Shown here: piece after piece, positions 1-64,000 of the stretch
How the letters are laid out: each line of letters opens with the position of its first letter
How positions within the stretch are numbered: the first letter of the stretch is position 1
IMG/VR virus record: IMGVR_UViG_3300015264_000001
Location: 1 to 64,000 of that record
DNA length: 64,000 nt
Source: a virus
Reading direction: 5' to 3' (one strand)
Made by a program: the position numbers and the translations under genes
Notes under the pieces: model-generated
Database searches by the model: none
Seen by the model: the letters and a program-made list of their open reading frames with translations, nothing else
Told to the model about the DNA's origin: nothing

Positions 1-210
1 CGCCAGTGGGTTCTGCCGCATCCACCACACGATCGTGTCCGCGTCGATGTGCAGCCCGAAGTTCTGCGAGGAGGAAGGCAAGATCGCCACGTAGAACTCG
101 GGGCCGAGTGCGAAGTTGACGAGGTCCATTCTGACCGCGCCAATGCTTAGGATGCCGGCGCTATTTCTACTACTCAAAGTTTCAAGATCGAGCATTACAT
201 GACTAAACAT
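1..210 (-). CDS. DexA/RNase T-like 3'-5' exonuclease (partial, C-terminus outside window)
   Basis: The first 70 codons of a minus-strand gene are present; it runs off the left edge. The start is ATG at 210, preceded by an AAGGAG Shine-Dalgarno that overlaps the end of the upstream phosphatase gene. The N-terminus reads MLDLET, the first acidic motif of DEDD exonucleases, and is followed by an IGAV strand and the 'GLHID-ADTIVWWMRQNP' stretch typical of the T4 DexA / Rv2179c-like RNase T group. Such enzymes trim 3' ends of DNA or RNA. The remaining catalytic residues (second D, H, third D) lie outside the window, so activity cannot be judged. Confidence 0.72.
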   Translation of the reverse strand, partial: MFSHVMLDLETLSSRNSAGILSIGAVRMDLVNFALGPEFYVAILPSSSQNFGLHIDADTIVWWMRQNPLA

Positions 211-212
211 TT

Positions 213-653
213 TTAGTAATCTCCTTTTGCAACTTGGAACACGCGCAACCCCTGGGCGCGATACATATCCACGACTTGCTGGCGGTCCTCGAAGACGCCG
301 CCGATCTCCTCACCAGGAAAGTCGTGAATTATTTTATCTAGCAGTTCCGCCTTAACGATATGATCTTCGCGGTGATCTCCTGTTTTGCGCATATACACAG
401 GTGTAAATGCACTGATCTTTTGAGTTATTAACCATGCATATGTTTGCTGCCGAATTTTGTCGCTACGGCCCGTAGCCAGGACAATAGTTTCCTCGCCTGC
501 AATAATGTGAAGTAATTTAATTACTTCAGGTATTGGGCTATCATCCACGCAGGCGGCAAAGAACGCAGGCCAATCTGGAAATGGCCGCCGGATAAAGTGC
601 AGGCGGTGCGTACAGTCGGCGAGCGTGCCGTCAATGTCGAAGATGTATATCAT
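213..653 (-). CDS. HAD-family 3'-phosphatase, PseT C-terminal-domain-like
   Basis: 146 aa starting at ATG 653 with SD GAAGGAT; the open frame continues upstream but that part is shadow. Residues 4-11 IFDIDGTL are HAD motif I (D6 nucleophile, D8), TGRSD at 61-65 is motif II and FEDRQQVVDMYR near 121-132 is the motif IV region. 'MRKTGDHREDHIVK' resembles the phosphatase half of T4 polynucleotide kinase, which removes 3'-phosphates from nucleic acids. No kinase domain (P-loop) is attached or seen nearby, so this is a free-standing phosphatase domain. It overlaps the upstream gene by 23 nt and sits directly before the exonuclease, suggesting a nucleic-acid end-processing pair. Confidence 0.8.
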   Translation of the reverse strand: MIYIFDIDGTLADCTHRLHFIRRPFPDWPAFFAACVDDSPIPEVIKLLHIIAGEETIVLATGRSDKIRQQTYAWLITQKISAFTPVYMRKTGDHREDHIVKAELLDKIIHDFPGEEIGGVFEDRQQVVDMYRAQGLRVFQVAKGDY

Positions 654-972
654 GGGCTTTATCCTTCGCGAGTTGGATCGACAGCTCCCAGAGCAGCTGC
701 GCCGCCCGGTGGTCACGCCAAACGTGGTCGTGGGCGCGGATCAGGATGTACCAACCACATGCTGCTTGGCGTAAATAATTCTTACGCTGAAAAACCTGCT
801 CACAGGTTTCACATTGAGTTGACAAAACACTATCGTAAGTAATCTCGGCCCAATACAAATCCGACATTCGCACGAGAGTCTTCGGAGGTACTTGCTTACC
901 GCAAAGCATTTCCGGCAGCCCACTACCTAATTGCACTGTATCACAATTAATACGATGATAAATATTATGCAT
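631..972 (-). CDS. hypothetical protein with CxxC pair
   Basis: 113 aa, ATG at 972 preceded by GAAGGGGAACACC, a good ribosome-binding site. It overlaps the upstream gene by 8 nt and the phosphatase gene by 23 nt. The sequence holds a TQCETCEQVF motif in the middle and another cysteine about 20 residues on (AACGWY), so a small zinc-binding knuckle is possible. I do not recognise the family. Confidence 0.6.
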   Translation of the reverse strand: MHNIYHRINCDTVQLGSGLPEMLCGKQVPPKTLVRMSDLYWAEITYDSVLSTQCETCEQVFQRKNYLRQAACGWYILIRAHDHVWRDHRAAQLLWELSIQLAKDKAHDIHLRH

Positions 973-1198
973 CGGTGTTCCCCTTCGCAGGTAGTCGCAG
1001 CGCTCTCCGCTCGCGTTGCTTGCGCAAACGGGAATAGCGCTGGTAGATGCGGTTACGCCAACGTACGGACCAGCGTTGCACGTCTGCTGTGCGCAGCAAC
1101 TCCTGTACGTCTGTTTCGCTGTGCTTCGGCGTACCGTTCTTGTTGGTTTCCCGAAGCCACTTATTTAACTCGGGCCACGTGTAAATTCCGTCTTTCAC
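965..1198 (-). CDS. small basic hypothetical protein
   Basis: 77 aa from a GTG start at 1198, chosen because AAAGGAG lies 8 nt upstream. The C-terminal half is very basic (RWRNRIYQRYSRLRKQRERR), compatible with nucleic-acid binding. It overlaps the next gene by 8 nt, the usual coupling in this block. Family not recognised. Confidence 0.6.
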   Translation of the reverse strand: MKDGIYTWPELNKWLRETNKNGTPKHSETDVQELLRTADVQRWSVRWRNRIYQRYSRLRKQRERRALRLPAKGNTDA

Positions 1199-1272
1199 CT
1201 TGTTTCTCCTTTAGAATTCTAAACGCCCGGGAGGAGCAGAAGCTGTCTCCCGGGAGCTTATCCGTACGCAGC

Positions 1273-2217
1273 TTAGAACTTCTCCGCCCGCGCCGCCTTG
1301 CGTGCTCCGATCCGTAACGGCGTCGCTGCGCCGCGCGAACTAGCGGGAAGCGCAATTGCTGGAGCGGTGGGAGTAGCTGCACCGTTCGTGCGTACGGCGC
1401 GGGGCTTCGCTGCTGCGGCAGCTACGGCGGCACGGCCACGGGGCGCTGCTGTGGCTGCCCGGGGCGTGGTGGCACGAGCTCGGGGCGTGAGTGCCGTGGC
1501 GGTTTCGATTTCCGGGTAGGGGAAGCCGATCGTCTTCTCGACTTCTTCCTGCTTGTTGATAAGCGCTTCGACGACCTCGGCGTTCTCCTTCTTCTTGGGG
1601 TCGATAAAGTCCTCCATACGGAAGCGGACCTTAAACTGCGACTTGGCGTCCGGAGCCACAGATATCTCTGTCACGAACAGGAACGGCGGTACACCCGGGT
1701 ACGCAGCTTCTTGGGCTGTCCAGTAATTTTTCCACTCAATGGTGGAGAAGTACGGCAGTTTCAGGTAGGCAATCTCGGCGTTCTCGATGTCCTCCAGACC
1801 GTCTTCCGTGATTAACGCCATGCGGATCACGTCGCCGCACGCCTTACCTTTACCCTGTTCTTTCGAACCGAATTCCTTCAACGGACAACCTTTACAGGCT
1901 GGACTAACGGGTTGAGCAATGGCTTCGTGCGGTATCATGGTGTCCGGATTGGTGCCGAAGGCGTAGCAGTCGGGCGCTGCCGGACTACCTTCTACAAAGG
2001 GCTTCGAGTAGTACTGGTTCTCCAACACATAGTCCACGATCACCACCCGCATGCGGTTGCCTTCGACGGCAGCTTTTTGGTAGCTGAGAATGCCGGACTT
2101 CAGCGACAGGAAGTTTCCTCCGCCGCCCACCTTGGCTACGGTTTTAGTGGCGCGGGCTGCGATTTCAGCCAATTTCGCGTCATACTTAGTCAGTGCTGTT
2201 GTTGTAGTTTTCGCCAT
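1273..2217 (-). CDS. conserved phage protein, possible ssDNA-binding protein
   Basis: 314 aa, ATG at 2217. Residues 30-235 form the conserved part: GGGGNFLSLKSG, then VVIVDYVLENQYY, then four cysteines at about 84, 108, 111 and 127 in the pattern CYAFG...CKGCP...GKGKACGD, likely a zinc site. This layout matches a widespread phage protein family often annotated as single-strand DNA-binding or unknown. The last 70 residues are low complexity (Ala, Arg, Pro, Thr) and basic, unlike the acidic tail of classical SSB proteins. It lies in the replication-side block with the exonuclease and primase-helicase. Function is inferred from context and resemblance only. Confidence 0.6.
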   Translation of the reverse strand: MAKTTTTALTKYDAKLAEIAARATKTVAKVGGGGNFLSLKSGILSYQKAAVEGNRMRVVIVDYVLENQYYSKPFVEGSPAAPDCYAFGTNPDTMIPHEAIAQPVSPACKGCPLKEFGSKEQGKGKACGDVIRMALITEDGLEDIENAEIAYLKLPYFSTIEWKNYWTAQEAAYPGVPPFLFVTEISVAPDAKSQFKVRFRMEDFIDPKKKENAEVVEALINKQEEVEKTIGFPYPEIETATALTPRARATTPRAATAAPRGRAAVAAAAAKPRAVRTNGAATPTAPAIALPASSRGAATPLRIGARKAARAEKF

Positions 2218-2248
2218 TTTCGTTTACACCATTTCTTGTTTCAGATTT

Positions 2249-2539
2249 TTACTGCTTGGTAATCTTCTTCATCAGCGTGCTGATCTCCGTCCCGTCCTCT
2301 ACGTCATCGTCCTCGTGCGATTCCTTCAGTGAGAACTGCGCGTACACCGCGTACCCGTCGTCCGTGATCGCCCGCACGCGGATTTTCTGGCCCAGTTCGC
2401 CGCAGCTCATCTCCACGATAGCGACAATACGCTTTTCTACCTCGTGCAGCGCTGCGCAGGCCCGCTCGTGTTCCCGCGCCGCCGTCCGCATTTCCTTCCA
2501 GAGCTCGGCTTCGATCTTCGTTACCCGCGTCGTTGACAT
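2249..2539 (-). CDS. hypothetical protein, N-terminal coiled coil
   Basis: 96 aa, ATG at 2539. Residues 5-45 are a charged helix (KIEAELWKEMRTAAREHERA) predicted to coil; the C-terminal part is a short beta-like segment followed by an acidic patch HEDDDVEDG. It follows the preceding gene by 3 nt. No family recognised. Confidence 0.6.
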   Translation of the reverse strand: MSTTRVTKIEAELWKEMRTAAREHERACAALHEVEKRIVAIVEMSCGELGQKIRVRAITDDGYAVYAQFSLKESHEDDDVEDGTEISTLMKKITKQ

Positions 2540-2542
2540 CGT

Positions 2543-2773
2543 CTAGTCCGGCACCTTCATCCTTCCCGGGTTCGCGTCGCGCCACTGCGCAAACCTCGTG
2601 TGTACGGCCCTTACGCGCCCCATGTTCTTCGCGCCCATGGCCTGGCCTAACTTCAGGTATTCGTGCAGCACGTCCATCGCCAGTCGGTCCTGCGCCCGCA
2701 AGACAAACACAGGTTCGCCTTCTAGCAGGTAAGTGCCCATCTCGCTCAGCAGCGTACAATCCAGTTTTCGCAT
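2543..2773 (-). CDS. small hypothetical protein
   Basis: 76 aa, ATG at 2773, with SD GGGAGG 11 nt upstream. It is predicted mainly helical, with no motif I recognise. A longer out-of-frame reading (2304-2798) covers the same DNA but has the composition of a shadow and is not reported. Confidence 0.55.
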   Translation of the reverse strand: MRKLDCTLLSEMGTYLLEGEPVFVLRAQDRLAMDVLHEYLKLGQAMGAKNMGRVRAVHTRFAQWRDANPGRMKVPD

Positions 2774-2902
2774 TTTCAGAGTGCCTCCCGTTCGGCATAG
2801 CTTGACTAAGTTTTTAACCCTACCTTTCGGCAGGCCTCCTGTGAGGTTTAGCTTCAGCTATGCCGGACGCGGGGCGCTCCCTCCCCGCGCGTCTGCTTTC
2901 AT

Positions 2903-2938
2903 CTACTCGTCCTCGTCTTCCGGTCCATGTTTGTTCAT
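2903..2938 (-). CDS. 11-residue acidic micro-ORF
   Basis: MNKHGPEDEDE, start ATG at 2938 overlapping the stop of the zinc-ribbon gene as ATGA and preceded by AAAGGAGG. The initiation site is strong, but the product is only 11 residues; it may be a leader, or the Shine-Dalgarno may serve an RNA role. The 130 nt downstream of it hold no further convincing gene. Confidence 0.3.
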   Translation of the reverse strand: MNKHGPEDEDE

Positions 2939-3105
2939 CGCGGGTCGCCTCCTTTCCTGATGCGCTCCTCGAAGCACTTCGGGCACCACGACTCTTGCCG
3001 CACGGGCTTGCGCTTGGAGGTCACCCAGACCTCGTGTCCGCACTCCAGGTCCAGGCACCAGCGCCGGGGGTTCAGCGGCGACTGCGTGGCGCGGAGGACC
3101 TTCAC
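2935..3105 (-). CDS. zinc-ribbon microprotein, 56 aa
   Basis: A GTG start at 3105 overlaps the previous gene's TGA as GTGA (4 nt), so translation is probably coupled. The protein has the order W-C-LDLE-C-GHEVWVT ... ESW-C-PK-C-F, a two-knuckle zinc ribbon at about residues 17-44, and basic flanks. Similar small ribbons are common in phage accessory blocks and usually bind nucleic acid or protein. Its target is unknown. Confidence 0.65.
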   Translation of the reverse strand: MKVLRATQSPLNPRRWCLDLECGHEVWVTSKRKPVRQESWCPKCFEERIRKGGDPR

Positions 3106-3467
3106 GGCGCTTCCCTGTACTTTTCGATGAAGTAGTCGATGTAGTCCGCCACGGCCTGCGCGTACTCAGGCGAGCCCGTTTCCGTGAGGCAGTAGCGTTG
3201 TAAGATCGCCTGACTAGTCCATTGTGTGGTGTAAAACAGCTCGCACTCCTGCGCGGGGGTGAGCTCCAGGACCACTTCCCCACTCATGCCCTGGCCCGAC
3301 AGGATTTCTGCCCATCCTGAGATGCAGCCGATGGTGCCGCATTCGGGAAATGTAGACCCGCAAAGAATTTCGCCGGGCTCGCCTTGCAGCAGCCATTCAC
3401 CCATGTCGAGGCGACGCGGCTCGGCAAGGATGTGCTGTTTAACTTTCAGTAGCAACTCAACATTCAT
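3102..3467 (-). CDS. conserved phage protein of unknown function
   Basis: 121 aa, ATG at 3467. The pattern 'LL.KV..HILAEPRRLDMGEW' followed by 'CGTIGCISGWA' (here around residues 8-53) is a recognisable conserved phage protein type with no known role. Coupled to the zinc-ribbon gene by a GTGA overlap. Remaining sequence is helical with two further cysteines. Confidence 0.65.
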   Translation of the reverse strand: MNVELLLKVKQHILAEPRRLDMGEWLLQGEPGEILCGSTFPECGTIGCISGWAEILSGQGMSGEVVLELTPAQECELFYTTQWTSQAILQRYCLTETGSPEYAQAVADYIDYFIEKYREAP

Positions 3468-3480
3468 AATATTATCTCCA

Positions 3481-3921
3481 CTAAAGTTTTGTGCACGATA
3501 CCACGATCGCGGTAAAGTGCCCCACGCCCGGCACGTCCTGTCGGGCCTCCCAGCGCTCCTTAATAGCGGAGTCGGTTAGCCTCCTTTGCAGCAACTCGAA
3601 CTCCCCGCTCTTTTTGATGTGCTTGTACAGGGCGTTCCAGTCCTGCACCTGCGGAATGATCTTCGTCCTCAGCTGCACGCGGGCCGTCTGTCCGGCTACG
3701 CCCGACGCTTGCGACTTGGGCAGGTGGGCGATAAAGTGCTCGTTTAGCCCCGTCTCGACCTCCTTTAGCGCCTCCACGCACTTCTGCACCGCCAGCCGCC
3801 AATCCTCCACGGCGTAGCGCAGGTCCGCCTTCCCGGCGTCGGTCTTGGGCGTCTTCTTGGCGAGGCCGTCGACCTCCTTCTTCAGCTGCGCGGTCAGCGT
3901 TTCGATCTTTGGGGGTTTCAC
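3481..3921 (-). CDS. conserved phage hypothetical protein
   Basis: 146 aa, GTG start at 3921 sharing one base with the previous stop and preceded by AAGGAAT. The N-terminal 70 residues are a lysine-rich helix; the C-terminus ends 'RQDVPGVGHFTAIVVSCTKL', a strand pattern seen at the end of several phage proteins of unknown function. Role unknown. Confidence 0.6.
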   Translation of the reverse strand: MKPPKIETLTAQLKKEVDGLAKKTPKTDAGKADLRYAVEDWRLAVQKCVEALKEVETGLNEHFIAHLPKSQASGVAGQTARVQLRTKIIPQVQDWNALYKHIKKSGEFELLQRRLTDSAIKERWEARQDVPGVGHFTAIVVSCTKL

Positions 3922-4292
3922 TAATATTCCTTAGGTAAAATAGACTCGGGATCAAACTCCGTCCATGCTGTGCAATCTATCGCTTTAGCGTGTACTAGGT
4001 AACTATGGTTTATATTGCGACAAAGACCCCAAGCTTTCTTCTCTGTCTTTGCATTGCAAGTGCAATGCAAGCCGTTGTTGTGGATATCGCACATTATCGT
4101 ATGCGGGCAGCGCGTCTTTTCCCACAGCGCCATCGTTTTTACCATCAGCGCTGCCGTCTCCCACGCCTCCCTTGCTTGCTGTGTGTAAGTGTCTAACTCC
4201 TTCGCCACAACAGGATTACCAATCGAGCTTTGCACTTCGATCAGCTTTTTGTAATTGTAGTATAGATGTTTCAACAATTCCTCGTTGTTCAT
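3921..4292 (-). CDS. Cys/His-rich hypothetical protein
   Basis: 123 aa. ATG at 4292 was chosen because it overlaps the previous stop as ATGA and has GGGAGGGCG upstream; the open frame continues 27 codons further without a better start. The second half holds C-P-H, C-D-I-H, H-C-T-C, C-R and a final C, suggesting a metal-stabilised fold. Family unknown. Confidence 0.6.
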   Translation of the reverse strand: MNNEELLKHLYYNYKKLIEVQSSIGNPVVAKELDTYTQQAREAWETAALMVKTMALWEKTRCPHTIMCDIHNNGLHCTCNAKTEKKAWGLCRNINHSYLVHAKAIDCTAWTEFDPESILPKEY

Positions 4293-4702
4293 TTCGCGCC
4301 CTCCCTTCGCAGCACCGTGTCCGGCGGTGGGGAAGTTACGGCGAACCCGAGCGGGTGCCCGTCGAGGCACCATCGCGCGAGCTCCCCGGCGTCGTGTGCG
4401 GCCAGCGCCTTTTTCAGCTCCGGTATGTGAAGGCTTTCGTCGCCACTGCCGGGATTACAGCGCGAAAATAAAACCGATTCGGTTACCGAGCCGTACACGA
4501 CGAGTGACGGGGACAGTTTCAGCTTTGGCTTCTCCTGCGCTGCTCGCCAAATTATCGGCATCCCCACTGTGCTTCCAGACCGCCACAACCCAATTGGCGG
4601 CGGGGAGCTCTCCTGTGCCAGCGCGATTGGATGTTGTTCGCGGAGAGCAAAGGTTATTAGGCAAATGGAAACAAAAATCCCAGCGATCCAATAGTCTTTC
4701 AT
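4289..4702 (-). CDS. membrane-anchored or secreted hypothetical protein
   Basis: 137 aa, ATG at 4702 with SD AAGGAG. Residues 4-20 (YWIAGIFVSICLITFAL) form a hydrophobic segment; an ALAQ site at about 27-30 could be a signal-peptidase I site, so the mature part may be periplasmic. The rest has no recognised domain. ATGA overlap with the following gene. Confidence 0.6.
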   Translation of the reverse strand: MKDYWIAGIFVSICLITFALREQHPIALAQESSPPPIGLWRSGSTVGMPIIWRAAQEKPKLKLSPSLVVYGSVTESVLFSRCNPGSGDESLHIPELKKALAAHDAGELARWCLDGHPLGFAVTSPPPDTVLRREGAK

Positions 4703-4923
4703 CTTTTCGGTCTCCTTCCGTCGAACTCGAACTCGACGCGCTCCGCCAGCTGCCTTACGTAGCCAAGCAGCTCGCGAAACGTATCGGCCATTAAAGCTAA
4801 ATCACCTGCCAATTCCGGGTCCATTGTAGGATGCTCGCAGCGGCGAATGACATGGTTAATGACAGTTTTGTGGTTCTCCTGAAGCCGCTCGATTTCCCTC
4901 GCAATCATGAGTGGTTTAAGCAT
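4699..4923 (-). CDS. small helical hypothetical protein
   Basis: 74 aa, mostly alpha-helical (REIERLQENHKTVINHVIRR and a second helix to the C-terminus), ending in a basic GRRPKR. Coupled to the membrane-protein gene by a 4-nt overlap. No family recognised. Confidence 0.55.
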   Translation of the reverse strand: MLKPLMIAREIERLQENHKTVINHVIRRCEHPTMDPELAGDLALMADTFRELLGYVRQLAERVEFEFDGRRPKR

Positions 4924-4925
4924 CT

Positions 4926-5153
4926 CTAATCCCTTTCCGACAGGTATCCGCCATGATGCCGCAGCTGGACCTTTTCCAGCGTCTCGCGCGGTATGGCGTG
5001 AATATTGTGCAGCGCGTGCAGAACGCCGTACAGCACGTCGCGCTGCCCGTTTCCGTACGGCGTCTTAACGGACTCCGCGTCGAGCCCCTTAATCCGCTCG
5101 GCCAGCTGCTCGCCATAGTGCCGAACTTCGTCAAGTACCTTGTCGTTTTCCAT
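4926..5153 (-). CDS. small hypothetical protein
   Basis: 75 aa, ATG at 5153 with GAGGAG upstream. It is helical with a His-rich C-terminal half (LHALHNIHAI, QLRHHGG). No motif recognised. It lies 14 nt after the 32-aa membrane peptide gene and 2 nt before the next gene. Confidence 0.55.
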   Translation of the reverse strand: MENDKVLDEVRHYGEQLAERIKGLDAESVKTPYGNGQRDVLYGVLHALHNIHAIPRETLEKVQLRHHGGYLSERD

Positions 5154-5167
5154 CGCGCTCGCTCCTC

Positions 5168-5266
5168 TTACCTCGGTAGTTTCTGGAGAATCGTCAGCAG
5201 CAGAATGAAGTTTACGAGCGTCACTCCGCCGATGACGCCCAAAATAGCTCGATCTACGTGGTTCAT
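5168..5266 (-). CDS. 32-aa single-span membrane peptide
   Basis: ATG at 5266 with TGGAG 9 nt upstream. The product has one hydrophobic segment (ILGVIGGVTLVNFILLLTIL) and a basic C-terminus KLPR. Its codon order and tight spacing with the neighbours support a real gene. It is a small membrane peptide of unknown function. Confidence 0.5.
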   Translation of the reverse strand: MNHVDRAILGVIGGVTLVNFILLLTILQKLPR

Positions 5267-5295
5267 GTTAAAAACTCCAGTGTAGTCATTGGAGC

Positions 5296-5736
5296 TTACC
5301 CATCAATATCCTGTCTCTCCCCGCGCCGCCGCAGATCCTCCTCATGCCGCTTTGCGATTGCTGGGTTGCGCGAGAACACGAAGTACGGCGCTTTGGGATC
5401 AGCGAACTCGCTTACGTCGTCATGCCCAAACTGCTCGATGTCCCTGCACCGCGTCGTGACCGCCATGCGCGGATAGGTTGCGGCCTTAGACTCGATTACG
5501 CCATAGAGTACGAGCGAGGCCAGCCGCGCCAGCCAGACTTTATCCCCGCGCGTCAGTGGGCGCTCCTCTAGTAGGGTCGCATCAATCGCAGCCCGCAGGC
5601 TACTAAGCGAAGGCTCTTCTTCCGGAGGCGGCGGCGCTACATATTCGTGGTGCCCGCTGCGCCGCCTATCCTTGTGGACGCGGTTATTGATACTGCGCCC
5701 GCAGCACGGGAACGCGCAGCCGTAAGCGGCGGTCAT
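5296..5736 (-). CDS. hypothetical protein
   Basis: 146 aa; ATG at 5736 overlaps the upstream stop as ATGA, which is why I prefer it to a start 61 codons further up (that stretch is Arg/Pro-rich shadow). The N-terminal part has CAFPCCGR, then a proline-acidic linker (PPPPEEEP), then a helical domain with LTRGDKVWLARLASL. Family not recognised. Confidence 0.55.
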   Translation of the reverse strand: MTAAYGCAFPCCGRSINNRVHKDRRRSGHHEYVAPPPPEEEPSLSSLRAAIDATLLEERPLTRGDKVWLARLASLVLYGVIESKAATYPRMAVTTRCRDIEQFGHDDVSEFADPKAPYFVFSRNPAIAKRHEEDLRRRGERQDIDG

Positions 5737-5939
5737 GCCAGTGCCTCCAGCGCGGCGGCGATCGCCGAGCTCAGCAGGGGGTTGCCCGCCGAGTCCAGCG
5801 CGACCGGCAGGTACTGCCAATCGCAGGGGCCGTGGCAGATCAGCAGGTCGGCGGGGACGTTCTTCTGCGCGGGGAGCAGAACGGCCCTGCCGCTCGCGAG
5901 TGCGTTTTGTAGGGGACAAGCCAACTTATCGTTTTCCAC
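5733..5939 (-). CDS. small hypothetical protein
   Basis: 68 aa, GTG start at 5939, preceded by AGAAGG and lying inside the last 14 nt of the upstream gene. The C-terminal AIAAALEALA helix follows a CHGPCDWQYLP segment. No family recognised. Confidence 0.5.
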   Translation of the reverse strand: MENDKLACPLQNALASGRAVLLPAQKNVPADLLICHGPCDWQYLPVALDSAGNPLLSSAIAAALEALA

Positions 5940-6342
5940 GGCGCACCACCTTCTTTTTCTTGGCTACCGCAGCACGGCGGCGCTTCGGCTTGCGCTCGGA
6001 AGCCTCTTCTCGTCCACAAACGCAAGAACCGTAGCACCAGGGGCAATCCGGCAAGTAGCCTTCCGCCGCCTCTACCGCCGCCTTCTTGCGCTGCGCTTCG
6101 GCCAAGCTGGCCTTTAGCAGAGGCACCAGCGAGTACGCCCGCTCTGGCAACTGAGCTTCCAGCGTAAGCCTGCCGACTAGGACCTTATAGGGTCCCCACC
6201 CGCCCCGGTTCCACTCCTCTGTAGCCTCCAGGGCCTCGTCAATCACGGCCTGTTTATTCTCCCCGGTGAAGCAGGCCCAGTCGCCCTTCGGGCGGCGCGA
6301 AGGCGTTCCGTTTCTACTTACTACCACGGCTACGTACAGCAT
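5926..6342 (-). CDS. hypothetical protein with Cys cluster and basic tail
   Basis: 138 aa, ATG at 6342 with AGAAGG. Residues 1-75 look like a small alpha/beta domain (LYVAVVVSRNG ... YKVLVGRLTL); near residue 100 there is CPWCYGSCVCG, followed by a strongly basic tail (KRRRAAVAKKKKVVRRGKR). The metal-binding cluster plus basic tail suggests nucleic-acid contact. Family unknown. Confidence 0.55.
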   Translation of the reverse strand: MLYVAVVVSRNGTPSRRPKGDWACFTGENKQAVIDEALEATEEWNRGGWGPYKVLVGRLTLEAQLPERAYSLVPLLKASLAEAQRKKAAVEAAEGYLPDCPWCYGSCVCGREEASERKPKRRRAAVAKKKKVVRRGKR

Positions 6343-6371
6343 TTTACCTTCTTTCTTTTCATTTACAACTG

Positions 6372-6719
6372 TTATTTTATGGCGAATACGAAATTGTGCT
6401 TTTCCAAATCCTTCACCAGGATGACTTCGACGTTTCTGACTTGAGTACGTTCCGCTGCGATACCGTTACCCATTACGAACGCGTCAGGCACAACTTCAAT
6501 CGTTTCTTGACGAGTCCGCAAAAGTCTGCCGTAACCGGACGTCTCCTCCCAATATTGATAGGTCACGATGGCATGGTTGGCGTTGGGAACGTCGTGGACA
6601 CGCACTGCTACCGCGAATTGCCCACCTTCCGCGAATGTTTGCACATTGACCTTACCTTCATTTAAAGATTCCGAAAGTGCCACAACCGCGAGAAGTGTCA
6701 TTACAGCCAATATTTTCAT
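6372..6719 (-). CDS. secreted small hypothetical protein
   Basis: 115 aa; ATG at 6719 with GGGAGG SD, chosen over an upstream in-frame start lacking SD. The N-terminal MKILAVMTLLAVVALSES is a signal peptide. The mature part is beta-rich (VNVQTFAEGG, VAVRVHDVPN, AIVTYQYWEE) with no cysteines and no recognised fold. Confidence 0.6.
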   Translation of the reverse strand: MKILAVMTLLAVVALSESLNEGKVNVQTFAEGGQFAVAVRVHDVPNANHAIVTYQYWEETSGYGRLLRTRQETIEVVPDAFVMGNGIAAERTQVRNVEVILVKDLEKHNFVFAIK

Positions 6720-6721
6720 TT

Positions 6722-7021
6722 TTACTTTCCTCCCTTGATTTCTGTTGGCAGCAGTATGCGCCCGTCCGCCAGGCGGCAGGGCAGGTTTACGGCTCCGGTG
6801 CGGGGGTCGGTCTGGCAAAGTGGCAACGGTCGACGTGCGCCGGGCTTACCGGGCGGGGGTACCGGGGCGGCGCGTTGTACGTTAATCTGCGTGCAAACGG
6901 GCGCTGCCGGAGCAGCGGCAGCGACCACTGAGCGCTGCGACCCAGCGTAGTACCCTAGGCCCATGCCGCTTAAGACCAGGCCCGCGAAGATCAGGAACCA
7001 GAACACGTCTTCTTTGCGCAT
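6722..7021 (-). CDS. single-pass membrane protein with Pro/Cys-rich exterior
   Basis: 99 aa, ATG at 7021 preceded by TTGGAG. Residues 6-25 (VFWFLIFAGLVLSGMGLGYY) form a transmembrane helix. The rest is Ala/Pro-rich with three cysteines (VCTQ, PLCQ, LPCR) and could be disulphide-bonded outside the membrane. Spanin-like proteins can look like this, but the gene is far from the lysis cassette. Function unknown. Confidence 0.55.
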   Translation of the reverse strand: MRKEDVFWFLIFAGLVLSGMGLGYYAGSQRSVVAAAAPAAPVCTQINVQRAAPVPPPGKPGARRPLPLCQTDPRTGAVNLPCRLADGRILLPTEIKGGK

Positions 7022-7084
7022 CGCTAAAATCTCCAACTTAACCGAACAGTTAAGCGTAACCTATCGCTTACGAAAAAGCTAGCT

Positions 7085-7423
7085 TTATTTTTCGGTCCTC
7101 CGCCCCGTCCCCCCACACTCCTTGCAGTCTACGTACCCCCGCGCCTTAAGCTGCCACAGTTCACCCTTGCCCAGACAGCGCCTACAGTTGTACCCGTCGG
7201 CCTCCAGTTGCGCGTCGTACTGTCGGCGTCGGGCGGGGTCTTTTAGCACACCCCACGCCAGCGTGACCTCTGTAAACTCCGGCGCAAAGTTGCCCATGTT
7301 GTGCATATCGCTAGCGATTGCGATATAGACACCGTGAATCCGCTCCGCGTCCGCCCCGGGCGGAAGCCGGAAGAGTGTATAAAGCGTCGGCGGTGGGGGT
7401 TGCTTTTTGGGAATGCCAACCAT
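7085..7423 (-). CDS. J-domain-like protein with CxxC zinc motifs
   Basis: 112 aa, ATG at 7423. Residues 13-70 follow the J-domain pattern: a first helix, a second helix HGVYIAIASDMH, and the closing 'AWGVLKDPARRRQYDAQL' typical of DnaJ helices III-IV. Residues 80-107 hold CRRCLGKGELW and CKECGGTGRR, two copies of the DnaJ CxxCxGxG motif. The HPD tripeptide that stimulates Hsp70 is absent (SDM in its place), so this is probably a degenerate J-domain adaptor. Co-directional with the primase-helicase, three genes downstream of it. Confidence 0.7.
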   Translation of the reverse strand: MVGIPKKQPPPPTLYTLFRLPPGADAERIHGVYIAIASDMHNMGNFAPEFTEVTLAWGVLKDPARRRQYDAQLEADGYNCRRCLGKGELWQLKARGYVDCKECGGTGRRTEK

Positions 7424-7425
7424 AT

Positions 7426-7641
7426 TTAGTGATGACTCGTATCGATCGCCACGCCCGGCACGGGCTCCATTGTTATCTTTATGCCCCGAAACAAGAACGA
7501 AAAAGGTCTAAACGCGTCGGAGTCCTTCTTGTCCGCAATACTCTCAATAAAAAGCTGAAGCCCGAAGGCGTTCAGGCCCGCGTCGACGAGCTGCTGCATT
7601 TCTAAAACGGGAATCTCATCGTTACTAATATCTTTAGTCAT
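7426..7641 (-). CDS. small hypothetical protein
   Basis: 71 aa, starting with an ATGA overlap on the primase-helicase stop, so it is translationally coupled to it. Composition is mixed alpha/beta; no motif recognised. A partner of the helicase is possible by position only. Confidence 0.55.
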   Translation of the reverse strand: MTKDISNDEIPVLEMQQLVDAGLNAFGLQLFIESIADKKDSDAFRPFSFLFRGIKITMEPVPGVAIDTSHH

Positions 7642-9719
7642 TTCACCCCCATCTTGCGTTTTACCTCGGCCAACGCCTTAGCGTCCGCCGCGCGGTCCTC
7701 GGCGTAACCTTTAGCTACCTGGACTAGACTGTACCCGATAATCTCGCGCGGCTTGCGCACGGCCCACAGCCGCTGTGCGCCGTTAAAGGTTTTAACGGGT
7801 TGACCGAAGTTAACCTGGGGGAATTTCTGTCGAAGCAGTTCGCGCATTAGACCGTTCTTTGTCAATCGAGAGCGATGTTCGGAATGGTTGGCTGTCTCTC
7901 CGGTATACAGCTGGTACAACTCCCCGGTGGTAAACCAGCGATGCTTAATGGGCGCGGCGGAGGGAGATGTGCGTAGCACGGCGTCGGGCTCTTCTTTTAG
8001 CATAGCGACCCAGCTGGCTAGGTCCGAGCGTCCGGCGGCGACCATATTCATTTTAGCTAACGTAGTGGGCGCGTGGGCGGCGGGGTTAAAGCCTTCCAGA
8101 CTTACATTTCTAAGATGGTACAGCAGAGCGCCAACGGCGGAGGACTTGTACCACGCGTCATATTCGCGGTAGAACTCATCGGGTAGGGGCGTGTCGGCAG
8201 CGACTTCGTGAATAAAATAGCGTCGATCGTTGTCGTCGATGAAGAAGCTGTCGGGATGGTTACTGGTAAAATAATAGTTAATGCAGTCGGGGACGGTGTA
8301 GGTGGGAATGAACTTGGCGTTGATGCGGATAACGTTACGGGTAATTACCGACTTCATGCGGTCGGCAGTGGTACGCTTTTCGTCGCCCGTTATCTCGTCG
8401 CCCATTACGAATTGCTTGTTCTCGGCCCATTCGTTAAAGCTGCCGGTTAGGTCTGCGGATTCTATCTCGGAGAAGTTGCGCCCGTACAGCCGACCTAGTG
8501 TGTGGCCTATCAGCGTTTTGCCCGTTCCCTGCGTTACCCCCCACACCACTACCGCCGTAAACATCTTAGCCCCGGGGTTCTGTATTGGGTAGGCCAGCCA
8601 TTGCTCGAACCAGCGTCGATGGGCAGGTAGCGTGCCAGTAAAGATATAGTCCAGCAGCCGTGTCCACAGGTGTAGGTCGCCTTTGTGTATGTCTGTATCT
8701 GCGATACCCCACCCAGGCCACAGATTTAATTGTCGGTTACCAGTAACCGTAGGATGGCCAGGCTTATAGGTAGTCTCTTGCACTTCCCCGCGCTGGGGCC
8801 AGTCGATCCAGGGCTTAGCGGCGGGCTTCTTAACTACCTTGGCGTTGCCTTTAGTATCAATTACAGTCTCTTCCAGTAGTATGTTGGCGCCGAGAGCGTG
8901 GATAAAGGAATTGGATGTAGTGCGCTTTAGGGTTTCGTACTCGAGCACCATTTGTGGATGGCGAATAAAAACGTAACGCTCGTTCAGCTCGTGTAGGGCG
9001 CGGGAGCGATCGAAAGGTTCTTTAGCGGCGGTGGCCAACAGGTCGGCGAACTCCTCCGGACCTTTTGCTAATAGATAGTCGTCAATGCCGGTCTTCTTAC
9101 CCGGCACGAGGCAGGGGATACGTACAATAACGATGTAAGCTCCGCGCTCTAAGAGCTCGCGAGCCAGGGCATTTTCGGCGCGTATAATGTTAACGTTAGA
9201 GCGGGCGTCGCTGTCGTAGGCAATATACGCAGTTGCACCCTTCCAGTCGATTTGATCCAAGTCGGTACAGAGCGAGTCCGTAGCAGCCTTAAAGTTCCAC
9301 ACGCCTCCCAGCCCCAGGCAGCAATATCCGGCTTTGCACGCAGCGTTGGCTTTATTCTCCCCTTCCGTAAGAATTACTGCTCGCTCGGCACCGGGCGCTC
9401 CTAGCGCAGCGGGCCAATCCAGAAAAGGGGAGAAGTAGACGCGCGGACTTTTCCCAGCGGGCTGAGTGTATCGAATCTGCTTCTTCGGATCGACGATGGC
9501 CGCGAAGCCGTTTAAGGATAACGTCCGGAAGCGGAAGAAATCAATGGGGCGACCCTTAAGGTCGAAGTAGGGAATGGAAAACCCAGCAGCGGGGACGGAA
9601 ATACCGGGTGGGGGTGTAATAGAGGGTAAGAATCCGAGGCGGTCGGCGTCACGGGGGGTAAGGGTGCTTTCCGCGATTTTTAGGTGCATTAGCTTACGGA
9701 CTGCGGGAAGCGAGAGCAT
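7638..9719 (-). CDS. primase-helicase: Toprim-like (DUF3854-type) plus SF3/D5-type helicase
   Basis: 693 aa. The N-terminal region has a Toprim-like arrangement: VILTEGENKA at 115-124 with catalytic-type Glu, and AYIAYDSDARS at 164-173. The C-terminal half has Walker A GVTQGTGKT at 394-402, a Walker B-like FVMGDE at 437-442, YYFTSNHPD near 482-490 and the arginine motif DNDRR at 496-500, as in DUF5906/D5-family phage helicases. This two-domain type usually primes and unwinds at the phage origin. The gene is second in the leftward operon, read from the intergenic region with the GTTACG repeats. The start ATG 9719 has only a weak SD. Confidence 0.85.
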   Translation of the reverse strand: MLSLPAVRKLMHLKIAESTLTPRDADRLGFLPSITPPPGISVPAAGFSIPYFDLKGRPIDFFRFRTLSLNGFAAIVDPKKQIRYTQPAGKSPRVYFSPFLDWPAALGAPGAERAVILTEGENKANAACKAGYCCLGLGGVWNFKAATDSLCTDLDQIDWKGATAYIAYDSDARSNVNIIRAENALARELLERGAYIVIVRIPCLVPGKKTGIDDYLLAKGPEEFADLLATAAKEPFDRSRALHELNERYVFIRHPQMVLEYETLKRTTSNSFIHALGANILLEETVIDTKGNAKVVKKPAAKPWIDWPQRGEVQETTYKPGHPTVTGNRQLNLWPGWGIADTDIHKGDLHLWTRLLDYIFTGTLPAHRRWFEQWLAYPIQNPGAKMFTAVVVWGVTQGTGKTLIGHTLGRLYGRNFSEIESADLTGSFNEWAENKQFVMGDEITGDEKRTTADRMKSVITRNVIRINAKFIPTYTVPDCINYYFTSNHPDSFFIDDNDRRYFIHEVAADTPLPDEFYREYDAWYKSSAVGALLYHLRNVSLEGFNPAAHAPTTLAKMNMVAAGRSDLASWVAMLKEEPDAVLRTSPSAAPIKHRWFTTGELYQLYTGETANHSEHRSRLTKNGLMRELLRQKFPQVNFGQPVKTFNGAQRLWAVRKPREIIGYSLVQVAKGYAEDRAADAKALAEVKRKMGVK

Positions 9720-9755
9720 TCGTACTTATTACCACGCTTTCTTTTGGTGGAGGGC

Positions 9756-10136
9756 TTAGATTTGTTCTGCGGACGTAGAAATAGGAACAACGGTAAGATT
9801 TCTTGTCATGGCCTCGTTGTGCCGTTTTCGACGCTGCCGTTGGTATACAGCAGTGGGTGTAACCGAGGGTTTTTTAGGCGCGGTGTACTTAAAATACGCC
9901 ATTAAAATCATACGTAATACGGCAGAGCGGGAGCGTAGCGCGGAGGCGTCGCACTCAGCTTTGTCGAATTCAGCCTTAGCTTTAAGAAAGGCGTCGAGCT
10001 TCCGTTTTTCGACGGGCGGTAAACCAGCCGGAATTACTGTTCGAGTCTTGAAGGGCCAGACGGGGGGTTCACCACCTTTTATAAGGGCATCGATCTTTCG
10101 CATTATTTCTTCTGGTACGTCAGTTGATACTACCAT
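9756..10136 (-). CDS. small basic protein, possible DNA-binding
   Basis: 126 aa, ATG at 10136 with CAGGAGATTAC upstream. It is the first gene of the leftward transcription unit. It is rich in Lys/Arg; the segment 'RSRSAVLRMILMAYFKY' could be a recognition helix or ribbon-helix-helix-like element, followed by KRRKRHNEAMTR. First-gene position beside the repeat array makes a regulator or initiator accessory protein plausible; this is inference. Confidence 0.55.
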   Translation of the reverse strand: MVVSTDVPEEIMRKIDALIKGGEPPVWPFKTRTVIPAGLPPVEKRKLDAFLKAKAEFDKAECDASALRSRSAVLRMILMAYFKYTAPKKPSVTPTAVYQRQRRKRHNEAMTRNLTVVPISTSAEQI

Positions 10137-10311
10137 GTAATCTCCTGGGAGCGCTTTTTTCTCGGGTTCGAGCTAGGGAGGTAGGTATACGCGGGTTTTA
10201 TAAAAAAGTAAAGGCTTATTTTTCTAGTTCCGCGGACTCGATAAAATACTAGGTAACTTATCTGTTGAGTGCTTTACATATCGATAAAGACTTGAGTTCG
10301 TATTTCTACAA

Positions 10312-10568
10312 GTTACGCGGTTACGGTTACGCGGACTAAAACCTATACTCTATGGACTACTACCGAATATTATAATTTTAAAGGGGTACATAGGACAATA
10401 TAGGTTTGGAAGGACGTAACCGTAACTGCGTAACCTGTTGTGTTGTAATAGGATTTGCTAACCATCTATTTTATCGATCCAAACACGTTTTTCGCTTTCA
10501 TTCAGACACGGTTACGCACTTTTCCCCTATCATCGCCCGCCGAGCAGGCCTCGCGTAACTTGCGTAAC
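10312..10568 (+). repeat. GTTACG/CGTAAC iterated motif array
   Basis: Nine copies of the 6-mer in 257 bp: forward at 10312, 10320, 10326 and 10511; reverse at 10415, 10421, 10429, 10554 and 10563. The blocks 10312-10331 and 10415-10434 are 19/20 identical when one is reverse-complemented, with copy spacings 8 then 6 and 6 then 8, giving an imperfect dyad around an AT-rich 83-bp core. This is the architecture of iterons or a cooperative operator. Confidence 0.75.
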
Positions 10569-11014
10569 CGATGTGGTCTAAAACAATGTCGTAAAAAAGG
10601 CGTTTACTTTTAGATTTTTCTACCGTAGAGTTCTATCCAACGTACCCGAACGGCTGGTTAGTTGTGGCTGGTTGAACGAGCAGTTCGGTGGGTGTGTGAG
10701 AGCGCCCACCGGACACTCCCCCGCGTAGATGTATGTTTAGCTGAGTAGCTTTAACTTTGTTAGCTAACACTACAACTGGCGGAACAGGATTCCGCGCTAG
10801 AGGCGTAAGTCTCGCACCCGGTACTCAATCCAAGAGTGGCCCTGAACAGCCCCAAATTCGCCGTCGTTCGCGCATACCCGTATTCTTACCCGGGCTCCTC
10901 CCTACAGTCCACCGGGCCGCTCCAGTCTTTGCAGGTAGGCTCGTAGCCGACCGGGCGGCTACCCCCCTCGACCTTTTAGACCTTCGACGCGGCATCGTGC
11001 TGGTCGCCGTCGAA

Positions 11015-11097
11015 ACGTGGGCTTCGGTAAAGCAGCGTTATCGCGCCGCCGACGCTGTAGTAGCTACCGCCGACCGCCGAGCTGCCGAAGCCCACGT
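11015..11097 (+). repeat. 13-bp perfect inverted repeat enclosing smaller hairpins
   Basis: ACGTGGGCTTCGG at 11015-11027 pairs with CCGAAGCCCACGT at 11085-11097. Inside, CAGCG and CGCTG can form a second stem, and AGCT occurs twice near the right arm. It lies about 200 bp before terS. It could be a structured RNA, a packaging-site element or a regulatory fold; the sequence alone does not decide. Confidence 0.5.
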
Positions 11098-11119
11098 GTT
11101 ACTACCGCCACGCGAACCT

Positions 11120-11221
11120 ATGAATTTAGATCTCTCGTATCCGGCTCGCTATCAGGAGTCGAACGGCGACGTGTTACGGCGTACGCTTTGGAACTCCCAT
11201 CGAGTAGTGTTGCCAGTATGA
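11120..11221 (+). CDS. possible 33-aa protein ahead of terS
   Basis: MNLDLSYPARYQES..., stop TGA at 11219-11221 overlapping the next ATG as ATGA. The ATG at 11120 has no good SD; an internal GTG at 11171 has AGGAG upstream. The same frame is open leftward to about 10757 with an Ala/Arg-rich sequence. The coupling to the next small gene is the main support. Confidence 0.3.
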   Translation: MNLDLSYPARYQESNGDVLRRTLWNSHRVVLPV

Positions 11222-11295
11222 CTCCGAAGTATTACCTAATTGCTTTTGTTTTACTGGCGCTGTTCGCTGCTTACTACGGACGGCGGCGCTTTTAG
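11218..11295 (+). CDS. 25-aa membrane peptide
   Basis: MTPKYYLIAFVLLALFAAYY followed by GRRRF: one hydrophobic helix with a basic tail, a typical single-span micro-membrane protein oriented N-out/C-in. It lies 2 nt before the terS start. No strong SD; translation may be coupled to the preceding frame by the ATGA overlap. Confidence 0.4.
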   Translation: MTPKYYLIAFVLLALFAAYYGRRRF

Positions 11296-11297
11296 CT

Positions 11298-12080
11298 ATG
11301 CCGGCGAAGAAACGCAAACCGCGTAAGGTGCTGGCACTAGAGACGGCAGTCTCACGCGATGGTAGTACTCGTAAGCGGGTTCCTCGTGAGCGTCACGAAG
11401 AAGTAATCGCTACGCCCCACGGGCTCCGCACGCGACGTATTGCGAAGCCGCCGAATCCTCTATTTAAGAAGAACCCGGAAAACGATCTTACCCCTCGACA
11501 GGAAGCTTTTGCAGCTACGGTAGTTCCTCGTATGATTGCCGGCGAAAAAGGAGCTATCGGTAAGACGGCACGAGACGCAGGCTATGTAGGCGCAACTGCT
11601 GGGTCGCAATTACTGCGGCACCCCGCTGTGTTGCGTGCTATTGACGAACAGCTTAACGAGCAGTTGGAAAAGGTTGATGCTGAGACGGCGTGGCTGCTGC
11701 AACGGCTGGGTGCCATTATTGACTTCGATCCGCGTAAGGTAGGTAAGGACATTAATGCGCTTGACGATGAAACGGCACTAGCTTTGGCGCATATAGAAGT
11801 TGAAGAAGAGTATGGTTTGGCGTTGGGAGTAAAAGAAGAAGGTGAAGTTGACTCGGCTAGCTCGGCGGCTTCCGGGCAGGTGCGTAAGTATAAGCCCTAT
11901 GATAAGCTCGCAGCCATTCGTCTCTACCTAGAGTTTAAGAAGCTGGTGGGTAATGGTCGCTTAGAGGTCAGCGGGCCGGGCGGGAAACCGTTGACGATGA
12001 CGGTAGAAGGTATCGACGATCAGATTATGAGTGTACTGGCTAAGATTGCCGCTCGGCGGCAGCGGGAGTTGATGGATTGA
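11298..12080 (+). CDS. terS: terminase small subunit
   Basis: 260 aa. The segment 'NDLTPRQEAFAATVV' followed by GKTARDAGYVG and a helix 'LLRHPAVLRAIDEQL' (about residues 63-118) is the DNA-binding region of Terminase_2-type small subunits. The N-terminal 45 residues are very basic; the C-terminal half is helical and acidic, likely for oligomerisation and terL contact. It recognises the packaging site and hands DNA to the large subunit. terL follows after one microgene, supporting the assignment. The ATG at 11298 has a weak SD and may depend on upstream coupling. Confidence 0.85.
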   Translation: MPAKKRKPRKVLALETAVSRDGSTRKRVPRERHEEVIATPHGLRTRRIAKPPNPLFKKNPENDLTPRQEAFAATVVPRMIAGEKGAIGKTARDAGYVGATAGSQLLRHPAVLRAIDEQLNEQLEKVDAETAWLLQRLGAIIDFDPRKVGKDINALDDETALALAHIEVEEEYGLALGVKEEGEVDSASSAASGQVRKYKPYDKLAAIRLYLEFKKLVGNGRLEVSGPGGKPLTMTVEGIDDQIMSVLAKIAARRQRELMD

Positions 12081-12229
12081 AAGATACGCCACAGTTAACA
12101 TTTGAAGAGTTAATGAAAGAAGAGGAGACTTGGTTATCTCCGCAGTGTTTCTTTTCTGGACCACATGCTGATTGCAGTAATCCGAGCAAGTGTAATTGTG
12201 TTTGTCATCGAAAGGCGCTTGCTAATTAG
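12077..12229 (+). CDS. 50-aa Cys-rich microprotein between terS and terL
   Basis: TTG start at 12077 overlapping the terS stop (TTGA), with CGGGAG 8 nt upstream. The C-terminal half carries C24, C33, C39, C41, C43 and H44 in the pattern CFFSGPHADC-CNCVCH, suggesting a small zinc-stabilised fold. Similar 'GPHADC...CxCxCH' microproteins occur in other phages. Stop TAG directly precedes terL ATG. Confidence 0.6.
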   Translation: MKDTPQLTFEELMKEEETWLSPQCFFSGPHADCSNPSKCNCVCHRKALAN

Positions 12230-13774
12230 ATGAGTACACAACTCTCCACGCTCGACCTGCACGCTCTAATCGCCACGGCTCGCCCGTGGGAAGTGGCCGA
12301 GATTGCGCGGCTCGTGGAGCAGCGTGAGTCGTTGCGTATTGTTAGTGATATGGAACAAGACCTATCGCTATTCTTTAGGGAAGCGTGGAAGTTCTACAAC
12401 CCCGGACGAGAGCTTACTTGGTCGTGGCATTATGACTTACTTTGTGAGCATCTTATGCAGGTGCGGCAGCGGAAGTGCCGTCGGCTTATCATTAATGTCC
12501 CCCCGCGCACGGCTAAGTCTACATTGGGCGTAATGTCGTTTCCGTGTTGGGTTTGGACCACCGATCCGAAGCACGAGTTTCTGTGTGGGAGCCACAGTCT
12601 TGCGCTTAGTACGGACCACAGTGTAGCGCGGCGCAACCTGTTAATGAGCGATTGGTATCGGGCGCTCTGGGGTAATCGGTTCTCGCTTAGTGCTGATCGC
12701 AACCTTACTACACAGTTCGATAACGACAAGCGCGGGCGTATGATTGCCACCAGTACCGGGTCGGGCGCGGAAGGTAAAGGCGGTGATACGGCGATTCTCG
12801 ACGATCCGATGTCTTCGGAGATGTCGCTTTCGGACGTCGAGCGTTTGTCGGCGAATCGTTGGGTTAACCACACACTTAAGCAGCGACTTAATAACCCCGC
12901 TACGGCATCGATCATTATCATTATGCAGCGTCTGCACGAGCTCGACACTACGGGCTTCGTTACGGAAGAAGAGAAAGGTCTGTGGAAGAAGATCGAAATT
13001 CCGCTTATCGCGGAGAAGGATGAACGTTGGGAGTTTCCTATATCGAAGCGTGTAGTAACGCGCAAAAAGGGCGACGTGCTGCAACCTGACCGTTTCCCGC
13101 CCGAGATTGTAGAGGAGAAAAAGCGTAACCGCTTGGTCTTCTCCGGTCAGTATCAGCAGCGCCCGGCTCCGCTGGAAGGCAATTTGATTAAGCGTGCTGA
13201 CGTTATGTACTACGGCGGACGCGATCCGCTTACTGGGGCGTTGGACGAAGCGTTGCCTGATGCTAAACATGGTGAGTTTTTCGACCGTGTTATTGTATCG
13301 GTCGACTGTTCGTTTAAAGACCTTAAGACCTCGGACTACGTGGCTATGGGTGCTATAGGGACGCGCGGGCGGAAGCGTTTTGTGTTGGAGGTAATTAACG
13401 AGCATCTCGATGTTACGGGTACGGAGTTAGCAATACGCCGTATGAAGGAGAAGTGGCAGGCTACGGCAGTAATCGTAGAGGACAAGGCTAACGGCCCGGC
13501 TGTAATTTCTAAGCTTCAACAGGATCTTACCGGTATCATAGCTATTGAGCCGCAAGGCGGAAAGATAGCACGTATGTTTGCGGCAGCGCCGGAGTGGCAA
13601 GCGCACGATTGGTACGTAGATCGTACGGCGGCGTGGACGGAGCCCTTTATCGCGCAGATTACACAGTTCCCCACGGCGGCGTTTGATGATATGGTCGATA
13701 TGATGACGCAGGCGGCAATCTATCTCGGAGCAGGAATAGCGGCTTTGGAGATGTGGGCGAAGCTGGGGCAATAA
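12230..13774 (+). CDS. terL: terminase large subunit (ATPase and nuclease)
   Basis: 514 aa. The ATPase part has the P-loop variant NVPPRTAKST at about 89-98 and Walker B TAILDDP at about 187-193. The RNase H-like nuclease part has SVDCSFK at about 357, VEDKANG near 416 and FDDMVDMMTQA near 485, giving the three acidic metal ligands. Length and motif order are normal for Terminase_6-type packaging motors. The protein pumps DNA through the portal and cuts concatemers. It starts immediately after the Cys-rich microgene. Confidence 0.95.
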   Translation: MSTQLSTLDLHALIATARPWEVAEIARLVEQRESLRIVSDMEQDLSLFFREAWKFYNPGRELTWSWHYDLLCEHLMQVRQRKCRRLIINVPPRTAKSTLGVMSFPCWVWTTDPKHEFLCGSHSLALSTDHSVARRNLLMSDWYRALWGNRFSLSADRNLTTQFDNDKRGRMIATSTGSGAEGKGGDTAILDDPMSSEMSLSDVERLSANRWVNHTLKQRLNNPATASIIIIMQRLHELDTTGFVTEEEKGLWKKIEIPLIAEKDERWEFPISKRVVTRKKGDVLQPDRFPPEIVEEKKRNRLVFSGQYQQRPAPLEGNLIKRADVMYYGGRDPLTGALDEALPDAKHGEFFDRVIVSVDCSFKDLKTSDYVAMGAIGTRGRKRFVLEVINEHLDVTGTELAIRRMKEKWQATAVIVEDKANGPAVISKLQQDLTGIIAIEPQGGKIARMFAAAPEWQAHDWYVDRTAAWTEPFIAQITQFPTAAFDDMVDMMTQAAIYLGAGIAALEMWAKLGQ

Positions 13775-13965
13775 TGGATCGTCCTACGTTTGTCATCACA
13801 GCCATCCGTACTAACGATCCGGGCGCAGGGCACGGGGCTGACTACCACGTGCGCATTAACCTCAATGATATGCGTCTCGACGAGTTCGACATACTGCATG
13901 TCGACCCGAACGTGAGTTGGACGGAGTTGGTGCGGAAGATCGGGGAAATCGCTGCGGAAAGGTAG
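13774..13965 (+). CDS. small hypothetical protein
   Basis: 63 aa. ATG at 13774 shares one base with the terL stop. Beta-rich start (MDRPTFVITAIRTND) with DYHVRINLNDMRLDEFDIL and a C-terminal helix. No family recognised; position suggests co-expression with terL. Confidence 0.55.
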   Translation: MDRPTFVITAIRTNDPGAGHGADYHVRINLNDMRLDEFDILHVDPNVSWTELVRKIGEIAAER

Positions 13966-13975
13966 TGTTGCGCTC

Positions 13976-14032
13976 GTGGTTATGTTCTTCGTGGTTTGCA
14001 TTTTGTACGAAAAGCGGAAAGGTAGACTGTAA
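13976..14032 (+). CDS. possible 18-aa membrane peptide
   Basis: GTG start at 13976, product MVMFFVVCILYEKRKGRL with a hydrophobic core and basic end; the stop overlaps the next gene as TAATG. AAAGG lies 13 nt upstream. Very short, so only tentative. Confidence 0.25.
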   Translation: MVMFFVVCILYEKRKGRL

Positions 14033-14469
14033 TGCGAAAACTGTTTCTTCTCGTGTTCTTGGCGCTGTTTAATTTCGTAGCGCACGCGCAAACTTCGTTT
14101 ACTAACGGAGTCGCCGTGTGCTCCTACAACTTGACTTTCCACTCTCGCTATTGTTCGAGTGCGCCGCTGTTCGAAAAAGGTGTGCAAGTGGGATGGATTG
14201 GCTTCTGGTTTACGCTCCAGCCGGATAACAGCTTTAAGGCCGGGGAAGTGCTGATCACCCGCGCCGATGGCGGGACGGTAACCTATAAGGACTTCGCCGG
14301 AAAATTCTCGGGAACCTTTACGGGTACAAACATGTACGGTGTGCTAACGGGTTCGTTTAACAGCGGGGGTAGCAATGCCAGCGAGACCATGGATACGCAA
14401 AGGGGAAACTGTTACAAGGGCACCTGCGTTCAACGCCAACGCATCAGTTCCGGCAGTGGTGTGGAGTAG
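14032..14469 (+). CDS. secreted protein with Sec signal peptide
   Basis: 145 aa, ATG at 14032 with AAAGGTAGACTGT upstream. MRKLFLLVFLALFNFVAHAQ is a clear signal peptide with an AHA|Q cleavage site. The mature part is beta-rich with two CxxxxxxxxxC-like pairs (VCSYN...RYCSS; GNCYKGTCVQ), fitting an oxidising periplasm. No domain recognised. It sits between terL and the portal, where secreted proteins are not expected. Confidence 0.6.
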   Translation: MRKLFLLVFLALFNFVAHAQTSFTNGVAVCSYNLTFHSRYCSSAPLFEKGVQVGWIGFWFTLQPDNSFKAGEVLITRADGGTVTYKDFAGKFSGTFTGTNMYGVLTGSFNSGGSNASETMDTQRGNCYKGTCVQRQRISSGSGVE

Positions 14470-14475
14470 CACCCG

Positions 14476-14757
14476 ATGCCCGAAGTTCTAAAACTCGAGC
14501 ACGATGTGAATGGTGTAATCGCCGAGTATTTGCGTGGCGCGTATGGCGCGGAGCGGGGCGATCTGTTCCAAATGATCCACCAGGAGCTACTCACCAGCCG
14601 GGCGGCTAAAGCGCTGCTCTCAGAGGCGGCGCAGGAGGCTGTGCACCAGGGGTACGATCCCGTAAACGTGCTCGCGCTCGGCATGAACTATGGGGTCGTG
14701 ATAGGCATTTTCCTTGAACGTGAGCGTGCAGCTCGAAAAAGGAGAGTAACCATATGA
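14476..14757 (+). CDS. small helical hypothetical protein
   Basis: 93 aa, helical throughout, with 'NVLALGMNYGVVIGIFLE' near residue 65 and a basic C-terminus (RERAARKRRVTI). It overlaps the next gene by ATGA. No family recognised. Confidence 0.6.
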   Translation: MPEVLKLEHDVNGVIAEYLRGAYGAERGDLFQMIHQELLTSRAAKALLSEAAQEAVHQGYDPVNVLALGMNYGVVIGIFLERERAARKRRVTI

Positions 14758-15809
14758 GTTTCGCAACGCAACCCAAGACTACGCTCGCAGCTGTTAACGA
14801 CGCGCAACGCAAATTCCACGGGCAGCCTACCGTTACGCGGGACGCCGAAAAATATTCACAAAGCGCAGAGGCGAAAGCTGCTTACGGAAAAGAGGCCGAA
14901 CAGATTGGCTCTTTAGCAGCTACTTTAGCAAAACGTGGCAATGCTCCGAACGCTGCTGGTAGCAAAGCGCGAATGGCCGCGACGTTGGGCAAGAAAGCGC
15001 TCGGGCAGGATGCGCGGGCCGGCAACACAGGAGCTAATAAACAAGAGGCTGAACGGGTTGGAGCTAAGGCTAAACAAGCCGCCAGCGAAGGTGCTGCCAG
15101 CGTGGCTGGGCAGTACGCACGCACGGCGGCACGGTACGGAAAGAAGGCGCTCGGGCAGGACGTCCGCCACCCCAAGGCCGGCAATTCGCAGGAGTTGCAG
15201 CGCGGTGGGCAGACGGTGTCACAACATGACGAAAAGGATAGCACACCGCAACAAAGGGCGCAACGTAAACTTGCTAATAGTGAGAAATTTCCGAATGCTG
15301 GAGAAGCACATGGTGAGCGGGTTTTAACTCGTGTTATGCAGAAAACGGGAGAGCCAACAGGCGCATCTGGAGTGAATAAGGCTGTGAAGGCGTTGGGTTC
15401 TCGTATGCAGCAAGCACACACAGGTAAGTCGGTCGGAAAGGTTAGTCCTAAAATTCACAAACACGCTGCTGCTATTGTCAAAGAAAATTTAGGCGACGCT
15501 GGCTACATCTCCGCCACCGACAAGAGCATACACGACGTAAACGAGGCGAACGAGAAGTTCTACGGCGGCAATCACAAGGGCATGGCACAGGATGCATCGA
15601 CGCAAGCGCGGGATGCAGAAAAACCGGGTTCACGTTGGTATCACCATAGTACGGTAGGAGAAAAGCGACCACACCAGCTTCACGAAGGTGCTGGTACCAG
15701 TGGTGGGCAGTGGAAAACGATTGGTCCTAAGGGCAAAAATGGATCAGAAGTAATTACGCACAATAGTAAACAGGAAGCTTTGGAACACATTCACCACTCA
15801 CAAGCATAG
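14754..15809 (+). CDS. Ala/Lys-rich repeat protein, possible internal virion or DNA-associated protein
   Basis: 351 aa, ATG at 14754 with AAAAAGGAGAGTAACC upstream. Residues 55-140 contain an imperfect duplication around GKKALGQDARAGN and GKKALGQDVRHPKAGN, each followed by a helix (KQEAERVGAKAKQAASEG / SQELQRGGQTVSQ). The protein is basic, Gln/Ala-rich and His-containing towards the end (HTGKSVGKVSPKIHKHAAA, QALEHIHHSQA), with no membrane segment. I do not recognise a family. Its place between terL and portal and its basic, repetitive nature would fit a protein packaged with the genome, but this is inference. Confidence 0.6.
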   Translation: MSFATQPKTTLAAVNDAQRKFHGQPTVTRDAEKYSQSAEAKAAYGKEAEQIGSLAATLAKRGNAPNAAGSKARMAATLGKKALGQDARAGNTGANKQEAERVGAKAKQAASEGAASVAGQYARTAARYGKKALGQDVRHPKAGNSQELQRGGQTVSQHDEKDSTPQQRAQRKLANSEKFPNAGEAHGERVLTRVMQKTGEPTGASGVNKAVKALGSRMQQAHTGKSVGKVSPKIHKHAAAIVKENLGDAGYISATDKSIHDVNEANEKFYGGNHKGMAQDASTQARDAEKPGSRWYHHSTVGEKRPHQLHEGAGTSGGQWKTIGPKGKNGSEVITHNSKQEALEHIHHSQA

Positions 15810-17936
15810 ATGCCCCGCCCTGTCTCCGCCCTACAAGCCGCCCAGCGTGCCAAGACCGCCGACAAGAAGGCGCGGGCCGCCGCCACGCGCAAGACCCTGG
15901 ACTCGTTCCAGAACTTCGCGGCCAAGCTCGGCCTCGGCACGGACAATATCAGCAGCGGTGGCTCCTACGGCTACAACCCCATCACCCGCGTCCGCACGCT
16001 GCTGGAATGGATTCATCGCGGCTCCTGGCTCGGCGGTATCGCCATTGACGTGGTCGCCGACGATATGACCAAGCAGGGCGTCGAGTTGAAGGGCGACCTG
16101 GAGCCCAAGCAGATCGAGCAGCTACAACGTGTAGCTACGACCTTTGACGTTTGGGGCATGATCAACGAAACGGTAAAGTGGTCCCGGCTTTACGGCGGCT
16201 GCATCGCCGTTATGCTGATCGACGGACAGCTGCCGGAAACGCCATTGCGCCTAGATACGGTATCGAAGGGGCAGTTTCGCGGATTGATGGTGTTAGACCG
16301 CTGGATGATTGAGCCGTCGATGGAGACCTTGGTCACGGAGCCCGGGCCAGACATGGGGCTGCCCAAGTATTACCGCGTTGTTGCGGACGCTCCGGCGTTG
16401 CGGCGCATGAAAATTCATTATTCCCGTTGTTTGCGGCTAGAAGGCGTGCGCTTGCCCTATTGGCAAAAGGTGCAGGAGAATTTCTGGGGCATTTCTGTTC
16501 TAGAACGGCTGTACGACCGCATGATCGCCTTCGACTCCGCTACTACGGGTGCCGCGCAGCTAGTTTACAAGTCGTACTTGCGTACGTATAAAATAGACAA
16601 GCTGCGCGAAATTATTGCCACTGGGGGCGCGGCCGAAGCGGGTCTGCTAAAGTACGTGCAGATGATGACCCGCTTTCAGAACATCGAAGGTATAACGCTG
16701 TTGGACGCGACGGATGAGTTCGAAGCGCAAACGCACGGAGCTTTTGCTGGACTTAGCGATGCGTTGTTGCAATTTGGCCAGCAGTTAAGCGGGGCACTCC
16801 AGATTCCCCTCGTGCGGTTGTTCGGCCAATCGCCCGCAGGTCTGAACTCTACCGGAGAGTCGGACCTGCGGATGTATTACGACGGCATTACACAACAACA
16901 GAACCGTCATCTGTACACGCCCGTCGTGCGTATCTACCGTTGCATTGCAGCGAGCGAGGGGATTAAGCTAAACGATTCGTTCACCGTGGAGTTTAAGCCG
17001 CTATGGATCATGAACAGTTCGGAGAAGGCGGCGCTCGCCGGGCAGGTGGCTGCCGCCGTGACGCAGGTGGACCAGGCGGGCATTACGTCCAAGGAGACGG
17101 CGTTAAAAGAATTACGACAGTCGTCGCGTGTTACTGGCATCTTCTCGAATATTTCCGACGAGGACATTGCACGGGCCAAGTTAGCGCCCCCGCCCGGTGC
17201 GGCGGAAGCAGCTGCTTTGCAACAACAAGAACAATCTATGGAACACGCCGATCGCGATCAGGATCGTCAGGATGAGCCGCCCGAGCCGGAAACGGCAGCC
17301 AAGAAGAAAGCCAAGTCGAAAGATCGCAGGCGCACAAAAGACGCAATGTTAGGCGACCGCAGGGTGATGGGCTTTCCGGTCGTCATTGAGCACATTAAAG
17401 GCGAGTCACGCTACGGAGTTAATTTGCCCGCTGATTACGGTTACATTCGTCGCACGGACGGCGCGGACGCGGCGCAGATTGACTGTTTTGTCGGGCCGGA
17501 CGTGGCTGACGGGCGGATTTTTGTCGTCGACGCCTATGAGCGGGCGACGGGGAAGTTCAACGAGCATAAGTGCATGCTAGGCTATACTGACCGCGAGGCG
17601 GCGCTGGCAGCGTTCCGCGCTTACTACGGGCGTATGACCGATTTTAATCTTATTGGGTACGCGGGCGCGGCGACCGACGAGCAGGGCTTGCGGGCGTGGC
17701 TCGCGGAGCCGGGCGCGGGTAAGCGCCCCTATACGCCGCCGACAGACGTGCAATATGTTCCCGTTACGAGCGGCGAAATGAAGTGCTCGAACTGTGAGCA
17801 CTATGATACGGGCATCTGCACGGATGCAGAGACGCAGCGCGATCCCCGTGTGCCGGAGACGCGGGACGGGTTGAAGCTGGTGATGCCGACTGGATGGTGC
17901 AAGGAGTTCGAAGTGAAGGTTTCGGCCAGAAAATAA
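15810..17936 (+). CDS. portal protein fused to inorganic-pyrophosphatase-like and Cys-rich domains
   Basis: 708 aa. Residues 20-440 match the DUF1073-type portal: 'FAAKLGLGTDNISSGGSYG', RTLLEWIHRGSWLGGIAIDVVADDM split over residues 60-90, and the LFGQSPAGLNSTGESDLRMYYD segment near 335-357. A Gln/Glu/Lys-rich linker follows (about 465-510). Residues 517-635 resemble the InPase domain of phage polyvalent proteins (IEHIKGESRYGVNLPADYG, IDCFVGPD, EHKCMLGYTDREAA). Residues 658-703 hold KCSNCEHYDTGIC and GWCKEFE, a four-cysteine module often seen at phage portal or head-protein ends. The portal forms the dodecameric DNA gate. Confidence 0.85.
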   Translation: MPRPVSALQAAQRAKTADKKARAAATRKTLDSFQNFAAKLGLGTDNISSGGSYGYNPITRVRTLLEWIHRGSWLGGIAIDVVADDMTKQGVELKGDLEPKQIEQLQRVATTFDVWGMINETVKWSRLYGGCIAVMLIDGQLPETPLRLDTVSKGQFRGLMVLDRWMIEPSMETLVTEPGPDMGLPKYYRVVADAPALRRMKIHYSRCLRLEGVRLPYWQKVQENFWGISVLERLYDRMIAFDSATTGAAQLVYKSYLRTYKIDKLREIIATGGAAEAGLLKYVQMMTRFQNIEGITLLDATDEFEAQTHGAFAGLSDALLQFGQQLSGALQIPLVRLFGQSPAGLNSTGESDLRMYYDGITQQQNRHLYTPVVRIYRCIAASEGIKLNDSFTVEFKPLWIMNSSEKAALAGQVAAAVTQVDQAGITSKETALKELRQSSRVTGIFSNISDEDIARAKLAPPPGAAEAAALQQQEQSMEHADRDQDRQDEPPEPETAAKKKAKSKDRRRTKDAMLGDRRVMGFPVVIEHIKGESRYGVNLPADYGYIRRTDGADAAQIDCFVGPDVADGRIFVVDAYERATGKFNEHKCMLGYTDREAALAAFRAYYGRMTDFNLIGYAGAATDEQGLRAWLAEPGAGKRPYTPPTDVQYVPVTSGEMKCSNCEHYDTGICTDAETQRDPRVPETRDGLKLVMPTGWCKEFEVKVSARK

Positions 17937-17937
17937 C

Positions 17938-18519
17938 ATGCCGGAAGACGCGGGAGCGCGGGCGATGGGCTGGCGGGACGACGATAAAATTTTACGATTG
18001 TTGGAGAAGCAGGGAGTAGATATCAATTCTCTGCGCAAAGAAGTAAAGGCGCTGCGAGACAAAATAGATGTTCTTGTTGGATTGGAGATTCCTGCGCCTG
18101 CGGTACGCTTTGCCGTTGCGGTAACGGCGGTAGCAACACAATTAAAAGGAGGAACTACAATGGCGGTAAAGAAAGCGGCGGTAGACTTTCAACTTTTGGA
18201 CGACGGCACAGCTCGTCTGACGGCGACGGCGCTGGATAAGAAGGGTTTGGCGACCAAGTTGCCGGACGGTATTGTGGCGTCGTGGAAAAGCTCGGCCCCG
18301 GGTTTGGTGATCACGCAGGACCTTGTCGCCGACCCGACCGGGCTCACCGCAACAGCGGCACCCTCCGATCCGCCTGTGCTGGTTACAGGCGCAATCCCTA
18401 CAGTGAGTGCTGATAACGTGCCTCAAGAGGACGGTACAACGGCAACCATTACGGGCGACGGTAACCCCATCGACATCGTGGCGGGTCCGGCAGGCACATT
18501 CGTCGTGGCGGAGGGATAG
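17938..18519 (+). CDS. head-module protein with coiled coil and Ig-like C-terminus; internal start
   Basis: 193 aa, ATG at 17938 two bases after the portal stop. Residues 15-48 are a coiled coil (DDKILRLLEKQGVDINSLRK). Residues 75-193 are beta-rich (FQLLDDGTARLTATALDKKG, APSDPPVLVTGAIPTV), like an Ig-type or decoration domain. An in-frame ATG at 18160 is preceded by AAAAGGAGGAACTACA, one of the strongest ribosome-binding sites in the module, so a second 119-aa product carrying only the Ig-like domain is likely. No family recognised. Confidence 0.6.
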   Translation: MPEDAGARAMGWRDDDKILRLLEKQGVDINSLRKEVKALRDKIDVLVGLEIPAPAVRFAVAVTAVATQLKGGTTMAVKKAAVDFQLLDDGTARLTATALDKKGLATKLPDGIVASWKSSAPGLVITQDLVADPTGLTATAAPSDPPVLVTGAIPTVSADNVPQEDGTTATITGDGNPIDIVAGPAGTFVVAEG

Positions 18520-18560
18520 TTTTCCCAAGTTCCTCGCTATGGCATGGCGGGGAAACGCGG

Positions 18561-18610
18561 GCGCTCGAGACGGAGGCGGGTCGGGCTGGACTTAAAACCG
18601 TCTCGGGCGC
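18561..18610 (+). other. stem-loop between head genes
   Basis: GCGCTCGAGACGG at 18561-18573 and CCGTCTCGGGCGC at 18598-18610 pair over 12 of 13 positions with a 24-nt loop. No U-tract follows, so RNA stability or processing is more likely than termination. Confidence 0.4.
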
Positions 18611-18618
18611 TTACTAAA

Positions 18619-18705
18619 ATGTTAAACGTAAGGTATTTCGCGGCTTTGGCATTTTGGGTTGTAATAGCAATCGTTATGTATCGTTTTTGTATGCATAAAA
18701 AATGA
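18619..18705 (+). CDS. 28-aa membrane peptide upstream of MuF gene
   Basis: ATG at 18619; product MLNVRYFAALAFWVVIAIVM followed by YRFCMHKK, a single hydrophobic helix with a basic end. Its TGA overlaps the MuF ATG as ATGA. SD is weak. The same layout as the micro-membrane gene before terS. Confidence 0.4.
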   Translation: MLNVRYFAALAFWVVIAIVMYRFCMHKK

Positions 18706-19484
18706 ATATGCTCACCATAGATCGCATCTTGACGCCGCGCGCGCAGCGCCTACAGGACCGCGAACGCTGGGCTAAAGCGCGGCGCGTGGAGGGTGACTAC
18801 GGGGCGCAACTGCGACAGGTTGCGCGTGTAGTGGGGGAGATCATACGCGGCTTTGCGCCGACGGGCACGCTGGAAGATTTCTTTCTGCTGCGTGAAACGC
18901 TGATGGCGTACGGGCGCATTTTGGCACCGTGGGCTAAGGCCGTGGCGGGGCGTATGGTGGCGGAGGTCTCGCGGCGGGACGCGACGGCGTGGGCGCAGGC
19001 GGGAGACCGCATGGGCCGGGCGCTGGCAAAGGAGATACGGCAAAGTCCAGTGGGCGAGACGCTGAAGGCCGCCATGCAGGCGCAGGTCGACCTCATCACC
19101 TCCCTTCCCCGGGACGCCGCCGAGCGGGTGCATAAACTAACGCTGGAGGGGATTAGCCGAGGCACACGAGCGGAGAGCGTAGCACAGGAGATACTGCGCA
19201 CGGGGCACGTGACTAAATCGCGGGCGAACCTGATCGCCCGCACCGAGGTCGCTCGCACGACGACCAACCTTACGGCGGCGCGGGCTAAGTTCGTGGGCTC
19301 GACGCACTTTATTTGGCGTACGGCGCGGGACTCCGACGTGCGCAGGCTGCATCGTGAACTCGAAGGAAAGGCTTTCGCCTGGGATGATCCGCCCGTGGCG
19401 GGTGAGAACGGGGAACGTGCTTTACCCGGCGCAATCTACAATTGTCGTTGTGTGCCGGAACCAATTATACCAGATTTGATTTAA
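18702..19484 (+). CDS. phage head morphogenesis protein, Mu gpF-like (MuF)
   Basis: 260 aa. Residues 1-140 are helical; residues 145-250 have the MuF signature: 'SVAQEILRTGHVTKSRANL', IARTEVARTTTNLTAAR, WRTARDSDVRRLHRELEGKAF in two pieces, and the C-terminal GAIYNCRCVPEP. MuF proteins sit next to the portal and are needed for head assembly; some are ejected. No toxin domain is fused here. Position after portal is standard. Confidence 0.85.
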   Translation: MNMLTIDRILTPRAQRLQDRERWAKARRVEGDYGAQLRQVARVVGEIIRGFAPTGTLEDFFLLRETLMAYGRILAPWAKAVAGRMVAEVSRRDATAWAQAGDRMGRALAKEIRQSPVGETLKAAMQAQVDLITSLPRDAAERVHKLTLEGISRGTRAESVAQEILRTGHVTKSRANLIARTEVARTTTNLTAARAKFVGSTHFIWRTARDSDVRRLHRELEGKAFAWDDPPVAGENGERALPGAIYNCRCVPEPIIPDLI

Positions 19485-19496
19485 GGAGGCACTACA

Positions 19497-20024
19497 ATGA
19501 AATGGCTTAACCGCATTTACCAAAAGTTTTTCGTCTCAGAGGATCGTTCGCGGCCTACACACTTAGTTAAGCCGAACCACATTTCGCTTCCAACAATTCC
19601 GCGCGGTCGCGCGCGCACGCGCGACGGGGCTCCGTCGTACTCGGAGATTCAATACGTGCAGCTCCTGCCCTCGGCTCCCGGCGCGGGGCAGGCGATTATC
19701 AGTTACCAGTTGGCGTCGAGCGCGGCGGGCCTGGTGGCGCTGGCGGGCGGTGGGCAGCCTGGCGCGACGCCGATCGCGACGCTGTTCGCGCGGTTTGATA
19801 CCGTGGCCACGGGCGGCGACTCCTCTGTGCTTCCGGCGGCGATCGCGGGTACGAACGTAGCGGTAAACAACTCGGGTGCGGCCTCGATGAATGTGTACCC
19901 TAAGGGTACTACCGACATCATCAACGCACTTGCCGTGCAAACTCCATTCGCTGTTGCTGCTGGAAAGACCTGCGAGTTTTTCTGTATGGTCACGGGCAAG
20001 TGGAACACGCAACTGGGCGCTTAG
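19497..20024 (+). CDS. putative head decoration or structural protein
   Basis: 175 aa, ATG at 19497 with TTAAGGAGGCACTACA, a very strong SD that implies high expression. It has a basic N-terminal arm (MKWLNRIYQKFFVSEDRSR) and a beta-rich body with Ala/Gly loops. The N-terminus resembles that of the cement protein gene at 27213. I place it as a possible second capsid decoration protein; function not proven. Confidence 0.5.
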   Translation: MKWLNRIYQKFFVSEDRSRPTHLVKPNHISLPTIPRGRARTRDGAPSYSEIQYVQLLPSAPGAGQAIISYQLASSAAGLVALAGGGQPGATPIATLFARFDTVATGGDSSVLPAAIAGTNVAVNNSGAASMNVYPKGTTDIINALAVQTPFAVAAGKTCEFFCMVTGKWNTQLGA

Positions 20025-20051
20025 TTCTTGCGAGCGGAAAGGAGATTGTGC

Positions 20052-21962
20052 ATGAAAAATCGAATCTTGTTGGCGTTCGCGTTGTTGTTGGCTCCGTTTG
20101 CCTCTGCGCAAACGACGATCAATAAAACCTACACGATTAGCGCCAGCGGAGGTACCGCAGATATTCAGAATCTTTACGGTACCTTTAACCCTACCTTCGA
20201 GGAAATCCCGAACGGCAGCCCCGCCACGGTAAGTATTACAGTGCAGGGCTGCGGTAAGGGAACCAACGCTAACCCCAGCGTGCCGACCTGCGACGCCATT
20301 GCCGGGCTCACAAACACTTCAACGGCGGCGGCGATGGTGACGGCGGCGGTGACGAAGTTTTATACCCACTACATTGTCACCGCGACCTTTACCGGAGGCA
20401 CAAACCCGAGCATCACCGTTAACGCCGCCTTTAGTAACGCTCGCCAGGGTGGAAGCAGCGGTGGCAGCGGCACGGTAACCAGCGTAGCTACGACATCGCC
20501 GATCACTGGCGGGCCTATCACCACCACGGGAACTCTGGCCTGCGCCACCTGCGTTGTGGCTTCGGCCCCGGGCGTGGGTGTTGCCCACTTCGCCGGGTCT
20601 ACGCAGACCGTAACCAGTTCCCTTGTGGCCTTGGCTGCCGACGTTAGCGGGCAGTTGCCGATTGGTGCCGTCGGCAGCGCGGGGCTGTCAGGCACCGGTG
20701 CGTTGGCCGTTTCCGCTGCTGGGGCTATTTCCTGCGCCACCTGCGCCACTACAACCAACGGCGGGGCGTTATCAGGTACGGCCCCCGTGGCCGTTTCTGC
20801 TGCCGGAGCTATTTCCCTGTCCGGGACCGCTGGCCAGGTTCCAAACGGTGCGACCGGGGCGTTTACTCCAACGCCCACGCTGGGAATTCAGAACACGACG
20901 CAAGGAACTCTTACCATTGCCGGAGCCGCCGCCTCCACTGGCCAAATTTCCATCAATATAGCTGGAGCCACGGCTAACCCTTTAGTGATTGTCCCGGGAG
21001 CTAACGCGGGCACTGTCACGCTTACTGGCCCCACTACTGGTGGCACCATCCCCTCTGCCGTCACTGCCCCGGTCACGCTGAGCGCGGCGGGCAACTTAGG
21101 GTGCGCGACTTGCGTCACGGCAGGCAGCACTCTGACCTCCAACAGCATCGTGCTGGGGCAGGGCGGTCAGGCTGCCAAGGTGGCTGCCGGGCTGACGACG
21201 AACGGGACCACGACCTTAACTATCGGTGTTGCGGGCAGCGCGAACGGCACGCTGGCGCTAGCGGGTACGACTTCTGGCACGGCGACTCTTGTAGCTCCAT
21301 CGGTGGCCGGAACTACAGGGAACCCGATCGTGATTTCCAACGCGATCCAGCTGCCCGACGGCACGCAGGCGCTGCCCTCGGACCGGCTCACGACGCAGGC
21401 GTTCGGGCGCTACTACGGCTCCACGGTCACTGCCGGGGCCTGGGTTTACGGTACGACTTCCACTGATATGTTCGCGCTGTCTACGACGGGCACGGCGCAG
21501 CTGGGCATGAACTCGGCGGGCGTGTTGACTTGGGGCAGCAGCACGACGGTGCTGAACGCCGCCACGATGAACGCCGACACCGCGCTGTGCAAGAACGCCC
21601 CTGGGGTGGTTTCGGTGGGTAACGGAGCTTCCTGCAACACGAACGGGCGATTGAAGGCGGCGGCGTACATTTCCGTCGGCACACCGTTCACTAGTAGCGC
21701 AGGGTGCACGGACTCGGCTTTAACTGGTGGGGCTTCCGTGGGGAAGTTTACCAACGGGGCGACCGGCACTTGCAGCACGACAATTACGATCAACAATACT
21801 GGTACTTCCCCCAACGGTTGGACTGGCCCAGTGACCAACCAGACTCAAACTCCTGCCGTTTCGACTTGCCGCGTTTCCTCCAGTACGACAACCACCGCCG
21901 TACTTAGTTGCACGGGAGTTGTCGTGAATGATATTATCAGCTTCGCGCTGTTTGGTTACTAG
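20052..21962 (+). CDS. large secreted fibre-like protein with Sec signal peptide
   Basis: 636 aa; ATG at 20052 with GAAAGGAGATTGTGC upstream. MKNRILLAFALLLAPFASAQ is a signal peptide (ASA|Q). A Ser/Gly linker follows near residue 140, then GTVTSVATTSPITGG, a motif of phage fibre proteins. Three 'CATC' repeats (LACATCVVA, ISCATCATT, LGCATCVTAG) mark modules in a Gly/Thr/Ala-rich beta-repeat region to about residue 420. The C-terminal 200 residues hold paired cysteines and end in an FALFGY motif typical of fibre tips. A secreted fibre in the head module is unusual; it may be a head fibre or a protein released to the cell surface. Confidence 0.65.
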   Translation: MKNRILLAFALLLAPFASAQTTINKTYTISASGGTADIQNLYGTFNPTFEEIPNGSPATVSITVQGCGKGTNANPSVPTCDAIAGLTNTSTAAAMVTAAVTKFYTHYIVTATFTGGTNPSITVNAAFSNARQGGSSGGSGTVTSVATTSPITGGPITTTGTLACATCVVASAPGVGVAHFAGSTQTVTSSLVALAADVSGQLPIGAVGSAGLSGTGALAVSAAGAISCATCATTTNGGALSGTAPVAVSAAGAISLSGTAGQVPNGATGAFTPTPTLGIQNTTQGTLTIAGAAASTGQISINIAGATANPLVIVPGANAGTVTLTGPTTGGTIPSAVTAPVTLSAAGNLGCATCVTAGSTLTSNSIVLGQGGQAAKVAAGLTTNGTTTLTIGVAGSANGTLALAGTTSGTATLVAPSVAGTTGNPIVISNAIQLPDGTQALPSDRLTTQAFGRYYGSTVTAGAWVYGTTSTDMFALSTTGTAQLGMNSAGVLTWGSSTTVLNAATMNADTALCKNAPGVVSVGNGASCNTNGRLKAAAYISVGTPFTSSAGCTDSALTGGASVGKFTNGATGTCSTTITINNTGTSPNGWTGPVTNQTQTPAVSTCRVSSSTTTTAVLSCTGVVVNDIISFALFGY

Positions 21963-21963
21963 A

Positions 21964-23142
21964 ATGCGCAACATATTTGCAATTTTATTGCTGCTGTTTG
22001 CTACGCTGGTTAGCGCGCAGGCGCAGACGCACGTCTTCCCTGCGACGGACACTAACAACAATTTTACTGGTACGAATCGATTCACCGCTGGACACACCGA
22101 CGGCCCCGTGACGTTCGGCTCGCTTCCGGCGGAGTTGGACGGGCTGACGATATTCTGCTCCGACTGCTCGCAGACCATACCCTGTGCCGCCTTTGGTACC
22201 GGGGCCGTTGCCACGGGCGTAGCCGGGGCGTGGAGCTGCTCCAACGGGGGGGCACCGCTGACGGGCGTCTACTCCGGCGCGGTCTCTTCGACGGCGGGGC
22301 ACGCGACTATAGGCTTCGCCACGGTGAGCGGCTCGGCGGTGCCGGAGTTCTCTTGGAACACGGGAGCGCCGCAGATCCTCGCGTTTTTGAACTCGGACAC
22401 GACGGGCACGGCTACGACGGCGTTGGGGGCCAAGAACACGCCGACACTTTGCTCTGGCTCGGTCTCGCGCGGCGTGGATGCCAGTTTTAACGCTGTCTGC
22501 TCTACGCCCGGCGTGCTGACCATTACGGAGACTACCGGGATAGTCGCGCTAGCGGCAAACTTAAACCTTTGGGGCGACTCGGTCACGCACTACCCCATGT
22601 TCAATGAGAACTCGGGCGCGACGCTCTCGGTGAATGGCCCCTACGCGGCGGCGTGGGCAATCGGGAACGTTTGGGGCTCGGCGACTACCATTGTTCCCAG
22701 TGTTGTGGCTAACAAGATGCGCATTTGGGGTGTTACGCTCCCGTTCCGCAAGACGCTGACCAAGATTTACTACGACGTGGGCACGGTGGATAACACGGCG
22801 AATACCTATGACATAGGGTTGATGGACCGCTCTTGCAATTTGATAGCGCACTGCGGGGCAACGGCGGGCACGACGTTCGCGCCCTCCACAGGGACCAAGA
22901 ACTGCACGGTAGTGGGCTCGCCGGTTGTGCTACAGATCGCGGACTACTACCTCGCTATCACTACTAGCTGTGGCGCGTCGTGCGCTGCCTTTAGCGGAAG
23001 CTCGGGGAACGGGCAGTGGTCGTTCTACAATGCCATCGCCGATCAGCCCGTCACCGCAGGTGGCACCCTGAACGGCGGGTGCACGCCGCCTACGGACGCG
23101 CCCTCGCGCGGTGCGGTGGTGCCGATGGTGCTCCTGCAATGA
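21964..23142 (+). CDS. secreted beta-rich protein with Sec signal peptide
   Basis: 392 aa; ATG at 21964 lies just after the previous stop. MRNIFAILLLLFATLVSAQAQ is a signal peptide. The mature protein has several cysteine pairs (FCSDCSQ, TSCGASCAAF) and a C-terminal 180-residue domain (MRIWGVTLPFRKTLTKIYYDV to VPMVLLQ) resembling a jelly-roll-like binding domain found at fibre ends. No enzyme motif. ATGA overlap with the next gene shows it belongs to the same secreted island. Confidence 0.6.
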   Translation: MRNIFAILLLLFATLVSAQAQTHVFPATDTNNNFTGTNRFTAGHTDGPVTFGSLPAELDGLTIFCSDCSQTIPCAAFGTGAVATGVAGAWSCSNGGAPLTGVYSGAVSSTAGHATIGFATVSGSAVPEFSWNTGAPQILAFLNSDTTGTATTALGAKNTPTLCSGSVSRGVDASFNAVCSTPGVLTITETTGIVALAANLNLWGDSVTHYPMFNENSGATLSVNGPYAAAWAIGNVWGSATTIVPSVVANKMRIWGVTLPFRKTLTKIYYDVGTVDNTANTYDIGLMDRSCNLIAHCGATAGTTFAPSTGTKNCTVVGSPVVLQIADYYLAITTSCGASCAAFSGSSGNGQWSFYNAIADQPVTAGGTLNGGCTPPTDAPSRGAVVPMVLLQ

Positions 23143-25772
23143 GCAGGCTATTTTTGCTGGCCTTGATTCTGCTTACGTCCGCAGCCTGCTGGGGCGCGAA
23201 CTTCTATGTGGATTGCTACGCCACGACGGGGGACACCAACCCGGGTACCTCGTTCACGCGGCCCTGGCGGCGTCCGTTGCAGGCCACGGTCTACAGCAAC
23301 ACGACGCACTTCAATCCCGACGACCACGTCTACTTCCGCACGGACGGCTGCGTTTGGCAATCGGGGCTGGTGATCTCCAGTAGCGGCACGAGCGGGCACC
23401 CCATCCTGTACGACACCTACAGCCTGGTGAACGGGCTCCCGGTCACGCCCGGCACCGCCGCGTTCCACTTCAGCGGCCAGCTGCCAGTCGCCGCCGGGTT
23501 CTGGACGAACTCGTCGGGCAACCTTTGGCAAACTGTGCTGTACGCGGTGAACCCCGACGGTACGACGCACTGCGGGGCGCTCGCGAATTGTGTAAAGTGC
23601 TACGGCTCGCTGTTCAACGCCTGCCTGGACCAGCCGCTACAGGTGCTGAACAAGGTCCGGTTCGCGAAGGTCTTCGGCTCCAACCGTGGCGTCGGCACTA
23701 CGCCCGCGCAGAATTACGACTGGAACTTCGACCCCGGCTTCAACCCGCTCGACTGCGACCTGGTTACCGGCATCTGCACCTGCGCCCACGGCTGCACGCA
23801 GACTTTAACCGTCTATTCTTCGGGTGGCAATCCGGCGACGGCCTATGGGGCCGTGGTTCCAATAGCGATTTCGGGCGAGCAGACGCCGACGAATGGCGGC
23901 TCGACACTGATCAGCATTAAGAACGCGCAGTGGCTACAAGTGCAGCACTTCCAGCTGGACTGGTACGACTCCCTGGGCCTGACGATCAGCGACGCTTCCG
24001 ACCACATCTGGATCGCGAACGGCGCGGCCAATTCGATGGTGGAGAACGGCGAGACTATTTTCGGGGCGCAGTACTCGCAGCTGGGCTTCTGGGCCAACCT
24101 CACCGCTGCCACGGACATCCACCTTTGGAACGTCGACGCTGACATGAACTACGACGGCTTCGAGTTCGGGGCCGTTACGGGATGTAATGGGTGCCTGTTT
24201 GATCTTCAGAATTGCCGGGCCTACGGGAACCGGCTTTTCGGATTGGTTTCTAACGTTACGGGCGCAGGCGTGCTGACGCACGACTACTGCCACTTCTACG
24301 GAAATAATCTGGGTATATCGCTGGAAACGGACTTCGGGGCCGGAGCGGGCGCTACCGTACCTGTCGCAGCTGCACACGACGTTGTCGCTCTAACGCCGCC
24401 ATGGATAATGAACTGGAAGCGCTGGCCCGCGCTGGTCACCTGGACCTTCGACGATTGCGGTCTGGTGCAATATTCGTGCGAATACCTGGGGACGCTGCTG
24501 CCGCTAATTAACGCCATAGGCATTACGCCGTCCGTTGCTGTGGTAACCGGGCAGACGTACTCCCCAGCAGCGATTCCCGTAGTACAAGGCTGGATTAACG
24601 CGGGTTCCGCCGATCCCAACTCGCACTCCAATTCACATGGGTATACAGCACCGCCCGCGTTTACCGGGGGCGCTTCGGGCGCGTGTAGTGACAACCCGGG
24701 AGGGGTGCCTTGCGACGTGTTCAAGATTCAATATTCGGGCACTGTCGCGACGCAGGCGCATCTGACGGTTACTCATGACGGCGTGGGCGGCGGCACGCTT
24801 ACCATTTCTACTTTCCCCGACGACGCGGCGTGCGACGTTAGCTGGAACCTGAAGCCCGTCGATCCGGGCGGCGTACCGGGACTGACGCAGATCGACACGG
24901 TATCCAACGCTATCTCGGCGCTGTTGGGGCGCGGCAATTGCTTTACTTTGGGTCTGGTGGCCTATCAGAATTCCGCCGTGAAGGGCGCGTCGCGCATGTT
25001 CTCGCTGGCGGATGTATCTAACCAGGATATTTGGGGCGCCCCGTACTCGGTTCTATACGACGAGCACAACTTTGAACTGGTGGAGTTCGACCAGGCGCAG
25101 AAATGGCTGAACGCGAACTTTACCGGGCTTCCAGTGAACCGCGTAGCGGTAATGCCGTTCATGTTCTCCGACCCGCAGACGCAGGTGATCCTGGCGGGGC
25201 TCGGCTATAAGGGCATTCGCGGCACGGGCTCATCCAAGCCCTGCTGCGGCAACACAACCACGCTGGCCAACGGGTACAACGTATTCGACATGACCAGCCA
25301 GGGCACCGTGCCTAATTTGCAGAATCTCTCCTACGACGCGATGCGCCGCTATATGTTGAACTATTTGTGGAAGGACGCGGCGTGGGGTAACCCGATGGGC
25401 TTCTTTATGCACCTGTACGAGCTTCCCCCGGACCAAGTGCAGAACGAACTGAAGGTAATGCTCTCCGCTGGGGCGACGTTTAAATCGAACACGCAGCTTA
25501 TGAATTTGTTGTTGGCCTGTAACCAATTGCCCATCACACCGCCCGTCGGTGTTGGATACACGGGTAGCTTCGTGCCCGGCAGCTTCTACACCTGCCCCGC
25601 CCTGGCTACGGGCGCGGAGATGGACTTCCGCCCGACGGTCAATTCGCCCACCGTGCACGCGGGCGCGAACCTCGGCTCGCCCTACAACATCGACATGGCG
25701 GGGAACGCTCGCGGGGCGACGTGGGACATAGGAGCCTACCAGTTCGTCCCGCAGAACATAGGTATTCACTAA
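23139..25772 (+). CDS. secreted beta-helix protein with inserted NodB-type polysaccharide deacetylase
   Basis: 877 aa. MSRLFLLALILLTSAACWGA is a signal peptide. Residues 20-400 look like a pectate-lyase-type right-handed beta-helix ('NFYVDCYATTGDTN' start, later CRAYGNRLFGL and CHFYGNNLGISL turns). Residues 425-800 carry CE4/NodB features: VTWTFDDCG with TFDD at 436-439 and HSNSHGYT with HxxxH at 496-500, and the late FFMHLYELPP strand. Residues 825-870 (MDFRPTVNSPTVHAGANLG, DIGAYQ) return to a beta-helix C-terminal cap. CE4 enzymes remove N- or O-acetyl groups from polysaccharides. The likely role is exopolysaccharide or envelope modification. No typical membrane anchor. Confidence 0.75.
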   Translation: MSRLFLLALILLTSAACWGANFYVDCYATTGDTNPGTSFTRPWRRPLQATVYSNTTHFNPDDHVYFRTDGCVWQSGLVISSSGTSGHPILYDTYSLVNGLPVTPGTAAFHFSGQLPVAAGFWTNSSGNLWQTVLYAVNPDGTTHCGALANCVKCYGSLFNACLDQPLQVLNKVRFAKVFGSNRGVGTTPAQNYDWNFDPGFNPLDCDLVTGICTCAHGCTQTLTVYSSGGNPATAYGAVVPIAISGEQTPTNGGSTLISIKNAQWLQVQHFQLDWYDSLGLTISDASDHIWIANGAANSMVENGETIFGAQYSQLGFWANLTAATDIHLWNVDADMNYDGFEFGAVTGCNGCLFDLQNCRAYGNRLFGLVSNVTGAGVLTHDYCHFYGNNLGISLETDFGAGAGATVPVAAAHDVVALTPPWIMNWKRWPALVTWTFDDCGLVQYSCEYLGTLLPLINAIGITPSVAVVTGQTYSPAAIPVVQGWINAGSADPNSHSNSHGYTAPPAFTGGASGACSDNPGGVPCDVFKIQYSGTVATQAHLTVTHDGVGGGTLTISTFPDDAACDVSWNLKPVDPGGVPGLTQIDTVSNAISALLGRGNCFTLGLVAYQNSAVKGASRMFSLADVSNQDIWGAPYSVLYDEHNFELVEFDQAQKWLNANFTGLPVNRVAVMPFMFSDPQTQVILAGLGYKGIRGTGSSKPCCGNTTTLANGYNVFDMTSQGTVPNLQNLSYDAMRRYMLNYLWKDAAWGNPMGFFMHLYELPPDQVQNELKVMLSAGATFKSNTQLMNLLLACNQLPITPPVGVGYTGSFVPGSFYTCPALATGAEMDFRPTVNSPTVHAGANLGSPYNIDMAGNARGATWDIGAYQFVPQNIGIH

Positions 25773-27136
25773 TGCGTTTTTACACCACTGAGCAGCTTGG
25801 GCCGAAGCAATCGCGTACGCCGGAAGGCTACTTATTGATTGAAGACGTCCCCATTGCTCGCACGGGGACGCAGATTTATGGACCTAACGAGACGCCTGTA
25901 TCGGCGGGACCGGACGGGATTTCGCGAATCGATCGCAACCCGGAAGAGGTTTTTCGAGCGGAGACAATTGCCTCCTTTAATGGCAAGTCTTTCGTGGATG
26001 AACACCCGTACGAGGATGTGAATCCTACGAACTGGTTCAATCTGGAAAAAGGGCAGGTGCTGCACCCGCGTCGTGGTTCGGGTGCTGCGGACGACGTCTT
26101 GTTCGCCGACATCATCGTCAAGGACGCACAGACGATCCAGAGAATTTTAGGAGGTAAACGCGAAGTTAGTTGCGGTTATGATGCGGACTACATAGAGACC
26201 GAACCCGGCAGGGGTCGCCAAGTAAACATTATTGGTAATCATGTAGCTCTCGTGGAAAGTGGCCGTTGCGGGCCGCGCTGTGCAATTGGAGACCGACAAA
26301 CTGTAAAGGAGCCAGAAATGAAAAGCCTGAAAGACAGAATCTTGGACGCCTTTAAGAAGAAGGATGAAGGTGCCATGACTGCCGTTCTCGACGAATTGCC
26401 GGAGAACGGCGCAACCGCCACGCACGTCCACGTCCATTCTGCGGGCCGCACCCGCGATGCCGAATCTGAAGAGGAAGAGGAAGAGGACGATAAGAAGAAA
26501 ACTCGAGATGCGGCCATAGATGCTCGCTTCAACAAGGTCGAGGACGCCATCGACAGCGTGTCCAAGGACGTCAAGGAAATGAAGAGGTCCTACGATGCTT
26601 CCCGCGAGGAGGAGGAAGAGGACGAGGAGGATGACGACAAGAAGACGAAGGACGAGGAGATCGAGTTCGAGGCCGAAGCGCCGCCCGGAACCAACGACGC
26701 TGCGTTTAAGGGCCTGAAGGACTCGAAGCCCTTCGCCGACAGCTTTCAGGCCGCGCTGGCCCTGGGCGAGATCATCGTTCCGGGCATCGGCGTACCGACC
26801 TTCGACGCCAAGGCGAAGCCCGGCAAGACCGTGGACGCCATTTGCGCCTTCCGCCGCCGTGTGTTGGATTCGGCGACGGGCGACAACTTGACGTTCCGCG
26901 ACGAGTTGCTGAACGGGCATGACCTGAAAACGCGGAAGTGCGGGGAGGTTCGGACTTTGTTTCAAGCTGTCGGTACCTTCGCCAAAAATCGTAACAACGG
27001 CACGGTTCGCGCCAGCACGGGCGACTCTGCGCTTCCCCCGGGCACGATTCGTACGAGCGCGGGGCTCGGCGTAACCGGCAAGATTAAGAGCATCGCCGAA
27101 TTGAACAAGGCGAACGCCGAACGCTACAAGTCGTAA
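25772..27136 (+). CDS. prohead protease-scaffold protein (DUF2213-type)
   Basis: 454 aa; ATG at 25772 overlaps the previous stop (TAATG). Residues 1-175 are a DUF2213-like head maturation protease: 'MRFYTTEQLGPKQSRTPEGY', then ETIASFNGKSFVDEHP and REVSCGYDADY and HVALVESGRCG (candidate Ser/His residues). Residues 183-330 are a scaffold-like region: a helix, runs of Glu/Asp (EEEEEEDD, EEEEEDEEDDD) and coiled coil. The C-terminus (330-454) is helical. Adjacent cement and capsid genes support the role in head assembly. It contains a nested start at 26318. Confidence 0.75.
   Translation: MRFYTTEQLGPKQSRTPEGYLLIEDVPIARTGTQIYGPNETPVSAGPDGISRIDRNPEEVFRAETIASFNGKSFVDEHPYEDVNPTNWFNLEKGQVLHPRRGSGAADDVLFADIIVKDAQTIQRILGGKREVSCGYDADYIETEPGRGRQVNIIGNHVALVESGRCGPRCAIGDRQTVKEPEMKSLKDRILDAFKKKDEGAMTAVLDELPENGATATHVHVHSAGRTRDAESEEEEEEDDKKKTRDAAIDARFNKVEDAIDSVSKDVKEMKRSYDASREEEEEDEEDDDKKTKDEEIEFEAEAPPGTNDAAFKGLKDSKPFADSFQAALALGEIIVPGIGVPTFDAKAKPGKTVDAICAFRRRVLDSATGDNLTFRDELLNGHDLKTRKCGEVRTLFQAVGTFAKNRNNGTVRASTGDSALPPGTIRTSAGLGVTGKIKSIAELNKANAERYKS
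26318..27136 (+). CDS. nested in-frame scaffold product
   Basis: ATG at 26318 is preceded by AAAGGAGCCAGAA, a strong ribosome-binding site inside the protease gene. Starting here gives a 272-aa acidic coiled-coil protein (MKSLKDRILDAFKKKDEG...) without the protease domain, the same arrangement as the nested scaffold gene in the lambda protease gene. Many copies of free scaffold per protease-scaffold fusion would be expected in a prohead. Confidence 0.55.
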   Translation: MKSLKDRILDAFKKKDEGAMTAVLDELPENGATATHVHVHSAGRTRDAESEEEEEEDDKKKTRDAAIDARFNKVEDAIDSVSKDVKEMKRSYDASREEEEEDEEDDDKKTKDEEIEFEAEAPPGTNDAAFKGLKDSKPFADSFQAALALGEIIVPGIGVPTFDAKAKPGKTVDAICAFRRRVLDSATGDNLTFRDELLNGHDLKTRKCGEVRTLFQAVGTFAKNRNNGTVRASTGDSALPPGTIRTSAGLGVTGKIKSIAELNKANAERYKS

Positions 27137-27212
27137 TAGGCGGCGACGTACGAACTCTCGGCGGTAGGCACTACAACGATTAAAAAATCTCGAAAGGACA
27201 GGAGAATTCGCA

Positions 27213-27812
27213 ATGAACTTCTTCAAAAAGTATTTCTTCAGCCGTCGTACGGAGAGCGGCCTGTACGTAGGCCGTATGAGGACCAGGGACGCGACGTTCG
27301 CGTTTCGCATGGGCGCGGGATTCCCGGGCGATGTCAACCGTACGCATCCGGTTTCCATCGAACCGATGCAGCTCGACGCCACCAACCCGCCAACCTTCTT
27401 CGGCCAGCCCGTCGTCCTCGACGGCACCAGTCATAATCCCCGCAAGCTGTTGGCAGGCGACACGGCGCTAACCTCCATTGAAGGCGTCATCGTGCGTCCT
27501 TACCCGACGCAGCAGGCGCAGGCTTCGACGGACTTCGCCCCGGCGACGTTTAACTCAGGTGGTCCGAATAAGACCATCGTGCAAGACGTTATGCGTTGGG
27601 GCTATATCAACGTAGTCCTCGGCAACGGCGCGATCACGGGCGCGGTTCGCGGCGGAGCGGTGTTCATTTGGTGCGCGGCCAGCTCCGGCAACCACGTCCA
27701 GGGCGGCTTTGAGACTGCGGCCTCGGGCGGTAACACGATGGCCTTGGACGGGCGGTTTACCTACCGTGCCGTGCAGGACGCCAACGGTATCACTGAACTT
27801 TGCATCCGGTAG
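27213..27812 (+). CDS. capsid cement/decoration protein, Gp24-like
   Basis: 199 aa, ATG at 27213 with CAGGAGAATTCGC. The pattern 'GQPVVLDGTSHNPRKLLAG', GVIVRPYPTQQ, and VQDVMRWGYINVVLGNG followed by GAVRGGAVFIW matches structural cement proteins that lock capsid hexamers. The N-terminal 25 residues are basic and may reach to the capsid interior. The gene lies between protease-scaffold and major capsid, as usual. Confidence 0.7.
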   Translation: MNFFKKYFFSRRTESGLYVGRMRTRDATFAFRMGAGFPGDVNRTHPVSIEPMQLDATNPPTFFGQPVVLDGTSHNPRKLLAGDTALTSIEGVIVRPYPTQQAQASTDFAPATFNSGGPNKTIVQDVMRWGYINVVLGNGAITGAVRGGAVFIWCAASSGNHVQGGFETAASGGNTMALDGRFTYRAVQDANGITELCIR

Positions 27813-27859
27813 TGGGGGATTGCGGGTGCAATAAAAATCAAGTAAAGGAGAATTTTACC

Positions 27860-29017
27860 ATGTTGCAAACTATGCAGAGCAACCCCGAATACTTCGTGGG
27901 TCACGGAGCGCCGGGGCGGTTTGTCGGTCGTCGCAGGACGATGGATGAAATGTTAACGTACGCGAACACAATGCGTACGCACGACGGGGCGGGGAACGCT
28001 ATGGGCGTACCGCTTCCGGGTCGGTTCCAGACGCACGACGGGCGCACCGTGGACAGTACGGGCGCGTTCCTGGTGGGCGAACTGGAGCGGTTGGACCTTA
28101 CGCTGCATGAGCCGCTAGCGGCAGTGACTTGGGGCCGGGACATCGACTTGCGGGAAGACGTCACCATCGCTGATGAGGTCAGTAGTTTCACGCTGTCCAC
28201 TTACGCAGCTTCGGGGAGCATGGGCGGTAACGGCATCGGAAACGGGAAGGCTTGGATCGGTAAGACAACGGACCAGGTTACCGGAATCGGCGTCGACATC
28301 GCTAAAATTCCGAACCCGTTGCAGCTTTGGGGTATGGAGATTAAGTACACCATTCCTGAACTGGAAAGTGCCGCGCGGCTGGGCCGCCCCATCGACCAGC
28401 AGAAGTACGAGGGGTTGCAACTAAAGCACCAGATGGACATCGACGAGCAGGTCTATATCGGTGACACCACCACTGGCGCTTTGGGACTGCTAAACAACAC
28501 GCTCGTAACTAACAGTACGAACGTCGCCAACGGTGGCGGCGGGTCACCATTGTGGGCCAACAAAACGCCGGACGAGATTCTCCTGGACTGCAACGAGATT
28601 ATCACCAGTGCCTGGGCTGCGTCGGCGTGGGCGATCGTGCCTTCTCGCTTTCTGCTTCCGCCCGTGCAGTTCGGGCAAATCAGCACGCAGAAGGTCTCCA
28701 CCGCCGGCAACGTTTCTGTACTTAAGTACATCCAGGAAAACAACCTGCTCACGACCTCCGGTCGCGGCAAGTTGGACATTTATCCGCTGAAGTGGTGCAT
28801 TGGAACGGGCGCAGGCGGTACGATTGGCACAGAGGGTACGCACGACCGCATGATGTGCTACACGAAGGACAAGCAGCGGGTGCGTTATCCGATGACGCTC
28901 CTTCAGCGTACACCAATCCAGTATGAGTCGATCTATCACAAGACGACTTATTTCTGCCGACTCGGTGTTGTGGAAGTGGTCTACCCTTCGTGCATCGCCT
29001 ACCGCGACGGGCTGTAA
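27860..29017 (+). CDS. major capsid protein (DUF2184/HK97-fold type)
   Basis: 385 aa; ATG at 27860 with AAAGGAGAATTTTACC, chosen over an upstream in-frame start. The N-arm (residues 20-45, RRTMDEMLTYANTMRTHDG) leads into a domain with 'GWD'-like WGRDIDLREDVTIADEVS, then a variable glycine-rich E-loop (SGSMGGNGIGNGKAW). The C-terminal core includes PSRFLLPPVQFGQI and RYPMTLLQRTPIQYESIYH. Order and length fit DUF2184 major capsid proteins. Being after cement and before neck genes supports this. Confidence 0.8.
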   Translation: MLQTMQSNPEYFVGHGAPGRFVGRRRTMDEMLTYANTMRTHDGAGNAMGVPLPGRFQTHDGRTVDSTGAFLVGELERLDLTLHEPLAAVTWGRDIDLREDVTIADEVSSFTLSTYAASGSMGGNGIGNGKAWIGKTTDQVTGIGVDIAKIPNPLQLWGMEIKYTIPELESAARLGRPIDQQKYEGLQLKHQMDIDEQVYIGDTTTGALGLLNNTLVTNSTNVANGGGGSPLWANKTPDEILLDCNEIITSAWAASAWAIVPSRFLLPPVQFGQISTQKVSTAGNVSVLKYIQENNLLTTSGRGKLDIYPLKWCIGTGAGGTIGTEGTHDRMMCYTKDKQRVRYPMTLLQRTPIQYESIYHKTTYFCRLGVVEVVYPSCIAYRDGL

Positions 29018-29082
29018 GTTTCGGCAACGAAACTAAGAACTAATTCCGGGGAGGACCGCTAAAACCCGATAACCGCGTCGAG

Positions 29083-29104
29083 CCGCTCTCGGTAGCGAGG
29101 GCGG
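29083..29104 (+). other. hairpin after the major capsid gene
   Basis: CCGCTCTCG (29083-29091) pairs with CGAGGGCGG (29096-29104) over 9 bp including one G-U pair, with a GTAG loop. No U-run follows. It may stabilise the capsid mRNA 3' end or attenuate readthrough. Confidence 0.4.
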
Positions 29105-29122
29105 TTCCGTCGAAAGGAAAAT

Positions 29123-29713
29123 ATGCCAGCACAAAAAGAACCAATCGCATTCGGTCGCCAGGCAGCGGAGACAAAAGCCGTCTCCGACTACCTGCGCGAG
29201 AATCCGGGGACCACGGTGACGATGATTTTTCCGCGTCCCGTGGTCCTTTTGCTAGACAATCAGAAGCGCATCCAATTCCGCGAGGGCACGCAGGAAGTGC
29301 CCGAAGACATCGCTGACCACTGGTTCCTGCGCGCGAACAACGTGAAGCGCTACGAGCCTGAGGCCGCAATCCCGCAGATCGTCACCGACCACCACGTTGC
29401 CTTTCTCGCCAGCCGGGGCTACGCGGCGAAGGACGGCATCGAGGGGACACAGAGGTTCGTAGACCGCATGACGGTGCGTGAGCGGGCCGCGTTCTTCGCC
29501 GACGCGGCGGAGTGGCAGCAGCCGGAGCAGGGTAGTGCAAAGGCAGATGATGATGATGATGAGGAAATTGAAAAAGAAGGTAAAAAGTCATTGCAGCAAA
29601 TGACAAAAGCGGAGTTATTCGTGTTCTTGCAAGATCACGGTGTTGAGCCTTCGTCCAAGGCGACAAAGGACGATTTGCTCGCGTTAGCAAAGAAGGAAGC
29701 GAAGGCGGCGTAA
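29123..29713 (+). CDS. head protein with C-terminal SAP/HeH-like domain
   Basis: 196 aa, ATG at 29123 with GAAAGGAAAAT. Residues 1-105 form a beta/alpha domain; residues 140-155 are an acidic run ([15 protein letters not shown]); residues 157-192 ([31 protein letters not shown]) resemble a helix-extended-helix SAP/HeH DNA-binding fold. Similar domains occur in phage head-associated proteins next to the capsid gene. Confidence 0.6.
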
Positions 29714-29716
29714 GAA

Positions 29717-29738
29717 TCGGGCGGATTGCACCGCCCGA
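29717..29738 (+). other. perfect 8-bp hairpin in the head operon
   Basis: TCGGGCGG, loop ATTGCA, CCGCCCGA. It follows the previous stop by 3 nt and lies 22 nt before the next start. Without a U-run it is more likely an RNA-stability element than a terminator. Confidence 0.45.
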
Positions 29739-29760
29739 CGTAAACCGAAGGAGCTTAAAA

Positions 29761-30063
29761 ATGCCACTCGAAACGGGAAGTAGCCGTAAGGCGGTCTCGA
29801 AGAACATCGCGACCGAGATGGCGGCGGGGAAGCCGCAGAAGCAGGCCGTCGCCATCGCGCTGGAGAAGGCGGGGAAGTCGAACAAGGATGAAGTTTACGA
29901 CGAGGAAGACACTCGCGTCCTCGATGCCGAGCCGCTCGCGCACGCCACGACGGTGATGACCCCGGCGGAGATCAACGCCAACAACAAGAAGTACTGGGCC
30001 CCGAGTTGGGGTGAGTCCTCCGCCGAGGGCGGGGACCAGACGCACGATGTGCCGAAAAGGTAA
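29761..30063 (+). CDS. small conserved phage protein
   Basis: 100 aa, ATG at 29761 with GAAGGAGCTTAAAA. The N-terminal 40 residues ([33 protein letters not shown]) are a motif seen in many phage and bacterial small proteins of unknown role. The C-terminal half is acidic and unstructured. Located in the head-neck region. Confidence 0.65.
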
Positions 30064-30066
30064 TTA

Positions 30067-30579
30067 GTGTCAGCCATCACCACTCCCGCGCAGCTAGTTA
30101 CGGCAATCCTGGCAGACTTCCCCGTCTTTGATACCTCTACGGAGACGGATACGGACTTGGTCTCGGTGGACCCGAACTCGATACTGTTCTGGGCCACGGT
30201 CGCTTTTGCGATGCTGAACGCGCAGCGCTGGACGGCGGACGGCGACCCGAACACGGTCGTTTACAATCTCGGGTTGGAGATGTTTACCTTGCACCATGTC
30301 ACTCTCGACATCCTCGCCGCCCGGGACATGGACATGGCCGGAGTGCCGGGCGTGGCCACGGGCGTCGTGGCCGGGAAGTCGGCGGGCGACGTGGCTATTT
30401 CCTACTCGCCGCAGGCCACGATCGAATTGGACGCCGGGCACTGGAACTACACTTCATGGGGGAGTCGGTTCATCCGCCTAGCGAGGATGATGGGCGCGGG
30501 TCCGCTGCAAGTAAACACGCCGGGCTGCAATCCTACGGGCGGTGGAGGCTGGAGCGGCCCGTTCACGTTCGGAGAATAA
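30067..30579 (+). CDS. head-tail connector protein (DUF4054-type)
   Basis: 170 aa, GTG start at 30067 three bases after the previous stop. 'ITTPAQLVTAILADFPVF' at the N-terminus, a helix with NLGLEMFTLHHVTLDILAAR and the C-terminal WGSRFIRLARMMGAGP are the DUF4054 pattern. These proteins form the first ring below the portal. Neighbours are neck proteins, as expected. Confidence 0.7.
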   Translation: MSAITTPAQLVTAILADFPVFDTSTETDTDLVSVDPNSILFWATVAFAMLNAQRWTADGDPNTVVYNLGLEMFTLHHVTLDILAARDMDMAGVPGVATGVVAGKSAGDVAISYSPQATIELDAGHWNYTSWGSRFIRLARMMGAGPLQVNTPGCNPTGGGGWSGPFTFGE

Positions 30580-30592
30580 AAGGAGAATTTCA

Positions 30593-30769
30593 ATGACGAT
30601 TCAAATCTACCTTTCCCTGTTAATCTGCATCATTGGCCTAATCGTGTACGGTTGGCACACGCCCGCGCCGACGCGTTGGGCCGAAATCGGCAGGCTTATG
30701 TTTTGGACCGGGCTGTTGGCGTTTCTCCTGCAATTCGGCAAGATCGTCAACCTGCTTCCGAGGGGATAG
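30593..30769 (+). CDS. 58-aa two-span membrane protein
   Basis: ATG at 30593 with AAAAGGAGAATTTCA, a strong SD. Two hydrophobic segments (IYLSLLICIIGLIVYGW and LMFWTGLLAFLLQFGKIV) are separated by a short polar loop. Small two-span proteins of this type recur in phage neck regions; function unknown, and a holin-like role cannot be excluded although the lysis cassette is elsewhere. Confidence 0.6.
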   Translation: MTIQIYLSLLICIIGLIVYGWHTPAPTRWAEIGRLMFWTGLLAFLLQFGKIVNLLPRG

Positions 30770-30772
30770 TGC

Positions 30773-31276
30773 TTGGCGATCGGGATTAAATTGAAGTCGT
30801 TCGACAACTCCAAGAAGATTGGCAGTACGGTAAAGCTGCTGACGGCGCGGGAAGTGCTCGCGGGCTTCCCGGAGTCGACGGCGGGGCGCAAGGAGACTGG
30901 AGTTAACAATGCCACGCTCGCGTACATCCACGACAAAGGTAGTCCTGCGCGGGGAATCCCTCAGCGCGAGTTCGTGCACCCGGGTATCAAGCTCGGGCAG
31001 GAGGAAATAGTGGCTCGGCTTGGGCAGGGCGCTCGCATGGCGCTGGACGGGAACAGGAACGGCGTCGAGCAGGCGCTGAACGCGGCAGGCCTGATTGCGC
31101 AGAAGTCAATACGCAAGAAGATCAGCGACGGCCCGTTCACGCCGCTGAAACCCGCCACGATCCGCGCTCGCAACCGGAAGCACCGGGGCAGGACTTCTAC
31201 TAGCGTGCGCCCGCTAATTGACACGGGCCAAATGAGACAAGCGGTTAACTACGTTGTAACGGATAAAAAGAAGTAG
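30773..31276 (+). CDS. neck/tail-completion protein, HK97 gp10-like
   Basis: 167 aa, TTG start at 30773. 'NATLAYIHDKGSPARGIPQR' and EFVHPGIKLGQEEIV, with later 'KSIRKKISDGPFTPLKPATI' and LIDTGQMRQAVNYVV, is the layout of HK97-gp10-type or virion morphogenesis neck proteins. It is expected to act at the head-tail joining or tail-completion step. Overlaps the next start by one base. Confidence 0.65.
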   Translation: MAIGIKLKSFDNSKKIGSTVKLLTAREVLAGFPESTAGRKETGVNNATLAYIHDKGSPARGIPQREFVHPGIKLGQEEIVARLGQGARMALDGNRNGVEQALNAAGLIAQKSIRKKISDGPFTPLKPATIRARNRKHRGRTSTSVRPLIDTGQMRQAVNYVVTDKKK

Positions 31277-31656
31277 TGGACCTTTCACTCGCGCTCGCGG
31301 ATACGAACATGGCGGAAAAGTTCACCGTGGTGCGCCTGGAAGGGGCTTGGGGCGCAGGGGGATGGCAGGAGACGAAGCGCATGAACATAACGGCGCGTGG
31401 CGTCATTAGCATAGCAAGCCCAAAGCAGTTGGAGACGTTGCCGGAGGCGGACCAGGTGCACGGAGCCATTGTGATCAACACGCGCACGCCGCTTTTCGGT
31501 ACTCGTATTGGGGCCAGCGGGCCGGACGAGACGGCGAAACCTGGCACGAGCGACATCATAGTCTGGCGCGGGCAGAACTACCGCGTGCTGACTGTTTACC
31601 CCTACCGTACGCGAGGCTATTGTTGGGCGATTGCGGGAAGGATGTTGGGTGCATGA
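31276..31656 (+). CDS. neck protein
   Basis: 126 aa, GTG start at 31276 sharing a base with the preceding TAG. A beta-rich small domain (EKFTVVRLEGAWGAGGWQE, ITARGVISIASPK, DIIVWRGQNYRVLTVYPY) resembling head-tail stopper or completion proteins. It lies between the gp10-like and tail-terminator genes. Overlaps the next gene by ATGA. Confidence 0.6.
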   Translation: MDLSLALADTNMAEKFTVVRLEGAWGAGGWQETKRMNITARGVISIASPKQLETLPEADQVHGAIVINTRTPLFGTRIGASGPDETAKPGTSDIIVWRGQNYRVLTVYPYRTRGYCWAIAGRMLGA

Positions 31657-32792
31657 CCGTATCTGCCGCGCAGTACCCGCCGCCGTTGGTACCGAAAGAA
31701 GTGGAGAACGCCATGCAGGCGCTTACGATCCAACTGCTGGGGCTACCCGTGCCCACCGCGCCCACGGGCGGCTCATTGGATAAAGTGCGTGTGGGGTGGC
31801 AGCAGCAGGGGCAACCCGCACAGGCAATTAATGATGATGTAGTTTATCTACGGGCCACGGAAGTCGACGACCCGATTAATCGGCAGATTGACGTGAAGAA
31901 CTTGCAGAACGACGCCGTTTCGGTCGGACAAGTCACGACTTATATTCGTGTCTGGCAGGTGTACTGGTGCGCGTACGGCCCGAACTCGTTCGACGCGATG
32001 CGGAAGATACGCTCGGGCTTGATGTCGCAGCGGCAGCACGACCTCGCCGCCGTGTTGAATCTCGGTCTTTATCTAGTGCCTGACCGAGTGGCTCCTCGTC
32101 GGGTGCCGGAGCCTAAAGACGGTGGGCAGTGGTGGGAGCGGGTGGACTGGGAAGTGCGGTTTAACGAGCGGGTTTCGGAATTGGAGATTGTGGACGCCAT
32201 CGCGTCGTCGGAGATAATTGTGGAGAATGCGGACGGGGTTCAGACAGACGTTACAATCGGCGGCATGTTTACTGACAATTTCCTGCCTCCGCGCATGGCG
32301 CTCGGTAATAGCTACTTGTACGGTAGCGGGCCGTTCGTCTTCGACGCGAGCGGGGTAAGCTGTCCGCTGGGGCTTTGTCAGTCTAATCCAGCTATTTTAG
32401 ACAGTAGACCGCAATTCATTTCCAGCGTAGAAGTTACAGTTCCGCTGTTCGACGTTTCGCAGACAAACAATAATTCGATAGGCTTGTTGTTGAGGTTAAG
32501 TGGAGCTCCAGTGGCGCTCGGTTCTTACTATCTCGCGTTCATTTCCGCTAACCACCCTTCCGTGCAGTTGGAAAAAGTTGTTCCTGGCGGCGGCGCATTG
32601 CTGGGACAGATTGACGACTTCGCATTCACGCCGAATGTTGATTTTAAGTTCGAGGCGGTCGGCTCAAAATTGACGGTTTCGATTAACGGGGTTCCGGTCA
32701 TCGAGGCTGAGGACTCCGAACTGCCCTCAGGGTTGACCGGGTTTATCACTACCGGAGGCGCTATCGCTACGTTCACGAGCACCAAACTTTAA
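31653..32792 (+). CDS. tail terminator-like protein with C-terminal LamG-like lectin domain
   Basis: 379 aa; ATG at 31653 overlaps the previous stop. Residues 10-190 are a tail-terminator/neck type domain (EVENAMQALTIQLLGLP, YIRVWQVYWCAYGPNSFDAM, WERVDWEVRFNERV). Residues 197-379 are a separate beta-sandwich resembling LamG/concanavalin-type lectins (SVEVTVPLFDVSQTNNNSIG, DFKFEAVGSKLTVSINGVPV, LPSGLTGFITTGG). The second half is visibly richer in A+T than its surroundings, suggesting a later addition. A surface carbohydrate-binding role is possible. Confidence 0.65.
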   Translation: MTVSAAQYPPPLVPKEVENAMQALTIQLLGLPVPTAPTGGSLDKVRVGWQQQGQPAQAINDDVVYLRATEVDDPINRQIDVKNLQNDAVSVGQVTTYIRVWQVYWCAYGPNSFDAMRKIRSGLMSQRQHDLAAVLNLGLYLVPDRVAPRRVPEPKDGGQWWERVDWEVRFNERVSELEIVDAIASSEIIVENADGVQTDVTIGGMFTDNFLPPRMALGNSYLYGSGPFVFDASGVSCPLGLCQSNPAILDSRPQFISSVEVTVPLFDVSQTNNNSIGLLLRLSGAPVALGSYYLAFISANHPSVQLEKVVPGGGALLGQIDDFAFTPNVDFKFEAVGSKLTVSINGVPVIEAEDSELPSGLTGFITTGGAIATFTSTKL

Positions 32793-32807
32793 GAGGAGAG
32801 AAACAAC

Positions 32808-34184
32808 ATGAGCACCATCGCATTCCCGCTTCAGGACATCGTTGACGTAGTCGTGCTGGTGCAGCCGCAAGCGCCCGCCATTCCCACGTTCAACGTCGGC
32901 TGCATCATCGGCCCCAGCGCCGTAATCCCCGCGTCGGAACGTGCCCGTGTCTACTCTTCCAACGCCCTCGCTGCGATGCTTGCCGACGGGTTCACCGTCA
33001 ATAGCCCGGAGTACATCGCCGCGCAGATTTACTTCAGCCAACTAGTTCCTCCCCGCAAGCTCGTCGTCGGTCGGCAGGACCTTACGTCGATCACGGGCTT
33101 CGTGATTAATGCGCTGGGTACGGGGTACGCCGTTAATGATGTTATCGGCATCACGCAAGGTGCGGCGGCAGGCGGGGCGCTCGCCGTGCTGACGGTAAAC
33201 GGCGGCGGCGGCATTACCGGGGCTGTGCTTTCGAGCCCCGGAACGGGCTACAGCGTGGCTGCGGGGCTGGCGGTTACGGGCGGGCACGGCGTCGGGGCCA
33301 CGGTAAATGTTACGTCGATCGGTGACACGCCGCTCGCCGCCGTGCAGGCAGTGCGGTCGGCGTCGTCGCTATGGTGGGCGTGCCTGGTCACGTCCGCCGT
33401 GAAAGCCGACCACATCGCCATCGCCGGGTTCGCGCAGGCCAGTCCGACGCCCATGATGTACTTTTACACCACGGGCGACACCGACGCGCTCTCCGGCGCG
33501 GCGGGAAATGTCTTCTCGACGCTGAAGGTATTCGCTTACAACCGCGCCATCGGGCAGTACTCTACGACGCAGAACGGCGCGTTCCCGAACAATATCTACG
33601 CCGTCGCTGCGGCGATGGGCGTAGCGATGGGGTTGAATACCGGCCTGGCGAACTCGGCGTTCACGCTTTGGGGTAAGACGGAGGTCGGCGTCACGACGGA
33701 GCCGCTTACGGAGACGCAGGTCGGTGTGATACAGGGTAACAACGGCAACGTTTATCTTAACTTCGCCAATGTCTACACATTGTTCACGAACGGTAAGGTC
33801 GCGAACGGGCAATTCATGGACGAAGTGCTTAATATCGACATGCTCGTCGCCGGGATGCAATTCAACGAAATGAACCTGTTCACGCAGAACGCCTCGATCC
33901 CGATGACGGACGCTGGGGAGACGCAGCTAATCCACGCCGTCAACCAGGCTTGCCAGCAGGCCGTGCTTCGCGGCTTTCTGGCAGGAGGGGTTTGGCAGGG
34001 TGTGCAGATTCTAAATCTGGTAGCGGGACAGTCGGTTCCTGCCGGATATTTGGCGCAGGCTGCGCCGTATAGCACGCAACTCACTTCAGATCGGCAGGCG
34101 CGAAAGGCGATGCCGATTTATGTGGCAATCATCGAGGCCGGGTCGGCGCAGAGTCTTTTGATCGGGGTTTACCCGCAGCGCTAG
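32808..34184 (+). CDS. contractile tail sheath protein (DUF3383-type)
   Basis: 458 aa, ATG at 32808 with GAGGAGAGAAACAAC. N-terminal VDVVVLVQPQAPAIPTFNVG and later NNIYAVAAAMGVAMG, TLTWGK-like FTLWGKTEVGV, LTETQVGVIQGNNGNVYLNF and the C-terminal VAIIEAGSAQSLLIGV match DUF3383 sheath proteins. Residues 92-168 are a Gly-rich insertion (ALGTGYAVNDVIGITQG ... SPGTGYSVAAGLAVTGGHG) absent from the core, probably surface exposed. The sheath contracts to drive the tube into the host. Confidence 0.85.
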   Translation: MSTIAFPLQDIVDVVVLVQPQAPAIPTFNVGCIIGPSAVIPASERARVYSSNALAAMLADGFTVNSPEYIAAQIYFSQLVPPRKLVVGRQDLTSITGFVINALGTGYAVNDVIGITQGAAAGGALAVLTVNGGGGITGAVLSSPGTGYSVAAGLAVTGGHGVGATVNVTSIGDTPLAAVQAVRSASSLWWACLVTSAVKADHIAIAGFAQASPTPMMYFYTTGDTDALSGAAGNVFSTLKVFAYNRAIGQYSTTQNGAFPNNIYAVAAAMGVAMGLNTGLANSAFTLWGKTEVGVTTEPLTETQVGVIQGNNGNVYLNFANVYTLFTNGKVANGQFMDEVLNIDMLVAGMQFNEMNLFTQNASIPMTDAGETQLIHAVNQACQQAVLRGFLAGGVWQGVQILNLVAGQSVPAGYLAQAAPYSTQLTSDRQARKAMPIYVAIIEAGSAQSLLIGVYPQR

Positions 34185-34224
34185 AGTTCGCGAATGCCGT
34201 AAAATCTTGAGGAGGAATTGAGTC

Positions 34225-34665
34225 ATGGACGTTTACAGTTTTAAGGACATAATCGGGGCCTTCGAGCATCCCTTGGTGGGGCCTTTCGCGCTTGCTGGTG
34301 AAATCGGTGAAGGTAGCATTATGATATCCAACGCCACCGAGCGCACCGCCCACGCCACCGCCGCCGACGGCAACGTTCTCGTCAGCTACATCGCAGGAAG
34401 GAGCGGCTCCTGCACTGTAGAGGCTCAGCAGACCAGTGATATCCACAGTTTTCTGTTGGATTGGTTTAACCAGATTGCCACGCTCGCCGACCAGCACAAC
34501 GTTTCCCAGTGGGCGACGGCGACGCTGTCCTTCCGCTCGCTGACGGATGGCGCGTACCATATTCTCACCGGGGTAAGCCCGGCCAAGATTCCCGATAAGC
34601 CGTACGCCGCGCAGGGCGGCAACGTGACATGGAACCTCATGGCCGCCGACATTCAGCATGGCTAA
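34225..34665 (+). CDS. tail tube protein (DUF3277-type)
   Basis: 146 aa, ATG at 34225 with GAGGAATTGAGTC. 'MDVYSFKDIIGAFEHPLVG', GEGSIMISNATERTAHATAA and RSGSCTVEAQQTSDIHSFL correspond to the tube fold of DUF3277 proteins, which usually follow a DUF3383 sheath as they do here. It forms the inner tube. Confidence 0.8.
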   Translation: MDVYSFKDIIGAFEHPLVGPFALAGEIGEGSIMISNATERTAHATAADGNVLVSYIAGRSGSCTVEAQQTSDIHSFLLDWFNQIATLADQHNVSQWATATLSFRSLTDGAYHILTGVSPAKIPDKPYAAQGGNVTWNLMAADIQHG

Positions 34666-34882
34666 GGAGCGGCGGCAACGATGGCGACGGCCCGTCTACG
34701 ATCCGCCGTACCCGGGCGACGGCGACCGCTGCACGATTTCGCTTTTTTCAGACCACGGGGAATGGCGCTACATCGCAGCCTTCCACCTGGGAAGTCAAAT
34801 TTGGAGCGACACTAGATTGTTCGATCACCCGCCAGAAATCCGCGTCGACAAGAGAGGAATGCCATGCGAGACGAGCAAGTAA
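34658..34882 (+). CDS. small basic hypothetical protein in the tail module
   Basis: 74 aa, ATG at 34658 overlapping the tube gene by 8 nt and the chaperone gene by 19 nt. Starts MAKERRQRWRRPVYDPPYPG, then a short beta segment (CTISLFSDHGEWRYIAAFHL). No family recognised; the double overlap and sense of the sequence support a real gene. Confidence 0.45.
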   Translation: MAKERRQRWRRPVYDPPYPGDGDRCTISLFSDHGEWRYIAAFHLGSQIWSDTRLFDHPPEIRVDKRGMPCETSK

Positions 34883-35355
34883 AGGAAATAACCATTGGCA
34901 GCAGGCGGTACCAGCTGGAGAAAATGGGCGCGATGGTCGCCAGCCGCGTGCATGGTTGGCTGATTTACTCGGCCATGATCCTGCAACAGCAGCAGGCTAA
35001 GTCGAGTAACGGAAGCTCCGCGCCCTCGGCGGAGGAGCTCGCGGCGATCCCCGTGCAGGAGCGGGCGGACGGCACGGTTTCGATGCTTTGGATCGGAGCG
35101 AGCAGCGTTCTTTCGGAGGATACGTACACTAAGATTCAAAACTATTGTCTTCGTTGTAGTAAGTATTATGATGCGGACTTGTCTACTTGGTCGCCCGTAG
35201 TCCTGTCCGATGGGCGATGGACGGCTAAGGACTTGGAGAAAGACGCGCAGGCGGTGGACGAGCTGATCCGGCAGGCGCTTCAGTTCAATATATCTCCTTT
35301 TTTCGTCGCGGGGTCCGAAAAAACGCAGTCGATCCCGCAGACGAAGACGGCGTAG
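34864..35355 (+). CDS. tail assembly chaperone, unshifted form
   Basis: 163 aa, ATG at 34864. It starts RDEQVKEITIGSRRYQLEKM, a pattern of tail assembly chaperones, and ends at TAG 35353-35355 just before the tape-measure gene. The role is to hold the tape measure during tail assembly. It is followed by an open -1 frame that reaches the tape-measure start, the gpG/gpGT arrangement. Confidence 0.7.
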   Translation: MRDEQVKEITIGSRRYQLEKMGAMVASRVHGWLIYSAMILQQQQAKSSNGSSAPSAEELAAIPVQERADGTVSMLWIGASSVLSEDTYTKIQNYCLRCSKYYDADLSTWSPVVLSDGRWTAKDLEKDAQAVDELIRQALQFNISPFFVAGSEKTQSIPQTKTA

Positions 35356-35480
35356 ACCCATTCGCTTGGCGTCCGGTGATGCAGGGCTTCTGGCGGCAGA
35401 GGGAGCTTTGGGACGGCACGTATACGGGTGACGACTTGCTGGACATGCACGCGATACTGGATTTAAGGGATAAAAAATGA
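34864..35480 (+). CDS. tail assembly chaperone, -1 frameshift form (gpGT-like)
   Basis: Translation in frame to codon 147 (TTC at 35302-35304), then a -1 shift, continues with 58 more codons: RRGVRKNAVDPADEDG, DPFAWRPVMQGFWRQRELW, GDDLLDMHAILDLRDKK, stop TGA 35478-35480. The extension is clearly protein-like and its stop overlaps the tape-measure ATG as ATGA. The predicted product is 205 aa. The ratio of short and long forms is known to be critical for tail assembly in other phages. Confidence 0.75.
35298..35304 (+). other. -1 frameshift slippery site T_TTT_TTC
   Basis: Zero-frame codons CCT TTT TTC place the heptamer in the exact X_XXY_YYZ register. The -1 frame is open for 58 codons downstream. 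A further A-run (GAAAAAACG at 35317-35325) could add slippage. I did not identify a clear downstream pseudoknot. Confidence 0.75.
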
Positions 35481-37009
35481 ACCCTGATATATTGCGATCA
35501 TATCTCGTATCGCTCGGCTACACGGTGGATCAGCCACAGCTGAACCGCTTCAACGACGCCCTGCGGCAGGCGACGGCGAGTGTGCTGGGGTTCACGGGCG
35601 GCATGACTACGCGGTTCATCGAAGCGGGTGCGGCGGTGGTCGGGGCGCTGACGGGAATCTCCACGGGCACACTGGCGCTGATGGACTCTGTCGCGCAGAG
35701 CGACCTGGGTATGCAGCTTTTCGCCCGGCACATGTACATGACGACGGAAGCCGCGCGGCAGATGAGCACGGCGCAGAAAGCGCTAGGTTACGACCTTAAG
35801 GATATACTTTGGGGTCCGCCGGAGTTGCAGGAGCGGTACCGGCAGCTGATCGAGGACCAGAAGCGCCTGGAGTCGGGCTTCGGGGGCGCGAACTTCGAGC
35901 AGCAAATGCGGCGTATTCGTGATATCGGTTTCGAGTTTACCCGCTTAAAGGTCGAAGCGGGCAAGTTCGCGATGTACCTGGCCACCGCGCTGAGTCGGGC
36001 GCTGACGGGCGACGAGAACGGGCTGCTGAACCGCCTGCGCGGCTGGAACGAGTGGCTGATCAACAACATTCCGCAGCTCGCCGAGAAGTTCTCCACGTAC
36101 CTCGTGCCCGTGCTCCGGGACACGAAGCAGATTTGGCTGGATATGGTTGAGATTCTGAAGGACGTTGCCTCCGGCGTCATCCGCTTCATCGGCACGGTTT
36201 CGGACGACGCGACGCTAAAGGCGGGCGCTGTGAATATCGAGAACATAGGCCGCGCTCTCGACAAGGTTTCCGGCGCGATCCGGGGCGTCATGGACTGGTT
36301 CGCCAGCGTCGCGCACTTTATCGACACGCACCCCTGGGCCCTGCGGCTGCTCGGTGCGGGCGTCGGAGCGATCGCGGGCACGGCGGCGGGTGCTCCACTC
36401 GCGGGTGTGGGGGCGTTGCCGGGCGCGGTAATCGGCGGCGTGGGAGGTTTCCTGCTTGGTGACGTGGCCACGGGGAAGCCTCTGTTCGAGGGCGCGGCCA
36501 ACGATCTATCCTCGAAGTCCGGGATACAGGCCGCGATTGCCGTCGGCGCTGCGCAGGCGGGAATCTCCCCCGCGCTGGCGCTGGCAGTCGCCTCTCGCGA
36601 GAGCGGCTTTAACCCTACGGCGACGGGCACGAAGGGCGACTATGGGCTGTTCCAGCTTATGCCCGACACGGCGAAGGCGCTCGGCGTCGACCAATACGAC
36701 CCCAAGTCGAACATACGCGGCGGAACGAACTATTTAAGCCAATTGCTGAAGCGCTACGGCGGCGACGAGCGCAAGGCGCTGGAGGCGTATAACTGGGGGC
36801 CGGGCCGGGTCGACAGCGGGCAGCCCGTGCCGCAGTCGGTTCAGGACTACGCGACGGACGTGATGCAGCGCGAGCAAAGTTTTAGCATTACGATTAACGT
36901 GCAATCGCAGGCAGACCCGGCGCAGATCGCGGACCACGTTACAAGATCAATTAAGCGTATGTCGCAGATAGGGATTCAGCAGTCGAAGGGGGCTCTGGCG
37001 CACTCGTGA
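35477..37009 (+). CDS. tail tape measure protein with lytic transglycosylase domain
   Basis: 510 aa. The N-terminal 300 residues are helical with hydrophobic patches; a Gly/Ala-rich membrane-like segment follows (about 290-330, LLGAGVGAIAGTAAGAPLAG). Residues 370-465 are an SLT/goose-lysozyme-like domain: AVASRESGFNPTATG with the catalytic Glu, DYGLFQLMPDTAKALG, GGTNYLSQLLKRYGGD and ALEAYNWGPG. It sets tail length and opens peptidoglycan during DNA entry. 510 aa is short, predicting a short tail of roughly 75 nm if 0.15 nm per residue applies. Confidence 0.85.
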   Translation: MNPDILRSYLVSLGYTVDQPQLNRFNDALRQATASVLGFTGGMTTRFIEAGAAVVGALTGISTGTLALMDSVAQSDLGMQLFARHMYMTTEAARQMSTAQKALGYDLKDILWGPPELQERYRQLIEDQKRLESGFGGANFEQQMRRIRDIGFEFTRLKVEAGKFAMYLATALSRALTGDENGLLNRLRGWNEWLINNIPQLAEKFSTYLVPVLRDTKQIWLDMVEILKDVASGVIRFIGTVSDDATLKAGAVNIENIGRALDKVSGAIRGVMDWFASVAHFIDTHPWALRLLGAGVGAIAGTAAGAPLAGVGALPGAVIGGVGGFLLGDVATGKPLFEGAANDLSSKSGIQAAIAVGAAQAGISPALALAVASRESGFNPTATGTKGDYGLFQLMPDTAKALGVDQYDPKSNIRGGTNYLSQLLKRYGGDERKALEAYNWGPGRVDSGQPVPQSVQDYATDVMQREQSFSITINVQSQADPAQIADHVTRSIKRMSQIGIQQSKGALAHS

Positions 37010-37896
37010 GCACGCAAGCCACAATCAGCACGTTGCTTTCGCTGGCAAACTGGCAGCTGCTTCGAATGCAGGACGTGCCACCGGAGGACGTGGCACCGCC
37101 CACGACGGTGCCCTACCGCCCGCAGCAGTGGGCGAGCGCCCCGCAACAGGTTTCGCTGAAGGTGACGACGCAGACGTCGCAAGCACAAACAGCTCCTTCC
37201 GCGTTCTCGGACGAGGCAGTTAGCAGCGACATACTATTCGCCGGAGCCACGCCGGGCGCGGTCGCGGGAACTACAACTCCAACGACGACAACCTACTTTT
37301 TCGACGCCGTGGTGGCGACGGACCACTACCTCGCCAGCCGCTTTACCGACCATCCCGTCCAGTCGGGCGCTAGCGTGACCGACCACATTTACGAGCTTCC
37401 GCCCCGGATTGTTTTGGAGATACTGATGTCCGATGCGCTGGACAGCTTTGTGCACGGGCAGTACGCGACCAACCAGTCGAAGTCGGTTTCCGCCTACCAG
37501 ACCCTGGTCGCCATTAAAAAGCTGCGCACCCCGCTCGTGCTTACCACCCGTCTGGCGACGTACGAGAACGTGCAAATTGAGGAAATTCGCTCTCCCGACA
37601 CGAATGCGACCTACGCCGGGTTGCGGGTTACGGTTGTGTTTAAGCAGATTAATCTTGCTACCGTCGCTACAAACACAGTTAGCGTTCGGCCCAGCGTTAC
37701 CTCCACCACGAACAAGGGCACGGTACAGACGCAAACGGTAAGCGCGGCGGTTTCTGCCACTCACGCAGAGCCCGTTGCCACGCCGACGACGTTTCCGGGC
37801 GTGTCGACGAACGTTGCCAACCCGAATCCGAAATGGCACAGCGACCCGTTCGCGCCCGGCGCGTTCGGCACGCATCAGGTGCCCACGGGGCACTAA
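37006..37896 (+). CDS. baseplate/tail protein, Dit-like N-terminal type
   Basis: 296 aa, GTG start at 37006 overlapping the tape-measure stop (GTGA). The central part 'ATDHYLASRFTDHPVQSGAS', VTDHIYELPPRIVLEIL is the Dit-like tail protein pattern found after tape-measure genes in simple contractile tails. The C-terminal 80 residues are a Thr/Val-rich low-complexity tail ending near a Pro/His segment. Likely part of the tail-baseplate adaptor. Confidence 0.65.
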   Translation: MSTQATISTLLSLANWQLLRMQDVPPEDVAPPTTVPYRPQQWASAPQQVSLKVTTQTSQAQTAPSAFSDEAVSSDILFAGATPGAVAGTTTPTTTTYFFDAVVATDHYLASRFTDHPVQSGASVTDHIYELPPRIVLEILMSDALDSFVHGQYATNQSKSVSAYQTLVAIKKLRTPLVLTTRLATYENVQIEEIRSPDTNATYAGLRVTVVFKQINLATVATNTVSVRPSVTSTTNKGTVQTQTVSAAVSATHAEPVATPTTFPGVSTNVANPNPKWHSDPFAPGAFGTHQVPTGH

Positions 37897-37904
37897 ACGA
37901 AATA

Positions 37905-38252
37905 ATGGCCCAACAGATCTTACCGCTCGACAGCAGCCCGAACCAATCGCTGGCCTGCGTCTTGAACGTGGACGGTAAGCCGTTGCCGCTCGGGTTTACG
38001 TTCCGGTACAACGAGATCGCGGACTATTGGATCATGGCGATATTCAGCCGCACTGGGGTATTGCTGATAAATTCGCTGCCGCTGGTCACGGGAAACGACC
38101 CCGCGTGCAACATACTGGGAAAATTCGCGTATCTCGGGATTGGCTCCGCCTTTGTAATTAATGTGAGCGGAACACTGGCGCGAAACTACCCGGGCGCGAG
38201 CGACTTGGGCTCGGACTTCATCTTGATATGGGGGGACACTCCGCTTGAGTAG
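37905..38252 (+). CDS. baseplate plug protein (Pam3 gp18/DUF6983-like)
   Basis: 115 aa, ATG at 37905. 'QSLACVLNVDGKPLPLGFTF', RYNEIADYWIMAIFSRTG, LINSLPLVTGNDP and the FAYLGIGSAFVIN segment match the plug domain of simple baseplates. It closes the tube at the baseplate centre. Overlaps the hub gene by 8 nt. Confidence 0.7.
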   Translation: MAQQILPLDSSPNQSLACVLNVDGKPLPLGFTFRYNEIADYWIMAIFSRTGVLLINSLPLVTGNDPACNILGKFAYLGIGSAFVINVSGTLARNYPGASDLGSDFILIWGDTPLE

Positions 38253-39249
38253 TTTGGCGATCGTGCCCGGCGCTGCCGTATTCGGGCGGAAATATGAGCT
38301 GACGCTGTCGGATCCGTCCCCGGACGGCGCGAGCGTGGAGATTTTCACCATTTCCGACAGCGGGGACGAGCCGGAGGCGCTGCGGATTGCGTTCGACATA
38401 TTCACTCCTTGTTTCTCTGCGTATTGGTGGGCGACGATCGACATCTATAATCTTGACGTTACGTTCGTGGATCGCCTGCTGGCGGACGCCTCGCAGATTC
38501 GGCAGGGCTTGACGGTCACGCTGAAGGCAGGATACGCGAACGGGAACTTCGACATTGTATGGCAGGGACCGATATTCCAGCCCCTTTGGTCGCGGGAGAA
38601 CGTGGTGGACTTTAAGCTCTCCTTGAATTGTATCTTCAGTTTAGCATCGGTACTAAGCGGCAGCGAGGATGCCGCCCCTAATGCTGCGCTAGGGGCCAAC
38701 CAGACAGAGATCGTACGGCAGATTATCCGCAATCTCGGACTACACGAGGATTTCGTGGCTACGGATTTAAATCCGAAAAAGCTCTCGCGAGGCAAGAAAA
38801 TGTTCGGGTCGCCGGACAAATACCTTAACTGGATCGCAGAGGATAATCAGATGGTATGGTTTCTCTCTCATCGCGGGCTATCAATGGGCCGACTGGACGA
38901 TCCTGCGGTCTCGAACGATCCTGCGGTTATCTACACGCCGACGACGGGGCTCGTCGGTACGCCGGAGCAGACGCAGAACGGGGTGAACTTCCGGGTCCTG
39001 CTAGACCCGCGTTTGCAGGCGCGTATACCGCTAATGGTCGCCGCGATCCGGCAGAGCGCCATCCGCGAGGCGAAGAAGCAGCTCGGGGAGCTGATACTCC
39101 CGCTGGACCAGGACGGTCAATACGTCGTCGGCGCAGTGCGGCACGTGGGCGATTCGCGGGGAGGTCCGTGGTACACGGACGTTACGGGCTATACGAGGAT
39201 CGAGGACGCAATGGCGTGGGGCGCATTGAACGCGAATTTGTACCGATGA
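38245..39249 (+). CDS. baseplate hub protein (T4 gp27-like role)
   Basis: 334 aa, TTG start at 38245. N-terminal beta domain (GRKYELTLSDPSPDGASVEI; WWATIDIYNLD), then 'LKAGYANGNFDIVWQGPIFQ', then a second beta domain, consistent with a trimeric hub that connects tube and spike. The order plug-hub-spike-wedge supports this. It overlaps the spike gene by ATGA. Confidence 0.65.
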   Translation: MSSLAIVPGAAVFGRKYELTLSDPSPDGASVEIFTISDSGDEPEALRIAFDIFTPCFSAYWWATIDIYNLDVTFVDRLLADASQIRQGLTVTLKAGYANGNFDIVWQGPIFQPLWSRENVVDFKLSLNCIFSLASVLSGSEDAAPNAALGANQTEIVRQIIRNLGLHEDFVATDLNPKKLSRGKKMFGSPDKYLNWIAEDNQMVWFLSHRGLSMGRLDDPAVSNDPAVIYTPTTGLVGTPEQTQNGVNFRVLLDPRLQARIPLMVAAIRQSAIREAKKQLGELILPLDQDGQYVVGAVRHVGDSRGGPWYTDVTGYTRIEDAMAWGALNANLYR

Positions 39250-39941
39250 GCTCGCCGAGCTTTCTCACAATACCGGATCGGCTCGGGCTCCCCGACGGGC
39301 CGCTGCGGGAGCGCGTCTGGCAGCTGCTTTGCGAATTGCGCGTTGCGCTACCCTGCATTGTGCAGTCGTTCGACTCGGTGAAGCAGACGGTCTCGGTTCG
39401 GCCTACGGTGATGGAGCGATTAAACAAGTACGCGGAAGGGGTTCCCATTCCAACGGATACGGACATCGGTGTTATTGACGACGTGCCGATCATGCCGTTC
39501 CGGGCGGGCGGCTTTGTGCTTACCATGCCCGTGCAGGCGGGCGACGAGTGCCTGGTCGTGTTCGCCGACATGGATATGAGTTCCTGGTGGGCGAAGGGCG
39601 GCGTGCTAAACTTGCAGGAGGACCGCCGACGGCACGACCTCTCGGACGGCTTTGCCATATTGGGGCCTTGTTCAAAGCCGAACGCGGTGCCGAACTACTC
39701 TGCGACAGCGGCGGAGTTGCGCTCGCTGGATGGCGCGGTTACAGTTTCCGTCAAGCCGGGGGAGATAGATATTACTGCGCCCGTGGTTAAAGTGATGGGC
39801 GCTACGGAGGTTGACGTGAGCAGCTCCACGCTCGTCAACATTAACGGTAGCGGGCACACGACCATTGAAGGAAAGAATTTCCTCACTCACCAGCACACGG
39901 GCGTGCAGGCGGGCGGAGCGAATTCGGGGCCGGTAGTATGA
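39246..39941 (+). CDS. baseplate spike protein (Gp138_N plus spike tip)
   Basis: 231 aa; ATG at 39246 overlaps the hub stop. Residues 25-140 are a Gp138-type OB domain ('LPCIVQSFDSVKQTVSVRPT', VPIMPFRAGGFVLTMPVQAG, DECLVVFADMDMSSWW). Residues 155-210 are a short beta-helical spike. Near the end THQHTGVQ carries an H-x-H that, in other phage spikes, binds iron at the membrane-piercing tip. It punctures the outer membrane on contraction. Confidence 0.8.
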   Translation: MSSPSFLTIPDRLGLPDGPLRERVWQLLCELRVALPCIVQSFDSVKQTVSVRPTVMERLNKYAEGVPIPTDTDIGVIDDVPIMPFRAGGFVLTMPVQAGDECLVVFADMDMSSWWAKGGVLNLQEDRRRHDLSDGFAILGPCSKPNAVPNYSATAAELRSLDGAVTVSVKPGEIDITAPVVKVMGATEVDVSSSTLVNINGSGHTTIEGKNFLTHQHTGVQAGGANSGPVV

Positions 39942-40303
39942 GCCAGATTACCTATCGGCAACTAGGCCCAAACAACGACCCCATCTGGACCAGCTATCTC
40001 ACGGACTTGGACGCCGTTGGTCAGGCCATCCTGACCCGGCTTCGGTTGTTCGAGGGCGAGTGGTGGGCGGACAAGTCGGACGGCCTTCCGCTTTGGCAGC
40101 AGATACTCGGCGTCTCCGGCGCGAATTCTCGGCAACAGCAGATCAGCCTTCTGATCCAGCAGCGGATTCTTGGCACTCCGTTCGTTACGAGTCTGAGCAA
40201 CGTGCAGGTAAGCTACGACGGGAACGCCCGTAGTTTTTCATTCTACGCGGTGGTGCAGACGCAGTTCGGCAGCATACCGATTTCGTCGTCAGGACAGGTG
40301 TAA
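39938..40303 (+). CDS. baseplate wedge protein, gp25/W-like
   Basis: 121 aa, ATG at 39938 overlapping the spike stop. 'DAVGQAILTRLRLFEGEWWA', GLPLWQQILGV and the C-terminal RSFSFYAVVQTQFGSI fit the small lysozyme-fold-like gp25/gpW wedge. Located directly before the J protein, as usual. Confidence 0.7.
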   Translation: MSQITYRQLGPNNDPIWTSYLTDLDAVGQAILTRLRLFEGEWWADKSDGLPLWQQILGVSGANSRQQQISLLIQQRILGTPFVTSLSNVQVSYDGNARSFSFYAVVQTQFGSIPISSSGQV

Positions 40304-40308
40304 ATTCT

Positions 40309-41496
40309 ATGGCCTACACTCCGCCTTCGATCGGCGCTACGGGACTGACGGTTCCGGTGTACCAGGACCTTATCGATTTCTACGAAGCGAACGCGCAAAG
40401 TATCTTTGGACCGGGCGAGTTCCTGGGGAACGACTCGGCGCTGTTTCAGATGATGAGCATCTTTGCGCTTACCGTTGCCGACGCCTACGGAGGCTTGCAG
40501 CTAGATTTTAACAACCACAGCCCGAACTTCGCCGTCGGCGCGGCGCTGTCCTCGCTCGTGGAGTTGAACGGGCTGTCCCGCAAGGTCGCCAGCTTCTCCA
40601 CCTGCACAGTGACGGTTTCTGGCGTTCCGGGCACGACGATTAATAATGGACTTATACGTGATTCAGTTCCGCAGCAGGGGGCGCTGTGGTCGCTGCAAAG
40701 CGCGGTGGTCATTCCTTCGGGCGGCTCGGTGGATGTGGTAGCTACGTGCCAGACCGTCGGCGCTCTAAACGCGCTTCCTGGGCAGCTTAACAATATCGCT
40801 TCGCCCACGGCGGGCTGGACCGGGGTAACGAACGCGAACGCCGCGACGCTCGGGCAGCCCGTCGAGACCGACAGTCAGCTACGCACTCGGCAAGCCATCT
40901 CGACCGAGGGCCCGGCGAACACAATTTTCGCAGCCACGCTGGCGGCGGTCGCGGCGGTCGCGGGGGTTACGCGCTCGACGGGCGACGAAAATCCTACGAA
41001 CGTGGTGAACGCGAACGGCAATCCTCCGCACTCGATAACGATGGTTGTCGAGGGCGGCACGGATACGGACGTGGCGCAGGCCATCTACGACCGAAAGAGC
41101 TTGGGTTGCTTCACCAACGGGTCAGTGCACGTCTCGGTTACCGATCCGAACAGTGGCGTGGTGCAGGTGGTCAGCTTCCTGCGCCCCACGCTCGTGCCGA
41201 TTTACGTCACGCTCGGCGTGCACGCGCTGCCCGGATACGCGTCGGCGATCTCTACCGCGATCCAGAGCGCCGTCGTGGACTACCTTAACAGCTTGTCGAT
41301 AGGGGAGCTGGTCACGCAATCGGCGCTGTACGCGGCGGCCATGTCGGTTACGCCAAACCTTCAAAACCCCCTGTTCTCGGTTCGCTCGCTGACGCTGGGC
41401 ATCATTCCTTCGCCGAGCACGACGGTGGACATACCCATGAATTTCAATCTTGTCGCGCAGGGTATCGCGGCGAACGTGGCGGTGAACTCGGTCTAA
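40309..41496 (+). CDS. baseplate J-like wedge protein
   Basis: 395 aa, ATG at 40309. 'GDEN..', here STGDENPTNVVNANGNPPHS followed by IEGG-like MVVEGGTDTDVAQAIYDRKS, is the Baseplate_J signature; the N-terminus has DLIDFYEANAQSIFG and NDSALFQMMSIFALTVADAY. The C-terminal half includes TIGELVTQ-like SIGELVTQSALYAAAMSV. It forms baseplate wedges that trigger sheath contraction. Confidence 0.85.
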   Translation: MAYTPPSIGATGLTVPVYQDLIDFYEANAQSIFGPGEFLGNDSALFQMMSIFALTVADAYGGLQLDFNNHSPNFAVGAALSSLVELNGLSRKVASFSTCTVTVSGVPGTTINNGLIRDSVPQQGALWSLQSAVVIPSGGSVDVVATCQTVGALNALPGQLNNIASPTAGWTGVTNANAATLGQPVETDSQLRTRQAISTEGPANTIFAATLAAVAAVAGVTRSTGDENPTNVVNANGNPPHSITMVVEGGTDTDVAQAIYDRKSLGCFTNGSVHVSVTDPNSGVVQVVSFLRPTLVPIYVTLGVHALPGYASAISTAIQSAVVDYLNSLSIGELVTQSALYAAAMSVTPNLQNPLFSVRSLTLGIIPSPSTTVDIPMNFNLVAQGIAANVAVNSV

Positions 41497-41500
41497 TCCC

Positions 41501-43630
41501 ATGTCTGCCGTCAATCTCATTTATTTAGTTGATGCCTCAGGCCAGCAGTGGCTCGTCACTTGCGACGACAACGGGCAGCTTTCCACCGTGCAGGTGACGG
41601 GGCAAGTTGCCGTGGCCTCGCTGCTGGTCCTGGACTCGGTTACCGCGCAAGTCTGGCAATTGACCGTGGTCCCGAACCCTCCGCCGGGCGGGTACAGCTG
41701 GGGCGACTTGCGGGTGGATGTCGTGGCCCTGGTGACTACGGTCACCGGGCTTCTGGTCGCCAGCCCGAGCGGAATTCTCTTTAATTTGGTCGTGGTTTCC
41801 GGGGCCATACAAACCGTTCTCGCCGCCGCGCCCGTCGCAAGCGGCGCGGCGACGGGTCCGTTTAACGTGCTGAATTTCACTGCCAGCGCTACTTACGTTG
41901 GAGGCGTAAGTGGCGTGCAGCTTCCATGTGCGCCGGGCGACTCCGTAACGCTTACGGCGACCATACGCTGGCTGGCTGGCGCGGCGCGTCCCACGATTGG
42001 ACTTTGGTTTTTCGATGCTACGTTGACAAATAGTTTTGGAGCAATTGAAATCTGTTCTCCGAATACGGATCGCGGTTGGCACATTGGAACGGTCACTGTT
42101 GACGCGCCCGTAGGTGCGGCGGTTATGGTGCTGGCTACGATTTGCAAGGATCTGCTTGCTAGCGGTAAAAGCTACTTTGTCGGGTTTTCTCCGAACGCCT
42201 CGGGGCCGTTCGGCCCAGCGGGAAACTTAAGCACTCCGGCAACGTGGGAAGTTAGTGACTACAGGATTACACAGAACGGGCGGGCGCTCTATGCGCCGTT
42301 GGACACGTTTAATCCTAACACTGTAATTGGTGCGTTAAATGGTGTAACCGCACTAACTGTCGGTTCAGGGTACCAAGTTGACGACGCTATAACCTTATTG
42401 CAGGCGGGTGCATCAGGAGGAACTGTTGTTGTGGGAGGAATTAACGCGGGCGGCGCTATCGCATTTATTGAAGGTGGCAATAGTGGGAAAGGATACAGCG
42501 TCGCCGCCAGTGTGCCCTCGACAAGTCCGCACGGCTCGGGCGTAGACTTCCAGATCGTGGCCGTACAGAATGTAGCTATTCCCGCTGCAACGGTCGTGCG
42601 AATAAAGGAGTTCGTCTTCCCGCTCTACTACCTTTCGCTGCTCACGAGCCAATACCAGCAAGCGCCGAACTTCTACGCTTGGATGGCGGCGCTGATAGGC
42701 CCGGTCGTCGACCTGCTCGCCTTGGAGCAGGAGGCATACCTGGCGTTCGACATTGACCTGGCGGTCGGAGCGCAGCTCGATGTGCTCGGGCAGATAGTCG
42801 GCGCGAGTCGCATCCTGCCCTTCCAGCCCACCAGCACGAACTTCATCGTGGGCTCGCAGGGAGCCTTCGGAAGCTTGCCGTGGATGGATGGTAACTTCAC
42901 GATACGAGATGGGTCACTGGCCGACCCGATGGGCGGAAACACGGCATCCTCATTAGTCGGTAAAACTACGGATAGTTTCATCAACCAACTTGTCATTTCT
43001 CCTTCTGTTGCAAGTCAGGCCGTCGCTTTCTCCGTGTACTTGCGGGTTCCTTCGGGAACTCGAATGGTGAATATCTATATTTTGAATCAAGTTTCCGTGA
43101 CTCGCGTTGGGGTAACGGCAAACCTTACGACCGCATGGCAGAGATTCTCGGCAACGGTTACTATGGCCGCGACAGACACTGCCGCCAACATCCAAATTGG
43201 CGGCGGTGGAACTGTGGGCATTGGTGCTGAGATTGACGTTTGGGGTGCTCAGTTCGAGTTCGGCGGCTCGACCACACCATACGTGAACTCCACGATTACC
43301 CCCGTGCTTTCGGACATGGATTTCCGCATCCTGCTCCTGGCGAAGATAGCGCAGAATCAGTGGGACGGTTCCTCGCAGGCGCTCTATGACCTGCGGCGGC
43401 TGATCTTTCCAGACGGTAGATTATCGATCATTGACAACCAGAACATGTCGCTGACGCTGATTCTCGCGGGCGTGTTTAGCTCCCTTCAGAAAGATATGAT
43501 CCGAAATGGCCTGATATTTCCCCGGCCCGAGGGAGTGCTGATCAACTACACATTCGCGAATCTGCCGCTGTTCGGGTTCGACCTTAACAACGCCACGATA
43601 GCGGGATTCGACTTAGGACATTTCGCGTAA
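41501..43630 (+). CDS. baseplate DUF2612-type wedge/tail protein with two inserted domains
   Basis: 709 aa, ATG at 41501. Residues 380-440 (SQYQQAPNFYAWMAALIG, LAVGAQLDVLGQIVGASR) and 598-709 (LSDMDFRILLLAKIAQNQWD, YDLRRLIFP) are the two halves of a DUF2612 protein. Between them residues 447-597 form a jelly-roll CBM-like insertion (FSVYLRVPSGTRMVNIYILN, AWQRFSATVTM, EIDVWGAQFEFGG). N-terminal residues 110-260 look like a second jelly roll, and 287-355 carry a GSGYQVDDAITLLQ module like that in the sheath. The inserts may bind host glycans. Confidence 0.7.
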   Translation: MSAVNLIYLVDASGQQWLVTCDDNGQLSTVQVTGQVAVASLLVLDSVTAQVWQLTVVPNPPPGGYSWGDLRVDVVALVTTVTGLLVASPSGILFNLVVVSGAIQTVLAAAPVASGAATGPFNVLNFTASATYVGGVSGVQLPCAPGDSVTLTATIRWLAGAARPTIGLWFFDATLTNSFGAIEICSPNTDRGWHIGTVTVDAPVGAAVMVLATICKDLLASGKSYFVGFSPNASGPFGPAGNLSTPATWEVSDYRITQNGRALYAPLDTFNPNTVIGALNGVTALTVGSGYQVDDAITLLQAGASGGTVVVGGINAGGAIAFIEGGNSGKGYSVAASVPSTSPHGSGVDFQIVAVQNVAIPAATVVRIKEFVFPLYYLSLLTSQYQQAPNFYAWMAALIGPVVDLLALEQEAYLAFDIDLAVGAQLDVLGQIVGASRILPFQPTSTNFIVGSQGAFGSLPWMDGNFTIRDGSLADPMGGNTASSLVGKTTDSFINQLVISPSVASQAVAFSVYLRVPSGTRMVNIYILNQVSVTRVGVTANLTTAWQRFSATVTMAATDTAANIQIGGGGTVGIGAEIDVWGAQFEFGGSTTPYVNSTITPVLSDMDFRILLLAKIAQNQWDGSSQALYDLRRLIFPDGRLSIIDNQNMSLTLILAGVFSSLQKDMIRNGLIFPRPEGVLINYTFANLPLFGFDLNNATIAGFDLGHFA

Positions 43631-43646
43631 CTAGAGGAGAGGCAGC

Positions 43647-44390
43647 ATGGCAGGCACAGACAATTTCCAGATTTTTAACCCGAATGCCACTAATCAAGAG
43701 AACGACGCGGCCTACCTTGCTGACTCCTTGCGCACCAACGGAGCGCCAACCGATGGCATTTGCCCTTCGCCTACGTTCAACAAGTTCGCTTACCAGCAGT
43801 CAATATTTGCAAAAGCCTTTGCCGATATGCTGGCGAACAAGGGCTATAGCCCGAACGATGGCTCCGCCGCGCCCGGCTCGGCGCTGGCGAACCTGGTTAA
43901 TGTGTTCGCGAACGTGATGACCCAGGCGGACATGGCAGTCTTCGCCCGCCTACTCTCACCGATTTTTACTGGCGTGCCCCAAGCGCCTACGCCCGCACCC
44001 GGCGATAATTCTACGAAGATTGCCACGACCGCGTTCGTCACCGCATTGCTATCTCTCGGCTTCACGTTTTTGGCGAGCGTAAACGGATACTTCAAATTTC
44101 CCTCTGCGCTCGGAGGGTTCGTATTGCAATGGGCGGTGGGCTTTAGCATTCCCGCGAACCAGCCCTCCACCGCCGCCTCGCAAACCATCAATTTTCCGAT
44201 TCGCTTCCCAACGGCCTGCCTTTTCACGAACGTATCCTCGCGCGTAGGTGATACGAGCGGTAACTGGGACGGGGCATGGCAGTGCGTCGGAGCGCCGACA
44301 GTAATCGGGCAACTAGTAAATTGGCAAGCTATCAATACGTCATTGAGTGGTGCTGGCACGGCCCCTTTGTTGCTAGCGTTTGGATACTAG
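43647..44390 (+). CDS. tail fibre protein with Gp53-like C-terminal domain
   Basis: 247 aa, ATG at 43647 with GAGGAGAGGCAGC. The middle has the fibre motif STKIATTAFVTALL. The C-terminal 100 residues (GGFVLQWAVGFSIPANQPST, INFPIRFPTACLFTNVSS, ending LLLAFGY) resemble the receptor-binding tip domain of gp53-type fibres. No signal peptide, unlike the two giant proteins that follow, so this is a good candidate for the real host-recognition fibre. Confidence 0.75.
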   Translation: MAGTDNFQIFNPNATNQENDAAYLADSLRTNGAPTDGICPSPTFNKFAYQQSIFAKAFADMLANKGYSPNDGSAAPGSALANLVNVFANVMTQADMAVFARLLSPIFTGVPQAPTPAPGDNSTKIATTAFVTALLSLGFTFLASVNGYFKFPSALGGFVLQWAVGFSIPANQPSTAASQTINFPIRFPTACLFTNVSSRVGDTSGNWDGAWQCVGAPTVIGQLVNWQAINTSLSGAGTAPLLLAFGY

Positions 44391-44403
44391 AGAAAGGTAG
44401 CTC

Positions 44404-44613
44404 ATGGATTTTATTACAGCAAAAGATTTCGTGCGGTCGCGCTACCCGCGTGCCGTTTGCCACGGCCCAGTGAATATCCTTTGTTGCGCGGAGGGCGAAA
44501 ATGTCAAGAGATTCGTGATTCTCGGCGATCCTACGCGGCAGCTGGGCGAGGGCGAAACCGAGGAAGCGGCCTGGGCGAATGTTGCGAAAACTTTGAAGGA
44601 GACATCGAAATGA
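44404..44613 (+). CDS. small hypothetical protein between fibre genes
   Basis: 69 aa, ATG at 44404 with GAAAGGTAGCTC. Short mixed alpha/beta protein (VKRFVILGDPTRQLGEGETE, AAWANVAKTLKE). It overlaps the giant fibre gene by ATGA. Could be a fibre chaperone by position; no family recognised. Confidence 0.55.
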   Translation: MDFITAKDFVRSRYPRAVCHGPVNILCCAEGENVKRFVILGDPTRQLGEGETEEAAWANVAKTLKETSK

Positions 44614-47600
44614 AGAAGCTGCTTGCGCTGCTAACACTAGTGATACTTTCTTCGGTAGCTTGCCCGGGGCAGCAGAACTTCATGACCGTGACGGCGTCGA
44701 ACATCCTCACGACGCTCAGCGGCCAGCCGCAGCCGCTCCCCTCAGGCTCGATCATCTTCCAGCCCACGGACCTGAACGGGAACCCCGTGGGCTACCAAGT
44801 CGGCGGCGGCGGGCAGCTGGTCAGCTTCCCGACCGTCTGCTCCATTGTCGCCGGGGCGATCACGGGCAGCTGCCAGCTGGCGAACGTCTCGATTACGAAC
44901 CCGATGAACGTCTGCTTTAACACAACTGTCAAGGACGGCTCTAACCGCGTCGTCCTCGGCGGGCCCGGTAGCGGGTACAACTGCGTCCAGCCGCAGACCA
45001 CGAACAGCTGGTGCGCGAGTGGCATCTGCAACTTCGACAGCTTTGTGCCGTCGATACCGGGCGCGGCGCTGGCCCTATTGGGCCCGGCCCGCACGTTCTC
45101 GCTGGGCGGCGTCTACGCCTCCACCTGCCCCAGCGGGCAGGCGTTTAACGGCCTCGCCGACGGCACGGGGCGGTTCTCCTGCGTATCGACGAGCGGCGGA
45201 GGCGGAGGCGCGGTCTCGGCGGTCTTCGGTCGTACGGGCGCGGTGGCGGCGCAGACGGGCGACTACACGGTGGCGCAGGTGACGGGCGCAGCGCCCTCGT
45301 TCAACCCGTCGTTTACGGGCACGATCACGCTTCCGATTACCGGCATCAATCAGTGCCTCCACGTCAACTCTTCGGGCCAAATCAGCGGCACCGGAATCGA
45401 CTGCGGCTCGGGCGGAGGCGGCGCGGTCGCGTCGGTTTTCGGCAGGTCTGGCGTGGTGATCGCCGCGATCGGCGACTACACGGTTTCCCAGGTCACCGGG
45501 GCGGCCCCATCCGCCAGCCCCGCGTTCAGCGGCGCTCCGACCGCGCCGACGGCGACTGTAGGCACGAACACGACGCAGCTCGCCACTACGGCATTCGTAC
45601 TTGCCAATCAGGCCGTGGCCAGTGTCTTTGGACGTACAGGAGCAGTCGTCGCAGCGGGCGGTGACTACTCCGTAGCGCAGGTGACGGGCGCAGCTCCGCT
45701 AGCTAGCCCGGCGCTCAGTGGCACGCCGACCGCGCCCAACGCCACGGTAAGTACCAACACGACGCAAATAGCCACTACGGCGTACGTCCTGGGCCAGCTG
45801 GCCTCGACGCTGCCCGTGATGGACGGCGCGGCGGCGGCGGGGACCTCGCTGCTAACGTCCCGCGCGGACCACGTGCATCCCAGCGACACCAGCCGCGCCC
45901 CGACTGCGAGCCCCGTCTTTACCGGGACTATCACTACGCCGATTACGAACGCCCCTGCGCTCAGCACGGGCGGCGGCGGTGTTGTCGTTGCGGCGACGAC
46001 GAGCGGCTCCGGTGCGCTGGCGCTCGTTACTAGTCCAGCTTTGCTAGGTACACCGACTGCGCCGACAGCTGCGCCGGGCACGAACACCACGCAGCTATCA
46101 ACTACGGCTTTCGTAACCGCCGCCATCGCCGCCGGGGTGAGCCCGGGCGGCACGGCAGGTGGTGATCTTACGGGAACCTACCCGAACCCGAACGTCGCCC
46201 GCGTAAACGGCGTCACCATGCCGATCAGCGGTACAGTCCTAGGCACAAATGGTAGTGGGCAGATCGTGACCGCCACGACGACGGGAACGGGCGCGATTGT
46301 CGCACTGGCTGCCAGCCCCTCGCTTACCGGAACGCCTGTAGCGCCCACGGCCGGCGTTTCCACTAACACGACGCAAGTAGCCACAACTGCGTTCGTCTTG
46401 GGTCAGGTCGGCACGGCAACACCGCTCATCAACGGCACCGCTGCCGTCGGTACGTCGTTGCTCTACGCCCGGCAGGACCACGTACATCCGATCGACACTA
46501 CCCGCGCACCGCTTGCATCGCCGAATTTTACTGGAGTGCCTAGCGGACCCACGGCAACGCCAGGTACCAGCTCGACGCAGTTCGCCACAACAGCCTTTGT
46601 CGCCGCCGCCATAGTGGCTCCGGGCGTGTCAACGGAATTCCTTTACAACAACGGCAGCGGCGTGACGAGCCCGGTCACGGGCAGCACGGTGGATGGGAGT
46701 TTTAACGTCCACTTCCCCGCGAACGTCGACATCGCCAGCGGGTGCTACAGCATCGGCGGCGTGTGCATTCCCAGCACGCCGACGACGATCCCCGGCATCA
46801 ACGGGCAGGTGATGTACAAGTTCGGTGGTGCTCTGGCGGCGAGCTCGGGGTTCACGTTCGACCAGTCCACAGGAAACATTGTCGTCGGTGGTACCGTAAC
46901 CGCTGCCGGATTTATCTCCACCGGGGCAGGCAGCTGGTTCGTGCAGTCTCCCTTCGGCGCGGCAACGCACGCGGGCGTGGCGGGGCAGAACCTCACCACG
47001 TTCGACTCCGGCACGGGTGACTTATTCTGCTCGGCCAACGGCGTCACACCCGACTATTGCCGTACCTCGTTTTCTAAGATCATTACGGGCGGCAATGCTA
47101 ATGCGCTATCCATCACTTCGGGCGGCTCGCTGATAGCTACCGGGACTGGGACCATTTCAGCCACTAGCGTGACCGGGTTCTCGCCAACGGCGGGTAAGAC
47201 GCTTAGTCTCACCAACACACTTACACTCTCCGGTACGGACGGCTCGACGATCAACGCCGTTACGGGCGGGACAGTTAGCTATGTCGGCAGCTTCCCCGCC
47301 ACGGCGCACCTTATTGGTACCAACGGGTCGAATTTACCCATCGTGGCCACGGCGGTAGACGTTGCTGCCGTGCAATATGTGGCTGCCGCAGGAGCGGTTA
47401 ACGTACTTACCGCCACGCTCGCGCCTGTGCCCGCCTCGCTGACCACTGGTCTGCAAGTGCGCATTCTGCCGAACCTGGCCAACACCACGACGACGCCAAC
47501 CCTAAACGTCAACGCGCTGGGCGCGAAGACAATCACGAAGCTGGGCACCGCCGCGCTGGCGGCTGGCGACATCACCACGACGGCGATCGCCATATTGGTC

Positions 47601-48923
47601 TATGATGGGACGGAGTGGCAATTGCAGAACCCGCAGACTGGGACGGGCGGTGGCGCCGGGACCGTTACTACCACGGGGTCGCCCGCCAGCGGCAACCTTT
47701 CCAAGTTCTCCGGCGCAGCGTCGATCACCAACGCCGACCTGACTGGAGACGTTGGCACAACGGGCACGTTGGTTACCACTTTGGCTTCGGTCGGTTCCCC
47801 CGGGTCCTGCGGCGACGCCACCCACAGCTGCGTCATTACTTTTGATGCCAAAGGTCGCGAGACCGCCCAGACCAGCACCGCTATCTCTGCTGTAGGCGGC
47901 GCTGTGGGCGCGGCGATCACTTCCTCCACCACCGTCACCGTCACTAACCCGACCGCCGCCACTGATACGCAGTTGACGGAGCTCTCGCTGCCCGGCGGGT
48001 ACCTGAACCTGGCGGGGCAGGCCGTCGTTATCCACGGCGGCGGCGTCTACTCCACCGGGGCCGCGTCCTCGCCGACCATCACCATTTCGGCCAAGCTCTG
48101 CACCGTCTCCGGCTGCGGTAGCGGCACCGTGGTACCCCTTTCCGCCATCGCCAGCGGGGCGGCCTCGGCCTCGGCCACGACGAACGCGCCCTGGAACTTC
48201 ACGGTTAGCGCCGTGACCAACGCGGCGGGAGCCACCGGCAACCTGATCGTCAAGGGCTCGCCCGGGCTAGCCGTGGACCTGTCGAACGTGGTCTCGGCGG
48301 CGGCGACGGTCTACCCCGACGTCAACACGGCGGTCAGCTCGAACATCGACCTCACCGCCCCGCTGTTCCTCGACTACACCGTGGCGCTCTCCGCCACCGG
48401 GGCCTCGAACATCGTGAAGCAGCAGTACGCGCTGATCGCCCCGCAAACCTCAGCCCCTCCGCCCGACGTCATCAGCTACCAGGTGCCCGGGACGACCAGC
48501 GCGGTCACCGCCGTGAGCGGCGTCGATACCACGCTATACACGGTGACCCTGCCAGCCAACCTGTTCTGCCCCGGCTGCGGCGTGCACATCCTGGCCGCCG
48601 CCCGCCACCAGACTGGGACTACCTCTACCAACTGGCAGCTGAAATTCGGCAGCGCTTCTAACTTTAACTTGACCACCAACACCGACGGCACCGCGTCGCA
48701 GCGGTTCGACGTGAACATCATGGAGGACCCGGTCATCGCCAACACGCAGTACCTGTACCAGGAGGGCGGGCAGCGCGGGTCCACCCTGATCACCAACTCT
48801 CCCGGCCCCACGACCTACACACAAACCACATCGGGCACCATCGTGCTGACATTCAGCATCAACCAGGCGGCGACCGAGACCTTCACGCCGCAGGAGTTTC
48901 TCGTGACGAGGTTCCAACACTAA
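44610..48923 (+). CDS. giant secreted fibre-like protein with collar repeats
   Basis: 1437 aa, ATG at 44610. MKKLLALLTLVILSSVACPGQQ is a signal peptide; SVAC is an imperfect lipobox. Residues 190-330 and 330-420 carry 'VFGRTGAVAAQTGDYTVAQV'-type repeats (three copies), and residues 290-690 carry five to six 'PTAP.A..GTNTTQ.ATTAFV' fibre collar repeats. The middle is Thr/Gly/Ala-rich beta repeat; the last 250 residues form a cysteine-containing head domain (DYTVALSATGASNIVKQQYA; CPGCGVHILAAARHQTG). It looks like a phage tail fibre but has an export signal. Confidence 0.7.
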   Translation: MKKLLALLTLVILSSVACPGQQNFMTVTASNILTTLSGQPQPLPSGSIIFQPTDLNGNPVGYQVGGGGQLVSFPTVCSIVAGAITGSCQLANVSITNPMNVCFNTTVKDGSNRVVLGGPGSGYNCVQPQTTNSWCASGICNFDSFVPSIPGAALALLGPARTFSLGGVYASTCPSGQAFNGLADGTGRFSCVSTSGGGGGAVSAVFGRTGAVAAQTGDYTVAQVTGAAPSFNPSFTGTITLPITGINQCLHVNSSGQISGTGIDCGSGGGGAVASVFGRSGVVIAAIGDYTVSQVTGAAPSASPAFSGAPTAPTATVGTNTTQLATTAFVLANQAVASVFGRTGAVVAAGGDYSVAQVTGAAPLASPALSGTPTAPNATVSTNTTQIATTAYVLGQLASTLPVMDGAAAAGTSLLTSRADHVHPSDTSRAPTASPVFTGTITTPITNAPALSTGGGGVVVAATTSGSGALALVTSPALLGTPTAPTAAPGTNTTQLSTTAFVTAAIAAGVSPGGTAGGDLTGTYPNPNVARVNGVTMPISGTVLGTNGSGQIVTATTTGTGAIVALAASPSLTGTPVAPTAGVSTNTTQVATTAFVLGQVGTATPLINGTAAVGTSLLYARQDHVHPIDTTRAPLASPNFTGVPSGPTATPGTSSTQFATTAFVAAAIVAPGVSTEFLYNNGSGVTSPVTGSTVDGSFNVHFPANVDIASGCYSIGGVCIPSTPTTIPGINGQVMYKFGGALAASSGFTFDQSTGNIVVGGTVTAAGFISTGAGSWFVQSPFGAATHAGVAGQNLTTFDSGTGDLFCSANGVTPDYCRTSFSKIITGGNANALSITSGGSLIATGTGTISATSVTGFSPTAGKTLSLTNTLTLSGTDGSTINAVTGGTVSYVGSFPATAHLIGTNGSNLPIVATAVDVAAVQYVAAAGAVNVLTATLAPVPASLTTGLQVRILPNLANTTTTPTLNVNALGAKTITKLGTAALAAGDITTTAIAILVYDGTEWQLQNPQTGTGGGAGTVTTTGSPASGNLSKFSGAASITNADLTGDVGTTGTLVTTLASVGSPGSCGDATHSCVITFDAKGRETAQTSTAISAVGGAVGAAITSSTTVTVTNPTAATDTQLTELSLPGGYLNLAGQAVVIHGGGVYSTGAASSPTITISAKLCTVSGCGSGTVVPLSAIASGAASASATTNAPWNFTVSAVTNAAGATGNLIVKGSPGLAVDLSNVVSAAATVYPDVNTAVSSNIDLTAPLFLDYTVALSATGASNIVKQQYALIAPQTSAPPPDVISYQVPGTTSAVTAVSGVDTTLYTVTLPANLFCPGCGVHILAAARHQTGTTSTNWQLKFGSASNFNLTTNTDGTASQRFDVNIMEDPVIANTQYLYQEGGQRGSTLITNSPGPTTYTQTTSGTIVLTFSINQAATETFTPQEFLVTRFQH

Positions 48924-48924
48924 A

Positions 48925-51900
48925 ATGAGAAGATTGACTCTAGTTCTCGCGCTTCTCTGCGCGTCGGCAGCAGCGCTCGCACAAAGCTCCGGCGGCAGCG
49001 GCAACGCGATCGGCGGGGCAGCCACCGTGGCGACGGGCTCCACCGGGGGCTCTGCGCCCATCGTCACGTTCTTCAACCCGTCGAACGCGTTCCCCGTGCA
49101 GGGGGCGACGGTAACCCTCGCCTACACGGTCACGGGGGCCGCGTCCTGTAGCATTAATAATGGCATCCTGACGCTCACGACCCCGTGCCCCGCCAGCCCG
49201 ACCAGCGCCTTCACACCCCCGTTCTCCGCGCCCGGCCCGACGGTCACCACCTACACTTTTTGCGCGCAGAACGCCTTCGGCACGGCCTGCGCCTCGGCGA
49301 ACGTCACCGTCAGCGCCGCCATCCTAAGCGGCGACGACTCGCGCTACTGCTCGGTGCTGGAGTTGGCGGCTTTCCCAGGTGGCGTGACGACGGACGGGCC
49401 CGTGGACCTGTTTAAAATTTGCAACTACACGGCGATCAGCTCCACGCCCTCGCCCGGCGTGGTGCACACGGTTGGGTACTCGGGCGGGGTAGCCACGTGT
49501 GGTACGGCCAACGCTGACTGGGACACGGCCATGAGCACTGCGTCCTGTGGCGACATTATTAAAGTGGCCCAAGGCTGCGCCAAGACTAATTGCTCCACCA
49601 CTAGCGGGTGCATACTGCCCGCGAAGCACTGCGCGAAGTCGCAGACCATTCTGGTGGAATCGGTAGACCCAGCCACGGGCGTGCCCGACGTGGGGTTCCC
49701 AGGCGAGGGGCTGCGGGTCACGCCGTGCGACGCGGGCCTGGCAACGTTCCTTACCGGATACCCGGACTACTCCGCCGACTGCACGGCGCGGGGAGGACCC
49801 AAGAACCGTCTGTTCAAGATACAAAGCACCAGCGCTACCACGCCCGCGCTCGCGGCCTACGACGGCAACGCTGTAATCCCCACCTGCGACGTTACCACGT
49901 TCCCCTGCAACCAAGGCTGGCGGCTGCAAGGGCTAGACCTTACTACGGTCGCGGGCACACGCACGTCGCACAAGCTCTTGGAGTTGGCCGGGGCGGACCA
50001 CATGATCGCCGACCGGGTGTTCATACACTGTCAGGATGACCCATTGTTTCGCGTCGAGTGCCAGGGGGGAGTAAATTTTAACGGTACCCACTTATCGCTC
50101 ATTAATTCCTGGGTTGGCCCCGTCATGTGCGCCAACGCGCCCTCTGGCACCACCTGCATCGACTCGCAGATGGTGGCGGGCGGCGTGGGCCCGTTCCCGC
50201 AGTATGCCCATAAGATTGTTAATAACTTCGGGGCTTCGGCGGGGGAGTGCTGGTTCTGGGGCGGGGGGCAGGAGGCGTACTTCCCGACGGCGGATAACCC
50301 GGACGGCGTGGTTTCGGACACAGAAGTAAGGCGGAACTTTTGCATGCACCCGCTGGCCTGGTTCCTTGCGTCCCAGTCGCCCGCGATCACGCTTACGGCG
50401 GTAAACACGACGGGCGTGTTCACGGGAACGATTATCGGCGGCACCAACAACGCGCTGGTGGGGAAAACGTTTAAGACTTCTGGGTTTACGAACGCCGCAA
50501 ACAACCTCGCCGTGTCCCTGGTGACGGCGTCGACGGCCTCCACAATTTCTTTCGCTGCTACGACGGTTACGGAAAGCGGCGTCGCAGCAGGGAAGGCCAC
50601 GCAGTCCGAGCCGCACTGGGACCCGAAGAACCTGGGCGAAACGAAGTCCACGGTGCGGGGCGTATGGGAGGCGAATGTTAACTACTATTCCTGGCAGGGG
50701 TTCCAGTCGGACCAACCCGGCGCGGGGCTGCTGATTACTCCGAAGAACCAAAGTCAGAAACTTTCGCTCAGCGGCGCTCTTTCTGGCTCCGTATTAACGG
50801 GTTCGACTTCAAGCGGTCTGTTCTACATTAACTGCCTGAAAACGGGCGTGGCATGCTCGTCCAGCGGCGGTAACATGTTCACCTGCGGCTTCGACCCCAA
50901 CGCCATCCCGGACTGGACCGGAACAGGTACTGCGGTCTCCAGCTGCGGCGAGATCGTCGCCTTCCCTTGCACTGCCGGAACGGCTGCGCAGCCGGGCCCG
51001 TTTACGCTTACCTCGGTCAACACGACGGGCGTCTACCAGGGCACCATTACCGGGGGCGCGGCGAACGCGCTAGTCGGTTGGGCCGTGGAAATTAAGGGCT
51101 TCGTGAACGACGCCAACGGCTCCAGCAGCCCGAAGCGCGGCGTGATCACAGCCTCTACTTCCACTTCCTTCACCATTAGCGCTACGACCGTCTCCGAAAC
51201 CCACGCCGCCACCGCCGCCGCCATCAGCAACCCGCAGTGTCCCGGGTCTTACGTAAAGCACTGCGCTTCGGCGGGAGACCAGACGCGCTGCGCCGTCATT
51301 GTCGGCGGGCTGGGCGGCACCTACTACCATATACAGCAGGTGATCAATTCGGATCAAGTGCAAGTGGTGGAAAACTCCACCAGTGTCGTGGGTGTGGTGC
51401 CGCTGGCTTATAAGCGAGCCTTAAGCCCCTTCGCCGTCGTGCGGGACGTGGTGGTAAGGTACGGCATCATCGCTCATACAGCGAATGGCATGCAAATTTC
51501 CAGCGCTGGCGACGACGGCGGATCGGAGGCTTTGGGCGTACACGAAATCTACGTCCACGACATGCTGGGCTACGACATTAATTCCTCCGTTTTCGATAAC
51601 AACAACTCCTGCTGCAACAACGGCTATTGGTTCCAAACCTTGAGCGGCACGGCGGTGCCCTCCACCGCGCCCTCGGACCTTAACGTATCGCACAATTCGG
51701 TGCAGATTATAGGATTTACGTCCAGCCACCAGTCTGGGCTCGCTGGCATCTTCGACAATGTATGTAGGAATCCCACGAGTGGGACGTTGTGCGCCAACGG
51801 CGTGGTGCCAATGTTCACGTCAGGATTAACCCTTAACAATAATCTCGCCGCCGCCGCCCTACACGTCACCAACGGCTCGGGGAACTTCGCCGTGAACACG

Positions 51901-52665
51901 CTGGCGTTCGGCCTGGGCTTCTACGGCTGCGCGGGGCACGACGCCGTAACGGGCTGCAACTACTCGGTGCATCGTAACGTTACGCTACAGGGCATTTGGT
52001 CGGGGCAGACGACCCAACTTCCTAACGTCAATCTTTTGGGCTCGAACACGGTCGAGGCCTGTAGCTGCACGACCGCCGCCCAGGACCCGGTTAACGGGCA
52101 CTGCACGGGCACGCCGGGCACGCCCGCCACGTGGGCCTGGAGCGCTCCGGTCGGCACGGGCTCGCTCGACGCCTGCGACCGCGCGGCGGGCTACAACAGC
52201 GTCTTTAACAATTACGACCCCAACGGCGGGCCCACGAACGATATGCAGCTACCGTCCAACAGCCCCTACAAGGGGATTGGGTTCGGCGACGGCCTGGACT
52301 TGGGCGCGAACGTGTCCACGGTGCTCTCTGACACTGCCGGAGTGGCTTACCCCTTCGTATACCCTACACTAATTATTGACGGGTTCTTCGGGAACGTCAC
52401 TTGCACGAACGGTGCGAACTGCGTCCTTCCCGCCGCAACGAACGGGGCCTTTTACACGATTACGCTCCACGCCACGGCAGGAGCTTCCCCGTACAAGCGT
52501 TGGACCGTGGTGACGGGTTCGCTGCCGACGGGGCTAACCTTAAACGCCGGGACAGGCGCGATCTCCGGTGTACCGACGGTGCCGGGTACTTCGACGTTCT
52601 CGGCAGGCGTCGAAGACGCAGCGCACCAGACGGACACCCAGCCCTACGCTCTTACAGTCAACTAA
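48925..52665 (+). CDS. giant secreted beta-helix protein, possible polysaccharide-degrading enzyme
   Basis: 1246 aa. MRRLTLVLALLCASAAALAQ is a signal peptide. Residues 45-130 form an Ig-like domain with cysteine pairs. Residues 230-480 and 570-1000 are a pectate-lyase-type beta-helix (WRLQGLDLTTVAGTRTSHKL, HMIADRVFIHC, GVWEANVNYYSWQGFQSDQ, VVVRYGIIAHTANGMQISSA). Two homologous modules interrupt it at about 490-560 and 694-760 (LTAVNTTGVFTGTI / LTSVNTTGVYQGTI). Residues 1168-1246 are a He_PIG-type Ig domain (GSLPTGLTLNAGTGAISGVP). It resembles extracellular glycan-binding or depolymerase proteins; catalytic residues could not be fixed. Confidence 0.7.
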   Translation: MRRLTLVLALLCASAAALAQSSGGSGNAIGGAATVATGSTGGSAPIVTFFNPSNAFPVQGATVTLAYTVTGAASCSINNGILTLTTPCPASPTSAFTPPFSAPGPTVTTYTFCAQNAFGTACASANVTVSAAILSGDDSRYCSVLELAAFPGGVTTDGPVDLFKICNYTAISSTPSPGVVHTVGYSGGVATCGTANADWDTAMSTASCGDIIKVAQGCAKTNCSTTSGCILPAKHCAKSQTILVESVDPATGVPDVGFPGEGLRVTPCDAGLATFLTGYPDYSADCTARGGPKNRLFKIQSTSATTPALAAYDGNAVIPTCDVTTFPCNQGWRLQGLDLTTVAGTRTSHKLLELAGADHMIADRVFIHCQDDPLFRVECQGGVNFNGTHLSLINSWVGPVMCANAPSGTTCIDSQMVAGGVGPFPQYAHKIVNNFGASAGECWFWGGGQEAYFPTADNPDGVVSDTEVRRNFCMHPLAWFLASQSPAITLTAVNTTGVFTGTIIGGTNNALVGKTFKTSGFTNAANNLAVSLVTASTASTISFAATTVTESGVAAGKATQSEPHWDPKNLGETKSTVRGVWEANVNYYSWQGFQSDQPGAGLLITPKNQSQKLSLSGALSGSVLTGSTSSGLFYINCLKTGVACSSSGGNMFTCGFDPNAIPDWTGTGTAVSSCGEIVAFPCTAGTAAQPGPFTLTSVNTTGVYQGTITGGAANALVGWAVEIKGFVNDANGSSSPKRGVITASTSTSFTISATTVSETHAATAAAISNPQCPGSYVKHCASAGDQTRCAVIVGGLGGTYYHIQQVINSDQVQVVENSTSVVGVVPLAYKRALSPFAVVRDVVVRYGIIAHTANGMQISSAGDDGGSEALGVHEIYVHDMLGYDINSSVFDNNNSCCNNGYWFQTLSGTAVPSTAPSDLNVSHNSVQIIGFTSSHQSGLAGIFDNVCRNPTSGTLCANGVVPMFTSGLTLNNNLAAAALHVTNGSGNFAVNTLAFGLGFYGCAGHDAVTGCNYSVHRNVTLQGIWSGQTTQLPNVNLLGSNTVEACSCTTAAQDPVNGHCTGTPGTPATWAWSAPVGTGSLDACDRAAGYNSVFNNYDPNGGPTNDMQLPSNSPYKGIGFGDGLDLGANVSTVLSDTAGVAYPFVYPTLIIDGFFGNVTCTNGANCVLPAATNGAFYTITLHATAGASPYKRWTVVTGSLPTGLTLNAGTGAISGVPTVPGTSTFSAGVEDAAHQTDTQPYALTVN

Positions 52666-52736
52666 ATTTTATGTATTTCTGGGCCAATGCTACTTGGAAG
52701 TGGATTTTAAAACTCCTGCTGGGGGGGTTGACCGCT

Positions 52737-53000
52737 ATGAATATTAGAATACAGACTGGAAGAACACCGGAAGAACGCCTAGCGGCGGTGGCGGTGGAAG
52801 TAGTGAAGCGAATGCAGAAAAATCATGGTCGGTTGCCCGACTATGCTGATTTTGCCAAGGAATTCAAAAGCTATCTGTTGGAATTGGACGTAAAGGCACG
52901 CCTGGAGGAAAACGCCGTGGCTCTGCGATTAGAACTTACGAAGCGAAGGGTGGATTTGGAAAACATATTGCAATCCATATCGTTCTCAGATGAATTTTGA
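52737..53000 (+). CDS. small helical protein at the start of the lysis cassette
   Basis: 87 aa from ATG 52737 (GGGGGG upstream); an ATG at 52671 in the same frame would add a hydrophobic 22-residue N-terminus (MYFWANATWKWILKLLLGGL), turning it into a membrane-anchored protein. I cannot decide between them. Body: long charged helix (RLAAVAVEVVKRMQKNHGR, VALRLELTKRRVDLENILQS). Overlaps the next gene by 11 nt. Confidence 0.55.
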   Translation: MNIRIQTGRTPEERLAAVAVEVVKRMQKNHGRLPDYADFAKEFKSYLLELDVKARLEENAVALRLELTKRRVDLENILQSISFSDEF

Positions 53001-53229
53001 GTCGTCTCTGCTTCCGGCGATCACAGCCCTGATTTTCGGGGCAGGGGGTACTTACTTTTGGATTAAGCAGTCCCGGAAGGACGTGGACGGTCTGGGCGGA
53101 AAGTTCGGGCGGGAGGCGAAGCAGTCGGCCTGCCGCCACCACAATATCACTATGGCGATCCTTTGCGTGGCGAAGGATGACGAGATGCGGTTTAAGCTGG
53201 CGGAAATTCTAAAGGAGCCTGTGGACTAA
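52990..53229 (+). CDS. 79-aa membrane-anchored protein, possible i-spanin-like
   Basis: ATG at 52990. N-terminal hydrophobic segment (LLPAITALIFGAGGTYFWI) followed by a basic loop and a helix to the C-terminus (DDEMRFKLAEILKEPVD). The one-helix-plus-cytoplasmic/periplasmic-tail shape just before the holin-like and endopeptidase genes fits a spanin or antiholin subunit; not provable by sequence. Confidence 0.5.
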   Translation: MNFESSLLPAITALIFGAGGTYFWIKQSRKDVDGLGGKFGREAKQSACRHHNITMAILCVAKDDEMRFKLAEILKEPVD

Positions 53230-53241
53230 AGGAGAGTAGCG

Positions 53242-53727
53242 ATGATTAAATCACAGATAGGACTATACGTTTTCTTCTACATCGGAGCAGCTTTCCACGT
53301 GCTGCTGCGGGCGGGGTTCGCCATTCGCAATCCGGTCAACCCCATCACCAACCGACGGGCATTTCTAAAACAGTATTGGGATACCATCCTGATCCGGGCG
53401 GCCATAGCCACGGGCCTTTTCGCGTTCTGGCTGGGACACTCCACGGCCATCAACAGCATCCTGGCGTATTTCAACAACCCGTTGAAATTCGACTTCGACG
53501 TGCCGGTGACATTCGCCACGTCGTGGGGCTTCGGGTTCCTCATCGACCAGCCGCTGGACTCGCTGCAATCCGTGATTGCCACGAAGCCCTCGCTGGCATG
53601 GTTGAACACGATCATTCGCGGACAAATTCCGCAATACGCCGCTGCCATCGTTGTCGCGGAGCCAGTGGTCGCGGCGGTAGTTGTAACACCTGCCGTCACG
53701 GACAAGGATAAGGAGGCGAAGCCATAA
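53242..53727 (+). CDS. multi-span membrane protein, holin candidate
   Basis: 161 aa, ATG at 53242 with AAAGGAGAGTAGCG. Hydrophobic segments at about 6-26 (QIGLYVFFYIGAAFHVLLRA), 50-72 (ILIRAAIATGLFAFWLGHS) and 90-110, then an Ala/Val-rich stretch (133-150) and a charged tail KDKEAKP. Its stop overlaps the M15 endopeptidase start. Position and topology suggest the holin that releases the endolysin. Holins are diverse, so this stays a candidate. Confidence 0.55.
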   Translation: MIKSQIGLYVFFYIGAAFHVLLRAGFAIRNPVNPITNRRAFLKQYWDTILIRAAIATGLFAFWLGHSTAINSILAYFNNPLKFDFDVPVTFATSWGFGFLIDQPLDSLQSVIATKPSLAWLNTIIRGQIPQYAAAIVVAEPVVAAVVVTPAVTDKDKEAKP

Positions 53728-54284
53728 TGGACCCAATTTCCCTGCAACGCCTTAGTGAAGCCGCGCCCGAGTTCCGACGGCGAGCAGTGCGAATGACCGA
53801 TGCGCTGGCCCAAGAAGGTATCCCGATCCGCTGGACGGAAGTGCTTCGTTCTTATACCCGGCAGGCGCAGCTTTACGCGCAAGGCCGCACAGCGCCCGGT
53901 AGACGGGTTACCAATGCACCGCCCGGCGAGTCCGTGCACGAGTACGGGGGTGCGGGCGACTGCGCACCGCTGACCCTTCCGCATGGACAACCAGATTGGA
54001 ACGAGACCCACGATGCTTGGAAGCGCATTGTGGCCGTCGGCGAGAGCTGCGGGCTGCGGGCAGGTGCGCGGTTTAAGCACAACCCCGACGCGCCGCACTT
54101 CGAGTTGCCGGAAATGCCGGCGAAGCCGACCGACGCGATGCGAACACTGCTCGCGACGCATGGACTTGTGGCAGTGTGGGCGGCGGCTAGGGTTATCGAA
54201 CCTATTGCCGCGTTCGCAATGGAAACAAAGACGGAAGAAGTGGCAAAAGCGCCAACAAAATCTACCAAGGAGAAACAATCATGA
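53727..54284 (+). CDS. endolysin, M15-family L-Ala-D-Glu-type endopeptidase
   Basis: 185 aa. The zinc peptidase motifs are visible: R41 in EVLRSYTRQAQLYAQG, H71 and D78 in SVHEYGGAGDCAP, and H124 in PDAPHFELPE, the order of M15 (VanY/T5-type) enzymes that cut peptidoglycan stem peptides. The last 45 residues contain a hydrophobic helix (RTLLATHGLVAVWAAARV, IEPIAAF) then Lys/Thr-rich tail, absent from minimal M15 enzymes; it could target membranes. Neighbours: holin candidate before, lipoprotein after. Confidence 0.8.
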   Translation: MDPISLQRLSEAAPEFRRRAVRMTDALAQEGIPIRWTEVLRSYTRQAQLYAQGRTAPGRRVTNAPPGESVHEYGGAGDCAPLTLPHGQPDWNETHDAWKRIVAVGESCGLRAGARFKHNPDAPHFELPEMPAKPTDAMRTLLATHGLVAVWAAARVIEPIAAFAMETKTEEVAKAPTKSTKEKQS

Positions 54285-55096
54285 AGACTGACTTGAAAAC
54301 CTTCGTCCTGCGCCTGCTGGCGCTGAACGTCATTGTGCTTTGCATCCTGCTAACCACGGGGTGCAACGCGAGCTGGACCGCCCAAGCCATCAGCATCGTC
54401 GCGATGCTCGAACCCGCCATCCTTTCCGCGCTCGGCATCGTCACCGCCTTCGGCGTCGGCGTGACCCCGGCGACGCTTACGGCGGTGCAGAAATGGGGCG
54501 CAGAGGCACAAACTGATTTGCGCGAGGTCGCGAACCTGATCAACTCTTACAACTCTGCGGACGCCACGGAGCAGCCGGGAATCCTAGGGCGCATCCAGAA
54601 CATCCTAGAGACGATCACCGACAACCTCAATACGATCCTACCCGACCTGCACATCGCCGACCCGGTGACACAGGGGCGCATTTTCGCTGTCATCGGAGCT
54701 ATCGACTCAGAGATCATCGCCTTAGAGAAGCTTGTACCGATCCTGCAAGGTAAGACGACGACGCACGCGCAGCTCCGCGTCGCCGTGCATGCCGTAAAGA
54801 GCGCCGACGAGTTCGAGAAAGAGTTTAACGTTATCGCCGGAAGTTTCGGCGATCAGTACCGTATCAACCGGGCGAAGACTCTGCCCAAGCCGGGCCACGA
54901 CCCCCGGGGCGATTGGCACGACGAGTTTCACCCTAAGGCTACCGCTAAGCCCGTTGAACAGGGTTTAGCGGGTGAGTCTGCCTTTGCCGATGCACACAGT
55001 CATGCTGCGTTCGCCGCACACGAACCTGCTGCAACCGGGCAAGCTCCAAAGCGTCCACCGAAACCCGTCGGCCCAGTAGTCCCCGGGCCGCGTTAA
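54281..55096 (+). CDS. lipoprotein of the lysis cassette
   Basis: 271 aa, overlapping the endolysin stop as ATGA. N-terminal LNVIVLCILLTTGCNASW has a good lipobox (TTGC), so the mature protein is lipid-anchored. Residues 80-190 are long helices (DLREVANLINSYNSADATEQ, ITDNLNTILPDLHIADPVT) that may coil; the C-terminus is Pro/Ala/His-rich and unstructured. It could be an o-spanin-type lysis protein but is much longer than usual, or a general periplasmic factor. Confidence 0.6.
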   Translation: MKTDLKTFVLRLLALNVIVLCILLTTGCNASWTAQAISIVAMLEPAILSALGIVTAFGVGVTPATLTAVQKWGAEAQTDLREVANLINSYNSADATEQPGILGRIQNILETITDNLNTILPDLHIADPVTQGRIFAVIGAIDSEIIALEKLVPILQGKTTTHAQLRVAVHAVKSADEFEKEFNVIAGSFGDQYRINRAKTLPKPGHDPRGDWHDEFHPKATAKPVEQGLAGESAFADAHSHAAFAAHEPAATGQAPKRPPKPVGPVVPGPR

Positions 55097-55116
55097 ACCA
55101 CAGTACGGGCCGCTAT

Positions 55117-55142
55117 GGGGTTTTCCTTAGTTGGAAAACCCC
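55117..55142 (+). terminator. hairpin terminator after the lysis cassette
   Basis: GGGGTTTTCC, loop TTAGTT, GGAAAACCCC: a perfect 10-bp stem with 6-nt loop, 20 nt after the lipoprotein stop, followed by TCTTATA. The U-run is poor, but position and stem strength suggest it ends the long virion/lysis transcript. Confidence 0.65.
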
Positions 55143-55178
55143 TCTTATACCCCCCCTCGAGTAGCGCTAGTCTACGCT

Positions 55179-55192
55179 TGGACAGCTGTCCA
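55179..55192 (+). promoter_or_regulatory. 14-bp perfect palindrome upstream of the protease gene
   Basis: TGGACAGCTGTCCA lies 62 bp before the papain-like protease ATG and after the terminator, exactly where an operator for an independent promoter would be expected. It is unique in what I read of the window. Confidence 0.4.
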
Positions 55193-55254
55193 GTCGCTGG
55201 CCTACCCCTACCTGTAACGCCTAGCTAGCCTTCTAAACCTGAAAGGACCCCTCT

Positions 55255-56073
55255 ATGCCTCCCGTTTTACCCGTTAGTCCTGCTGGACGTCGTTATGGCC
55301 GCTCCGCACCGCCACCCTTACCCTTGCACCGTATGCTCCGCCGCGTGGTGCCCAACCTCCCGCCCGCCGTTGATCTTCGCCCGAACGCCGGGCCCGTGAA
55401 GAACCAGGGCGACGAGGGCAGCTGCACCGCCCACGCCGGGACCAGCGCCGTGGAATGGATCTTTCGCCGCTACCTGCACACCGAGCCCGTCTTGTCCCCG
55501 CAGTACGTCTACGCGCAGGAGTTGATCAGGCAGGGTAGTTTCCCTGAAGGCTATGCGGCGGACGACGCCGGATCGGACGGGACTACACTTTGCGAGACGC
55601 TGATCTTCAAGGGCAGTTGTCCGGAAGCGAGCTACCCGTACGTTGCGGGTCGGATCGCGCGGCCCACTTCGACGCAAGAAGCGGCGGCGAAACACTACGG
55701 TATGGGCGCGTACCACGGCGTCGCCGGAAGTGCCGTGGCACAGAGTGTGCTGGGTGATTCGACGCCTTGGCCCGTGGAGGTTGGCTTTACCGTGTACGCT
55801 TCCTTCGAGTCCGATGCCGTGGCCAATTCGGGCGTCGTTCCGCTACCGCAGCGGGGCGAGCGGGTGCTGGGCGGGCATGAGGTACTCTGCCTGGGGTACG
55901 ATGTTGGTCGGATGCCAACTATTCGACCGCAGAACTGCCCGGCTGCCTTTCTGATCCAGAACTCCTGGGGCAACGGATGGGGCCTCGGGGGGTTCTGCTG
56001 GATGCCCGTGGCGTACTTCGACGCGCCGGATACGGACCTTAAGATTGTGCACTCGGGGCACCCCTGGATTTAA
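55255..56073 (+). CDS. papain-like C1A cysteine protease
   Basis: 272 aa, ATG at 55255 with GAAAGGACCCCTCT. All catalytic residues are in place: Q51 and C57 in VKNQGDEGSCTAHAG, H208 in GGHEVLCLGYD, N236 in QNSWGNGWGLGGFCW. There is a 40-residue Pro-rich N-terminus and no signal peptide, so the enzyme acts in the cytoplasm or in the virion. Its own terminator and palindrome separate it from the lysis cassette. Such proteases in phages are uncommon; substrates could be host proteins or virion precursors. Confidence 0.85.
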   Translation: MPPVLPVSPAGRRYGRSAPPPLPLHRMLRRVVPNLPPAVDLRPNAGPVKNQGDEGSCTAHAGTSAVEWIFRRYLHTEPVLSPQYVYAQELIRQGSFPEGYAADDAGSDGTTLCETLIFKGSCPEASYPYVAGRIARPTSTQEAAAKHYGMGAYHGVAGSAVAQSVLGDSTPWPVEVGFTVYASFESDAVANSGVVPLPQRGERVLGGHEVLCLGYDVGRMPTIRPQNCPAAFLIQNSWGNGWGLGGFCWMPVAYFDAPDTDLKIVHSGHPWI

Positions 56074-56372
56074 CCGCCAGTCCATACATCGACAAGTAGG
56101 CTCTTCGCTGAGTCCCACGCTGCCGCCAGGACCTCACCGATATTGGTGAGGTCTTTTCGCGTGCAGCCGTGCAAGGCGTCGGCGTTGTTTTCTTCTTGCG
56201 CGTCGAAATGCCAGTCCGAGCAGCCGTCGCACTTTACCGTGCCGTGCGCAAACACAGCAGCTTGCACTATGTTCTCCGTAACATTTACACCATTACCGTA
56301 GCGATCCAAATAGACGGGTGCACTTTCTGGCGGCAATGTACTGCCCCAAATGCGGTAAATTCGGAAGTCCAC
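56070..56372 (-). CDS. hypothetical protein with a CDGC motif; N-terminus uncertain
   Basis: 100 aa from GTG 56372, ending 4 nt inside the convergent protease gene. It contains HGTVKCDGCSDWHFDAQEEN near residues 43-62 and GCTRKDL later. The open frame continues upstream through protein-like codons (NYIQHTVEKIEFAFIIARRE) to 56468 without ATG, GTG or TTG; GGAGG stands 6 nt before an ACG at 56456. The true start may be non-standard or coupled to the upstream gene. Confidence 0.55.
   Translation of the reverse strand: MDFRIYRIWGSTLPPESAPVYLDRYGNGVNVTENIVQAAVFAHGTVKCDGCSDWHFDAQEENNADALHGCTRKDLTNIGEVLAAAWDSAKSLLVDVWTGG
56130..56157 (+). terminator. rho-independent terminator of the protease gene
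   Basis: GACCTCACC, loop GATATT, GGTGAGGTC followed by TTTT: perfect 9-bp stem. It lies 57 nt past the protease stop and inside the coding region of the convergent minus-strand gene. Confidence 0.75.
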
Positions 56373-56442
56373 CGAAAGCTCGCGCCTCGCTATAATAAAC
56401 GCAAATTCGATCTTCTCTACTGTATGCTGTATGTAATTGGGA

Positions 56443-56601
56443 TTATCGCTTCTCGTATCGAACCTCCGTCAGCAACACCTGCTCCTGGCAGCCAACACAA
56501 AAAGCTCGGATTGGCTCTTCCAGTGTAACCCGTGGCATCAGCGCGAGATTGCCCAAGCCACAGGCGGCGCAGACGGGGAAGTAGTTAAATTTGTCGGTCA
56601 T
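56443..56601 (-). CDS. 52-aa zinc-ribbon microprotein
   Basis: ATG at 56601 with AAAGGAAATTAAA. The pattern VCAACGLGN...AFCVGCQEQV gives two CxxC knuckles 24 residues apart, a minimal zinc ribbon. No partner known. The 170 nt upstream (56602-56771) hold no gene; only small hairpins are visible. Confidence 0.6.
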   Translation of the reverse strand: MTDKFNYFPVCAACGLGNLALMPRVTLEEPIRAFCVGCQEQVLLTEVRYEKR

Positions 56602-56771
56602 TTTAATTTCCTTTGCGTTCCGTTCCGCTCGCTGAGTGGTTGTGCTGGTCTAAGGGTGCACCGTAACCCTTCACGGTGATCAGCCGCTACTCTTGGGAAC
56701 TTGCCGTTCCTCCAGCTACCCTTTGCGCGGGTGCGCGCGAGCGGGACGCAACGCAAAGCGTCGCGCAAATT

Positions 56772-57149
56772 CTACTTCTTTACTGGCTCTGACGGCGGCT
56801 GCTTCACACTGGCAATCTTTGTTGTTGGGTCATAAACAATAGTCGCGCCCTTGGGTAATTTGGCGTCGGCAGCCTCTTTCGCGAGCAGAGCGTTATAGTC
56901 GTCCACGGTTTTTTGGAATGCCTTGGTTGCAGTTTGGCAGTCGGGGGAGGCAGCGATGACCGCCGCTTGTACGCGCTGCACTTCCGCCGAAGCCAGCATG
57001 GCGTCTTTATAGGCGTTCTGGATGCGTAGCTGCACGACCTCGGGCAATGTTAGTGTTGTTATGGCAGTCTCGGCGAATACGAAGCCTACTACAGCTAAGC
57101 ACAGTAAAGCTTCTAACATGTAAGACCCGATTCGGTCTACTATTTTCAT
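56772..57149 (-). CDS. exported or membrane-anchored hypothetical protein
   Basis: 125 aa; ATG at 57149 with CGGAGAATTAAA, overlapping the previous stop as ATGA. Residues 10-26 (YMLEALLCLAVVGFVFA) are a signal peptide or anchor with an FA|ET cleavage site. The mature part is a long helix (LRIQNAYKDAMLASAEVQRV, AFQKTVDDYNALLAKEA). Coiled-coil-like periplasmic protein, unknown role. Confidence 0.6.
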   Translation of the reverse strand: MKIVDRIGSYMLEALLCLAVVGFVFAETAITTLTLPEVVQLRIQNAYKDAMLASAEVQRVQAAVIAASPDCQTATKAFQKTVDDYNALLAKEAADAKLPKGATIVYDPTTKIASVKQPPSEPVKK

Positions 57150-57472
57150 TTTAATTCTCCGTTTTCGTAATTGATTCTCAACAGCCCGTCGTCCTCCGCA
57201 CTTACGAGGACGGAAACGAGCTTCCCGCCCTCGTCGCGGTCCACGTGGAGCACGTCGAACCTTACGCCGCCCAGGTTGCGGGCGGCGATTTGGTACTGCC
57301 CACCGCCCATGCCTGTCAGCGGCCCACCCAGCGCCGTGACCGCCGCCAGCGTTCTTCCGCACCGCTCGTCCATCGCGCCGCAGAGCCCGAGAAATTCTCT
57401 TATCGAAAGCAGCTCGGTTATGGCCCGCTGGGAAAGCGGCTCGGGGCTGAGCATATTTCTTCGAGCGCCCAT
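57146..57472 (-). CDS. hypothetical protein
   Basis: 108 aa; ATG at 57472 chosen because TTGGAGGCGATAGG precedes it. Helical N-terminal half with LGLCGAMDERCGRTLAAV, then beta segments (VRFDVLHVDRDEGGKLVSVL, GLLRINYENGELK). Family not recognised. It overlaps the 58-aa gene before it by 55 nt in another frame. Confidence 0.55.
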   Translation of the reverse strand: MGARRNMLSPEPLSQRAITELLSIREFLGLCGAMDERCGRTLAAVTALGGPLTGMGGGQYQIAARNLGGVRFDVLHVDRDEGGKLVSVLVSAEDDGLLRINYENGELK

Positions 57473-57594
57473 CCTATCGCCTCCAATTCCTGCACATTCT
57501 CGGACGTAAGCTCGCCCGGCTGAGCTAGTATACGCTGCGCGAACGTTAACATACAGTCTTCCCAACGCTGTCGATAAAATACAAAGTAGTACAT
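57418..57594 (-). CDS. 58-aa hypothetical protein
   Basis: ATG at 57594, 1 nt after the DUF3310 stop. MYYFVFYRQRWEDCMLTFAQ then LTSENVQELEAIGWALEEIC. It carries the ribosome-binding site of the next gene inside its frame. Codon order looks real; no family recognised. Confidence 0.45.
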   Translation of the reverse strand: MYYFVFYRQRWEDCMLTFAQRILAQPGELTSENVQELEAIGWALEEICSAPSRFPSGP

Positions 57595-57595
57595 T

Positions 57596-58204
57596 TTAAC
57601 GGGTTAGTGCATTCCGGTATGCCATTGTCAACCGCTTCGCCGTACGGACCTCTTCCAGCGTCGTATAGCCCAGTAAGAGCAAGAAGATATCCTGTTGCGC
57701 CTGCGTCGGGCAGTTTTCCTTACAGTACGCGTACCATCCCGCTCGGCTTCGCGCCGGGGGAAGTTGTCCGTACAGTTTACCACCGGGCGCGTAAAGTGAT
57801 TCTAATTTCTCAATGTAGTGGATCGCTTTATCCGTATCCTGCAATGGGTTCTTCGCGCGAGCTAGATACTTTGTAGCACAGCCGACCAGGTACCCGGGAC
57901 CTATCGTGTCGATCATAAGATCCCAATGTTGGTATGTACCTCCGCCGTAATGCATGCCTCCGACCTGTCTACGGTTAGGATCCTTTACTCGTAAATCTTC
58001 TTTCAATTCTTTCATTGCCGTCTGTCCTCCGTTCAATAATCGGTGAAGCTCGACCGTCCAATCCATTACCCCAATCATTGGGCCTAGGTCGTTGCCGACC
58101 TTTTTATGCGCCCCACAGCGCTCGCCCCGGTCTACGCGCAGACAAATATCGATTAAGTGCACGGCGTGGAGAACTTCGTCCAGCCTACGATCCGGCGGGC
58201 GCAA
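57596..58204 (-). CDS. DUF3310-family protein
   Basis: 202 aa if started at TTG 58204, or 139 aa from ATG 58015, which has GGAGGACAGACGGCA upstream. Conserved core RQVGGMHYGGGTYQHWDLMI, GPGYLVGCATKYLARAKN, DTDKAIHYIEKLESLY (residues about 80-137 of the long form) is DUF3310, a small phage domain found beside nucleotide-metabolism genes and sometimes called nucleotide kinase-like. The upstream 63 codons also look protein-like (VDRGERCGAHKKVGNDLGPM). It follows the thymidylate synthase homologue with a 20-nt overlap. Confidence 0.65.
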   Translation of the reverse strand: MRPPDRRLDEVLHAVHLIDICLRVDRGERCGAHKKVGNDLGPMIGVMDWTVELHRLLNGGQTAMKELKEDLRVKDPNRRQVGGMHYGGGTYQHWDLMIDTIGPGYLVGCATKYLARAKNPLQDTDKAIHYIEKLESLYAPGGKLYGQLPPARSRAGWYAYCKENCPTQAQQDIFLLLLGYTTLEEVRTAKRLTMAYRNALTR

Positions 58205-59264
58205 CGAGTTTCATATTTCTTAGCTCCCGGCGTTCGATCCATTCTTTACAGGCCGCGTACCAGTCCCGATAAGCCGTTTGCATAGGTTCTAGTGCTGCGA
58301 GCCCCGTTCCTCGCTTTTCTTTCCGTTCCGTCCACGCCGCGTACATCGGCAGTGCGCACTGTGTAAAAAATTGATCAGTGAATTTTGACCAATCTAGTTT
58401 GCCTGAAGCGTTAGAATCACACAGCCGGAAAAAATTACTCAGTTCTTCGTCCCACTCATCAACATTGTCAATGTTAATTACGCGCGACGGCGGAATACCG
58501 TCTTCATAGCGATTTGAGGTTTCCACGTCCTGCGCCAATTGCCAAAGTGCCCAGTCCGGGCCATCGGAATGCGCTTCGAAGTCGCGCGTGTACAAGTGGT
58601 AATTGTTCGAGAATTGTCGATATGTACCGATCGCATAGCCCGCCCGGGCGGCGACGTACTCTTGCAGGATCGACATGTGTACGGCGTTGGCTCCGTACGC
58701 GCCGAGGATAATATCGTTGGAGCGGCAGCATACGGTCATATCCAACGTACCACCATCCTGCACGAGAAAATAGACGTGTGTGTTGCAGGGTACATCTTTT
58801 CCACCGCCGATTGCTTTGTACAGATCGTTATACTGCCCGGCTTCCTGCGTTGCATCCCACATCTGCAATATACAACGTCGACTTTCCGGGTTATTCTTCA
58901 GCTCATTCGCAATGGGGATAAGTTGATCGAAGCCCATTCCCACGCGCCAGCGGTCGCCGTATGCACCGTGCACGGTAACACCGTCGTCCGAGTAAGCTCC
59001 GAACTTGGAGTTAAAGTACAAGGGCCAGGCTAAGTCGTTCCGCCCGGCGAGCATCCAGAGCGCTTCCATTAAATGGAAAAAGGGGTTAGCATCTCGCCGT
59101 GGCGAAAACAGCACTCGTTCCTGAGGCTTGCGGTAAACGGTAAGGACTGGCTCTGGTGCAACCAACACCGGGCCGTTGCGAGAAGTTTGTGTGATGCCGG
59201 ACGTACGAAGGTACATGATACCGTCGGCAAGAGCTGCGTTCACGTTACGACACTTTAATTCCAT
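58185..59264 (-). CDS. thymidylate synthase homologue, probable dUMP (hydroxy)methylase
   Basis: 359 aa, ATG at 59264 with AAAGGAAAAT. Fold signature: PFFHLMEALWMLAGRND (61-77), AYGDRWR (101-107), paired Arg in PESRRCILQMWD (126-137), the catalytic cysteine C160 in DVPCNTHVYFLV, and MTVCCRSNDIILGAYGANAV (176-195) with RS and an Asn for the pyrimidine. The residue after Cys is Asn instead of His, and the overall length exceeds ThyA, as in a phage subgroup linked to modified-base synthesis. Beside a hypermodification gene and a glycosyltransferase it may make 5-hydroxymethyl-dUMP, but plain dTMP synthesis is not excluded. Confidence 0.85.
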   Translation of the reverse strand: MELKCRNVNAALADGIMYLRTSGITQTSRNGPVLVAPEPVLTVYRKPQERVLFSPRRDANPFFHLMEALWMLAGRNDLAWPLYFNSKFGAYSDDGVTVHGAYGDRWRVGMGFDQLIPIANELKNNPESRRCILQMWDATQEAGQYNDLYKAIGGGKDVPCNTHVYFLVQDGGTLDMTVCCRSNDIILGAYGANAVHMSILQEYVAARAGYAIGTYRQFSNNYHLYTRDFEAHSDGPDWALWQLAQDVETSNRYEDGIPPSRVINIDNVDEWDEELSNFFRLCDSNASGKLDWSKFTDQFFTQCALPMYAAWTERKEKRGTGLAALEPMQTAYRDWYAACKEWIERRELRNMKLVAPAGS

Positions 59265-59291
59265 ATTTTCCTTTCATTCGTTCTTGCTTTG

Positions 59292-60152
59292 TCATATCCC
59301 ACTTCCTCGATAAAGTTGTTTCGGTCGACCTTCGCCCGTGCGAGCGCGTTCATACTTGTCGAACTCGCAACATGCGTTCTGGGTATTTTGTGCACACATA
59401 CGTGGCATCCCTACTTTTTGTAAAAGCGGGGCCAACTCCGATTGTAATTTTTGCAACGTAGAAAGCCAATGATTTACCTGCCCGTCTTTCCAGGGATGTT
59501 CTGTAGGATATCCGCACACTCGATTCAGACCCCGCATGCTACCCGGCCCGGGCGCAGCCCACGTCCACCAGTCTTTGGCTCGGTTAAGCGGTGCTACGTA
59601 CTTAAGATCCGCGATTACTTGCGCGGCCATAAAGCTACCCATGCCGTAATATTGGGAAAGTACACTGTGTATATCGGCGAGCGTAGGCGGGGGAATAGTG
59701 CCGAGTGTTTCATTGTTAATTACGGCCCAAATATCTTTTCTTGCTTTCCACATCGGCGCCAACACGGCATTAAGTACATAGTCGATTTTATCGCCCGGGT
59801 CCGAGCGGACCATATACGCCGCGTTAAAGACGGGCGGGGTTAGCTTCTTAAGTCGCTTTCGGAGCTCCGCTGGGCGGTAGGGTACCGGATATCCAAGCGT
59901 CGCGAGCGTCGCCGGTAAGTTGAAGAAGCGAGCCACTGTTAATGCGAACCACAGATCGGGGTCCGTCGCGTGCGGCGTACGCCAGTGTTCCCGAATCCAG
60001 ATTGTTACCTTGTCAAGCTCCCTGTAAACATTGCAAAAACGGAACTTCTGTAAAATTGGGTCTTCCGTCCAGGGCGCGGGTTCACCACGCTCCCGACAGA
60101 CCCAGATAGCGTGGCGGACTTTAATAAATTGAAAGAATTCCGTCGTTCTCAC
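59292..60152 (-). CDS. putative DNA base hypermodification protein (5-hmdU kinase-helical/aGPT-pyrophosphorylase-like)
   Basis: 286 aa, GTG start at 60152. N-terminal 'FFQFIKVRHAIWVCRERGEP', PWTEDPILQKFRFCNVYREL with the FRFxNxYRxxD motif at 37-47, DLWFALTVARFFNLPATLA, then YYGMGSFMAAQVIADLKY at 168-185 (helix-hairpin-helix-like) and GPGSMRGLNRV at 202-212. This set of motifs belongs to phage proteins named hypermodification proteins, related to 5-hmdU DNA kinase helical domains and the aGPT-pyrophosphorylase group, which act on hydroxymethyl-uracil in DNA. There is no P-loop kinase here. Overlaps the glycosyltransferase gene by 32 nt. Confidence 0.75.
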   Translation of the reverse strand: MRTTEFFQFIKVRHAIWVCRERGEPAPWTEDPILQKFRFCNVYRELDKVTIWIREHWRTPHATDPDLWFALTVARFFNLPATLATLGYPVPYRPAELRKRLKKLTPPVFNAAYMVRSDPGDKIDYVLNAVLAPMWKARKDIWAVINNETLGTIPPPTLADIHSVLSQYYGMGSFMAAQVIADLKYVAPLNRAKDWWTWAAPGPGSMRGLNRVCGYPTEHPWKDGQVNHWLSTLQKLQSELAPLLQKVGMPRMCAQNTQNACCEFDKYERARTGEGRPKQLYRGSGI

Positions 60153-60945
60153 GCTTTAGCGCCTTTCCACTGCTGAGATAGGCTTTTTTCCATTGCACAA
60201 CTACGTCCGTCCGCGTTGCGCCGCCCCACGCTGTTTTGGTGGTCTTCTGTACAGCTTTAACGAAGCCGGGGTGCAGTCGGGCCAAGCGCCGAGCCGTCTC
60301 GGCCTGTACCTTAAGCGTACGGTAACCGCTACAGCCGCCGATAGTGTTGCTACCGCGTTGTCCGTGGGCCCACAGGTGGAGCACCTTATTGGGGTGCCCC
60401 AGCCGTAGCAGCTGCAATGTCATGTCGAAGTCTTCCATGGGTGGGTTACGGTCGAAACGAGCAGCACTCCCGCGCAGTGTGCTCATGTGGTAGGCCAATA
60501 CGCGACACATGCGCATACAGTATCCGTCCTCCAACATGCGGTTACCGCCTTCGCGGGGACAGACGCCGACGTGGGGGATTCGAGCAGATAGTGTCCGCTC
60601 GATAGTTTCTAGCATTTCGCCGACGTCGGTAGTGCTCGCGGCTAAAAAGTGCGCAGGTTCGTCGGAGCGGCGGACTAATAGCTCGAGATCGTCGTCGAGC
60701 ATACAGATCTTAGGCCCTTGCGCTTGTTCCACTATCCATTGTCGCTTCATACCGATGCGTTGCACGCGCTCCGGAACGGCTTTTACCGTAACCCAGGGCG
60801 GTACCGTTTCCACGTACGCCCGGCGCTCGTGGGCGTAGACGACGACCGTGGTAACCCGTTGCCAGGGTTCCGGCAGTGCGAAGATAGTGGTCTGCAGCGC
60901 CGCGCGGCCCGTGCTCGGAATAAAGAGTTCGAGCGAGTTTTTCAC
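60121..60945 (-). CDS. glycosyltransferase, TET-associated (TAGT)-like, probable DNA base glucosylation
   Basis: 274 aa, GTG start at 60945 overlapping the ATPase stop (GTGA) with GGAGCAAAA upstream. GT-A features: N-terminal ELFIPSTGRAALQTTIFALP, the metal/UDP motif MLDDDLELL at 82-90, HVGVCPREGGNRM near 125-137 and EDFDMTLQLLRLGH at 171-184, then TIGGCSGYRT and LARLHPGFVKAV. This arrangement matches the family first noted next to TET/JBP oxygenases that adds sugar to modified bases. No TET protein is visible here, so the acceptor may be hydroxymethyl-uracil from the neighbouring enzymes. Confidence 0.75.
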   Translation of the reverse strand: MKNSLELFIPSTGRAALQTTIFALPEPWQRVTTVVVYAHERRAYVETVPPWVTVKAVPERVQRIGMKRQWIVEQAQGPKICMLDDDLELLVRRSDEPAHFLAASTTDVGEMLETIERTLSARIPHVGVCPREGGNRMLEDGYCMRMCRVLAYHMSTLRGSAARFDRNPPMEDFDMTLQLLRLGHPNKVLHLWAHGQRGSNTIGGCSGYRTLKVQAETARRLARLHPGFVKAVQKTTKTAWGGATRTDVVVQWKKAYLSSGKALKRENDGILSIY

Positions 60946-62687
60946 TTTTGCTCCAAGGCTTGATACTTACTCACGTTAATGATGTCAGCAACCGTAGCTT
61001 TCTCTTTCTTCAACATTGTTGCCAGCTTAAGAATGTTGCGTACAGAACGCCCGCTGATGTTGGGAAGCTCTTTTACTAGCTGTGCAATTTCTTTCGTTTT
61101 CAACTCCACACGATATTGCCGGCACAGCACGCTCCAGATTGTAGCGAGAAGCTCGGCGGAGGGTAGTTGGTATTGAATCCAGGCTGTGGCTCGCGAGAGA
61201 ATGGCATCGTCAACGATATTCCCGCGATTGCTAGTCATAAACAGAACGCCCCGGTAGTATTCGAGCAGCCGCAAGAACACACCCACAATTGCGTTTTGGG
61301 TTATGTCCTCGCCCCGGTTACGGATGTAAACGTCGGATTCGTCAATGAGTAGGACTGCGCCCCATCGTGACGCCCGCTGGAGAATCTCTTGTAGGTTGCT
61401 TTCGATGGTGTCGACGCTAAGACCTAGCTGGGAACACTGCACGTTGTAGAGCGGCTTCTCAATGTACTCCGAGAACACTTCTGCGGTAAGCGTCTTACCC
61501 GTGCCGGGCGCTCCCGTAGCCAAGACGATTACACCGCTCATTTTGCCGCGTACAATGTCTTCGATGGAGTGCCCGCTGGAACTGATGAGAATTTGTAGTA
61601 GGTCTTTCTGCTCTTGCGGTAAGATCAACTTTTGTAATAGCGTTTTATCCCAATCGTACGGTTGTAGGTTAGCGGCGTGCAGGTTAATCCAGCTATGAGT
61701 GTCCAGATCGAAGCAGTACAAATAAGGATGCAGCGGGAGCATAACTTCGAGTTTCGGCTTCTCCGGCTCGTCTGGATCGTCTTCATCCTCGTCTTCATCC
61801 TCGTCTTCATCGAGTTCAATGCCCCGCGCGGTTAGGCCGTTACGGTCGGGTACGTCTTCCCAGAAATTAACTGTGTAGAAGCGGGGCTCGTCATCACCCT
61901 TATTGTCTTCAAGCTCCTCGGTTCGCGGGTCAAGAACTACTTTTGTCGCCTGACCGTTACGGACCATTTCCACCTGGCTGTAACGAGATTGCCAACGGCT
62001 AAGTTGTATACCGAAGCCCACTCCGATAGCCAATGCCTGGACGCCACAAGCATTCTGGTAAACTCCATAGGTTTCCAACGACGCCGTGTATTCTGCTACA
62101 GCAGCGGGCGTTTCATGACTAAGTCCGAGCTGCTCGAAAATCTTAGGAACTGTAGTCGGCGTAAACGCGTCCTCATCAATGCTCGCGCTTTCGCTTTCTC
62201 GAGAGCCGTTCTTGTAACCAAGAAAATCTATTTTCACGTAGGCCGGGTAGACATACCCTCCACGTTCGCGGCGGCGCTTAAAGTACTTAATATCCGTAAC
62301 TAGATAGGGGAGCAGGATGTGGTCGCTATTCTCTCGGAAAATCCAACGATGCGGTGCAGATTCTTCCAGGTAACGTTGAATGGCAATGGGAAGCATTTGT
62401 AGGTTCTTAACCTTTGTCGCGGAACTAACCTTGCCTTCGAACAATTCGAAGTAAGCGCGTAAGCGACCCTTTACCCATTTATTATGCCGATCGGTCGGTG
62501 CCTCCGCTAGCCGGGCGTCGATTACGGCGGCTAGCGTCTTAAGCTCCCCGGGCGCGAAGACGGTAGTGGCCAGCGTGGTCCGCGAGTCCTCGTTCTTATA
62601 GCGAATAGCTTCGCGGATTTTCTCGTTCTTGTTGCCAGTCCGCTTTAACAGTTCGGTAAGCTCGCGGACTTTTATTTGGAATTCCAC
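60942..62687 (-). CDS. AAA+ ATPase of the hypermodification operon
   Basis: 581 aa from GTG 62687 (CTGGAG 6 nt upstream); the open frame extends 63 codons further but that part is shadow-like. Residues 1-275 are an uncharacterised alpha/beta region; about 290-312 is an acidic linker (DEDEDEDEDDPDEPEKPK). The AAA module has Walker A GAPGTGKT at about 389-396, Walker B VLLIDESD near 440, the sensor FMTSNRG and arginine-finger region LSRATAWIQYQLPSAE, then a lid helix. Classical-AAA-type remodelling enzymes act on protein or DNA complexes. The role here is unknown; coupling to the glycosyltransferase suggests a shared pathway. Confidence 0.75.
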   Translation of the reverse strand: MEFQIKVRELTELLKRTGNKNEKIREAIRYKNEDSRTTLATTVFAPGELKTLAAVIDARLAEAPTDRHNKWVKGRLRAYFELFEGKVSSATKVKNLQMLPIAIQRYLEESAPHRWIFRENSDHILLPYLVTDIKYFKRRRERGGYVYPAYVKIDFLGYKNGSRESESASIDEDAFTPTTVPKIFEQLGLSHETPAAVAEYTASLETYGVYQNACGVQALAIGVGFGIQLSRWQSRYSQVEMVRNGQATKVVLDPRTEELEDNKGDDEPRFYTVNFWEDVPDRNGLTARGIELDEDEDEDEDEDDPDEPEKPKLEVMLPLHPYLYCFDLDTHSWINLHAANLQPYDWDKTLLQKLILPQEQKDLLQILISSSGHSIEDIVRGKMSGVIVLATGAPGTGKTLTAEVFSEYIEKPLYNVQCSQLGLSVDTIESNLQEILQRASRWGAVLLIDESDVYIRNRGEDITQNAIVGVFLRLLEYYRGVLFMTSNRGNIVDDAILSRATAWIQYQLPSAELLATIWSVLCRQYRVELKTKEIAQLVKELPNISGRSVRNILKLATMLKKEKATVADIINVSKYQALEQK

Positions 62688-62708
62688 AAACGTCTCCAGT
62701 GTTAAAAT

Positions 62709-62732
62709 CCCTCCGGTCGTAAGACCGGAGGG
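62709..62732 (-). other. strong hairpin upstream of the AAA gene
   Basis: A perfect 10-bp stem with a 4-nt loop: CCCTCCGGTC and GACCGGAGGG. On the minus strand it is followed by ATTTTAA, so it could act as an attenuator or terminator between the upstream small gene and the ATPase; the 3' arm contains GGAGGG, an SD-like sequence that would be hidden in the stem. Confidence 0.55.
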
Positions 62733-62760
62733 CCTACAGCTTTTTACCGGGAGGACCTGC

Positions 62761-63021
62761 TTACTTGACTTCGACGTGACCGTGCGTAACGTCGTAAGCC
62801 AGGTCGCGGCTGCTGCCCCCGGCTGCCAGGAAAGACTCCACCGTCTTGTTCTTGCCGTAGAGCTCGAAACGCTCACTGGCGGCGCTCCCTTCGCGCTTGG
62901 GGTTCTTGTCGGCGAGAACTTTGATCTTCATTTCGGGACCGAACTGCCCGGCGCGTCCGCGCTTACCTTTGGCTTCTCCGTTCGCTTTCGTCTTCTTTGC
63001 TGCCTTTTTCTTGGTTGCCAT
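62761..63021 (-). CDS. small conserved phage protein
   Basis: 86 aa, ATG at 63021 with GAGGAGGGTATCGAT, a strong SD. Lys/Ala-rich basic N-terminus (MATKKKAAKKTKANGEAKGK) followed by a 55-residue domain (EMKIKVLADKNPKREGSAAS, YGKNKTVESFLAAGGSSRDL, DVTHGHVEV) typical of stand-alone phage proteins of unknown function. The frame is also open upstream into the preceding gene, but the strong start and familiar size favour a separate protein. Confidence 0.65.
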   Translation of the reverse strand: MATKKKAAKKTKANGEAKGKRGRAGQFGPEMKIKVLADKNPKREGSAASERFELYGKNKTVESFLAAGGSSRDLAYDVTHGHVEVK

Positions 63022-63627
63022 ATCGATACCCTCCTCGGGTGTCCTGCTGTTTAGATTTGTACTACGTGACCTTTGTACTCCATCATTCGCAGATTGTAAA
63101 GAGAAATCTTTTGTTCCTTCCAAAACAGTGACTTCCGTCAGCAAAGACCAGTTTACGCGCGTCCGGCGAGCGGCAGTAAAGTCTACGGCAGCCCCACTGC
63201 GAGCGTCCTTAAACTGACGGCGGCTGGGCGGACTGTCAAGCTCGACTAGCGCCCCACCTGCTGTGCAATAGACCAGATAACCCGCAAGACTGTGACCTCC
63301 ATCATTGCCCATCTTTGGCATATCGCAGCGGAACCGCTGCCCGGGCTTTAGGGCATTAATTGGCCCTACGGAGCCCAGCGGAGCCTTAGGGCGGCGGTGC
63401 TCCTCGTAGCACGCCTCGCTACAGAAGTCACCGTCGATACCCTGTATCTTATAGCCCGGCTTACCGCAGGGACAGACGGGCGCGGCGGCGGCTTTCTGCT
63501 CGTCGAGCGGGGGAGGGCCGCTTACGACGGCGTTGGGTTTATTGCCACGGACAAGCCCAGCGAGGACGCGTCCAGCCCGGGCGCTGGGGACTTTCACTTT
63601 CCGCTTCTTCAACTTAATTCCTGCCAT
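62761..63627 (-). CDS. zinc-binding (CPCG...FCSEAC) protein, C-terminus uncertain
   Basis: ATG at 63627 with AAAGGAGCTCGAC. The start is basic (MAGIKLKKRKVKVPSARAG). Residues 50-75 hold CPCGKPGYKIQGIDGDFCSE and AC, a treble-clef/TRASH-like zinc motif. The next 100 residues include ALKPGQRFRCDMPKMGNDGG. In the present frame the gene reads on into the 86-aa gene (288 aa total). In another frame a protein-like end (KISLYNLRMMEYKGHVVQI, stop TAA 63051-63053) stands 29 nt before that gene's start, so a frameshift near 63110 or a sequencing indel is possible. Confidence 0.55.
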   Translation of the reverse strand: MAGIKLKKRKVKVPSARAGRVLAGLVRGNKPNAVVSGPPPLDEQKAAAAPVCPCGKPGYKIQGIDGDFCSEACYEEHRRPKAPLGSVGPINALKPGQRFRCDMPKMGNDGGHSLAGYLVYCTAGGALVELDSPPSRRQFKDARSGAAVDFTAARRTRVNWSLLTEVTVLEGTKDFSLQSANDGVQRSRSTNLNSRTPEEGIDMATKKKAAKKTKANGEAKGKRGRAGQFGPEMKIKVLADKNPKREGSAASERFELYGKNKTVESFLAAGGSSRDLAYDVTHGHVEVK

Positions 63628-63656
63628 GTCGAGCTCCTTTATTGTAAGTCTAGTTT

Positions 63657-63869
63657 TTACAGCACCCGCGCCGCCTTGATCGCCGTTACCGCCAGGTAAA
63701 GCGCCGTCCATCCCATTGCCGCCATCGCAATGATGATGGTTGCCCCCAGGAGCCAGTCGAGCCGCCGCCTCAGCCGCGAACGTTCCAGTAGGATGGTGTC
63801 GTACCGCCACTCCCGCCGCTCCACCGCCGCGTCCTTGACTTCCACGGAGGAATCCCAGTGGATCGTCAT
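63657..63869 (-). CDS. 70-aa single-span membrane protein
   Basis: ATG at 63869 overlapping the preceding stop as ATGA. Charged N-terminal helix (VEVKDAAVERREWRYDTILL) and a hydrophobic C-terminal segment (LLGATIIIAMAAMGWTALYL). Tail-anchored topology; function unknown. Confidence 0.55.
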   Translation of the reverse strand: MTIHWDSSVEVKDAAVERREWRYDTILLERSRLRRRLDWLLGATIIIAMAAMGWTALYLAVTAIKAARVL

Positions 63870-64000
63870 AGGCCCATCCTACTAGCACACTCTGGACCGA
63901 TTCCGGCGGCGATGGACTCCGGTACGGTTAAGGGCCTGCCGCAGCGTCCGCAACGCCCTTCGTGCCAGACCTCCAGCGAGTCTGGTAGGACGCCGAGCGC
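63866..64000 (-). CDS. DUF6011-type zinc-binding protein (partial, N-terminus outside window)
   Basis: The last 44 codons are present, entering from beyond the right edge. Pattern VWHEGRCGRCGRPLTVPESI followed by GIGPECA is the C-terminal zinc-ribbon of DUF6011 proteins, common small phage proteins of unknown role. The stop overlaps the membrane-protein start. Confidence 0.65.
   Translation of the reverse strand, partial: ALGVLPDSLEVWHEGRCGRCGRPLTVPESIAAGIGPECASRMGL

Follow-up and report, generated by a model that had tools for sequence, protein, structure and literature searches.

A soil virus gene for a beta-helix protein with an inserted CE4-like domain, a predicted editor of the host surface glycan

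The window analysed here, i.e., the whole stretch of 64,000 nucleotides, comes from a soil virus and carries a gene whose reading frame is open throughout and encodes an intact 877-aa product, P0001, just as had been predicted originally. Its ATG start codon and the stop of the preceding gene share four bases, ATGA, and the two short motifs that the prediction had placed in this protein, TFDD at residues 436-439 and HSNSH at 496-500, were found exactly there. Features of the locus are collected in Table 1.

Table 1. Features of the P0001 gene and of the genes upstream of it (positions in the window)
Feature	Residues	Position	Strand	Basis or remark
Fibre-like gene with signal peptide; the exported block starts here		20028..21962	+	signal peptide in homologues of 5/5 kin
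Upstream gene, 404 aa, with signal peptide		21928..23142	+	C-terminal tip match in 6/27 loci
Gene for P0001, exported beta-helix/CE4-like deacetylase (predicted)	877 aa	23139..25772	+	stop codon included
Signal peptide	about 1-20	23139..23198	+	rule-based test and family comparison
Beta-helix region	about 21-415	23199..24383	+	PF13229 in 17/18 members; PDB profile match
CE4-like domain, N-terminal part	about 425-505	24411..24653	+	PF01522 in 16/18 members; hhalign
Motif 1, TFDD	T436-D439	24444..24455	+	D438 (presumed base) and D439 (presumed metal ligand) in 28/28 each
Motif 2, HSNSH	H496-H500	24624..24638	+	presumed metal ligands; H496, S497, S499 and H500 in 28/28
Nested domain, within the CE4-like domain	about 506-645	24654..25073	+	alignments; hhalign probability 0.1 against CE4
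CE4-like domain, C-terminal part	about 646-797	25074..25529	+	P673 and H758 (FFMHLYEL) in 27/27 each
Beta-helix C-terminal cap, choice-of-anchor Q-like		25530..25769	+	NF041518; family alignment

Used as a single query, P0001 matched no family in Pfam, PHROGs or PDB and had no match in INPHARED phages; its pieces, searched separately, gave matches at chance level, apart from the choice-of-anchor Q model described below. The deacetylase segment had no match when searched against plasmids, and its match to Rhodococcus phage Peregrin (INPHARED, E 3), which spans a gene end, was set aside as a chance one. The pattern WTFDD[CG]G occurred in 12 stretches of viral contigs, one of them being the same gene, while the other 11 were found by phmmer to be unrelated. 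As P0001 alone matches no Pfam or PHROG family, its identity had to be decided by its relatives. Initial single-sequence scans returned either a copy of the same gene or nothing at all; homologues were reached via a phylum search (an Acidobacteriota genome and kin prophage genes) and then by profile searches, and 27 homologous loci were gathered, 22 in Acidobacteriota genomes and 5 in viral contigs.

The family profile, compared with the PDB, matched the beta-helix start of lacto-N-biosidases (chain 7v6m, E 6.4e-18), and the Beta_helix model PF13229 was found in 17 of the 18 full-length members, with P0001 itself unmatched as a single query. The model NF047897 matched 6/18. The likeness to the LnbX-type beta-helix (GH136; PDB 7v6m, 5gqc; NF047897) covers about 100 N-terminal residues; however, the match stops after the first coils and the CE4-like insertion has no counterpart there. 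A generic pectate lyase was rejected, PF22842 being present in only 3/18 members (best 6.1e-5). At the other end, the NCBIfam choice-of-anchor Q model NF041518 matched residues 828-869 of P0001 with a whole-protein E of 7.5e-4; searched with the last 90 aa, it gave E 3.8e-5 and 23.8 bits, which is below the 25-bit cut-off, and it was matched in 2/18 members. Both beta-helix parts of the original prediction, the start and the cap, agree with these matches. The proposal that a deacetylase had been inserted before the cap is supported as well: the CE4-like part sits between helix and cap in all 18 full-length members, and a 544-aa protein (L150) has the start and the cap as in P0001 and lacks the deacetylase, thereby supporting the insertion.

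Kinship of the inserted domain with CE4/NodB enzymes, also part of the original prediction, became apparent at the family level. Polysacc_deac_1 (PF01522) was found in 16/18 full-length members, with E values up to 1 and the best of 4.2e-10, whereas P0001 alone had no PF01522 match and scored below zero against a cellular CE4 model. Comparison of the family core with 10 cellular CE4 proteins by hhalign gave a probability of 90.4, E 1.4e-6 and a score of 49.0, in contrast to 19.5 for the best of 50 column-shuffled cores and to a probability of 0.1 for the beta-helix and for the nested domain. In this alignment, DD is paired with FDDG and HSxSH with HTxTH of the cellular proteins; it extends to P673, and the H758 region lies outside it. 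D438, D439, H496, S497, S499 and H500 are invariant in 28/28 sequences, and P673 and H758 are each kept in all 27 sequences that cover them, so that these motifs are more than chance. An SGNH esterase found no support, the motif order being that of CE4. AlphaFold2 with six sequences (P0001 and those of five viral contigs) gave pLDDT of 33.1 and 35.0, and the models were unusable.

Classical CE4 proteins have motif 3 of the form RxP[FY], with an Arg, a DxxDW-like motif 4, and a catalytic His in motif 5. The last of these is matched in P0001 by H758, the C-terminal His within the family's GxFxHxxEL. The motif-3 Arg, on the other hand, is absent across the whole family (V671 in P0001, with P673 kept), and the family alignment has no clear counterpart of motif 4. 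Because of the missing Arg, we call this domain a divergent CE4-like relative rather than filing it as a CE4 member. It shares with CE4 the TxDD and HSxSH motifs, the C-terminal His, the order of elements and the profile similarity, but it also differs in being inside a beta-helix protein, in being below detection in P0001 alone and in having an extra domain between motifs 2 and 3. This nested domain, which had no place in the original prediction, comprises about 140 residues that separate the HxxxH motif from the remainder of the deacetylase, is beta-rich by sequence and differs in length among homologues.

The same deviations might mean that the CE4-like domain has lost its catalysis and that the protein serves as an adhesin for glycans or as a structural element of the fibre. 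P0001 has MPFM where 24 of the 26 relatives covering the site have P-G, and inactive polysaccharide deacetylase homologues, BA0330 and BA0331, have been described (PMC4505593). Nevertheless, DD and HxxxH are retained in 28/28 sequences despite only 34-48% domain identity among the members compared directly with P0001, which is hard to account for without a functional site, and we regard a dead enzyme as improbable.

The surroundings of the homologues are those of a phage. TerL is nearby in 23 of the 24 homologous loci examined and the phage cassette around them is conserved, in agreement with the predicted phage origin; a bacterial housekeeping gene was rejected on account of this cassette. 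One might still suppose that an ordinary host gene was acquired by the virus, or that the contig is misassembled, with no phage role for the protein, since the close viral kin examined have no homologue of P0001 and relatives of its N-terminal helix are present in bacterial genomes. Against this idea, which seems very improbable to us, a second viral contig has the deacetylase gene together with those for the protease and the capsid, all at 100%, and the homologues lie in the conserved phage cassette, with five more in viral contigs. Among kin records, 50 of the 71 loci listed were searched, most of them fragments, and PF01522 was matched in 0/50 and choice-of-anchor Q in 1/50, below the cut-off.

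The N-terminus of P0001 is, by rule, a typical Sec signal peptide followed by ANFYVD..GDTNPGTS, and the prediction of an exported protein gains from the homologues, as 20 of 24 deacetylase ORFs and 14 of 14 fibre-like ORFs were called in the same way, in contrast to TerL (0/23), portal (0/15), protease (0/11), capsid (0/4) and phosphatase (0/18) of the same loci. The rule is a crude one: in another set it also called 11/120 capsid, 10/116 g27213-like, 7/75 sheath, 5/106 protease, 3/45 hub and 3/18 TerL ORFs, with 0/72 portal and 0/10 wedge ORFs. Furthermore, the tail fibre encoded after the baseplate genes of the window phage (44610-48923) also starts with a signal peptide, and thus such a peptide may not exclude a virion location. 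P0001 could then be a tailspike-type enzyme carried in or on the tail beside the fibres, deacetylating the receptor polysaccharide at adsorption. Its gene has head and tail genes around it and fibre genes next to it. Phages are known to have deacetylases for editing the surface sugars of the host, and those we found in print are virion parts. The gp41 tailspike of phage Aristophanes removes O-acetyl from the host capsule, and pretreatment of cells with it blocks infection (PMC8471582); it resembles P0001, whose activity is predicted, as a phage enzyme for deacetylating a host surface sugar, but it is a virion tailspike with an SGNH hydrolase fold, and the available part of that paper mentions no signal peptide. 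The turret protein of the archaeal virus HFTV1 (PMC12494034) likewise has a CE4-like domain from a tailed virus, with action on host glycans proposed, but it resides in the head turret, has an archaeal host and a carbohydrate-binding module, and has no beta-helix. The tailspike possibility is at odds with the signal peptides of the homologues and their absence from the head and packaging proteins encoded in those loci, and also with the lack of a recognisable virion-anchoring N-terminal domain in P0001, whose beta-helix begins directly after the signal peptide. We therefore consider it unlikely, though a serious competitor to export.

The gene directly upstream encodes a 404-aa protein whose C-terminal part of about 145 residues matches the tip of giant fibre-like proteins encoded ahead of the homologous deacetylases. 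This fibre-tip domain is common to 6/27 loci, whereas TerL, portal, capsid and protease of the window match none of them; the window virus thus has a different backbone and the same fibre-tip and deacetylase pair. In a kin contig whose protease is 73% identical, both genes are missing as a block. The pair moves between phage types as a single module.

The reading which we favour, with reasonable but limited confidence, is that P0001 is a Sec-exported, metal-dependent deacetylase related to CE4/NodB enzymes, which edits the surface glycan of the cell producing it together with the fibre-tip partner. The domain make-up, and the relatives that adjoin fibre genes in Acidobacteriota prophages, suggest that it probably trims acetyl groups off host surface sugars. 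In this scenario, the beta-helix would grip a long surface glycan of the presumed Acidobacteriota host, while the CE4-like domain, which is inserted immediately ahead of the last coil and the cap and has a nested accessory domain of its own, would strip the acetyl groups, probably in cooperation with the exported fibre-tip protein. In lysogens or late in infection, the pair would most likely work extracellularly, with the surface polysaccharide of the producing cell as its target, and the altered layer might be one that phages need to recognise or cross. Help with penetration and exclusion of superinfecting phages, as originally proposed, would be candidate roles. In a poorly studied soil phylum, a whole family thus combines a CE4-like enzyme with a beta-helix, a nested domain and a predicted export signal, along with a fibre partner.

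More tentatively, and with doubt prevailing, Acidobacteriota phages might in general export fibre-like proteins and a partner deacetylase via Sec, rather than assembling them into tails in the cytoplasm. Such proteins could stay at the surface of the cell, lysogenic or infected, or virions could acquire them after lysis, and they could form a module for surface-glycan editing and phage exclusion; no description of a Sec-exported phage fibre and deacetylase module was found in the literature searched. If export is true, it would be a novel prophage route to remodel and guard the host surface or, alternatively, fibre maturation in these phages would depart from the textbook. As for the fibre-like gene with which the exported block begins, its true start is probably an internal ATG.

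P0001, the 877-aa window protein, is encoded by a real and intact gene of 877 codons whose ATG overlaps the stop of the preceding gene by four bases, and the motif positions named in the original prediction (TFDD at 436-439, motif 1; HSNSH at 496-500, motif 2) are correct. The gene is surrounded by those for terminase, portal, a Mu F-like protein, a DUF2213 protease and the major capsid protein, and beyond the head genes lie sheath, baseplate and tail-fibre genes; the virus (record length 72.5 kb, of which the window covers 64 kb) is thus a contractile-tailed phage. The C-terminal region of its portal protein matches the Pfam InPase model PF18823 (E 1.3e-23). Full-length P0001 had no match in Pfam, PHROGs or PDB, its separate pieces matched at chance level only, and NCBIfam gave a weak choice-of-anchor Q match at residues 828-869. 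Two AlphaFold2 runs with six sequences reached mean pLDDT of 33.1 and 35.0, too low for the models to be used. From P0001 by itself, a deacetylase assignment would have only two short motifs as support.

Single-sequence scans of viral contigs found nothing beyond a 100% copy of the gene on another contig, and a genome scan with the single P0001 sequence gave no matches; prophage kin in named genomes, Acidobacteriota among them, were reached via a capsid-protein profile. P0001 matched 8 of 396 Acidobacteriota genomes at E 1e-4 or better, two over most of its length (42% and 38% identity) and six restricted to its N-terminus. Of 300 genomes from a single Acidobacteriota family, 25 matched a deacetylase-region profile (flanks were obtained for 22). 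The profile also matched 2 of 396 genomes sampled evenly across the phylum, these being the same two, and 0 of 398 in the phylum of a Paraburkholderia genome. Profile scans of viral contigs added five loci (L157, L158, L201, L202, L203). It is solely this distribution of homologues that suggests an Acidobacteriota host for the window virus. Such genes in Acidobacteriota viruses are not new, since one report names polysaccharide deacetylase, with no detail, as one of the functions predicted for five viral genomes (PMC11924767).

As for kinship with CE4 enzymes, PF01522 was matched by 16 of 18 full-length family members (best E 4.2e-10) and PF13229 by 17, P0001 itself matching neither. A PDB search with a three-member profile touched CE4 enzyme 2c71 at motifs 1 and 2 (E 0.24, a lead only), a match absent with the 18-member profile. 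The decisive test was a profile comparison of the family core, freed of its nested domain (about residues 506-645), with CE4 proteins of four Acidobacteriota genomes, 10 in number after 12 of 22 loci had failed a motif-pair filter. This gave a probability of 90.4 (E 1.4e-6, score 49.0), pairing DD with DD and HSxSH with HTxTH, and the alignment crossed the nested-domain site to reach the motif-3 proline; with the nested domain retained it was shorter (84.3, E 7.2e-6). In control comparisons the beta-helix region and the nested domain gave a probability of 0.1, and 50 column-shuffled cores scored 19.5 at most. D438, D439, H496, S497, S499 and H500 are invariant across 28 sequences, and H758 and P673 are conserved in all 27 covering these sites. 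Three observations, however, count against CE4 kinship: the motif-3 Arg is absent from every member of the 18-sequence alignment (A5, drawn from 28 known family sequences), a search of the family for motif 4 was negative, and MPFM in P0001 stands at a site that reads P-G in 24 of the 26 relatives covering it.

All 18 aligned members run from signal peptide through helix and CE4-like part to cap. The CE4-like model had no match in eight N-terminal relatives (L143, L144, L147-L152), some of them cut by the ends of the obtained stretch. One of these, L150 (544 aa), matches both the helix start and the cap (cap i-E 7.9e-7), and a helix bearing this cap therefore also occurs with no deacetylase present. 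Because of this and the constant order, the view that the deacetylase was inserted directly ahead of the last coil is well supported at the sequence level, homologues with and without it having been found. The CE4-like part contains a domain, differing in length among members, between motif 2 and the helix that follows; two loci (L197, L198) carry an extra insert just before motif 3, a second nested insertion that by eye resembles a fibronectin type III domain. In ORFs of 1725 to 2184 aa the deacetylase is fused to a second large region, which resembles a separate 1372-aa ORF of locus L155 and in which another beta-helix and a glycosidase-like portion can be made out by eye.

Coordinates of features in the window and in related loci (L-numbers)
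Sequence	Positions	Feature
Window	15810-17936	Portal protein
Window	21928-23142	Gene preceding P0001
Window	23139-25772 (+)	P0001
Window	44610-48923	Tail-fibre gene, probable start
Window	48925-52665	1246-aa protein
L020	3967-6775	Two adjacent ORFs
L155, L158	1330-1893, 7426-9297	Example phosphatase / HipA_2 + DUF3037 genes of cassette; counterparts in other cassettes
L156	4174-10725	Deacetylase fused to second large region
L157	6509-11683	Deacetylase fused to second large region
L181	7429-13485	Deacetylase fused to second large region
L183	7682-13900	Deacetylase fused to second large region
L197	8059-10704	Deacetylase with extra insert in CE4-like domain
L198	2054-4564	Deacetylase with extra insert in CE4-like domain

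A conserved cassette surrounds the deacetylase in 24 loci (22 genomes, L157 and L158): dual-specificity phosphatase, giant fibre-like ORF, deacetylase, terminase large subunit (in 23 of 24), HipA-like kinase, DUF3037 protein, portal, protease and capsid protein, some loci being too short to include all genes. Several cassettes are embedded in long contigs of bacterial DNA, the largest being 1.12 Mb; integrated prophages would be expected to look like this. The phosphatase and the HipA_2 kinase/DUF3037 pair are kept among late genes in these Acidobacteriota prophages. The window terminase, portal, capsid and protease had no match in 27 loci at E 1e-3; judged by sequence, the backbone of the window phage differs from that of the cassette phages. 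The C-terminal domain of the gene preceding P0001 matches fibre-like ORFs, at their C-terminal end, in 6 of 27 loci. The closest kin contig, L016, whose protease is 73% identical, lacks both this gene and the deacetylase, and its fibre gene directly adjoins the protease gene; in kin contig L020 the same interval holds two ORFs that by eye are SGNH/GDSL esterase-like. This interval seems to be a cargo site holding exported proteins that act on surfaces. By eye, the first esterase-like ORF bears a signal peptide.

Signal peptides were called by a simple rule that asks for a basic start, then a hydrophobic core and a cut site with small residues; ORFs below 60 bits or cut by a locus end were omitted. 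They were found in 20 of 24 deacetylase and 14 of 14 fibre-like ORFs, and in the same loci in TerL 0/23, portal 0/15, protease 0/11, capsid 0/4, HipA-like 0/14, phosphatase 0/18 and DUF3037 2/18. The four missed deacetylases have a start beyond the 70 codons searched (L155), a start in another frame (L181), a contig-end cut (L195) or an Arg near the core (L189). Applied to other kin loci, the rule flagged capsid ORFs in 11 of 120 cases and TerL ORFs in 3 of 18, so its false-positive rate is about a tenth. The pattern of signal peptides is notable because phage DGR target proteins are reported to lack them, which was counted there as support for phage origin (PMC6199706). Lambda Lom, described as encoded between tail genes, bearing a signal peptide and expressed in lysogens (PMC12309495), is a precedent for exported proteins inside a tail gene block. 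Searches for NodB with tailspike found nothing; those for carbohydrate esterase family 4 with phage found no phage enzyme in titles and abstract openings; and neither this architecture nor exported fibres were described in the accessible portions of literature on phage-tail deacetylases, Acidobacteria (pro)phages and polysaccharide, and signal peptides of tail fibers.

P0001 is best read as an exported deacetylase whose helix would bind a surface glycan, whose CE4-like site would take acetyl groups off it, and which would partner with the fibre-tip protein. Action at the surface of the producing cell, which we somewhat favour, fits the signal peptides. That the deacetylase rides on virions seems rather unlikely to us; it would fit the gene neighbourhood and the published precedents HFTV1 (PMC12494034) and Aristophanes, where enzyme pretreatment of cells stops infection (PMC8471582).

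Among 30 window genes tested, signal peptides were found on those at 20028, 21928, 23139, 48925 and 54281, with weaker scores at 35477 and 53242. The tail-fibre gene listed from 44457 shows a clear signal peptide when started at ATG 44610 behind an AAGGAG site, which is probably its true start; lying downstream of baseplate genes, it would be unusual for a virion fibre in carrying one. The adjoining 1246-aa protein also has a signal peptide, has no PHROG match and is by eye partly beta-helix-like.

Follow-up and report, generated by a model that had tools for sequence, protein, structure and literature searches.

A predicted kinase-free pathway for glycosylation of 5-hydroxymethyl-dU in phage DNA, with HMUDK_hel as a candidate shared adaptor

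The window analysed here (64,000 bp, positions 1 to 64,000) belongs to the virus record IMGVR_UViG_3300015264_000001, a linear and possibly incomplete sequence of 72,516 bp. It contains adjacent genes for a TAGT glycosyltransferase, a protein of the HMUDK_hel family (hel) and a thymidylate synthase (TS) homologue, which, judging from their sequences, probably form a pathway for the glycosylation of 5-hydroxymethyl-dU (5-hmdU) in phage DNA that operates without a kinase. In more than 100 viral contigs, hel adjoins either a TAGT or a kinase gene, and the data presented below suggest that hel serves as a common adaptor whose catalytic partner can be exchanged. With less confidence, yet still on balance, we favour a broader reading as well: hel would be a general recognition (base-presenting) subunit for 5-hmdU in DNA with P-loop kinases, TAGTs and T4-AGT-like GT-B enzymes as exchangeable partners, and kinase-free thymine glycosylation would be a widespread branch among phages.

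In the proposed pathway, the TS homologue would convert dUMP to 5-hmdUMP, which would then be incorporated into the phage DNA and replace some or all of the thymidine. The hel protein, presumably a helical protein related to the amino-acid:DNA transferase (ADDT) and possibly to DNA glycosylases, would recognise 5-hmdU in the DNA and present it to its partner enzyme. This partner would here be the TAGT, which would take a nucleotide sugar as donor and glycosylate the oxygen of the 5-hydroxymethyl group. In M6-type phages it is the P-loop 5-hmdU kinase, whose reaction initiates the decoration with amino acids. Glycosylation by the TAGT would shield the DNA from restriction and from other nucleases.

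The gene run and its enzymes

The region comprises the following features:

57596..58204, minus strand: ORF downstream of the TS homologue (phrog_5839; weak match to DUF3310)
58185..59264, minus strand: TS homologue, predicted dUMP 5-hydroxymethylase (359 aa; PF00303, phrog_5131)
59292..60152, minus strand: HMUDK_hel, predicted 5-hmdU-DNA recognition subunit (286 aa; PF18723)
60121..60945, minus strand: TAGT glycosyltransferase, predicted to transfer sugar to 5-hmdU in DNA (274 aa; PF20691, phrog_842)
60942..62687, minus strand: AAA+ ATPase, first gene of the run (PF00004)
62709..62732, minus strand: perfect 10-bp inverted repeat followed by ATTTT (read from the sequence)

The sequence-only reading of this locus had described positions 58185-62687 as four coupled minus-strand genes, and this description is correct. 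All four ORFs (AAA ATPase, TAGT, hel and TS homologue) were verified, the AAA and TAGT genes are joined by a GTGA overlap, the TAGT and hel genes overlap by 32 bp, and hel and the TS homologue are separated by a gap of 27 bp. The motifs named at the time are likewise all present: DDD at residues 84-86 and EDFD in the TAGT, FRFCNVYRELD and GMGSFMAAQVIADLKY in hel, and PCN in the TS homologue. The inverted repeat at 62709-62732, which scores under the threshold of the terminator scan, is likely the terminator of the gene upstream and marks the 5' border of the four-gene run; the same scan revealed no terminator between the genes of the run on the minus strand. At the other end, the ORF at 57596..58204 overlaps the end of the TS gene by 20 bp, and its true start may be internal. 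The record also carries genes for terminase, portal, tail, primase, helicase and a family-A polymerase, and no close DNA relative of positions 55000-64000 was found among 50,697 phage records.

In M6-type phages, a kinase phosphorylates 5-hmdU and decoration follows afterwards (PMC6449724). This route appears to be absent from the phage studied here. No part of the 72,516-bp record, which is linear and possibly incomplete, matches the 5-hmdU kinase family (PF18748), ADDT (PF18724) or TET/JBP (PF12851). The earlier statement that the gene set lacks a kinase P-loop and a TET enzyme therefore holds for the entire record.

The TS homologue matches PF00303 (7e-18) and phrog_5131 (6e-105) in profile searches. 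It groups with the M6-type hydroxymethylases and shares 48% identity with gp58 of phage M6, in support of the earlier reading. The sequence PCN in place of PCH had been listed as if it were an oddity of this protein, but it is in fact the rule of the group: 131 of 132 aligned hydroxymethylases possess it, and the single exception is a T4-type dCMP hydroxymethylase. Residues C160, R181 and N193 match those of the hydroxymethylases from kinase-type phages. N193 occupies the pyrimidine-discriminating site, at which Asn is typical of thymidylate synthase and the dUMP hydroxymethylases and Asp of the dCMP hydroxymethylases. Asn is present at this site in all TAGT-linked (59/59), kinase-linked (21/21) and A5-linked (35/35) enzymes, A5 being a further family of hel neighbours discussed below. 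With a TS fold, the catalytic cysteine and Asn instead of Asp at the discriminating site, the enzyme is predicted to be an M6-type phage dUMP hydroxymethylase that makes 5-hmdUMP and not a T-even-type dCMP hydroxymethylase, an assignment to be read with the caveat that sequence alone may not tell enzymes producing 5-hmdUMP and dTMP apart (PMC5977210).

The glycosyltransferase is clearly a TAGT, both by its profile scores (PF20691: 5.6e-19, 69.3 bits at a curated cut-off of 27.5; phrog_842: 7e-43) and by its DDD motif with a downstream acidic residue. D84, D85, D86, D172, R131 and R145 are invariant in 51 TAGT homologues, and the whole record contains one copy of the gene. The TAGT family presumably adopts a GT-A fold; matches to designed TIM barrels, which appeared in a sequence search of the PDB, are spurious. 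A genome scan with a four-row TAGT alignment gave a single match, on a contig of a Methylobacter MAG, the 51-row alignment being too diverse to serve as a query for such a scan. To our knowledge, direct action on 5-hmdU would be new for the TAGT family.

Alternatively, the locus might serve a cytosine pathway. In that case the TS homologue would be a dCMP hydroxymethylase, the TAGT would act on 5-hmC as in T-even phages, and hel would be a leftover or have another role. The TAGTs of T-even relatives do serve the hmC pathway, and the known activity of the family, that of T6, adds a second glucose to already glucosylated hmC and not to hmdU (PMC13216743, PMC13390438); moreover, the corresponding enzyme of the Brevibacterium phage LuckyBarnes was named a dCMP-hydroxymethylase by its authors (PMC6588365). 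However, the TAGT-linked enzymes without exception carry the uracil-type Asn, as does gp58 of the thymidine-hypermodifying phage M6, and differ at this site from the T4-type dCMP hydroxymethylase of KP179. KP179 itself, which combines a dCMP-hydroxymethylase with a TAGT, has no hel in its whole genome. We thus regard the cytosine pathway as unlikely.

The AAA ATPase had been proposed to be a part of the pathway, but the neighbourhood survey does not support this. The protein (PF00004, 1e-13) is unlike PF18748, and its gene begins with a GTG codon at 62687 preceded by GGAG, which fits the start proposed earlier. Its best relatives are the ATPases of AR9/PBS1 (37% identity), and the AR9 relative is located among virion and recombination genes, away from modification genes; a scan of viral contigs yielded no relative. 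That the ATPase is an integral component of a new four-gene system might be argued from the GTGA overlap with the TAGT gene, from the missing terminators within the run on the minus strand and from its presence in one other contig. This contig, however, is the only one, its TAGT and hel are 100% identical to those of the window, and every other TAGT-hel locus fetched is devoid of the AAA gene. A conserved role in the cassette was therefore rejected and a four-gene system is very improbable; most likely the ATPase gene is merely transcribed together with the modification genes and takes no part in their pathway.

The hel protein and its partners

The 286-aa protein matches PF18723 with 6.9e-42 and 144.2 bits, far above the curated cut-off of 25 bits, and the match extends over profile positions 6-277 of 281. 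It is homologous to gp55 of M6 (39% identity), whose gene adjoins that of the P-loop kinase gp54. The HMUDK_hel family was formerly named aG/PT-PPlase1. The sequence-only reading had named profile matches of the 286-aa and 274-aa proteins to unrelated families as the result that would speak against it; the two proteins matched HMUDK_hel and TAGT instead.

We surveyed the gene neighbourhoods at loci obtained from hel and TAGT scans of viral contigs, most of which may be incomplete, and removed hel proteins with a similarity of at least 90%. Among the resulting 105 non-redundant hel loci, 60 possess a TAGT, 23 a kinase and none both. The separation is also apparent in the 65 loci ascertained by hel (TAGT 23, kinase 20, both 0; Fisher p 3e-5, uncorrected for relatedness). 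Where TAGT and hel occur together, they are always on the same strand (110/110), nearly always less than 1 kb apart (108/110) and frequently separated by 60 bp or less (77/110). TAGT, hel and hydroxymethylase thus constitute a recurrent cassette. One contig (L193) carries a TAGT together with a P-loop protein that has no PF18748 match, and because of this contig a strict exclusivity of TAGT and kinase has to be softened.

A kinase might nevertheless be supplied by the host, by genome sequence missing from the record or by the AAA ATPase, so that a phosphorylated 5-hmdU of the M6 type would be made and then decorated by the TAGT or another enzyme. The name of hel, given after the kinase, and its fusion to a kinase in the Bacillus phage Goe26 agree with this, as does the linear, possibly incomplete record. 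Against it stands a search of 50 whole records with Pfam models: 28 of them contain a TAGT, and none of these 28 has a match to PF18748 or PF18724. The same search does detect both families in M6, Sonora and other phages, and the 12 whole records with PF18748 include 10 with ADDT and none with TAGT. Since the AAA protein is, in addition, neither similar to PF18748 nor retained in the cassette, a kinase from elsewhere is quite unlikely, and the kinase-free reading is to be preferred.

The partners of hel have also changed repeatedly. A phylogeny of the hel proteins from all 105 loci calls for no fewer than 14 switches between kinase and TAGT; it is a quick build with many weak branches, but its strongly supported branches alone demand at least six changes of the TAGT label. 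In Goe26, kinase and hel are fused into one protein, which suggests that hel acts jointly with its partner. Thirteen hel residues are invariant across the kinase, TAGT, A4 and A5 partner classes, among them the polar residues N41, R44, D47, D194, C262, E263 and K266.

At hel loci with neither a TAGT nor a kinase, the neighbouring gene often belongs to family A5. At 80 A5 loci, hel is present in 41 and a kinase in none, and a TS gene is found alongside. The AlphaFold model of A5 (pLDDT 90) is of the GT-B type, and its top PDB matches (E about 1e-9) include the T4 alpha-glucosyltransferase, also in its complex with hydroxymethyluracil DNA. The pairings with TAGT (GT-A) and A5 (GT-B in the model) hence place two unrelated glycosyltransferase folds beside hel and a hydroxymethylase without a kinase. 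Family A4, which has no Pfam or PHROG match, was considered as a replacement of the kinase as well and was rejected, because 24 of 43 new A4 loci contain a P-loop kinase according to a profile built in this study; the two P-loop proteins from A4 loci that were tested (L187 and L193) do not match PF18748.

What hel itself contributes may be approached by its structure. The AlphaFold model (pLDDT 94) matches other HMUDK_hel proteins and the ADDT family (E 6.5e-4). The fold search of the PDB gave no significant match (best E 0.8); MjOgg, OGG1 and the queuine salvage enzyme rank high in its list with E values of 0.8 or more, and a GxG motif with an aspartate 22 residues further on is no more than suggestive of the HhH DNA-glycosylase superfamily. 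From the model, a function of hel as a base-flipping module is plausible.

Alternatively, hel could itself be catalytic, for instance in a base-processing step, and its adjacency to TAGT or kinase would then mean that the proteins serve the same pathway, not that they are physical partners. The invariant polar residues, the structural kinship to ADDT, which is an enzyme, and the occurrence of hel alone in very large phages, with no TS, TAGT or kinase nearby, are in line with such an activity. However, the switching of partners at constant conserved residues and the kinase-hel fusion are explained more simply by a subunit role, so that we consider a catalytic hel possible but doubtful. The complete phage MW202897 possesses a TAGT and a hydroxymethylase but no hel; therefore, hel is not strictly required.

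Implications and relation to known systems

If the proposed pathway is correct, a family that owes its name to a kinase would in truth be an adaptor shared by several enzymes, and phages would commonly glycosylate thymine in their DNA by a route still to be proved. A direct prediction would follow for the isolated phage LuckyBarnes. Site-directed glycosylation of DNA would gain new candidate enzymes, and it would be worth looking for restriction systems and DNA glycosylases that target bases of this kind.

The combination of genes had been noted as one not known from a described pathway. For the gene set this holds only in part, since LuckyBarnes possesses the order TS-TAGT-TAGT-hel and pelagiphages are reported to carry TS and aG/PT-PPlase1, sometimes with a glucosyltransferase, together (PMC9599517). 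For the exchange of kinase and glycosyltransferase as partners we found no description in the literature covered, which excludes the main papers on thymidine hypermodification; these may mention it.

The system of the M6/ViI type shares with the window the hydroxymethylase group (48% to gp58) and hel (39% to gp55), adjacent on one strand. It differs in that the window has no P-loop kinase or ADDT and that a glycosyltransferase fills the slot beside hel. LuckyBarnes comes close to the window: its genes gp41 to gp38 encode the same three families in an overlapping run, and its whole genome is likewise free of kinase and ADDT. In contrast to the window, it has two TAGTs, a longer TS, a diverged hel (31%) and no AAA gene. 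The genome announcement lists the dCMP-hydroxymethylase and the two glycosyltransferases and leaves hel unremarked (PMC6588365). In pelagiphages of the HTVC023P type, TS and hel (and a glucosyltransferase in some) are co-located as in the window; in the accessible part of that work the set is read as M6-like with a possibly broadened function, and the absence of a kinase and the exchange of partners are not addressed there (PMC9599517).

The glucosylation of hmC in T-even phages (TAGT of T6, AGT and BGT of T4, and KP179) has the TAGT family in common with the window, and the AGT of T4 resembles A5. Unlike the window, these phages employ a dCMP hydroxymethylase and target cytosine, and hel is missing in KP179. 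The base J pathway and the TET-TAGT cytosine pathways of phages likewise glycosylate hydroxymethylated pyrimidines within the DNA. There, however, the hydroxymethyl group is made on the DNA by TET or JBP, whereas the record studied here lacks a TET enzyme and its hydroxymethyl group would already be introduced at the level of the nucleotide.

The AAA ATPase gene

Window 60942-62687: AAA ATPase

The AAA ATPase of the window shares 37% identity with proteins of the Bacillus phages AR9 and PBS1, in whose DNA uracil replaces thymine. In AR9, no linkage was seen between the relative of the AAA ATPase and modification genes.

HMUDK_hel genes in other contigs

HMUDK_hel genes are also carried by the very large phage contigs L027, L029, L044 and L046 (223-463 kb), where neither a hydroxymethylase nor the glycosyltransferase TAGT (PF20691) nor a kinase was found in the neighborhood of the gene; in the HMUDK_hel tree, these four contigs form a single well-supported clade. 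A TAGT-hel-TS-HD cassette is present on L304, a 40.7 kb Methylobacter MAG contig. This contig was binned with a methanotroph, which is a possible hint to the host of phages of the window's kind.

Genes beside HMUDK_hel and TAGT

L176-L218 (for example L042:6040-7014): family A4
L062, L049, L018, L014, L117, L118, L135, L057, L031, L082, L026: radical SAM/SPASM gene

The family A4 protein, a candidate for some part in thymine modification, matched neither Pfam nor PHROG and adjoins HMUDK_hel in its loci, often together with a P-loop kinase. The recurrence of the radical SAM/SPASM gene in TAGT, A4 and A5 clusters hints at an additional processing of base or sugar.

A predicted GT-B enzyme of family A5 and TAGT occur together in the clusters L222, L239, L244, L247, L295 and L057. 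Since this pair resembles the alpha-glucosyltransferase and TAGT of phage T6, the clusters might attach a disaccharide to the base.
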